This document shows, one piece after another, positions 1 through 35,373 of a stretch of 35,373 nucleotides of DNA. Source of the stretch: Thermotogaceae bacterium (lineage in GTDB: Bacteria; Thermotogota; Thermotogae; MWEM01); NCBI GenBank assembly GCA_030445775.1, contig JASUTC010000010.1:1-35373 (forward strand), written 5' to 3'. The notes below the pieces were generated by a model. The model ran no database searches. It was not told where the DNA came from and saw nothing but the letters and a program-made list of their open reading frames with translations. The translations under genes and the position numbers were made by a program. Each line of letters begins with the position of its first letter. Positions within the stretch are counted from its first letter, which is position 1.

Positions 1-153
1 TTTAACCAAACCTAATTCCGATGGTTGTACCTGATATATACCGGTTGCAAAGTATATTCCAATGATAATTAATATCACCAAAATCGAAAAGGTACTAATG
101 AATTTCTTTATCTTTTCAATTGTATCTTGGCGTCTTTCAAAATCTCCTTCCAT
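1..153 (-). CDS. hflK: HflK/SPFH-family membrane protease regulator, N-terminal part (truncated by window edge)
   Basis: Minus-strand translation from ATG at 153: MEGDFERRQDTIEKIKKFISTFSILVILIIIGIYFATGIYQVQPSELGLVK, a typical HflK N-terminus with TM helix and 'YQVQPSE.G' motif. Confidence 0.7.
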   Translation of the reverse strand, partial: MEGDFERRQDTIEKIKKFISTFSILVILIIIGIYFATGIYQVQPSELGLVK

Positions 154-172
154 TCTTACACCTCCATGTTAT

Positions 173-943
173 TTAGCATTTTGGTAGTCCAAAAAGCGTT
201 GTTGTGTTTTCGTATAAAATTTCTTCTACATCTAGTATTGGTATGTTTTTTGTTTTTGAAATCTCTTGAGCAACGTATTCTACATAAGCTGGATCATTCC
301 GATGCCCTCGTTTTGGAACTGGTGTTAAATAAGGACAATCGGTTTCTAATAAAATTTTTTCAATAGGGATTTTTTTTAGGGTATCCCTCAATGAACTATT
401 TTTTTTAAAGGTGATAGGACCTCCGATTCCCAAAAACAGATTGAGATCCAGGAATTTTTTGGCATGATTATAACTGGACAAAAAACTGTGAACAACACCT
501 CCAGCTTTAGGAATTCCTTCGGTATTTAAAATATCCAAAACATGCTCATAGGCATCACGTACATGTAAAACAACAGGCAAATTGGACTCCCTTGCATAGT
601 TTAGAAATCGAATAAAGCATTTTCTTTGTTTTTCCTCTGAAGAGTAATTTTTATAAAAATCCAAACCAATTTCGCCAATACCAACCACTTTGTCCATTTT
701 TGAAAGGTCTGTAACCAGCTTAAAGACATCCTCAGTTAAATGTTTTGCATCATGAGGATGAACCCCAACAACCGCAAATACCCTTTCGTTTTTATAGGCT
801 AATGTAACAGCTTTTTGGGATGTTTTTGAATCTACTCCAATTTCTATTATGTATTTCAGTTTTCCGCCCAATGAATCCAGGATTTCTTTCCTGTCTTTAT
901 CAAACTGTTCATCCCAAAGATGGGTATGGGTGTCTATCCACAT
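173..943 (-). CDS. tatD: TatD family metal-dependent hydrolase (DNase)
   Basis: WIDTHTHLWDEQFDKDR, VGVHPHDA, GEIGLDFY, LETDCPYLTPVPKRGHRNDP motifs. Confidence 0.93.
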   Translation of the reverse strand: MWIDTHTHLWDEQFDKDRKEILDSLGGKLKYIIEIGVDSKTSQKAVTLAYKNERVFAVVGVHPHDAKHLTEDVFKLVTDLSKMDKVVGIGEIGLDFYKNYSSEEKQRKCFIRFLNYARESNLPVVLHVRDAYEHVLDILNTEGIPKAGGVVHSFLSSYNHAKKFLDLNLFLGIGGPITFKKNSSLRDTLKKIPIEKILLETDCPYLTPVPKRGHRNDPAYVEYVAQEISKTKNIPILDVEEILYENTTTLFGLPKC

Positions 944-950
944 CTTTCAT

Positions 951-2003
951 TCAACCTTTCATCAGTTTAGCTAAGTTTTCTTTATAAGGAGGATATACGA
1001 TGCCTTTTTCTGTCACGATTGCAGTTATATTTTCTGCCTGTGATACGTCAAATGCCGGATTATAAACAGAAATATTTTCAGGAGCAACCCTTTCTCCCTT
1101 GAATGTGGTGATTTCTTCATGAGGTCTTTCCTCTATGGGGATTTCTTTTCCTGACGGTGTTTCCATATCTATTGTAGGAGTTGGGGCGGCTATATAAAAG
1201 GGAATCCCAAATTCTTTCGCTAATACAGATAATGTCATGGTCCCAATTTTATTTGCAGTATCACCGTTTGACGCAACCCGGTCACAACCAACGATTACTG
1301 CATCCACCTTTCCTTGGGACATAACCACACCGGCCATATTATCACAGATCAGTGTAACATCCATACCAGCCTCAGATAATTCAAAAGCAGTCAATCGAGC
1401 CCCTTGATTGTAAGGACGTGTTTCATCGGTAAAAATTTTAAATTTCCAGCCTCTTTCGTGTCCAAGATACATAGGCGCCGTTGCAGTTCCATATTGATAG
1501 GTTGCCAATGCTCCCGCATTACAATGAGTCAACAAACCATTCCCTTTTTTTAAAAGCGTTAGGAGCTTTTCGCCGATACTTTTACATATTTCAACATCTT
1601 CTTTGTTGATCAGCACAGCTTCTGACAGTAATTCTTTTTTTATCTCCTCCGGTTCTTTTTCGTGATTTCTTTTGGCAGTTGCTATCATTCTTTTAATTGC
1701 CCAAGCCAAGTTTACCGCTGTTGGTCTGGCCTTTACAAGGTAGTCACCGTTGTCCTTCAATTGATTCAAGAGCGCTTTTGAATCCCCTTTAAATTCAAGG
1801 ACCGATAAATACATTCCATAAGCAGCCGTTATACCAATCAATGGAGCCCCTCTTAACTCCATATCTTTAATGGCATGGAAGACTTCCTCTATCGTTTTTC
1901 TTTTATTGTATACGATCTTGTTTGGAAGCTGCCTTTGATCTAAGATTTGTAAATGGTCATCTTTAAAGATTATTGGTAATAGTTGTTCACTCAATCCATT
2001 CAC
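951..2003 (-). CDS. mtnA: S-methyl-5-thioribose-1-phosphate isomerase
   Basis: ELRGAPLIGITAAYG, RPTAVNLAWAI, LLTHCNAGALAT, DRVASNGDTANKIGT motifs of MtnA/eIF2B-like isomerases. Confidence 0.93.
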   Translation of the reverse strand: MNGLSEQLLPIIFKDDHLQILDQRQLPNKIVYNKRKTIEEVFHAIKDMELRGAPLIGITAAYGMYLSVLEFKGDSKALLNQLKDNGDYLVKARPTAVNLAWAIKRMIATAKRNHEKEPEEIKKELLSEAVLINKEDVEICKSIGEKLLTLLKKGNGLLTHCNAGALATYQYGTATAPMYLGHERGWKFKIFTDETRPYNQGARLTAFELSEAGMDVTLICDNMAGVVMSQGKVDAVIVGCDRVASNGDTANKIGTMTLSVLAKEFGIPFYIAAPTPTIDMETPSGKEIPIEERPHEEITTFKGERVAPENISVYNPAFDVSQAENITAIVTEKGIVYPPYKENLAKLMKG

Positions 2004-2009
2004 TCCTTG

Positions 2010-4583
2010 TTAATTGTCCAACCATCTGATTAGCGCCGTATCGTGTTTATGAGCTAATAGTTCGTTGTGAGGGATGACTCTGATACTGTAATCATAACGA
2101 CCTCTTTCCGGCAATTTGGCCTTTCCTCGATAGATATAGGTGTTGTGAAGGGTTTGCTTTTCTAATTCCATTGGAAAGATTTCGTATCCCTCCATCTCAT
2201 TATGAATATTATACCTGGCAAAGTAAAGTTCAACCGAGAGGTATTCAGGATCGATATCGCCTGCAAATAAGGTGGCTGTAAAATCAATTTCCATATCAAC
2301 GGGTATTTCGTCTCCCTGATTGTATTGAGTCTCAGTATTGATTCTCACAGCTTCCCACTCTGCTCTTATTTTTCTTTTCCAGGAAGACAATTCTTTAGCA
2401 TTTTTGTAATCATCGCCTTTTAAGAGCTGTCCATATTGATAAGCCGGAATATATAGTTTATTCAAATAATCAATGAGCATACGATGTGTGTTAAATTCAG
2501 GGATACAAGTTTTCATTGAATGCCTCATCACCTTGATGAATCCACCCGGTAATCCTTCCTCATTTCTTTCATAATAAAGGGGAATAATTTCTTTTTCCAA
2601 AGTATCATAAAAACTTACGGCATCAACGGTATCCTGAATATTTGTATTCTCATATTCTCGTCCATCGCCTATTACCCATCCGTTGTTTCCGTTATACCCT
2701 TCGACCCACCAACCGTCAAGGACACTGAAGTTGACACCTCCGTTGACGGGAACCTTCTGACCACTGGTTCCGCTGGCTTCATGAGGTCTTCTTGGAGTGT
2801 TTAACCAGATGTCAACTCCCGAAACCAGATAACGGGCAACTTCCATATCATAATTTTCCAGGAAAACGATCTTGTCTTTAAAAGGTTCTTCTCTCGTGAT
2901 TTCATAAATTCTCTTAATCAGCTCTTGACCTGGTTTATCTGCAGGATGTGCCTTTCCGGCAAATACAAACTGAACGGGACGCTCTGAATTAGTGATGATA
3001 TTCTTTAATCGATCAAGATTTCTCAATAAGAGTGTTGCTCGTTTATAAGTGGCAAATCTTCTGGCAAAACCGATGGTTAATGTGTCAGGATCCAAGATGC
3101 TTTCGATTTCGCGAAGCTGTTCGATGGTTTCTCCGTTTCTTTCCCTCTGGAGTTTAATTCTCTGATGGATAAACTCGACCATTGACTTTTTCATTTTATT
3201 CGTTACATTCCATAATACTTTATCGGGGATGTCTTCTAACTTTTTCCAGAAATCTTTGTTGGGAATGTTGAATTTCCAATCCTGAAGATATTCGTCATAC
3301 ATGGCCCTCATATCGTTATTCAACCATGTCTCCAGATGAATACCGTTGGTCACATGATCAATGGGGATCTCTTGTACGGGGATATCGTACCAGGCATTTT
3401 TCCACATTGCTCTTGAAACTTCGCCGTGTAATTTACTGACACCATTGTGCCAGGCTGTCATATTCAAGGCGAAAACCGTCAAGTTGAACAGATTATGGTC
3501 TCCATCTTTTTCTATTCCCAATTCCAAGAATTCTTTACGGGATATGGACAAGCGACTCCAAAAATGAGCAAAGTATTTTTCCATCAAATGTAAAGGAAAA
3601 GCATCATTACCAGCCGGGACAGGTGTGTGGGTTGTAAAAACCGTTTTGGCACGAACCGCTTCCAATGCTTCAAAGAACGTTAATGATTTACCCTCTACCA
3701 ATTCCCGTATTCTTTCCAATGCCATGAAAACAGAATGTCCTTCATTCATATGCCAAACACCTGGTTTGTAACCGGCCATTCTGACTGCACGAACACCCCC
3801 GATTCCCAATAAAATCTCTTGTTTTATTCTCATTTCTTGGCCACCGCCATACAATTGTGAAGTGATCTCTCTGAATTTGGGTGGATTTTCTTTAATATCC
3901 GTATCCAATAACAAAATAGTTGAACGCATGATTTGAACTTTCCAAACCTTGGCAACGAGGTTTCCATCAGGAAGGGTAACGCTTATTTTTATTTCTTCAT
4001 TTTGGTCATTTTTAATGGGAACAACGGAAAAATCCGCGAAATCATATTCTGGATAATCGGATTCCTGCCATCCCTGATTGTTGATTTTCTGCTGGAAATA
4101 ACCGTTTCTGTAAAGCAAGCCGACTCCCAATAACGGGATTCCCAAATCACTGGCGGATTTAACGTGATCACCTGCGAGAATTCCCAAACCCCCTGAATAG
4201 ATTGGCAGTGATTCGTGTAATCCAAATTCTGCAGAAAAATAAGCGATTAAGAAATTTTCTTTTTCATTTTCATCAAGTACTTCATTTGAGTAAAAATAAG
4301 TCTTTTTATCTGAAATATATTGATTGAATTTTTGATAGACTTGATCATATTTGTCTAAATATTCTTCAGAGCTGGCCGCCTTATCCAACCTTTTTTGGCT
4401 AATGTGCTTAAGGAATCTGACAGGATTTCTTTGCACAATTTCCCAAAGATAGGGGTTCATATCTTCAAATAAAGAACGAACTTCCGGATTCCAGGCGTTC
4501 CAAAAGCTATAAGCGATTTCACGGAGCCCTTTAATTCTGTCTGGTATATGAGGAACTACCGAAATACTGTTGAATTTGTTCAT
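2010..4583 (-). CDS. glgP: Alpha-glucan phosphorylase (GT35, short/archaeal-type)
   Basis: AYFSAEFGLHESLPIYSGGLGILAGDH, VWHMNEGHSVF, TTHTPVPAGNDAF, GIHLETW, FAGKAHPADKPGQ, EASGTSGQKVPVNGGVNFSVLDGWW motifs. Confidence 0.93.
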   Translation of the reverse strand: MNKFNSISVVPHIPDRIKGLREIAYSFWNAWNPEVRSLFEDMNPYLWEIVQRNPVRFLKHISQKRLDKAASSEEYLDKYDQVYQKFNQYISDKKTYFYSNEVLDENEKENFLIAYFSAEFGLHESLPIYSGGLGILAGDHVKSASDLGIPLLGVGLLYRNGYFQQKINNQGWQESDYPEYDFADFSVVPIKNDQNEEIKISVTLPDGNLVAKVWKVQIMRSTILLLDTDIKENPPKFREITSQLYGGGQEMRIKQEILLGIGGVRAVRMAGYKPGVWHMNEGHSVFMALERIRELVEGKSLTFFEALEAVRAKTVFTTHTPVPAGNDAFPLHLMEKYFAHFWSRLSISRKEFLELGIEKDGDHNLFNLTVFALNMTAWHNGVSKLHGEVSRAMWKNAWYDIPVQEIPIDHVTNGIHLETWLNNDMRAMYDEYLQDWKFNIPNKDFWKKLEDIPDKVLWNVTNKMKKSMVEFIHQRIKLQRERNGETIEQLREIESILDPDTLTIGFARRFATYKRATLLLRNLDRLKNIITNSERPVQFVFAGKAHPADKPGQELIKRIYEITREEPFKDKIVFLENYDMEVARYLVSGVDIWLNTPRRPHEASGTSGQKVPVNGGVNFSVLDGWWVEGYNGNNGWVIGDGREYENTNIQDTVDAVSFYDTLEKEIIPLYYERNEEGLPGGFIKVMRHSMKTCIPEFNTHRMLIDYLNKLYIPAYQYGQLLKGDDYKNAKELSSWKRKIRAEWEAVRINTETQYNQGDEIPVDMEIDFTATLFAGDIDPEYLSVELYFARYNIHNEMEGYEIFPMELEKQTLHNTYIYRGKAKLPERGRYDYSIRVIPHNELLAHKHDTALIRWLDN

Positions 4584-4612
4584 GCTTAACCTCCTTAAGC
4601 AATATTGGGTTT

Positions 4613-4621
4613 ATTATAGCA
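4613..4621 (-). promoter_or_regulatory. Putative extended -10 promoter element (TGCTATAAT) upstream of the glucan phosphorylase gene
   Basis: Minus strand reads TGCTATAAT about 30 bp upstream of the ATG at 4583; same 9-mer seen upstream of the UbiB-like and LacI genes. Confidence 0.5.
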
Positions 4622-4632
4622 TATACCATTAC

Positions 4633-5460
4633 TTAGTTTTTTTTGTTCATCGAGGTTTTCTTTTCCTTTTTTAAAAGAGTTGAAAGGAAAAATGATGCAG
4701 CCAACAAAAGAATGATCATAGCACCTGAGGGGATGTTTAAATAGAACGAAAGCCACAGACCGGTCAGGCTGATCCCCATTCCAATCAAACTGGATAGAAT
4801 CATCAGCCTTTTCAGATCAAAAGTGAATCTTTTGGCAATTGCGGTTGGTGTAGTCAATAACGCAATAACGAGTATGATCCCCACAACTCGAATTAAAACT
4901 ACGATACTTAAGGCAATAAGCAAAAACATGAAATAATCCATAAATCGTGTATTCATACCTATCACAAAAGAAAATTCATCGTCAAACAGATAGGACAACC
5001 ACTTACTGAAAAAAGCGACGATTACCAAAACGGTAAAAAGAACCAAACCAAGAATAACGTACAGATCAAAACGGGTTACGGTAAGAATATCACCAAACAA
5101 ATACGATGCCATATCCGGAGGATAGCCTGGAGAAAGGTAGATAAACAAGATACCCAAAGCCATACCCGTTGACCATAAAATTCCGATCATTGTATCCGTA
5201 TTGGTATTGGTTTTTCTTTTGATGGAAGTAATTAACAGGGAAGAACCGGCTGAGAAGATAAGAGCACCCAATATGGGTTCAAATCCCAGCCAATAACCCA
5301 GACCGATTCCGCCAAAAGCGGTATGGGCTATGCCGCCACTCATCATAACAAGTTTTTTTTCCACAACGATTGTTCCAATGATGCCGCACACGACACTTGC
5401 CATTATGGCAGTTAGTAAGGCATTCTGCATAAATTGGTAATTCAAAATGGCTTCAATCAT
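4633..5460 (-). CDS. znuB: Metal (Zn/Mn) ABC transporter permease, ZnuB family
   Basis: GIIGTIVVEKKLVMMSGGIAHTAFGGIGLGYWLG typical of ABC-3 permeases; start taken as ATG at 5460 overlapping the ATPase stop (ATGATTGA) rather than the 5544 ORF start. Confidence 0.88.
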   Translation of the reverse strand: MIEAILNYQFMQNALLTAIMASVVCGIIGTIVVEKKLVMMSGGIAHTAFGGIGLGYWLGFEPILGALIFSAGSSLLITSIKRKTNTNTDTMIGILWSTGMALGILFIYLSPGYPPDMASYLFGDILTVTRFDLYVILGLVLFTVLVIVAFFSKWLSYLFDDEFSFVIGMNTRFMDYFMFLLIALSIVVLIRVVGIILVIALLTTPTAIAKRFTFDLKRLMILSSLIGMGISLTGLWLSFYLNIPSGAMIILLLAASFFLSTLLKKEKKTSMNKKN

Positions 5461-6235
5461 GATAGATCTCCTCATCTTCTTGAAATACTCTATGGGGTAC
5501 TCCGTGTGCAATAAGATCCACCGGGCAACCAAAGGTACCATCAATGGCCTTTTGAGTTAATGGATCTGAACCATGGTAATGAATTTTTTTGTTTAAACAG
5601 GCAACAGTATCAAAATAAGATGAAATAGCACTCATGTCATGGGTTGCGATCAGAATGGTCATTTGGGGGATTAAATTGTGAAGCAGCTGATAAATTTGGT
5701 TTTTTGTTTGTGTGTCGATACTGGCTGTCGGTTCATCCAACAGTAGAATTTTGGGGTCCTTTGCCAACGCCCTTCCAATCAATACCCTTTGTAATTGACC
5801 TCCCGATAATTGCCCGATCTGTCTTTTTTTTAATTCTAACAAACCCAGTTGATTTAATATATCGTGGGTATTTTGTATGTCTTCCTGGGAATATCGTTTA
5901 AAAGGGAGTAGATGATTTTTTAAGGTACCGGATAAGATAACCTCTTCAACTCTTATAGGGAATTTTCGATCAAACTGTGCTGCTTGAGGGACATATCCCA
6001 ACCAACCCTGTTCTCTTGCCTTATTCAAATCTTTATCAAAGATTTGAACTGAGCCGGAATCTGGCCTGATTAAGCCCGTAATAACCTTTAAAAGAGTTGT
6101 CTTCCCTCCACCGTTTGGACCTATGATCGCACTCATTTCAGAGGCGGGAAATTTTACTGTTATATCCGAAAGCACCTGAAAATCCTCAAAGGATACATTA
6201 ACCTTTGTTAATGAGACGGCATATTTTGTACCCAT
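5453..6235 (-). CDS. znuC: Metal ABC transporter ATP-binding protein
   Basis: Walker A GPNGGGKTTLLK, signature LSGGQLQRVLIGRAL, Walker B ILLLDEPTASID. Confidence 0.92.
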   Translation of the reverse strand: MGTKYAVSLTKVNVSFEDFQVLSDITVKFPASEMSAIIGPNGGGKTTLLKVITGLIRPDSGSVQIFDKDLNKAREQGWLGYVPQAAQFDRKFPIRVEEVILSGTLKNHLLPFKRYSQEDIQNTHDILNQLGLLELKKRQIGQLSGGQLQRVLIGRALAKDPKILLLDEPTASIDTQTKNQIYQLLHNLIPQMTILIATHDMSAISSYFDTVACLNKKIHYHGSDPLTQKAIDGTFGCPVDLIAHGVPHRVFQEDEEIYHD

Positions 6236-6236
6236 C

Positions 6237-7076
6237 TTATTCTCCTAAAACTTCTAAAAAGATTTGACCCATTTCTCTCAAATTGTTCAAGTAATCAGGT
6301 GATAGAGGATCCAATTGCAAAGCTTTCCCTCCGATTTCATGGGCGAATGATTCCGTTTGAGAACTGTCGATTTCAGCCTGATAAAAAATGACCTTGTAGT
6401 CATTCTTTTTTGCCAATTCAAGCATCTCGGTAATTTTTCTTGGAGTTGCTTTTTTTCCGTTTTCTTCCAAAGCGTGCATGGTTAATGAATAATCATCGGC
6501 GAAATAGCCAAAAGAAGGATGATAACAAAAAAAGCCGCTGCTATTCACTTGAGAGAGCTTTTCTTTCAATTCTTTATCAAGTTGTTTTAATTGATAGATA
6601 TATTCATCGGCGTTTTGAATATAATCGTTGCAGTGTTGGTCATCAATTGAGCATAAATGATCCTTTATGGATTCAATCATGATGATAACCCGTTTCGGAG
6701 AAAGCCAAATGTGGGGGTCTCGTCCTCCACCATCAAAAAACCTGGGATCATAAACTGAATCCACTTCTTCTTCCAGATGAATAATCTTTACACTCGGAGC
6801 GTTTTTTGCAACCTTGGGTAAGACATTTGATTCCTCTGCGGGTACACCGATGGTGAAATAAACAGCGGATTTTGAAAAATCGACAATTTGCCTTGCGGTC
6901 GGTGCATAATTGGATGGGCTATACCCCGGGGGAATGATTACCGTTACATTTACCAAATCCTTTCCAACGGCTTCAACAAACGTTTTTTGAGGTACAATGG
7001 AAACTGCTACATTTATGGCAGAAAAAACTGTTAATGTATACAATGACAAGAATAACAACAGAATCGTTTTTTTCAT
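6237..7076 (-). CDS. znuA: Metal ABC transporter substrate-binding protein (ZnuA/TroA-like)
   Basis: Signal peptide; SIVPQKTFVEAVG, GGRDPHIWLSPKR, FCYHPSFGYFADDYSL motifs. Confidence 0.9.
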   Translation of the reverse strand: MKKTILLLFLSLYTLTVFSAINVAVSIVPQKTFVEAVGKDLVNVTVIIPPGYSPSNYAPTARQIVDFSKSAVYFTIGVPAEESNVLPKVAKNAPSVKIIHLEEEVDSVYDPRFFDGGGRDPHIWLSPKRVIIMIESIKDHLCSIDDQHCNDYIQNADEYIYQLKQLDKELKEKLSQVNSSGFFCYHPSFGYFADDYSLTMHALEENGKKATPRKITEMLELAKKNDYKVIFYQAEIDSSQTESFAHEIGGKALQLDPLSPDYLNNLREMGQIFLEVLGE

Positions 7077-7450
7077 TTTTCTTTGTCCCCTTTACATTTT
7101 TCACAAAGACCTGTGAAATAGAATATATGTGAATTGATTTGAAAACGATGTTCTTTCAACACAACCTCTTCTAAGGCTTTTGCCGCGCATACGTCAAAAA
7201 TCTGAATATCCGAGCAACGTTCACAATAAAGAAAATGCTTGAATCTGTTTTTACAAAAAAAGAACCTGACCGTTTTTCCAAAAGAAGCTGATTCTATATA
7301 GTTCTTTTCTTCCAAAAAATCCAATGCGCGATATACAGTTGATAGATTCATTTTTTCATTTAATCTTTTTTTTATCTGTTCGGTTCTCAAGGGCTTATCG
7401 GCCTTTTTTAAAACTTCATATATCATTTGACGCTTTTTTGTAAATTGCAT
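7073..7450 (-). CDS. zur: Fur-family metalloregulator, probably Zur of the downstream znu genes
   Basis: KKRQMIYEVLKKADKPLRTEQIKKRLNEKMNLSTVYRALDFLEE plus HFLYCERCSDIQIF and CEKC; ATG at 7450 preceded by GGAG preferred over the TTG at 7468; heads the znuACB genes. Confidence 0.82.
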   Translation of the reverse strand: MQFTKKRQMIYEVLKKADKPLRTEQIKKRLNEKMNLSTVYRALDFLEEKNYIESASFGKTVRFFFCKNRFKHFLYCERCSDIQIFDVCAAKALEEVVLKEHRFQINSHIFYFTGLCEKCKGDKEK

Positions 7451-7517
7451 TTCACCACTACTCCGCAAATCATTCGCAATTATTTATATTATTCTATCAT
7501 ATTTAGCTTAATTATGC

Positions 7518-7545
7518 AAAAAGGACCGATTTTAACGGTCCTTTT
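7518..7545 (-). terminator. Intrinsic terminator ending the nine-gene operon
   Basis: AAAAAGGACCG-ATTTTAA-CGGTCCTTTT inverted repeat; minus-strand reading ends in a T run downstream of the stop at 7604. Confidence 0.75.
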
Positions 7546-7603
7546 ATGTTTCAGATAAACTGATTTTTAGAAAGTTTTTAACTATTTGTTGAGATGATTG
7601 GAT

Positions 7604-8077
7604 TTATTTGAAATTCTCATCTTCTATGACTTGAACCTGCTTAAAGGCGTTGGTGAGGAAATCTTTTTTGAATTCAAATCCTTCAAGGAATTCGGTGTTT
7701 AACCATCTGTCCAACATGTCAATGGCTTCCTGAGGAGCCAATTTCCAGCCACCCATGGTTAGAATGTTTGCGTTGTTAATAACTTTACACATCTTTGCTG
7801 CATAAGAACCTTCAACAACAGCTGCATAAACTCCTTTAAACTTATTCGCAACAATAGACATTCCCATGCCAGTACCACAGCATAGTAATCCTTTATCATA
7901 TTCTCCGGATTGAACCTTTTTTGCTACTTTTGGGGCTACTTCATAATAAGCTTGAAAATCTTCAAGGCTTTGCATTCCCAGATCTTCCACCTGGTATCCA
8001 TTTTCGATTAAATGCTCTTTTAATGCTTCTTTGAGTGGAAAACCGGATTTATCTGCACCGATAACAATTTTTTTCAT
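7604..8077 (-). CDS. sqwI: RpiB/LacAB-family sugar isomerase; candidate 4-deoxy-4-sulfoerythrose isomerase (SqwI-like)
   Basis: RpiB fold motifs GADKSGFPLKEALKEHL, LLCCGTGMGMSIVANK, LNTEFLEGF; atypical residues at canonical phosphate and ring-opening positions; operon context. Confidence 0.7.
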   Translation of the reverse strand: MKKIVIGADKSGFPLKEALKEHLIENGYQVEDLGMQSLEDFQAYYEVAPKVAKKVQSGEYDKGLLCCGTGMGMSIVANKFKGVYAAVVEGSYAAKMCKVINNANILTMGGWKLAPQEAIDMLDRWLNTEFLEGFEFKKDFLTNAFKQVQVIEDENFK

Positions 8078-10098
8078 TCTTTTCCCTCCTTAATTTTTAA
8101 CAATATGTTTTTGTTGTTGGACGTTTTGCGAATAAAGACCGGAGGCGCTCCCATAGGAGAAGCTATGAGATGTTTACCACCTTTAAACAGGGTTTCATCC
8201 CAAAGATAGATCCACTCATCTTCAGGTAGAAAAACCTCATGCACTTTTTCATCCGGTTTAAGAACTGGACTGATCAAAAGATCAGGGCCCAATAAAAATT
8301 CATCCTGAATATTTTTTGTTTCTTGTGAGGGATAATGTGTATAAAGATTTCTCATAAATGGAACACCGGACGTTGCGTTTTCCGCGTTCAATATTTTAAG
8401 ATACGGCTTCAGATTAACGTGGATATTCACCATCTTTTTCAGATGTTCCAAGACTTCTTCATCACAATCGAATTGGCAATTAATATCCGGCCGATTTCCT
8501 TCGTGTGAACGCATAACGGGAGTAAAGGCTGCTAATTCAATCCATCTCATGAGCAATTCCTTTGAACGTATAATTTTCCCAAATTGATTATCAAAAGTTG
8601 TATAGCCTCCGATATCCGAGTGACTGATACCAAAACCGCTTAGTCCAAGGGATAATGCGGCAGGTATAACAGAAGGCAGGCCGTCGTCTATGCTCCAATC
8701 AACCATTTGATCTCCATTCCACATTAACGTTGAATATCTTTGGGTAAAAGAATATCCCGCTCGAGTAAAGAAGACAACATCTCCCATCTTTCCACATTCT
8801 TCTAGAGCTTCGCGATTCAAACGTGCCCATAAAACCGGAAACTGATTGTGGATTAAGGCCGGGTCTTCCCCTGAATACAGTTGGCAATCGCAAGGGAGAT
8901 ATTCACCGAAATCTGCCATCCACCCTGATAATCCGATGGAAATCATGTTCCTCTTAATGACTTCCTTAAGCCAATGATAGGCTTCAGGATTAGTCAAATC
9001 AACCATCGCCGCCGGGAATGTGGTGACTTCCACCAAATAAATGTCGCCTTTACGGTCTTTCAAAAGAAAATCTCTTTCTTTTGCCTCAGTGAATAATGTT
9101 CCTTCTATTGCAAGAAAAGGGTTGATATAACCCATGGTTTTTATCCCGGAATCGTTTAACTCTTTAATCGTTTCAGGGAGATTAGGATACATAAACTCTT
9201 CATATTGCCAATTCCACATGAGTTGTTTACCAAATGCAGTGATCCTTTTACCTTCCCAATCTTGAATCCATATAGCGGAAATCTTGATACCTTTGTTGAA
9301 TGCATTTTTTACCTTTGGAAGAACAACTTTCGTTCCTCCTTGAAGTCCCAGTATCATCCCATCAAATATCCAGTCGGGTAATTGGGGTTGTAATCCAAAA
9401 TACTTGGTTTGTTTTTTTATCACGCTTAAAAAATCCTTATCTGTGCCGATTACAATCTCTTTTGGTATGTTCCAGCACTCTATTTGAGAATAATTCTCGT
9501 GAGTAAAATCAAATTCCATGTAACTGGTGTCATTGACATGACAAAAAACATTTGAAGAGGTAATAAATGATGGCTGGGGATAATAAGTGGTGTACCAATC
9601 ACCCCCGGCCTTGTCAAATTTGTCTGCAAAAAAGGTAAGGATTTCCTTTTTATTTCTTCCAACCCCTTGTTCTGACACCCATAAAGGTAATTTGCTTCCT
9701 TTGAGATTTAATCTGGAGTATTGCTCACCACAACCGTATATGGCTTCATCGTTGTTTGAAACCAAACGAATCCAAAACCGATTATAAAATGAGTCATCAG
9801 TTTGAATATTCATTTTTAATAATCCTTCTTCATCAATTTGAAAATTGATTCGAACCTGAAGGGATTCATAAAAAAAACGAATCAAGGCCTGTGTTTGATT
9901 GGATTCAATCACTTTAAAGTTTATTAAGGGTATTTTTGATTCCAGTTCAGACCTAATATCAAAATTTCCGTGGTACATCTCATACGTTGAAAAACCTTTC
10001 CCAATGAAAAAGGCTGGCTTTTCAAGTGAATGATGGATAACTGGTTTTCCATTAAAATCGATATGAAGTTCATGATTAGTTTCAACGATGGTTATCAT
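8074..10098 (-). CDS. yihQ: GH31 alpha-glycosidase of the YihQ/sulfoquinovosidase subfamily
   Basis: End-to-end resemblance to recalled E. coli YihQ: IYGCGEQYS, PLWVSEQGVGRNK, LPDWI.DG..LG.QGGT, QDW.G.R.T.FGK..MWNW, GGWMADFGEYLP (nucleophile Asp), WNGDQMVDWSIDDGLPSVIPAALSL (acid/base Asp), HSDIGGYTT; no signal peptide; start taken at ATG 10098 (MITIVET). Confidence 0.88.
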   Translation of the reverse strand: MITIVETNHELHIDFNGKPVIHHSLEKPAFFIGKGFSTYEMYHGNFDIRSELESKIPLINFKVIESNQTQALIRFFYESLQVRINFQIDEEGLLKMNIQTDDSFYNRFWIRLVSNNDEAIYGCGEQYSRLNLKGSKLPLWVSEQGVGRNKKEILTFFADKFDKAGGDWYTTYYPQPSFITSSNVFCHVNDTSYMEFDFTHENYSQIECWNIPKEIVIGTDKDFLSVIKKQTKYFGLQPQLPDWIFDGMILGLQGGTKVVLPKVKNAFNKGIKISAIWIQDWEGKRITAFGKQLMWNWQYEEFMYPNLPETIKELNDSGIKTMGYINPFLAIEGTLFTEAKERDFLLKDRKGDIYLVEVTTFPAAMVDLTNPEAYHWLKEVIKRNMISIGLSGWMADFGEYLPCDCQLYSGEDPALIHNQFPVLWARLNREALEECGKMGDVVFFTRAGYSFTQRYSTLMWNGDQMVDWSIDDGLPSVIPAALSLGLSGFGISHSDIGGYTTFDNQFGKIIRSKELLMRWIELAAFTPVMRSHEGNRPDINCQFDCDEEVLEHLKKMVNIHVNLKPYLKILNAENATSGVPFMRNLYTHYPSQETKNIQDEFLLGPDLLISPVLKPDEKVHEVFLPEDEWIYLWDETLFKGGKHLIASPMGAPPVFIRKTSNNKNILLKIKEGKE

Positions 10099-11044
10099 TT
10101 TCTCTGCCTTTCCTCGAAATGGCCTTTTTTGCAGTATCAACAATATCTTCAGCGGTCATTTTGTATTTTTTCAACAGGAAATCGGTTAATCCCACTTCTC
10201 CGAAATGATCTCGAATACCAATTCTCTCAAGTGGCACCGGATAGCTTTCAGTAAGCACTTCAGAGACAGCACTCCCCCAACCGTTGATGATACTGTGATT
10301 TTCTGCTGTCACAACTGCTCCTGTCTCCTTTGCCGCTTTGATAATTGTTTCACTGTCTACGGGTTTAAGGGTGTGCATATTCAATACCCTGGCATGAATA
10401 CCCTCTTTACCCAATAGTTCAGCAGCTTCCAAGCTGTTTTTAATCAGAATGCCACTACAGATAATGGTTACATCATTGCCGGATCTGAGTTCATAAATTT
10501 TTCCCAACTCAAACTCAGTATCTTGTTCAAAATATTGATCTTTTGATTTTCTGGCCAATCTCATGTACACAGGATTATCAACAGCTGCAATCTGAGGCAG
10601 CAAAGATTTTAATTGCACACCATCAGCAGGCTCCACAATCATCATATTTGGAATTCCTCTGATCAATCCGGCGTCTTCAACACTCATATGGGTGCCGCCG
10701 TTTAATTCCGCAGTGACTCCCGGATCAGTTCCGCCTATTTTGGCATTTAATTTTGCATAAGCAATGGATATAGCAATTTGATCCAGCACTCTTCTTGTTG
10801 CAAAGGGTGTAAATGAATGGGCAAAGGGGATCTTACCTGCAACAGCCAACCCTGCAGATACTCCCATCATATTGGCTTCGGCAACACCTACATCGATAAA
10901 ACGGTCCGGATATCTTTCTTTAAACGGTGTAGTCCCGGTGGCTTTCATTAGATCGGCTTCCAGCACAACAATTCGCTCATCTTTTTCCGCCATTTCCAAG
11001 AGTAATTCGGCATAAATCTGTCTGAGTTCTTTTTTGTTTGCCAT
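10082..11044 (-). CDS. sqwH: Transketolase C-terminal subunit (split transketolase, SqwH-like)
   Basis: IVVLEADLMKATGT, FIDVGVAEANMMGVSAGLA, FATRRVLDQI, GGTHMSVEDAGLIRGIPNM; start ATG at 11044 just past the N-subunit stop, with an alternative GTG at 11053. Confidence 0.85.
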   Translation of the reverse strand: MANKKELRQIYAELLLEMAEKDERIVVLEADLMKATGTTPFKERYPDRFIDVGVAEANMMGVSAGLAVAGKIPFAHSFTPFATRRVLDQIAISIAYAKLNAKIGGTDPGVTAELNGGTHMSVEDAGLIRGIPNMMIVEPADGVQLKSLLPQIAAVDNPVYMRLARKSKDQYFEQDTEFELGKIYELRSGNDVTIICSGILIKNSLEAAELLGKEGIHARVLNMHTLKPVDSETIIKAAKETGAVVTAENHSIINGWGSAVSEVLTESYPVPLERIGIRDHFGEVGLTDFLLKKYKMTAEDIVDTAKKAISRKGRENDNHR

Positions 11045-11045
11045 T

Positions 11046-11885
11046 CTATACACCAGCTTCCTTTAATTCATTTACTGCTTTTTTCCATTCTTCGGTGGAT
11101 ACTTTCATATTATGAGAACTGAGCTTATTTTCGGCAAAATAAGCACCTTTTCCCTTAACAGTATTAAGGATAATCATCGTTGGTTTTTCTTTGGTTTGTT
11201 TTGCCACTTCCAAAGCACCCGTAATTTGATTCATATCGTGTCCATTAACGGAGATGACATGCCAGCCAAATGCCTGCCATTTGTCTGTAAGGGGTTCTAA
11301 AGAATTGATGTCATCTGTTGTTCCGTCGATTTGCATCTTGTTGTAATCCTGTAATACTGTTAAATTATCCAATTGTTTGGTCGGGGCCAGCATAGCCGCT
11401 TCCCAGATTTGCCCTTCCTGGCTTTCACCATCTCCAATAATGCAATAAACCCTTGATTGTTTGTGATCAATTTTTTTCCCGATGGCAATACCAATGGCTG
11501 CAGATAAACCCTGCCCCAAGGAACCGGCCGTCATATCTATACCGGGTGTGAGGATCCTGTCACAATGAGAGGGCAGATTTGTATTGGGTTGATTCAGTGT
11601 GTCCGTCCATTCTTTCGGAAAGAAGCCCTTATCGGCTAATACAGCGTACAGAGCAGGCCCCCCGTGTCCTTTTGAAAGAACAAAATGATCTCGATCTTCC
11701 CATTTTGGATTTTTAGGGTCAACTTGCATTGTTTTATAATAGAGTGAAACCAAGGCTTCAATGATGGAAAGGGAACCTCCGATGTGTCCAACTCCTAATT
11801 TACCGATCATTTCAATGGTCAAACAACGAATCTCGGTTGCCTTTTTTTCAAGTTCCTTTAATTCGGTTTGATTCAAAGTATTCAC
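11046..11885 (-). CDS. sqwG: Transketolase N-terminal, ThDP-binding subunit (SqwG-like)
   Basis: GHIGGSLSIIEALVSLYY, DHFVLSKGHGGPALYA, GSLGQGLSAAIGIA, GDGESQEGQIWEAAMLA...DYNKMQIDG ThDP motif. Confidence 0.88.
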   Translation of the reverse strand: MNTLNQTELKELEKKATEIRCLTIEMIGKLGVGHIGGSLSIIEALVSLYYKTMQVDPKNPKWEDRDHFVLSKGHGGPALYAVLADKGFFPKEWTDTLNQPNTNLPSHCDRILTPGIDMTAGSLGQGLSAAIGIAIGKKIDHKQSRVYCIIGDGESQEGQIWEAAMLAPTKQLDNLTVLQDYNKMQIDGTTDDINSLEPLTDKWQAFGWHVISVNGHDMNQITGALEVAKQTKEKPTMIILNTVKGKGAYFAENKLSSHNMKVSTEEWKKAVNELKEAGV

Positions 11886-11889
11886 CTCT

Positions 11890-13005
11890 TTAATAGATTT
11901 TATTTAAAAATTTGATTAACTCAATTTTGGTGTATTTTTTAGGGTTAAGGGATGCGATGGGGGCTGATAGAGTGGTATTTGCAAGTTTTTCGATATCAGC
12001 CTCTTGGACACCCAATTCACTTAAAGTTGTAGGGGCGTGTATTGTTTTCATGATTTGATGCATCTTTTGAGACAATTGTTCAACGGATTTCAAATCCAGG
12101 TACTTGATTAAAACATCCATGGACTCTTTCATATAATTGTAATTTTCAACAATTAAGTTTGGAAGGGCCAAAGCACAGGCAAATCCGTGTTCCAAACCAT
12201 ATTCGTTGGTAAGCGGAAAACTCAACGCATGAAGGATGGTTGTCCTGGTTTGGGCAAATGATATACCAGCAAGGAGACTGGCGTAAAGAAGCTTTTCTCT
12301 AACCTCATAATTTTCGGGATCCTTAACAGCCTTCTCCAAATTCTCAATGATTGATTTCATCGCTTTCATAGACATCAATTTTGATAGTGGTTGGGATGAA
12401 TCCGCCCAATAGGCTTCAATGGCATGGGTGAACGCATCCAACGAAGTAGAGGCGGTTACTTTTGCGGGCATAGTGAAAGTCATCTTGGGGTCCAGAAAGG
12501 CTTGATCAGGCCAGAAATATTCTGAAACCAACGGTTTTTTTTGTCCCCGTTCCTTATCTGTATAAACCCCCACGTTGGTAACTTCACTACCTGTTCCGGA
12601 TGTTGTGGGAATGGCGATTAACCGTTTAGTCCTTTTTTCTATACTTTTTCCCTCAAAAAGATGATCTTGAAGAGTATCGCTGGTGTCAATCAAGCAGGAT
12701 ATGGCCTTTGCCGTATCAATAGCGCTACCTCCACCCAATCCTATAATGGTTTTTGCGTTTATTTCTTTGGCATATTGTGTACCTTTATTAACGGTTGAAC
12801 AAGACGGATTGGGTTCAACCTGACAAAAATCAAAAATATCACATTGTTTATCGATAGCTTCTTTAACTTGATCTACAATTCCTATTTTTTTTAAAACCGG
12901 ATCGCTAACGATCAAAATCGGTGTTTTCTTGATTTGTTGAGACAATTCTTTTATTTTACCCTTACCGAAAAAAATCTCTACGGGTAGAAAAAAACGAAAA
13001 TTCAT
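11890..13005 (-). CDS. sqwF: Iron-containing alcohol dehydrogenase; candidate sulfoacetaldehyde reductase (SqwF/TauF/PhpC-like)
   Basis: GGGSAIDTAKAISCL, IPTTSGTGSEVT, DAFTHAIEAYWA, HALSFPLTNEYGLEHGFACAL. Confidence 0.8.
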   Translation of the reverse strand: MNFRFFLPVEIFFGKGKIKELSQQIKKTPILIVSDPVLKKIGIVDQVKEAIDKQCDIFDFCQVEPNPSCSTVNKGTQYAKEINAKTIIGLGGGSAIDTAKAISCLIDTSDTLQDHLFEGKSIEKRTKRLIAIPTTSGTGSEVTNVGVYTDKERGQKKPLVSEYFWPDQAFLDPKMTFTMPAKVTASTSLDAFTHAIEAYWADSSQPLSKLMSMKAMKSIIENLEKAVKDPENYEVREKLLYASLLAGISFAQTRTTILHALSFPLTNEYGLEHGFACALALPNLIVENYNYMKESMDVLIKYLDLKSVEQLSQKMHQIMKTIHAPTTLSELGVQEADIEKLANTTLSAPIASLNPKKYTKIELIKFLNKIY

Positions 13006-13027
13006 ATACTTCCTCCCTTAATTTCTC

Positions 13028-13945
13028 TTAATTGCTTTGCACTTGTTTAGTCTTTTTTCTTCTTTGTATCAGGATGATTCCCATTGTTGATAGTAAAACA
13101 ATGATCATGCCAATGATTTGAATAGTCTTCAAGGTTTCCCCCAACAAGAAGAAACCAATTAGCGATGCAAAAACGGGCATGATCAACAAGGTGATTCTTA
13201 CTATCCAAACCGGCAAAATTCTTAGATTATAGTAATAAAGGATGTAAATAGCCGTTTGCATGATACCTGTATAAATCAGGGAAACCATCAGAATGGAATT
13301 TTCTTCAATGGTATGAATGGGTATCTTTCGTTCAAAAATCGTGAAAATCAAAAGGAAAATGATGAATGTAATCAGATTATTGTAAAAAGCTACGGTTGTA
13401 TCTCTTACCTTGACTCGTTTGTCCGTTTGAACGGATTTTATGATGAAACCGTTCAAGGCTACAAAAAGGGCACTGAGTATGAATAAAAGGTCACCGATGC
13501 CGTTGAGTTTGAAATTTGAGAAATCGATATCAATAACAAAAACGGTTCCAATTAAAATAAAGAAGGTTAGCAGCCAATCCGCTTTTGTAAACCGCTGCTT
13601 AAAAACCAAAATAGAGATGAAATTGGTAAACAAAACATCCGATTTCAACAATATCGCTGCATTTGAGGCTGTTGATAGCTGCAAACCCAAAAACGCTGTG
13701 ATATCCAAAGAAAAACCCAAAATACCGATCAAAATGAGTTTTGGGAAAACAGCTTTTATTGTCAAAAGATCTTTTTGATATCCCTTTATAAAGATAAAAA
13801 TCAAAAGGAATATTAAAGCTAACAGTCTGACCATAACGCCGACAAACAAAGGAGACAGCTGCAATAAAGAAAATCTGTTGGCGACGTAAAAACTCGACCA
13901 AACGATATTTAACAATAAAAGCGAAAAAACAGATTTTGAATCCAT
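13028..13945 (-). CDS. EamA/DMT-family 10-TM transporter, candidate sulfonate (isethionate) exporter
   Basis: Ten hydrophobic segments in two EamA-like halves (LLLNIVWSSFYVANRFSL...; GDLLFILSALFVALNGFIIK...); embedded in the operon. Confidence 0.75.
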   Translation of the reverse strand: MDSKSVFSLLLLNIVWSSFYVANRFSLLQLSPLFVGVMVRLLALIFLLIFIFIKGYQKDLLTIKAVFPKLILIGILGFSLDITAFLGLQLSTASNAAILLKSDVLFTNFISILVFKQRFTKADWLLTFFILIGTVFVIDIDFSNFKLNGIGDLLFILSALFVALNGFIIKSVQTDKRVKVRDTTVAFYNNLITFIIFLLIFTIFERKIPIHTIEENSILMVSLIYTGIMQTAIYILYYYNLRILPVWIVRITLLIMPVFASLIGFFLLGETLKTIQIIGMIIVLLSTMGIILIQRRKKTKQVQSN

Positions 13946-13951
13946 ATAACC

Positions 13952-15409
13952 TTAGATTAGCTCTTCCTTCAGCTTTTCTATTTCCTCAGAAGTCATTCCC
14001 TGTAGCTTTTCTCCCTTTCTTTCTGCTGTCAGGTAATCGATCATCTTTCTGTGATTTTCAGGATTTAAAGGATATTTAACTGCTGCCCATATTCCCAAAG
14101 CCATTAAAACGAGGGGTACAAATGAGATGATGATTCGAATGGTGAGTAAAACAGATTCCGGTTGAATACGTTCAACCGATTTTTCTACACCATTTTCAAG
14201 AATTATCTCAGGGTTAAGGTAACCGGTTACTCCTAATAGGAAAGTCACAAAGGCAACAGCAATTCCCGAGGCAAACTTTCTTGCAAAGGTTATAATACCG
14301 CTGAAAGAACCTTCTCTTCTTTCTGAATATGCCAGTTCGCCCACATCGGTCACATCTCCAAAAAGAGTATGGGGGATAACAGCTGCTGCACTGACTCCTG
14401 AACCAATCAATGCTGCCAAAATGATGACTAAATACAAAGGTGCACTTTGTGGAAGCATAAAGATCAATATGCTGCCAAAAGCCCAAATAATAGCCCCAAT
14501 AATAAATGCAAAGGTTTTACTCTTCTTTCTGGCGATAAACGCATAAAATGGAATAAACAAAATTTCTACAATCAAGAGAACTCCCAATACCATGGAGAGG
14601 GCTCCGGGTTCTAATACATAATATTTCATATAATAGGCAAAAATCATGGAAACAATATCCATACTCAAATAAGCGGCCAGAAACATTAGCAACAGATATC
14701 TGAAGGATTTAATCTTAAACGGATCGATAAACATGGCCTTGAAATTAACCGTTCTTTTTTGAGGCTTAAAGTCTTCCCGTTCTTTCGTTGAGAAAAATAC
14801 ACCTAACCATGGCAGTGAAAAAAGCAATCCAAAGACCATAGCCATAACAATATATCCGGTTCTTATATCAGCAAAAGAATTAACGATAAGCATTGGAATA
14901 ACGGCACAAACCAATGAAGAGCCAAGAGAAAAGGCCAATCTGATTGAATTGACGGAAGTTCTTTCGTTGTAATCCAAGGAGATTTCGGCTGACATGGCTT
15001 GATAAGGGACCATGACCATCGTTACAACGGTGTTGAAAAAAAGATAGGCAAATAAAACATAGATAAATTTCCCGGTTTGTGTATCAAAGTCAACCGGATA
15101 CCATAAAATGAAAAATGATATAAAAATCAAGATAATGCCGGCCAGAAAATAGGGCCTTCTTCTGCCTAATTTCGATTTAGTTCCATCTGTAATGGTTCCC
15201 ATGAAGGGATCGGTGACAGCGTCCCAAATCTTTCCGATTAAAAATACCGGTGAAACGTAAATCATATTCAGTCCGATTACGTCGGTTAAAAACAAAGCAA
15301 AGAAAAAATTAATGATGTTAAAAGCCCCGCCACCAAATATATCTCCGGCACCGAATAATAATTTGGTTTTTAGAGAAATCTTTCCATGAATATTGTTTTC
15401 GTTTTTCAT
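13952..15409 (-). CDS. GPH-family (glycoside-pentoside-hexuronide) cation symporter, YihO/YihP-like sugar importer
   Basis: KLLFGAGDIFGGGAFNIINFFFALFLTDVIGL, WDAVTDPFMGTITDGTKSKLGRRRPYFL, MVPYQAMSAEISLDYNERTSVNS motifs. Confidence 0.87.
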   Translation of the reverse strand: MKNENNIHGKISLKTKLLFGAGDIFGGGAFNIINFFFALFLTDVIGLNMIYVSPVFLIGKIWDAVTDPFMGTITDGTKSKLGRRRPYFLAGIILIFISFFILWYPVDFDTQTGKFIYVLFAYLFFNTVVTMVMVPYQAMSAEISLDYNERTSVNSIRLAFSLGSSLVCAVIPMLIVNSFADIRTGYIVMAMVFGLLFSLPWLGVFFSTKEREDFKPQKRTVNFKAMFIDPFKIKSFRYLLLMFLAAYLSMDIVSMIFAYYMKYYVLEPGALSMVLGVLLIVEILFIPFYAFIARKKSKTFAFIIGAIIWAFGSILIFMLPQSAPLYLVIILAALIGSGVSAAAVIPHTLFGDVTDVGELAYSERREGSFSGIITFARKFASGIAVAFVTFLLGVTGYLNPEIILENGVEKSVERIQPESVLLTIRIIISFVPLVLMALGIWAAVKYPLNPENHRKMIDYLTAERKGEKLQGMTSEEIEKLKEELI

Positions 15410-15412
15410 CTT

Positions 15413-16729
15413 CTACCTCACAATCTCCCATTTATTAATATGAGCTAAAATTTCAAAGGGTTTTGTATAATCACCGTAAACAACTGAAATATGATGAGCG
15501 AAGCCGTTATAGACCACCTTGTTCAACAATTCTTTTAATGGGATGTCGAAGCGTGCTTTCATATAGGTGCCTCGCAATTCTTTTTCCATTTGATGAGCCT
15601 CTCCTTTTCCAAGCAACAACCTTGTTTTTCCTCTGGCAGTATCAATTCTGCAGAAAGAAATTTCTCCGGATTTCATGACGAAATCGGCAGTTACACCTTT
15701 TCCGTCTGCATGATAAGAATTTAGAGAACAATTGCAAACTCCATCTGTTAGGTTGCAGGGAGCGACACCACAATGCCACAACAATGCGACATCTTCTTCC
15801 AAATTGACCTGAGAAAAGTCGGCCATGAATGGAGTTTGGGCACCAATTGCTTGATGGGCGATCATACTTATCAACCCTTCCACATCCCCTTCACACCCCA
15901 GTAAATAACCTTTCGATTGTAAATAGGACATGGATGCACATGGGGCGATACCAAATTCAGCTGCGAATTCAGGCCAACATCTGATGGCAAGTGCATCTAC
16001 ATTGTTTTCTTGCATGAATTTTTTGAATTTTGCCGACAGCTCAGCCACCTTTTTCAGTTGTTCTGGGGTGATGGCATGCACGTCAAAAATATCTTTCAAC
16101 TCTTCTTCAATACGTTCAATTTCATCATTTGATGTGTGGGCGTTTATGACTTCTCCCAGTTCATAATGGTCAAGAAGCATTCCGGTTTCAGCATAAGCAC
16201 CCAGCTCATCCACACCCACGTTAAAAAAACCTCTGGCTCTGTAGCCTAAAATACCAATATGATCTGAGCTTAAAGCCGTTTTTATTTTTATCGCATTGAT
16301 CCAATCCTCATCAATATCCTGAGAAACTGAAACATAAAAGCTGTCATTTCCGCCCTTATAAAGGTTGGAGGCATTGAGATTGACACCACACACGGAATTG
16401 AGCCTTATTTTACCGCCGTTATAGGGCAGTTCGGGAAGTCCCCATAGTAAAATGGGTTTTTGTAAGTTCTTGTTAATGATCAACGCTAAATGTCCTAAAT
16501 GGAAGGTTCCACTGATGATAACTACACCATCAATATTTTCCGAAAGTAATTGTTCGGAAGCTTTTTGAGCATCTTCCGGTTCTATCAAGGGTTGTTCGAC
16601 AAAAACGAATTCAACATCTTGTCTTTCGGAAAGATTTCGGATAATATCTTCGTATAACTTTCCAGCAGTTAAGTAATCAAAGCTCTTTCTGACCATGCAA
16701 ACCACACCTATTTTTGCCTTTCTTTTCAT
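15413..16729 (-). CDS. sqvD: L-fucose/L-arabinose isomerase-superfamily protein; candidate sulfoquinovose isomerase (SqvD-like)
   Basis: FucI/AraA-like domains: IDGVVIISGTFHLGHLA, ALAIRCWPEFAAEFGIAPCASMSYL, GCEGDVEGLISM, FMADFSQVNLEEDVALLWHCGVAP, GFAHHISVVYGDY. Confidence 0.72.
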   Translation of the reverse strand: MKRKAKIGVVCMVRKSFDYLTAGKLYEDIIRNLSERQDVEFVFVEQPLIEPEDAQKASEQLLSENIDGVVIISGTFHLGHLALIINKNLQKPILLWGLPELPYNGGKIRLNSVCGVNLNASNLYKGGNDSFYVSVSQDIDEDWINAIKIKTALSSDHIGILGYRARGFFNVGVDELGAYAETGMLLDHYELGEVINAHTSNDEIERIEEELKDIFDVHAITPEQLKKVAELSAKFKKFMQENNVDALAIRCWPEFAAEFGIAPCASMSYLQSKGYLLGCEGDVEGLISMIAHQAIGAQTPFMADFSQVNLEEDVALLWHCGVAPCNLTDGVCNCSLNSYHADGKGVTADFVMKSGEISFCRIDTARGKTRLLLGKGEAHQMEKELRGTYMKARFDIPLKELLNKVVYNGFAHHISVVYGDYTKPFEILAHINKWEIVR

Positions 16730-16745
16730 TTAATCCCTCCATCTT

Positions 16746-17969
16746 TTATTTATAAATTGCGCCTGTTTCGTAAAAAAGTCTTTCAAGTGCAAGTGCTAAA
16801 GGCCCAATCGCCTTGCATTTGTATTCAAGGCAACTGGTAACTATCTTATTTTTTATTGATTCTTTACACAACATCTGTTCAATTTGATTGATTAATTCCT
16901 TCATCAATGATTCATACTTAAACAATTCTCCAAAAAAGATAATTCTTTGAGGATCCAGAGTTTTCATCAGGTTGATGATACCGGTTGCCATATATTTGAT
17001 ATTGTCGTCAATAATCTTTTTGATATATGGATCACCATTTTCATAAGCCGAAAAAATCAACGAGGTGTTGATTTTCCCTTTATCTCCATTACATAGACGA
17101 TGAAGAATTGGAGTGGTTGATTTATCAAACGCCATTTGGACCGTTTTTTTCATTCTCCGAGTTGAAATAACCGCTTCCAAACAACCTTTTTGCCCGCAAC
17201 TGCATTGAGGACCATCAGAATTAACGATGATATGTCCGATTTCCCCGGCTTGGTTTTCAGAACCATAAATGAGTTTTTTGTTAATGACAATGGCAGCCCC
17301 AATACCCGGACCATGCTTAATAAAAACAAAATCATCGATGTTCTTTCGTTTTGAACAATTGATTTCTGCCATCGCTAAGGATCGTACGTTGTTATCAACT
17401 ACAACCGGTAACTTTAATGATTTTGACAAAAAGCCACCCAGATCAACTTCTTTATTCCAAATACCATATGCTTCCATACTTTTACCCGTATTTGGGTCTA
17501 CTTTACCAACGATACCGACGCCAATTCCAAGAATATTTCCTTTGGATATATCCAATTTCCATAGTAAATCCTTTATATTATCTATGATCTCATTTAAAAA
17601 GTTCTCCGGCATAACATTTGCGTTAGTTGCAAGCTCTTTGCTTGAAAGGATAGTGAGGTTGAGGTCAGAAATCGCTATTGTGGTCGTATCTTTTTCAATA
17701 TTTATGCCTAAAATAAATTTATGAGTTTTTTCAATTTTCAGGAGTATTTTTTTTCTACCGGCTTTGCCATTTCGCTCTTCAAGCCCGGCTTCTTTTAAAA
17801 TTCCTTCATTTAACATTTCAGTTGCGATGATTGTGATAGCACCGGGAGAAAGACCAGAAATAGCTGCTATGTCCTTTCGAGACATGGCTCCATGATCTCG
17901 GAGAATATTGAGCAAAACCGAACGATTGACTTTTTTAATTGAATTTAAATCCATGACCTTTTTTTTCAT
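16746..17969 (-). CDS. ROK-family transcriptional regulator, first gene of the operon
   Basis: N-terminal wHTH (NRSVLLNILRDHGAMSRKDIAAISGLSPGAITIIATEML) plus ROK domain (GEIGHIIVNSDGPQCSCGQKGCLEAVIS zinc motif). Confidence 0.92.
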   Translation of the reverse strand: MKKKVMDLNSIKKVNRSVLLNILRDHGAMSRKDIAAISGLSPGAITIIATEMLNEGILKEAGLEERNGKAGRKKILLKIEKTHKFILGINIEKDTTTIAISDLNLTILSSKELATNANVMPENFLNEIIDNIKDLLWKLDISKGNILGIGVGIVGKVDPNTGKSMEAYGIWNKEVDLGGFLSKSLKLPVVVDNNVRSLAMAEINCSKRKNIDDFVFIKHGPGIGAAIVINKKLIYGSENQAGEIGHIIVNSDGPQCSCGQKGCLEAVISTRRMKKTVQMAFDKSTTPILHRLCNGDKGKINTSLIFSAYENGDPYIKKIIDDNIKYMATGIINLMKTLDPQRIIFFGELFKYESLMKELINQIEQMLCKESIKNKIVTSCLEYKCKAIGPLALALERLFYETGAIYK

Positions 17970-18159
17970 AAGTTACACCACTATAGAGAATAAATTCGCC
18001 AAACATCAGGTTATAGTATACCAGAATAATCGAAAAAATTTAAACATTAAATTTATTTCTTTATCTCCGAAAATCAAGCATTTAAGTTGATTATGTATGA
18101 ATATCTAAAGAATTCTTTAAATATCGCTAATACCCTTTTATATTCACTGAATATTGTTT

Positions 18160-18188
18160 TTGATTTTTTTCTTTTTCTTTAGTATAAT
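18160..18188 (+). promoter_or_regulatory. Putative sigma-A promoter of the ABC operon (TTGATT-N17-TATAAT)
   Basis: TTGATT at 18160-18165, 17-bp spacer, TATAAT at 18183-18188; 66 bp upstream of the ATG at 18254, RBS AAGGAGG. Confidence 0.6.
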
Positions 18189-18253
18189 AAATTTGTCATT
18201 AGTTTAAGCTTTATATTTATTAACAAATAAACCTTAGAAGGAGGTATATTTTA

Positions 18254-19516
18254 ATGAGAAAACTTTTAGTTATCTTACTAACAGTGTTGTTTGCTACAAT
18301 GATGTTCTCTGAAACAATCAAAGTGTTAGCATGGGATGATGCACATTCCCAATCATGGAATACTTTGAAAAGCGATTTTGAAAAGGCGACAGGGATCAAG
18401 GTGGATCTTGAGCTGATACCCTCCGGTTCCATGCTTCAAAAAACGGCTTTGAATGTAACAGAAAACAGAGCAAACTATGATTTAGTAGCAATTGATGAGG
18501 GAAACGTCGCAAAATTTGGTGACCTTTTACTTCCTTATTCTCAGTGGCCTGAGGGAAAAGTTTATCCAAAAGTTAGCACCAATGATATCCCTGCAGCAAT
18601 ATTTGCAGCTGCTGAATGGGGTGGAAGACTCGTTGGAATACCCAACAATGGAAACATGTACATTTGGATGACCAGAGAAGATCTTATCGACAATGAAGAA
18701 TACCAGGCAGAATTCTTTGAACAATTTGGTTACGAACTTCAAGTTCCACAAACACTTGATCAATTGATGAATATGTGTGTATTCTTTGAACCAAAGGGAA
18801 TTTACGGTTTTGCACCATTTACAGCAACCAGTGAAGGAGCAACATGCGAAGCGGTCATGTTCTTTGAATCATTCGGAACAAGCGTTCTTGAAATGGTAGA
18901 TGGAAAATATCAGGTATCGCTTGACAGAGAAAAGGCATTACAGGCGATCATGTTCTATAAGGAATTAATGGACTATTCTCCACAAGGTGCTTTGAGTATG
19001 GGACATGCGGAAAGAATTGGTGCCTTTAGTGATGGTTTGGTATTCTCTATGTTCCAATGGCCCGGAATTGTACCTTCCCATGAAAATGTTGATGAATCAA
19101 TGGTTGCAGGACAAATCGTTTACAGTGCACCTCCTGCAGGACCATTTGCAAGAACCGCCGTTAGAGGTTGTTGGATTTTCGGGATACCTAAGGCTTCAGA
19201 AAATCAGGCAGCAGCAGCGGAATTTGCATACTGGGTTAACAATTACGATGTTGGTTTGAAATTGGCAGAAGAAGGTATGACTCCAGTCAGAACAGATTTG
19301 TTGAATGAACTTTCAGGAGAAAAACCCTGGTACACCGGTATGGCAGAAGCTGGGCAGTTTGCCGTGAGCAGGCCCAATCGTTCAGTTCATTATCCGGAAC
19401 TTTCAGAAGTCATAAAGAATAATTGGCTGGGCGCTGTAACAGAAAGAATGACTCCTGAAGAAGCAGTTGACAATATGATCCAAGAATTAAACGAATTATT
19501 GGAGTCCTATGAGTAA
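18254..19516 (+). CDS. Sugar ABC transporter substrate-binding protein (family 1 solute-binding)
   Basis: Signal peptide MRKLLVILLTVLFATMMFSE; FEKATGIKVDLELIPSGSMLQK, YDLVAIDEGNVAKFGDLL, WGGRLVGIPNNGNMYIWMTREDL. Confidence 0.9.
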   Translation: MRKLLVILLTVLFATMMFSETIKVLAWDDAHSQSWNTLKSDFEKATGIKVDLELIPSGSMLQKTALNVTENRANYDLVAIDEGNVAKFGDLLLPYSQWPEGKVYPKVSTNDIPAAIFAAAEWGGRLVGIPNNGNMYIWMTREDLIDNEEYQAEFFEQFGYELQVPQTLDQLMNMCVFFEPKGIYGFAPFTATSEGATCEAVMFFESFGTSVLEMVDGKYQVSLDREKALQAIMFYKELMDYSPQGALSMGHAERIGAFSDGLVFSMFQWPGIVPSHENVDESMVAGQIVYSAPPAGPFARTAVRGCWIFGIPKASENQAAAAEFAYWVNNYDVGLKLAEEGMTPVRTDLLNELSGEKPWYTGMAEAGQFAVSRPNRSVHYPELSEVIKNNWLGAVTERMTPEEAVDNMIQELNELLESYE

Positions 19517-20414
19517 TAGCACCAATGTAAAAAGGCTTCCCCTTCGTAAGAAGAGGGGGCCTTTTTTATACTTTATCTTACCGGCAGCAATAATCGTTGG
19601 TATCGTCCTTGTTTTCCCTATTATTTACGGGTTTGTGCTTTCATTTTTTAATTGGCCTCAGGTGGATGATGGGACAAGAGGCTTTATCAATGTGAAAAAT
19701 TACATAGAATTATTCAAAGATAACGAATTTTGGCATTCACTGTTTTTGCAATTAGGGTTTATCGTTATTGCCATCCCCATAGAATTAATTATTGGTTTTT
19801 TTGTGGCAATTCTGTTTAATCACGATTTTCCACTGTCCGGATTTTTAAGAACGCTACTTTTACTGCCTGTTTTTATTTTACCAATCCTGTCTGGTTTAAC
19901 CTGGAAACTCATGTTGCAACCCCGATACGGTGCCATCACTTATTTACTGTCCTTGTTTGGAATGGAATTTCCTCAAGGGATCCTTTCTGATCAATCCCTG
20001 GCGTATACAGCGGTGATTATTCAGGATATCTGGAGGATGTGGCCTTTCATGTTCATGATCTTATATGCCGGTATAACAAGTCTGCCAAAAGATGTTATGG
20101 AAGCGGCTGAAATTGATGGGGCGGGTTTCTTCAAAAAGACCTTTTTCATAACTTTGCCCATGTTGAGAGGGACCATTACCACAGCCATCCTTCTTAGGAC
20201 AATTGATGCATTAAGAATCTTCTCAGAAGTCTTTGTTATGACAGGGGGGGGCCCCGGTAACGGAACAATGCTTTTCTCTCTTTATATACATAAGCAAGCA
20301 TTTGAATTCGGTAAGCTGGGATATGCATCGGCAATGGCAGTGATATTGATTGTTATTTCTCTCTTCTTTGCCTTTGGTTTAGTCAGAAAAAACATGGATA
20401 TCGATACAATGTAG
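19509..20414 (+). CDS. Sugar ABC transporter permease (MalF/UgpA type)
   Basis: LMEAAEIDGAGFFKKTFFITLPMLRG EAA-loop and TGGGPGNGTMLFSLYIHKQAF motif; ATG overlaps the upstream stop. Confidence 0.9.
   Translation: MSNSTNVKRLPLRKKRGPFLYFILPAAIIVGIVLVFPIIYGFVLSFFNWPQVDDGTRGFINVKNYIELFKDNEFWHSLFLQLGFIVIAIPIELIIGFFVAILFNHDFPLSGFLRTLLLLPVFILPILSGLTWKLMLQPRYGAITYLLSLFGMEFPQGILSDQSLAYTAVIIQDIWRMWPFMFMILYAGITSLPKDVMEAAEIDGAGFFKKTFFITLPMLRGTITTAILLRTIDALRIFSEVFVMTGGGPGNGTMLFSLYIHKQAFEFGKLGYASAMAVILIVISLFFAFGLVRKNMDIDTM
19529..19568 (+). terminator. Terminator-like hairpin with U run inside the 5' coding region of the permease
   Basis: AAAAAGGCTTCCCCTTC-GTAA-GAAGAGGGGGCCTTTTTT: about 16-17 paired positions, with one mismatch and two G-U, then T6. 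Confidence 0.7.
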
Positions 20415-20420
20415 TGTGGG

Positions 20421-21260
20421 GTGTTTAAGATGAAGATGAAAAACAGAAAAAAGATTATCAAATGGATTATTTTTATATCGGCACTGATCATTGTATTGGT
20501 TGAATTATTTCCGATATGGATTATTATTTCCAACGGATTCAAGAGGGACTTGGATATCAGAAACAGCAATCCCTTTGACTTTCAGTTTAATCTGAGAAGT
20601 TACGAATTGGTTTTCCAAAAAAGTGATTTTGTACCGTCAATCATAAATTCACTCATAATTGGGTTGTCATCTACCATCATTTCATTAATCTTTGGTTCTA
20701 TGGCATCCTACGGTATCGCGCGTTTTAGATTCAGAGGCAGAAAGGGATTATCCTACTCTTTTCTGGTCTCAAGAATGGTTCCGCAAATTGCCCTTTCAGT
20801 CCCAATATTTATCCTATTTGATCGTTTATCATTGACAGATACACATATTGCTTTGATTCTAGCATATACCAGTTTTAATTTGCCGTATATTATCTGGCTT
20901 CTACTACCGTTTTTTAATTCCGTCTCACCTTCTTTTGAAGAAGCAGCAATGGTTGATGGTTGTAACAAAAGACAGGTATTTTGGAGGATTTTCCTTCCCT
21001 TGACAGCTCCAGGGTTAGTCGTGGCTGCAATTTTTGGTTTTATCATGGCATGGAACGAGTATATTTACGCTTTGATCCTAACGGGTAATGCAACAAAAAC
21101 AGCGCCTATTGCTGTTAATGGGTTTATGGGACAATACGCGCCAAAATGGGGCCAACTTGCAGCTTCAGGAACAATTATTTTGATTCCTATTATCATTTTT
21201 ACACTGACACTTCAAAAATATATTATTAAGGGGTTAACCGCCGGAGGCGTTAAGGGATAA
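20421..21260 (+). CDS. Sugar ABC transporter permease (MalG/UgpE type)
   Basis: EEAAMVDGCNKRQVFWRIFLPLTAPGLV EAA loop; FIMAWNEYIYALILT; start is GTG 20421 or ATG 20430. Confidence 0.9.
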   Translation: MFKMKMKNRKKIIKWIIFISALIIVLVELFPIWIIISNGFKRDLDIRNSNPFDFQFNLRSYELVFQKSDFVPSIINSLIIGLSSTIISLIFGSMASYGIARFRFRGRKGLSYSFLVSRMVPQIALSVPIFILFDRLSLTDTHIALILAYTSFNLPYIIWLLLPFFNSVSPSFEEAAMVDGCNKRQVFWRIFLPLTAPGLVVAAIFGFIMAWNEYIYALILTGNATKTAPIAVNGFMGQYAPKWGQLAASGTIILIPIIIFTLTLQKYIIKGLTAGGVKG

Positions 21261-22073
21261 TCATTTTAAATAAATGGTTGGTTTGATATATTTAAAATTC
21301 TGTTTAAGGTTGATAAGACTTTCGGAGTGGCCAATAATAAAAATTCCTGAATTAACTAACGAGTGATAGAATTTGTTGACAAGGGTTTCTCGAACTTTTT
21401 CGCTGAAGTAAATCATGACATTTCTACAAAAGATAATGTCGAAGTTCTTTTTGAATTTAAAGTTTTTCGTAAGGTTAAAGCTGCGAAAGGTTATAAATCT
21501 TTTCAGGTCAGGGTTAATTTGAAAACCTTTAACATCTTTTGTAAAGTATTTACTCAAATAATAGGGTTGGATTTCGTTTTTAATGGTGTATGGATAGATT
21601 CCTTTTATCGCCGTGTTCAAGCTTTCTGTACTGATGTCTGTTGCCAATATTTTGGGATATATATCCGGAAAATTTTCTCTGAAAAACATGGCTAATGTAT
21701 AAGGTTCTTCCCCTGATGAGCAACCGGCACTCCAAATTCTTATTTCTTTGTTGATCACGATGCGTCTGTTTTTTTGCATCATTAGAGGAAGATGTTCTTT
21801 TAAAAAAACAAAGTGTTGGTTTTCTCTGAAAAAGTCAGTTTTATGCGTTGTTATTTTGTGTACAAAAGAATTCCACTGTTCAGTGTCTTCATTAGTTTTT
21901 AAAAAATCCAACAGCTTGTCATAGGATTCAATTTGATTGATTCTCATAAAACTATCTATTTTTGATTGTAGCATCTGTCTCTTATTCGTTTTACATTCCA
22001 TACCAAACTTTTTGCTAAGATAATCTGTAAATTGGAAATAGACTTTATCGGTAAATTGCTGTTTATAAGGCAT
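21261..22073 (-). CDS. cheR: Chemotaxis protein methyltransferase CheR
   Basis: HKTDFFRENQHFVFLKEHL, IWSAGCSSGEEPYTLAM, ILATDISTESLNTA, FDIIFCRNVMIYF. Confidence 0.94.
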   Translation of the reverse strand: MPYKQQFTDKVYFQFTDYLSKKFGMECKTNKRQMLQSKIDSFMRINQIESYDKLLDFLKTNEDTEQWNSFVHKITTHKTDFFRENQHFVFLKEHLPLMMQKNRRIVINKEIRIWSAGCSSGEEPYTLAMFFRENFPDIYPKILATDISTESLNTAIKGIYPYTIKNEIQPYYLSKYFTKDVKGFQINPDLKRFITFRSFNLTKNFKFKKNFDIIFCRNVMIYFSEKVRETLVNKFYHSLVNSGIFIIGHSESLINLKQNFKYIKPTIYLK

Positions 22074-23125
22074 TATAAACCCTCCAAATATCGAAAAAGA
22101 AAATTTGGGATTTCCTTTAGATCTAAAATTTTATGAACGGCTTGAAGTTTTATTGCCTCTTTTGGCATACCAAATACAATAGAACTTTTTTCATCTTGAG
22201 CGATCGTAAAAGCTCCGTTATTTTTCATATTCAAAAGTCCTTTTGCTCCATCAGCTCCCATACCGGTCAAAATGATTCCTACTGCATCATTTTTAGCATA
22301 TCTGGCCACTGAGTCAAACAAAATTTCAACAGCAGGTTTTTGGTGATGCACAAGCGGGCCGTCAAAAACTCTTGTATAAAAGAATGCGCCTTTTTTTTGA
22401 ATCTCCATGTGTTTTCCACCAGGCGCCAGATATGCAGTGCCGTTAATCAATTGTTCTCCACCCTTTGCTTCCAAAACATTCAGGTGTGATATTTCATTCA
22501 ACCTGGCTGCGAATTGAGTGGTAAAGTTTTCTGGCATATGTTGTACCATTACAACAGGCGGGAATTTCCCGGGTAATTTCGCCATTATTTTTCTGATAGC
22601 ATGTGTGCCACCTGTAGAGGCGCCAATGGCAATAATCGGTTTGGACATCAAAAGGTCTTTAGGCTTATCGGATGGTTGTACCGCTCGAATCCTTCTGTTC
22701 TTTAACAATCTCAACTGGGATGCGTTTAAGCTTGATGCAGTTCTTATAAGGTCTGTAATTTTTTCCTTTAATTCCGGTATCTTTTCTTTTTGCGATGGTT
22801 TAGAAATCACACCAACTGCGCCCAGATCGTATGCTTTGTATTCATATTTTGATCTTTCTTTTGCAAGTGAACTAAAGATTATAACGGGCATTGGTTTTGA
22901 TTTCATCAATTTTTCAAGAAAAGTCAATCCATCCATCCGTGGCATTTCTATGTCCAGGATGATCACATCCGGATTCAGATAAACTATCTGATCACGGCCT
23001 TCATAAGGATCGGAAGCCTCTCCTATTATTTCAATGTCCTTTTCAGAGTGTAGCATTTCAATAACAGCTCGACGTATTAATTTCGAATCATCAATGATCA
23101 GAACTTGAATTTTTTTCTTCATCAT
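22073..23125 (-). CDS. cheB: Chemotaxis response regulator methylesterase CheB
   Basis: Receiver domain IIDDSKLIRRAV...VIILDIEMPRMDGLTFLEKLM; methylesterase AIGASTGGTHAIRKI, VVMVQHMPENFT, ILTGMGADGAKGLL. Confidence 0.96.
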   Translation of the reverse strand: MMKKKIQVLIIDDSKLIRRAVIEMLHSEKDIEIIGEASDPYEGRDQIVYLNPDVIILDIEMPRMDGLTFLEKLMKSKPMPVIIFSSLAKERSKYEYKAYDLGAVGVISKPSQKEKIPELKEKITDLIRTASSLNASQLRLLKNRRIRAVQPSDKPKDLLMSKPIIAIGASTGGTHAIRKIMAKLPGKFPPVVMVQHMPENFTTQFAARLNEISHLNVLEAKGGEQLINGTAYLAPGGKHMEIQKKGAFFYTRVFDGPLVHHQKPAVEILFDSVARYAKNDAVGIILTGMGADGAKGLLNMKNNGAFTIAQDEKSSIVFGMPKEAIKLQAVHKILDLKEIPNFLFRYLEGL

Positions 23126-23619
23126 GCACTATACCAATCTGAATTTCGAATTTTTTTTAGTTTATAGACCAATATTTCTCCGTTTTCTGTGTTAAAAACT
23201 ACTTTTCTGCCCAAAGCGCCTCCTGTATCTTTTGAAGCAACCTGGTAATGATTTTTCTCCAACCAGTCCATGGCATATTCAACATTTAATGGTCCAACTG
23301 TTGACTTCATGGTTTCGTTAGTTGAACCACCCAGAACATGAATTTCCAGATTATGACGATCAGACTTAATTTGTTTCATTAGATGAAACAAATAAGGAAT
23401 CGAAACATTGCCGTATCTCCCATTGGGTTTTCGTTCTGCAGATGGCAGAACGTAATGATTCATTCCACCACATTTATTTACTTTATCCCAAATCGCTATG
23501 GCTACACATGATCCTAAAACAGTATGAATATAATAAGGTTCCTGACTGACAAAAACATAACCGGGATGAAGGAAATAACTATTCCCGTTATCAGTAAAAC
23601 TCGTCTCCATTTGTTTCAC
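23122..23619 (-). CDS. cheD: Chemoreceptor glutamine deamidase CheD
   Basis: LGSCVAIAIWDKVNKCGGMNHYVLP catalytic Cys/His motif; HVLGGSTN; overlaps cheB by 4 nt. Confidence 0.93.
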   Translation of the reverse strand: MKQMETSFTDNGNSYFLHPGYVFVSQEPYYIHTVLGSCVAIAIWDKVNKCGGMNHYVLPSAERKPNGRYGNVSIPYLFHLMKQIKSDRHNLEIHVLGGSTNETMKSTVGPLNVEYAMDWLEKNHYQVASKDTGGALGRKVVFNTENGEILVYKLKKIRNSDWYSA

Positions 23620-23760
23620 CTTACTCTCACTTAATAAATAGAAAAAAGACGGAAAAGAATCAGTTCATTTTATATTTTATCACATCTATAAAATAAAATA
23701 CAGTATTTAAACATAAATCGGGTGTTTAAGAAAATTATGTAATTAAAAATAAACGTGATA

Positions 23761-24849
23761 TTAATGAGATAGGATAAGAAATTTAGGTTCCTTTCCCACT
23801 TCATAAACACTGCATATCACTTTTGAATAATATTCTGAATAAAATGGATAAAACACGTCGCTATGTTTTTCTTGATAGATTAAATCATAGTCATTTTTAG
23901 TATTATTATTGGTAATTTGTTTTAAATACAAAGCATATTGACCTGTTTGATTGGCGGAAAATAAAACGGACTCATTATTTTTAAAAATAACATCCATTTC
24001 ATTGAAAATTGAATTGGTCAGTTGATTTAAACTATTCTCAGGAATATTAAACAGATAAAGGTCATACTGATTTTTATTGAGCATACTTAAGGTCAAATTA
24101 TTATCGTAAATGTCAAATGACTGAATACGATTTTCGAATAAATAATTCTCAAGCACTCTTCCATTGGAATCGATTTTGATGATAGAATTCCCTTCTGAAT
24201 AGTAGATTTTTCCCGCGTGAATCCTTAAACAATTGATTTTGCCTCTGCTGAGCTCAATCATTTCATTTGTGATTAGATGATAAGCGTTAAGTGAAAAACC
24301 ATCTTCCACTGCTTTTAGGAAATACAAAATTTGTTTGTTCAATACGGGGAAATAATCCCCTGTTTCAGGAATGATGATCTCTTTTTCCTGATAGTTCAAC
24401 AAATCCAAGATAAAGGAATTTCGATTGCCGGTGCCTTTATCGCTGATATAAACAAAAAAAGAACCTGTTTCATCTAAATAAGGATATTCATACAAAGCAT
24501 CTATTACTTCAATCTGTTTTTTTATATCAGGTGATTGAGTTTTTATGGTCTCAGCGATCAAAAGGGATTCCTCCACATTTAAAAAGAAGCTGATCAGGTT
24601 TTCAGCAGTTACCTTAACTTCCTGTTTTAAGGAAAATTCCCTGATTACTTTTTTATTCTTTATCACTTCTATGACATTGGTCTTCTGATTTAACGTGACA
24701 TCTACATCATAAAACATTGTTTCCAATCTATTTGAACGGTTAATGATAAGTTCTTGAAAAAACGGATCATTTGCTATTTGAATTTCCATACTTATTAAAA
24801 TTGAGTTGAAAACAATTATTACAGTGATGAGCAAATATTTTTTTAACAT
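23761..24849 (-). CDS. Secreted protein of unknown function with repeated beta-propeller-like strands
   Basis: N-terminal signal MLKKYLLITVIIVFNSILISM; repeated strand-turn segments (FFVYISDKGTGNRNSFILDL, VLFSANQTGQYALYLKQI). Confidence 0.55.
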   Translation of the reverse strand: MLKKYLLITVIIVFNSILISMEIQIANDPFFQELIINRSNRLETMFYDVDVTLNQKTNVIEVIKNKKVIREFSLKQEVKVTAENLISFFLNVEESLLIAETIKTQSPDIKKQIEVIDALYEYPYLDETGSFFVYISDKGTGNRNSFILDLLNYQEKEIIIPETGDYFPVLNKQILYFLKAVEDGFSLNAYHLITNEMIELSRGKINCLRIHAGKIYYSEGNSIIKIDSNGRVLENYLFENRIQSFDIYDNNLTLSMLNKNQYDLYLFNIPENSLNQLTNSIFNEMDVIFKNNESVLFSANQTGQYALYLKQITNNNTKNDYDLIYQEKHSDVFYPFYSEYYSKVICSVYEVGKEPKFLILSH

Positions 24850-26267
24850 GAATGAATTTTAATCATATTAGTAGTACCGGCTTTACCCCATGGAATCCCT
24901 GCCGTGATTAATATCTTTTCCCTTTTTCTGACCAAACCAATTTCCAATAATTTTGATACGCCTTTGTCTATCATTTCATCTGTGTTTTTTGTTTCAGGTA
25001 TTAACACGGGAGTTACACCTCCTACCAATGAAAGGGTATAATACGTTTCTATGCTCGGTGTGATGCCAATAAGATTTGCGTCAGGTTTAAAACTGGATAC
25101 TATACGAGCTGTATGTCCCGTTACCGTTGAAGTGACAATAATGTTGATTCCCAATTGCCTGCATATTGCCTTACAAGATTTTGCAATGGCCCCTTCATCG
25201 GATGTAATGTGTTCATCCTTCAGATACTCCTCAGTTCGTTTATTGTAAATCAGCTCAAATAGCTCTTCTTCTGTTTTTTGCGCAATTCGATTCATAACTT
25301 TTACAGCCTTTACGGGATATTTCCCGATAGTCGTCTCCCCCGATAGCATAACAGCATCTGTACCATCAATGATGGCATTAGCAATATCGGTTGCCTCGGC
25401 CCTTGTCGGTCTGGGATTTTCAACCATGGATTCCAGCATTTGAGTTGCCGTTATCACCGGCTTACTTTGGGTGTTTGCCATTTTAATAATCAACTTTTGG
25501 GCAACAGGTACTTCTTCTGTTGGGATTTCTACACCCAGATCTCCTCTGGCTACCATAACACCGTTGGCTTTATAGATGATGCTTTTTAAATGCTGCATGG
25601 CCTGTTTTGTTTCTATTTTTGCAATGATAGGGATGTTTGCCTTGTATTTCCTTTGTATATCCCGACAGAGATCCAAATCATCCGGAGTTCTGACGAAAGA
25701 CTGACCAAAGTAATCAACGTGCTCTTTCGCCCCAAGTTTTATGTACTCTTTATCTTTATCTGTCAAAGGTGGAAGACCTATATTAACTCCGGGGACGTTG
25801 ATCCCCTTATTATTCGATATTGTTCCCGAATTTAGAACGCGGGTTTTAATCATGTCTTCTTCTCTTTCTATGACTTTTAATGCAATCAACCCATCATATA
25901 AGAGAATTAAATCACCTTGTCTGACATCTTTTGAAAGATTAGCATAACTGATGGAACACTTGTGATTATCCCCAATGATTTCTTCAGAGTATAAAGTGAA
26001 TTCCTGACCTTGCTCAAGTTCCACTTCAGGTTTATTAAATTTTCCCGTTCTTATTTTGGGCCCTTCAAGATCCAACAAAATTCCCAAAGGAAGTTGTAAT
26101 TCTTCTCTGAGCTTTTTGATTCGGGCTATAACTTTCAGGTGATCCTCAGGGGTTTCATGAGATGTATTCAGTCGAAAAACGTTTACTCCTGCATTAATTA
26201 ATTCCCTGAGCATTGGCTCTTCTCTTGATGCAGGACCGAGTGTAGCTACAATTTTCGTTCTTCGCAT
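24843..26267 (-). CDS. pyk: Pyruvate kinase
   Basis: RRTKIVATLGPASREEPMLRELINAGVNVFRLNTSH, KIETKQAM, MVARGDLGVEIP, ATQMLESM, MLSGETTIGKYPV. Confidence 0.96.
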   Translation of the reverse strand: MRRTKIVATLGPASREEPMLRELINAGVNVFRLNTSHETPEDHLKVIARIKKLREELQLPLGILLDLEGPKIRTGKFNKPEVELEQGQEFTLYSEEIIGDNHKCSISYANLSKDVRQGDLILLYDGLIALKVIEREEDMIKTRVLNSGTISNNKGINVPGVNIGLPPLTDKDKEYIKLGAKEHVDYFGQSFVRTPDDLDLCRDIQRKYKANIPIIAKIETKQAMQHLKSIIYKANGVMVARGDLGVEIPTEEVPVAQKLIIKMANTQSKPVITATQMLESMVENPRPTRAEATDIANAIIDGTDAVMLSGETTIGKYPVKAVKVMNRIAQKTEEELFELIYNKRTEEYLKDEHITSDEGAIAKSCKAICRQLGINIIVTSTVTGHTARIVSSFKPDANLIGITPSIETYYTLSLVGGVTPVLIPETKNTDEMIDKGVSKLLEIGLVRKREKILITAGIPWGKAGTTNMIKIHSC

Positions 26268-26286
26268 TTAATATTCACCACCATCG

Positions 26287-27252
26287 TTAAGATAGAATAT
26301 ATGATAATTTATACAATTCCATATTAATGGGTTTCTTTCTCCCTAAAATCTCTTCATATGGGACCCTTGCCATTGTATTAGCCTGTAATCCAATCATTTT
26401 ACCAAAGTCACCGTCTAATATTGCTTGAACGGCGTGCAATCCCATTCTGGTAGACAGACTGCGATCGAATGCAGAAGGGCTTCCCCCACGTTGCACATGA
26501 CCTAAAATTGTAATCCTTGTTTCATATCCTATCTTGTGTTCTAAATGTCTTGATACGGTGTATGCACTGGCTGCACCTTCGGCAACGATAATGATACTGT
26601 TTATTTTACCCCTTTTTCTTTCTTCCAATAATCGATCTGAAAGTTTATCATAGTCTACGGGAACCTCGGGGATAATGGCAGCTTCTGAACCGGTTATAAT
26701 GGCTGTCATAAGCGCAATGTACCCATTTTCTCTCCCCATGACCTCAACGATAAATGCCCTCTCATGGGAGGAAGCGGTATCTTTTAATTTCTGCACGGCC
26801 TCCATTGTAGTATTCAAACAGGTATCAACACCGATGCACATATCTGTTCCAAATATATCATTGTCGATACTCCCGGGGATTCCAATAGTAGGGATTCCAT
26901 GGTCTGCATCAAGAAAAGCAGCTCCATGTAAGCTTCCGTCTCCACCGATGACAACAAGGGCTTCAATTTCATGTTTTTTTAGGATTTGTGCTGCCTCATC
27001 TCTTACATTCGTCACTTTAAATTCAGGGCATCTCGCTGTTCGAAGAAATGTACCGCCTTTTTCCATAATACCTGACACATCCCTAAATTCAAGCTTGTGG
27101 ATATCTTCATCAAGGAGACCCGCATAACCCCGGAATATTCCATAGACCTCTAAATCGCTTTTAATGCCATATCTTACTATAGCCCTAACGGCTGCATTCA
27201 TTCCCGGAGAATCTCCACCACTTGTTAATACTGCAATTCGCTTTACTGCCAT
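26287..27252 (-). CDS. pfkA: 6-phosphofructokinase (ATP-dependent PfkA type)
   Basis: [72 protein letters not shown]. Confidence 0.96.
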
Positions 27253-27253
27253 A

Positions 27254-27739
27254 TTAAGAAACCTCCTGTTTTTGATTTAAAATCCTTCTGGCATCCTTTG
27301 CTGAAACTAACACTATATCTTGAAGTTGTTCAATTCTGTTATTCTTACAAAGAGAGACAATGTCGATTAAGACAATCAATCCTTCATCAGATTCAAAGGT
27401 AACAACGTCTTTTATTCCCAAAGCTCCAATCAGATAGATGACAAAGTCTTCTTGAGTTAATTCCAGTTCTAAGCTGAATTCGTTTATGATCTTTGCTGCC
27501 TTTTGTTTTAGATGTTTGATCTCATCATTTTTCTGTTTTATTCTATCTAAAAATGGTCTTCCCGTATTTTTTAATATTTTATCAAGAGTGTTGTCATCTA
27601 ATGCCAGTTTTTTATTATAACCACTCATGAACTCCCTATTTTCTTCACAATACTCTTTCCAAAAATCCTTCCATTCTGACCGGTCATGTTGCAAGATTCT
27701 AAAAAAATCCTGAGACTTTTCTCTTAATATACTTCGCAA
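27254..27739 (-). CDS. Conserved hypothetical protein
   Basis: 161-aa ORF directly upstream of pfkA, no recognised domain. Confidence 0.6.
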
Positions 27740-27749
27740 TACACACCTC

Positions 27750-28379
27750 TCAACTGTATTTTCGCTTGAATAAGCCTAAGACAAGATCCACTTCGCCTTT
27801 TCCGATTCCCAATTTTTTGGCAATCTCTTCAGCTTCCATTCCCTCAGAAGACATATTCATAATTTTGTGTTCCAGAGAGCTATTCTTTAAATCGGGTGGA
27901 TTAATAAATTCTTCTTCAAAGGTGAAGTGATCCTCTTCTTTTCTTTCATTAGACTTTTCTTCAATAATCTTATCTTTTTCATTTGCTTCACTTTCAATCT
28001 TAATCGATTTATTATCGCTTTTTTCTGGTTCTACCGGTTTTGTTTGATTAGTTTTTAATTGAAGCTCTCCTGTTTTAGTTTCAATTTCACTTAATGTTTT
28101 GGTTGTATCCGACAAAATGGATGATAATCTGAAATACATCTCATTGGCTTCCCTTAAAAGCTTGTTCATTTCTTCAATCTTATTTTCCATGGCAGTGAGT
28201 TTTGTGGCTGAAATATGCTGAAACTTGCTGATTAATTCCAGCACCCTGTCTTCAAATGCAGATAAATCTATCTCCATTTCTGTATTCTTTGTCTTTGTCC
28301 TTTTCAGAAAAATCAAACTGAAAACAACGATGATGACCAACGTTAAGATAGTAACTGTTGTTATTAAAAAATCAGACAT
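27750..28379 (-). CDS. Membrane-anchored coiled-coil protein with C-terminal HTH-like motif (SwrB/DUF6115-like)
   Basis: N-terminal TM helix (FLITTVTILTLVIIVVFSLIFL), charged linker, C-terminal MSSEGMEAEEIAKKLGIGKGEVDLVLGLFKRK. Confidence 0.6.
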   Translation of the reverse strand: MSDFLITTVTILTLVIIVVFSLIFLKRTKTKNTEMEIDLSAFEDRVLELISKFQHISATKLTAMENKIEEMNKLLREANEMYFRLSSILSDTTKTLSEIETKTGELQLKTNQTKPVEPEKSDNKSIKIESEANEKDKIIEEKSNERKEEDHFTFEEEFINPPDLKNSSLEHKIMNMSSEGMEAEEIAKKLGIGKGEVDLVLGLFKRKYS

Positions 28380-28410
28380 CTGGTTTGTATCTGCCCCTTA
28401 TCATATGAGT

Positions 28411-28842
28411 TTATTCAGCTTCTTCTTTCGATAATCTTTGTTCGATTTTTTCAAGCTTCTCTAAGATCTTATTAAAATCTTCTTTCTTCACATACTCATC
28501 TTCACCGGATACATCTTTTTTTGTTTCGTTGAATTTTTTCTGAAGGTCTTCAGGGATATATTTTTCGTAGTATTTCTTTGCTTCTTCTGTACTGATTTTC
28601 CCGCTTTGTTTCAAGTCTTCAAGTAATTCACTCACTCTTTTTTTCATGTACATGGAAAAACCAAGACTGAGGGATAAGGGGCTTAATTGTTCTTTAAGAT
28701 GTTCACCTTCTCTTAAATCCTCAAACATCCTTTTTGCTTCTTCTTGAGTGATTTTTCCTCTTTTAACCAATTCCTCCGTTCTTTTTTTCATTTCGGAGAC
28801 TGCTCCAACACCCATGAAAAATACATCATCAAATAGTGACAT
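28411..28842 (-). CDS. Phasin-like small helical protein with an internal repeat
   Basis: MKKRTEELVKRGKITQEEAKRMFEDL and MKKRVSELLEDLKQSGKISTEEAKKYYEKY repeats. Confidence 0.6.
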   Translation of the reverse strand: MSLFDDVFFMGVGAVSEMKKRTEELVKRGKITQEEAKRMFEDLREGEHLKEQLSPLSLSLGFSMYMKKRVSELLEDLKQSGKISTEEAKKYYEKYIPEDLQKKFNETKKDVSGEDEYVKKEDFNKILEKLEKIEQRLSKEEAE

Positions 28843-28843
28843 T

Positions 28844-30421
28844 TTACTTCCTCCTTCCTTCTGTTAAGAATTCATAAATGACAAAAATGCCTAAAATAAA
28901 AACCCCTGCATAAGCCAAAAACTGATTATCAAAATTTTTAATACTGATCAATAATGCCGCAATAACGATAGATATGGCAAGGCTGTTTAATCCATTCATC
29001 AGACCGTGCAGAATCCGCTCAATTCGTGTTGATTCTATGTCCAATTTGATCTTTCCTGTATCAAAGATCTTTTGAATGTTCTTGATTTTTCGGGGTGACA
29101 TCAAAAAATTCCAAAGAAATTCATCTTCCAATGCATCCATTCTGTCAGAGTAAAGACTTATCCATCTTGTACGTAAATAATCTTCCGTAAAACGGATGGC
29201 GTTGAAAGTAGGGTCGAGTTTTCGTGCAATTCCCTCTATCATCAGGATAACCTTCCCCATCAGCAGCAATTGTCCGGGTACATGGATCTTGTAGGATCTA
29301 ATTAATTTGAATGTTTCCATAATCAAATCCGACATGCTGAACTCCGTTAATGGTTTACCGTAGTATTTGGAAAACATGATCTTCACATCTTCTGAAAAAC
29401 TATCCGAATTATCCATCGAAAAATGCTCTGTAATGATAAGGGTTAAAAATTCCGCGTCTCTTCTCGTTAATGCCAGAACCATTTCCAATAAGAATCTTCT
29501 GGTATATTTATCTACTACACTGACCTGGCCAAAATCGATATAGTACAATCGGTTGTTCTTGGTTGCGATCAAATTTCCAGGATGAGGATCATTGTGTAGA
29601 AAACCGATCATAAAAACCTGTTGGAACATGCAATCGGCTCCCGCTTGGACTAATAGGGATTTATCTATTTTGATCGGTATACTATCGTCATCCATGTCCA
29701 ATAGATCGGAAAAACGAATTCCAGGTATATAATCCATCACCAGCACACTTTCAGAGCATAATCGAAAATAAGGCTTTGGAGCAAATATGACATCATTCAT
29801 GCGGAAAGAATGATTGAACCGTTTCAGAGCTTCAGCTTCGGAAAATAAATTCATTTCTCTGTTGATAGCCAATCCAAATTCGTTCACAAGATTTTCAAGA
29901 TCGAAATCTTTAAAGACCGGAAATCTTTTCACAAAGTTTGCCATATTTCTTAAAACTTCAATGTCTGTTTGAACGATTTTTTGTATACCTGGACGCCTGA
30001 TCTTTATCACCACTTCAGTTCCGTCAAATAACAAGGCACGATGAACTTGTGCGATTGATGCAGCGGCTAATGGCTTTTCCTGAATATAAAGAAAATGATT
30101 TTCCCATTCGGGAATAGATTCTTTCAGTTGCATCATAAAATCAGTATATTTTATTGGAGGTACGTCATCCTGTAATCTTCTCAATTCGTTGATGATATCA
30201 ACAGGCAGTATATCGTACCGGGTAGACAGCATTTGTCCGAGTTTAATGAATGTTGTCCCAAGTTCTTCCAAAGCATGTCTTATACGGATACCCCTATCAA
30301 CTGGATGTTTTTTCAAACTGATTTTTCTGAAAAGGTAACCCAATCCGTATTTGGAAAAGACCTCTATTATTTGAAAAAAACGGTTACGGTTACTTTTTCT
30401 GGAAATATTTTCATTTTCCAT
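28844..30421 (-). CDS. UbiB/AarF/ABC1-family atypical kinase with C-terminal TM helices
   Basis: LGTTFIKLGQMLSTRYDILP (KxGQ), PLAAASIAQVHRA, FLHNDPHPGN, YYIDFGQV; C-terminal hydrophobic hairpin. Confidence 0.92.
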   Translation of the reverse strand: MENENISRKSNRNRFFQIIEVFSKYGLGYLFRKISLKKHPVDRGIRIRHALEELGTTFIKLGQMLSTRYDILPVDIINELRRLQDDVPPIKYTDFMMQLKESIPEWENHFLYIQEKPLAAASIAQVHRALLFDGTEVVIKIRRPGIQKIVQTDIEVLRNMANFVKRFPVFKDFDLENLVNEFGLAINREMNLFSEAEALKRFNHSFRMNDVIFAPKPYFRLCSESVLVMDYIPGIRFSDLLDMDDDSIPIKIDKSLLVQAGADCMFQQVFMIGFLHNDPHPGNLIATKNNRLYYIDFGQVSVVDKYTRRFLLEMVLALTRRDAEFLTLIITEHFSMDNSDSFSEDVKIMFSKYYGKPLTEFSMSDLIMETFKLIRSYKIHVPGQLLLMGKVILMIEGIARKLDPTFNAIRFTEDYLRTRWISLYSDRMDALEDEFLWNFLMSPRKIKNIQKIFDTGKIKLDIESTRIERILHGLMNGLNSLAISIVIAALLISIKNFDNQFLAYAGVFILGIFVIYEFLTEGRRK

Positions 30422-30441
30422 ATTGCCTCCTTGTATGAATA

Positions 30442-30450
30442 ATTATAGCA
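30442..30450 (-). promoter_or_regulatory. Putative extended -10 element (TGCTATAAT) upstream of the UbiB-like gene
   Basis: Minus strand ATATGCTATAATTATTCATACAAGGAGG upstream of ATG 30421. Confidence 0.5.
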
Positions 30451-30687
30451 TATATTCTTTTATCAGCATGTGCACTTATGTCAAACAAAATAAAATACTC
30501 GTTAAAAGGATAATATTGATATATATAGCAAAGTTTGCTTCTGTTGAGAGTTTATGTCGTCTGATATTTATGATCTTGTTTTGTATAATAATTAATAAAA
30601 TATGTAGTATATTAAAGAAATATAGAATATTGATGCTCTTATTATGGGAGATAATAGATAATCGATATTATTTGGTAATAACCGGAC

Positions 30688-30729
30688 TTTAACAAAAGGA
30701 ATTTTTTTGCTATAATGGAAGCGTTTCCA
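30688..30729 (+). promoter_or_regulatory. LacI-gene promoter (TTTAAC-N17-TATAAT, extended TG) overlapped by a LacI-type operator TGGAAGCGTTTCCA
   Basis: TATAAT at 30711-30716; near-palindrome TGGAAGCGTTTCCA at 30716-30729 with central CG. Confidence 0.65.
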
Positions 30730-30755
30730 AGTCAATAATCAAGTGCGGTGTAAAG

Positions 30756-31748
30756 ATGAAAAACAAAACAGTTACTATACGCGATGTTGCGAGGGAAGCA
30801 GGTGTTGGTGTTGGAACTGTTTCCAGAGTTTTGAATTCAGGTTCCGTTAAAGAAGACACGCGTAAAAAGATACAGGAGACTATCAAAAAACTCGGTTATA
30901 AACCAAATATGTTTGCCAGGACCCTTGCTGGAGGTAAATCAAAACGTATATTGGCCTTAATGCCTGAGGTAAAATCGGAATTTCATTGGCGCTTGTTGGA
31001 AAGCTTCGATCATGAAATAGATAAAGAAGATTATCAAAGCATTATCTACCCATTAATCTCGAAAAAGCGCTACGATGCATTAATTAACAACCCTTCTTTT
31101 GCCCAAGAAGTAGAAGGTGTTGTGATAATGACCATCACACCGAATATTTTTGATGACGGCATTCGTGTAAAAGTTCCTGTAGTTCTTATTGAAGAATTTC
31201 GTGAAAACTACAGTTGTGTTTATTTGAATAACCTTAAAGGCGGAAGGATTGCGGCTAATCACCTTTTAGAAAGAGATATCACAAAGTTTTATGCCATCTA
31301 TTCTTCTGCAGCGAATCCCTATATAAAAAACGAGCACATGAAAGAGCGAATAACTGGGTTTAAGAATACATTAAAAAGCAAAGGGATAGTTTTCACAGAA
31401 GATCAAATTATCTATGCAGACTACAGTCTCGGACCCAGTAATGAGATGATAAAGCTGATGTTGACTGAAACAAAACGGCCGGGAATATTTGCCATGACTG
31501 ATAACTTTGCCCTTCTCGTTATGCAGGTTGCTTCCACGATAGGCTTAATTCCTGGGAAAGATTTTTTTCTGGTTGGTTACGATAATCAAACTTGGACTGA
31601 AAAGGCTGGTTTGACTACGATTGAACAACCGATAGAGGAATTTGGTAAGGTTGGGGCACAACTTTTGATGGAAAGAATCAAGAATCCCGATGCACCTTTA
31701 CGACAAATAGAATTCCCGCCTTTGCTAATAAAGAGAAATACTACATAA
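30756..31748 (+). CDS. LacI-family transcriptional regulator
   Basis: VTIRDVAREAGVGVGTVSRVLNSGSVKEDTRKKIQETIKKLGYKPNMFARTL HTH and hinge; periplasmic-binding-like effector domain. Confidence 0.95.
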   Translation: MKNKTVTIRDVAREAGVGVGTVSRVLNSGSVKEDTRKKIQETIKKLGYKPNMFARTLAGGKSKRILALMPEVKSEFHWRLLESFDHEIDKEDYQSIIYPLISKKRYDALINNPSFAQEVEGVVIMTITPNIFDDGIRVKVPVVLIEEFRENYSCVYLNNLKGGRIAANHLLERDITKFYAIYSSAANPYIKNEHMKERITGFKNTLKSKGIVFTEDQIIYADYSLGPSNEMIKLMLTETKRPGIFAMTDNFALLVMQVASTIGLIPGKDFFLVGYDNQTWTEKAGLTTIEQPIEEFGKVGAQLLMERIKNPDAPLRQIEFPPLLIKRNTT

Positions 31749-31762
31749 AAGGAGGTTAGTTT

Positions 31763-32833
31763 ATGGGAAAGACTCCAACGGGAAATATCCTGAAACAGGA
31801 ACAATCATTGGCGTATAAGCTCCTTCTACCAACGTTAATTGTTTTAGCGCTTGTGGCCATTTATCCACTCGGTCAAGTGATTGTTACCAGTTTTACCAAC
31901 AGGGTATTTGCCAGCGACCAAGAGACAAAGTTCGTTGGATTTGACAACTACGCACAGCTTCTCGGTGTGACGTTTAAAGAACTGGAACCAAAAAAAGACA
32001 AGGAAACCGGCGAAATTATAAGAAATGAAGAAACCGGAGAGATCGAGTACGAAAGAGCCATTATGGTATTGCCCAGAACGCCAAACCGTTACAAGGAATT
32101 GTTTCAGTTTAACTGGTTTGGAAAAAGAATTGTAGTGGGTGCACGTGACCCTGAATTCTTAGGGGCTGTTGGTAATACGTTGGTGTTTACGTTCTTTTCA
32201 GTCTTGTTGGAAACGATTATCGGTTTATTTCTCGCATTAGTTGTCAACAGTAATTTCAAGGCAAAAGGCCTGATGCGAACCACGATGTTGATACCTTGGG
32301 CAGTTATCACCGTTGTATCGGCAAGAATTTGGCAATGGATGTTACAACCCGGAACAGCTGGATTCTTTAACATGATTATGTATAGACTTGGTTTATCTGA
32401 TGGACAAGCATCATTTTTAACCAATTCCGCCTTGCAGATGCCTACCATGGTCATGGTTGATGTTTGGAAAACTGCTCCTTATATGGCTTTGCTTCTTTTA
32501 GCAGGGTTGCAGATGATCCCTAAAGAATTATATGAAGCTTCTGAGGTGGATGGCGCTGGGAAGATCAGACAATTTTTTCAAATAACTTTGCCTCTTTTAA
32601 GGCCTTCACTGGCCGTAGCGCTGATTTTTAGAACACTTGATGCACTGAGGGTATTTGATGTGTTCCAGGTGCTGATGTCCAGTAAGATGTATTCAATGGC
32701 CTCCTATAATTATTTCCAATTGATTCAGAATAGAGCAATGGGGTTATCATCTGCAGTTGGAATGATTATCTTTGTCATCATCATGATATTCTCTATCATC
32801 TATATCCGAGCATTTGGAGTTGATCAAACATGA
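31763..32833 (+). CDS. Sugar ABC transporter permease (MalF-like)
   Basis: LYEASEVDGAGKIRQFFQITLPLLRPSL EAA loop; six TM helices plus charged loop insert. Confidence 0.92.
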   Translation: MGKTPTGNILKQEQSLAYKLLLPTLIVLALVAIYPLGQVIVTSFTNRVFASDQETKFVGFDNYAQLLGVTFKELEPKKDKETGEIIRNEETGEIEYERAIMVLPRTPNRYKELFQFNWFGKRIVVGARDPEFLGAVGNTLVFTFFSVLLETIIGLFLALVVNSNFKAKGLMRTTMLIPWAVITVVSARIWQWMLQPGTAGFFNMIMYRLGLSDGQASFLTNSALQMPTMVMVDVWKTAPYMALLLLAGLQMIPKELYEASEVDGAGKIRQFFQITLPLLRPSLAVALIFRTLDALRVFDVFQVLMSSKMYSMASYNYFQLIQNRAMGLSSAVGMIIFVIIMIFSIIYIRAFGVDQT

Positions 32834-33693
32834 GAAGACAAACTAAAAAGAAGATCAACAAGGTTTTATTCTGGGTTGTTGTCGTCTTCGTTTTTATCTA
32901 TCTCGTTTTCCCGTTTTATTGGGCACTTAATTCGTCTTTCAAAACGGAAAATCAGTTAATGATGACACCGGCGACGTTTGTACCAAGAGATGCAGAGGGG
33001 AATTTTGCCCCCACATTTGAAAACTACAAATCGGTTTTAACCAATCCCACATTCATGAGGGCCATACTGAACAGTACCATTGTAGGTGGTGTTACAACTC
33101 TTATTGCATTGGTTATTGGATCTTTTTCGGCATTCGCATTGGGTAAACTACGATTTAAAGGGAAAAAATTGTTCCTTTATTTGGTCTTATCAATGACCAT
33201 GTTCCCTCAAGTAACGGTATTAGCCGGTTTATATGCGGTAATTAATACTTTGGGAATATCAGCGATGCTCAGTATGATTTTATCTTATATGATCTTTACA
33301 CTACCGTTTACGACCTGGGTTTTGACAACATTCTTCAAAGAACTACCGGTTGAAATCATGCAGTCAGCACAGGTGGATGGTGCCACAGCTTTTCAGACGT
33401 TTTATTATATATTAATGCCGCTAACGGCACCTGCAATGGTAACAACGGGGCTTCTAGCTTTTATCGCAGCTTGGAATGAGTACTTATTTGCTTTAACCTT
33501 TACAAGTATTGAAACACAGGCTAGGACGATACCGGTCGCCATTTCATTGTTCACGGGAAAAATTGCCAGACAGGAGCCATTTGGCGAAATCATGGCCGGT
33601 GCGATATTAGTAACAATACCAATTGTCATACTGGTGTTAGTCTTCCAGAGAAGGATTGTAGCAGGATTAACTGCAGGCGCAGTTAAAGGATAA
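32830..33693 (+). CDS. Sugar ABC transporter permease (MalG-like)
   Basis: EIMQSAQVDGATAFQTFYYILMPLTAPAMVTTGL EAA loop; AAWNEYLFALTFT. Confidence 0.93.
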   Translation: MRRQTKKKINKVLFWVVVVFVFIYLVFPFYWALNSSFKTENQLMMTPATFVPRDAEGNFAPTFENYKSVLTNPTFMRAILNSTIVGGVTTLIALVIGSFSAFALGKLRFKGKKLFLYLVLSMTMFPQVTVLAGLYAVINTLGISAMLSMILSYMIFTLPFTTWVLTTFFKELPVEIMQSAQVDGATAFQTFYYILMPLTAPAMVTTGLLAFIAAWNEYLFALTFTSIETQARTIPVAISLFTGKIARQEPFGEIMAGAILVTIPIVILVLVFQRRIVAGLTAGAVKG

Positions 33694-33733
33694 AAAGAAC
33701 GGGTAGAACCCGAAAATTCAAGGAGGTTGAATT

Positions 33734-35002
33734 ATGAAAAAAGTATTGTTGACAGTTTTATTAGTTGCATTGTTGTCAGTGGCACTGTTTGCAGAAAAGA
33801 CAATCACAGTTGCTGCTGGTGCAGTAGGAATCGAATTGGAGCTTGCCAGACAGGCAGCTGCAGAATTTGAAGCGTTGTTCCCGGGAGTAAAGGTTAACGT
33901 TTTGGATACCCCGGACATGGTTCAGGACAGACTTGGACTCTATCTCCAATTCTTTGAAGCGCAGAGTGATAGAGTAGACGTTTATCAGGTGGATGTTATA
34001 TGGCCAGGAGATTTGGCACAACACTTTGTCGATCTTTACGAGTATGGCGCAAACGATTATGTACCCAATCACTTTCCGGCAATTGTTGAAAACAACACCG
34101 TAGATGGAAGATTAGTTGCTATTCCATGGTTTACAGATGCCGGTGTTCTTTATTACAGACAAGACTTGCTTGAAAAGTATGGTTTTGACGGTCCTCCGGA
34201 AACATGGGACGAACTTGAAGAAATGGCGCATGTTGTCATGGCTGGCGAAAAGAAGAACAATCCTGATTTCTGGGGTTTTGTTTTCCAGGGAAATGCTTAT
34301 GAAGGTCTTACTTGTGATGCCTTGGAATGGATTGCTTCCAACAATGGTGGAACCATTGTGAACAGAGACCAGGAAATTACCATTGCTAATCAAAATGCAG
34401 CTGAGATATTAGAACAAGTTGCTGGCTGGATTGGCGACATTTGTCCTGAAGGTGTTCTTGCCATGGATGAAGAAGGTGCAAGAAAAGTATGGCAGGCCGG
34501 AAATGCATTGTTCATGAGAAATTGGCCTTATGCTTATGCCCTTGGTAATGCAGATGACAGTGCCATCAAAGGTAAATTTGATGTAGCTGTTCTTCCTCAT
34601 GGAAAAGGAGAAAGTGCTGCAACACTGGGTGGTTGGCAGCTTGCTGTAAGTAAATACAGTAAAGATCCTGCACTGGCAGCACAAGTTGCATTCTTCATGG
34701 CAAATTATGACCATCAGAAGGCAAGAGCCATGGAATCTTATAACCCAACGATCAAGACGCTTTATCAGGATCCTGAAGTACTCGAAGCGGTACCTTTCTT
34801 TGGTTCACTTTACGATGTATTTACAAATGCTGTTGCAAGACCATCAACAGCTTCTGCTCCAAATTACAACGAAGTTTCAACACTCTTCTTCAAAGCTGTT
34901 CATCAAATCATCAGTGGGCAATCAAATGATGCATTGGCAACACTTGAAGAATTGGCATTGGATATTGCCGCTGTAACAGGTTTTGAACCAGTTTTTGAAT
35001 AA
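33734..35002 (+). CDS. Sugar ABC transporter substrate-binding protein (maltose/trehalose-type)
   Basis: Signal peptide; RVDVYQVDVIWPGDLAQHFVDLYEYG, AIPWFTDAGVLYYRQDLLEKYGFDGPPETWDEL, LGGWQLAVSKYSKDP. Confidence 0.92.
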   Translation: MKKVLLTVLLVALLSVALFAEKTITVAAGAVGIELELARQAAAEFEALFPGVKVNVLDTPDMVQDRLGLYLQFFEAQSDRVDVYQVDVIWPGDLAQHFVDLYEYGANDYVPNHFPAIVENNTVDGRLVAIPWFTDAGVLYYRQDLLEKYGFDGPPETWDELEEMAHVVMAGEKKNNPDFWGFVFQGNAYEGLTCDALEWIASNNGGTIVNRDQEITIANQNAAEILEQVAGWIGDICPEGVLAMDEEGARKVWQAGNALFMRNWPYAYALGNADDSAIKGKFDVAVLPHGKGESAATLGGWQLAVSKYSKDPALAAQVAFFMANYDHQKARAMESYNPTIKTLYQDPEVLEAVPFFGSLYDVFTNAVARPSTASAPNYNEVSTLFFKAVHQIISGQSNDALATLEELALDIAAVTGFEPVFE

Positions 35003-35016
35003 GATTAAGTTTAATG

Positions 35017-35044
35017 CCCCCCCTTTTTTGGGGGGGATTTTTTT
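35017..35044 (+). terminator. Intrinsic terminator between binding-protein gene and downstream GH13 gene
   Basis: CCCCCCC-TTTTTT-GGGGGGG-ATTTTTTT. Confidence 0.88.
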
Positions 35045-35046
35045 AG

Positions 35047-35373
<327 letters not shown>

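Follow-up and report, generated by a model that had tools for sequence, protein, structure and literature searches.

Can an enzyme of the GH31 sulfoquinovosidase (SQase) family act on a sulfonated sugar if it carries glutamine where its characterized relatives have the sulfonate-binding arginine? This question is raised by a gene in the window, i.e., the whole stretch of 35,373 nucleotides of Thermotogaceae DNA analysed here. SQases are annotated by the arginine of the QQRWY or KERWY signature, on which the explanation of sulfonate recognition also rests; we take this signature to comprise positions 262/288/301/304/508, with R301 and W304 being the sulfonate contacts of YihQ. A preliminary description of the window had placed a glutamine opposite R301 and offered two explanations, a new SQase variant or a shifted substrate.

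Glutamine at position 301 of a predicted sulfoquinovosidase

The gene and the residues discussed below are:
8074..10098, minus strand: GH31 glycosidase of the YihQ/sulfoquinovosidase family, 674 aa (NF007746, best PDB hits, AF2 fold match)
9340..9342, minus strand: Gln253, YihQ Q262 (alignment to YihQ)
9262..9264, minus strand: Gln279, YihQ Q288 (alignment to YihQ)
9223..9225, minus strand: Gln292, codon CAA, opposite YihQ Arg301 (alignment to YihQ)
9214..9216, minus strand: Trp295, YihQ W304, sulfonate contact (alignment to YihQ)
9007..9030, minus strand: coupled loop E357-V-T-T-F-P-A-A364, opposite YihQ E366-F-G-E-F-Y-G-G373 (alignments)
8911..8913, minus strand: Asp396, YihQ nucleophile D405 (alignments)
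8710..8712, minus strand: Asp463, YihQ acid/base D472 (alignments)
8602..8604, minus strand: Tyr499, YihQ Y508 (alignments to YihQ and Thermotogota rows)
8578..8589, minus strand: four-residue insertion N504-G507, shortly after Tyr499 (alignments)

An ATG at 10098 was preferred as the start codon, a longer TTG start at 10143 being less likely. The protein scored 888 bits against NCBIfam NF007746 (cut-off 553), and its best PDB matches were four SQases. Compared with the solved enzymes YihQ (5AED/5AEG/5OHT), AtSQase (5OHS/5OHY/7OFX), ErSQase SftG (6PNR), and BmSQase (8R56), it showed 40–46% identity and a similar overall length. An AF2 model (35 sequences, pLDDT 92.3, pTM 0.93) matched the four SQase crystal structures over the whole fold (Foldseek, TM 0.94–0.97, rmsd 1.3–2.1), the next GH31 structure being of the YicI type (TM 0.73). 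Fold and sequence together indicate that the window GH31 is a protein of the SQase family.

Residues were mapped with phmmer, which aligned the protein to YihQ (5aed) in a block without gaps and with an offset of +9 to native numbering. In this block, window residue 292 occupies the position of R301, and the minus-strand DNA with its translation, IQDWEGKRITAFGKQLMWNWQY, contains the CAA (Gln) codon at 9225–9223. The substitution was thus borne out, as were the earlier numbering of R301 and W304 and the retention of Q262, Q288, W304, and Y508 (window Q253, Q279, W295, and Y499). Like the solved SQases, the enzyme also keeps the catalytic Asp pair equivalent to D405 and D472 (D396 and D463). All four solved SQases have Arg at 301, however, and the window GH31 further differs from them by the insertion after Y508, a longer version of which occurs in part of the Thermotogota Gln types. 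Moreover, a loop that reads D/E-F-G-E-F-Y/D in the solved SQases is E-V-T-T-F-P (Pro371) in the window, with Thr at the Arg-linked E369 position (loop 357–364). A different Arg or Lys in register with R301 was not encountered: the 301 loop is ungapped relative to YihQ, no other Arg or Lys falls on the R301 column, and YihQ R294 corresponds to window R285, an ordinary neighbour of that column. Since the signature reads QQQWY instead of QQRWY or KERWY with the sulfonate Arg, we classed the enzyme as a variant. A subset with a changed sulfonate-site residue and distinctive gene clusters has been reported for GH188 SQases, an unrelated NAD-dependent family (PMC11465081). In that family, a backbone amide makes the contact and the site is intact, whereas the window GH31 loses the charged side chain itself.

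A predicted sulfo-TK gene cluster surrounds the enzyme

The GH31 gene lies among the following genes:
7604..8077, minus strand: RpiB/LacAB-family isomerase, SqwI-like, sulfoerythrose isomerase (PF02502; conserved with TK genes in sulfo-TK clusters)
10082..11044, minus strand: transketolase (TK) C-terminal subunit, SqwH-like (homology; R-A-F-D-R residues)
11046..11885, minus strand: transketolase N-terminal subunit, SqwG-like (homology)
11890..13005, minus strand: Fe-dependent alcohol dehydrogenase, SqwF-like, sulfoacetaldehyde to isethionate (PF00465)
13028..13945, minus strand: EamA/DMT exporter, candidate isethionate exporter (conserved in Thermotogota clusters)
13952..15409, minus strand: GPH-family sugar:cation symporter (family match)
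15413..16729, minus strand: SQ isomerase, SftI/SqvD-like, FucI fold family (NF048012)
16746..17969, minus strand: ROK-family regulator (family match)
18254..21260, plus strand: ABC importer, solute-binding protein and two permeases (family match)

A split SF-transketolase SqwGH and an RpiB-type SqwI thus occur together, as judged by homology and motif. The Fe-dependent alcohol dehydrogenase scored 239 bits with the SarD model, below its cut-off of 700. The only NCBIfam match of the SftI-like protein was NF048012 (SftI) with 197 bits, again below a cut-off of 700; it is 55–59% identical to homologues in sulfo-TK and SQase clusters elsewhere. ABC importer genes are common to Arg-type and Gln-type clusters of Thermotogota. 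As references we used the sulfo-TK clusters of Clostridium sp. MSTE9 and Faecalicatena (SqvD/SftI, SqwGH, SqwI, SqwF). The window shares with them a split transketolase with R-A-F-D-R, an RpiB-type isomerase, an Fe-dependent alcohol dehydrogenase, a putative SQ isomerase of the FucI type, a gene for a glycosidase, and an ABC importer; it is unlike them in its DMT exporter gene and its Gln-type GH31. DUF4867 (SqvB) was not found among the ten window cluster proteins scanned. Genes 7604–21260 are predicted to encode a sulfo-TK (isethionate-forming) pathway of ordinary, known layout, and the transketolase logic assumed in the preliminary description was right. Both sulfo-TAL/SuyAB and sulfo-TK clusters are on record in Thermotogae (PMC9594981, PMC12890257).

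The R-A-F-D-R residues have been reported for SF-transketolase (PMC11659671). Their value as proof of SF use is weakened by an RSFDR variant that occurs in Gln-type clusters and also in a transketolase outside such clusters. Two genomes of the window's family (G006 and G005) encode a split transketolase with RSFDR that is 65–66% identical to that of the window, on stretches (L250 and L251) in which no further sulfo-TK gene was found; the L250 gene adjoins unrelated genes. These proteins are possibly non-sulfo relatives of SqwGH. Elsewhere in the window, positions 30756–35373 hold a separate sugar-uptake cluster. It consists of a LacI regulator, an ABC importer, and a GH13-like gene that is truncated where the window ends. 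A search for plasmid DNA gave no match.

Gln301 is conserved and coupled to a second loop

Among 103 Thermotogota genomes surveyed, 29 contained a GH31 of the SQase family, with Gln at position 301 in 26 of 29 rows and Arg in three. A wider set, drawn from a GTDB genome scan and from surveys of Spirochaetota and of the class to which L110 belongs, comprised 139 family rows after removal of near-duplicates, picked by similarity rather than as a random sample. Position 301 was Arg in 77 and Gln in 62 of these rows, and no other residue was found. Homologs thus do share the glutamine, and Arg301 is not universal in the family, contrary to what had been presumed. Beyond Thermotogota, the GTDB scan located Gln types in Clostridia/Oscillospiraceae MAGs, other Bacillota, and Spirochaetales. 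A further Gln type belongs to a MAG labelled Bacteroides (L089), which may be mis-binned because the sequence nests with full support with L095, labelled Clostridium.

The substitution was accompanied by changes in the 366–371 loop, from D-F-G-E-F-Y/D with acidic residues 366 and 369 in YihQ to mostly x-V/I-T-T-F-P in Gln types. E369 was present in 70/77 Arg rows and in none of the 62 Gln rows. An acidic residue occupied position 366 in 99% of Arg rows versus 10% of Gln rows, and Pro371 occurred in 55/62 Gln rows, with mostly Tyr or Asp in Arg rows. Every row of the TTFPA type had Gln and every row with D-F-G-E-F had Arg. Therefore, a positive side chain and two negative ones jointly gave way to neutral residues; in YihQ, R301 would be in contact with the acids at 366 and 369. 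The coupling rests on few independent events, as only two changes at 301 appear on the tree, and co-variation by independent pairs yielded two pairs only, hence no statistical power.

Gln301 together with the matching loop change appears to define a conserved, undescribed 'QQQWY' branch of GH31 SQases. QQQWY did not turn up for GH31 in the open literature searched, which lay outside the main GH31 SQase papers. If this branch, which is large and crosses phyla, functions with Gln, signature-based annotation would miss about 45% (62/139) of a family set that is not a random sample, and the accepted model of sulfonate recognition would be incomplete. Sites 301 and 366–371 would also offer a clean, testable coupled pair for enzyme engineering and evolution.

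Many Gln-type enzymes lie in predicted sulfonate pathways

Twenty Thermotogota Gln-type loci had enough flanking sequence, and in each of them the GH31 gene was found beside either TK and SqwI or SftI, transaldolase (TAL), and SuyB-like genes, functions of neighbours being named by homology. The closest PDB match of the transaldolase was the SF-transaldolase BmSF-TAL, and ahead of the SuyB-like gene lies a SuyA-like ORF of 94 aa with a SAF domain, an arrangement reported for Thermotogae (PMC9594981). Firmicutes Gln types adjoin TAL and mostly SftI as well, and several Spirochaetota Gln types adjoin TK and SqwI. On the evidence of gene content, the neighbourhoods of the Thermotogota, the Firmicutes, and several Spirochaetota Gln types are predicted sulfonate pathways.

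If the Gln types served another substrate, their partner genes would be expected to split by GH31 type. Instead, trees of the solute-binding protein, SftI, SqwI, and the TK C-terminal subunit each showed 3–4 changes of Arg/Gln label, with the cluster types interleaved. For instance, Thermotogota L035 and L039 have a GH31 from the main Arg clade, yet their transketolases nest among those of Gln clusters. This interleaving implies that GH31s of either type replaced each other in a single pathway, and it is the strongest argument that both probably share one substrate.

In the sulfo-TAL loci of Thermotogota, a gene of the LarA family (nickel-pincer racemases) adjoins the SuyB-like gene in 6/13 cases (e.g., L047:5111-6355; also L048, L051, L053, L056, and L057). 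The enzyme is a candidate sulfolactate racemase that might link the product of SLA dehydrogenase to the R-specific SuyAB. Other bacteria use SlcC/ComC at this step. Our literature search found no paper assigning a LarA-family racemase to sulfolactate. In addition, a Bacillota MAG (genome G105, L059) contains three SQase-family GH31 genes. Two Gln types lie in tandem, with no sulfoglycolysis genes in the vicinity, and the remaining gene is next to TAL, TK, and SqwI.

Proposed function

We propose, with a probability of about 0.8, that the window enzyme is a retaining α-SQase of the QQQWY branch that serves the sulfo-TK pathway and holds the sulfonate without the Arg/acid network; it is most likely the enzyme that frees SQ in the source anaerobe. 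Imported SQ-glycerol or a similar SQ glycoside would be cleaved to release SQ, which would be converted into SF and processed by SqwGH twice with SqwI acting in between, before sulfoacetaldehyde is reduced to isethionate. Such a route would allow anaerobes to use SQ, the sugar of the plant sulfolipid and a very abundant plant sulfur compound. In the active site, we infer that the network of Arg301, D/E366, and E369 was replaced as a unit by Gln301, hydrophobic residues or Thr at 366–369, and Pro371. The sulfonate would probably be held by W304, a Y508-bound water, the backbone, and the Gln301 amide as a neutral hydrogen-bond site. A counter-argument is that mutation of Arg301 in YihQ reportedly impairs the enzyme badly; Gln by itself would then be insufficient in the YihQ background. 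We know of no Gln-type enzyme that has been assayed.

Improbable, but the best of the alternatives, is that Gln301 and the TTFPAA loop adjust aglycone or subsite specificity, so that the enzyme is retuned for SQ with a different aglycone, or for different SQ glycosides, and does not hold the sulfonate in a new way. Position K136 (YihQ P145) is basic in 87% of TTFPA-type Gln rows versus 12% of Arg rows and, together with the coupled loop, may face the aglycone side. Some genomes also hold both types: in Spirochaetota L194 (G416:C5), an Arg-type and a Gln-type GH31 flank a single sulfo-TK cluster, a natural pair for comparing specificity. Retuning would, however, have to explain a change in Arg301 itself, the published sulfonate contact, and the related, interleaved solute-binding proteins of both cluster types suggest the same import. 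A different Arg or Lys in register as a replacement for Arg301 was considered and rejected, none lying in the 301 loop; outside this loop, gained basic residues were few (K136 in the window).

Even less probable is a shift to a non-sulfonated 6-substituted or 6-deoxy α-glucoside, e.g., a quinovoside, processed by the same transketolase logic. In its favour, the sole positive sulfonate ligand is lost, the absence of the acidic partners leaves the pocket neutral, and lone Gln-type enzymes do occur in genomes without SQ isomerase. Against this stand SF-transaldolase and SuyAB-like sulfo-lyase genes beside Gln types, which are sensible only for a sulfonate, and the exchange of Arg and Gln GH31s among otherwise related clusters. 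For the window's clade, the shifted substrate of the preliminary description is therefore unsupported by the interleaved partner trees, while its other option, a new SQase variant, agrees with the family and fold match, the sulfo-TK cluster, and the SF-transaldolase, SQ-isomerase, and SuyAB-like neighbours of Gln types elsewhere. An ordinary SQase with a sequencing error or neutral single-site drift has practically no probability: CAA is one base from the Arg codon CGA, but the recurrence of Gln in Thermotogota and several phyla, always without E369, excludes an error.

The lone Spirochaetota Gln types (e.g., L185, L186, L188, L190, and L192) are the main reason why we do not equate the Gln type with SQase in general. 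These proteins are about 740–800 aa long, with an N-terminal hydrophobic segment in at least one (L188). No sulfoglycolysis genes were found near them, and an SftI homologue was absent from 13/13 genomes tested.

Evolutionary history

When the family tree was rooted on 18 GH31s from outside the family, the main Arg clade was placed inside a Gln grade. A second, small Arg group appeared among the Spirochaetota Gln types, with the loop DTTGI or TDTGE and not DFGEF. AU tests rejected both Gln as a single derived clade (p 0.0002) and Arg as a single clade (p 0.0006). A root on the main Arg branch was not rejected (p 0.22), and an ancestral Gln is for this reason a preference; the 301 loop is absent in other GH31s. 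At position 301, the older state is likely, but not certain, to be Gln. A tentative overall scenario, to which we would give somewhat less than even odds, is that Gln301 with TTFPA is older, that the Gln types hold the sulfonate in a neutral site, that the lone Spirochaetota Gln types are non-SQ enzymes, and that the Arg site with its acidic partners arose later and twice, once in the clade of YihQ and once, along with another loop, in a group of Spirochaetota and Lokiarchaeota. This second, independent Arg301 group consists of L079, L163, L164, L165, and L101, i.e., Spirochaetota and one Lokiarchaeota MAG, and its genes adjoin SftI.
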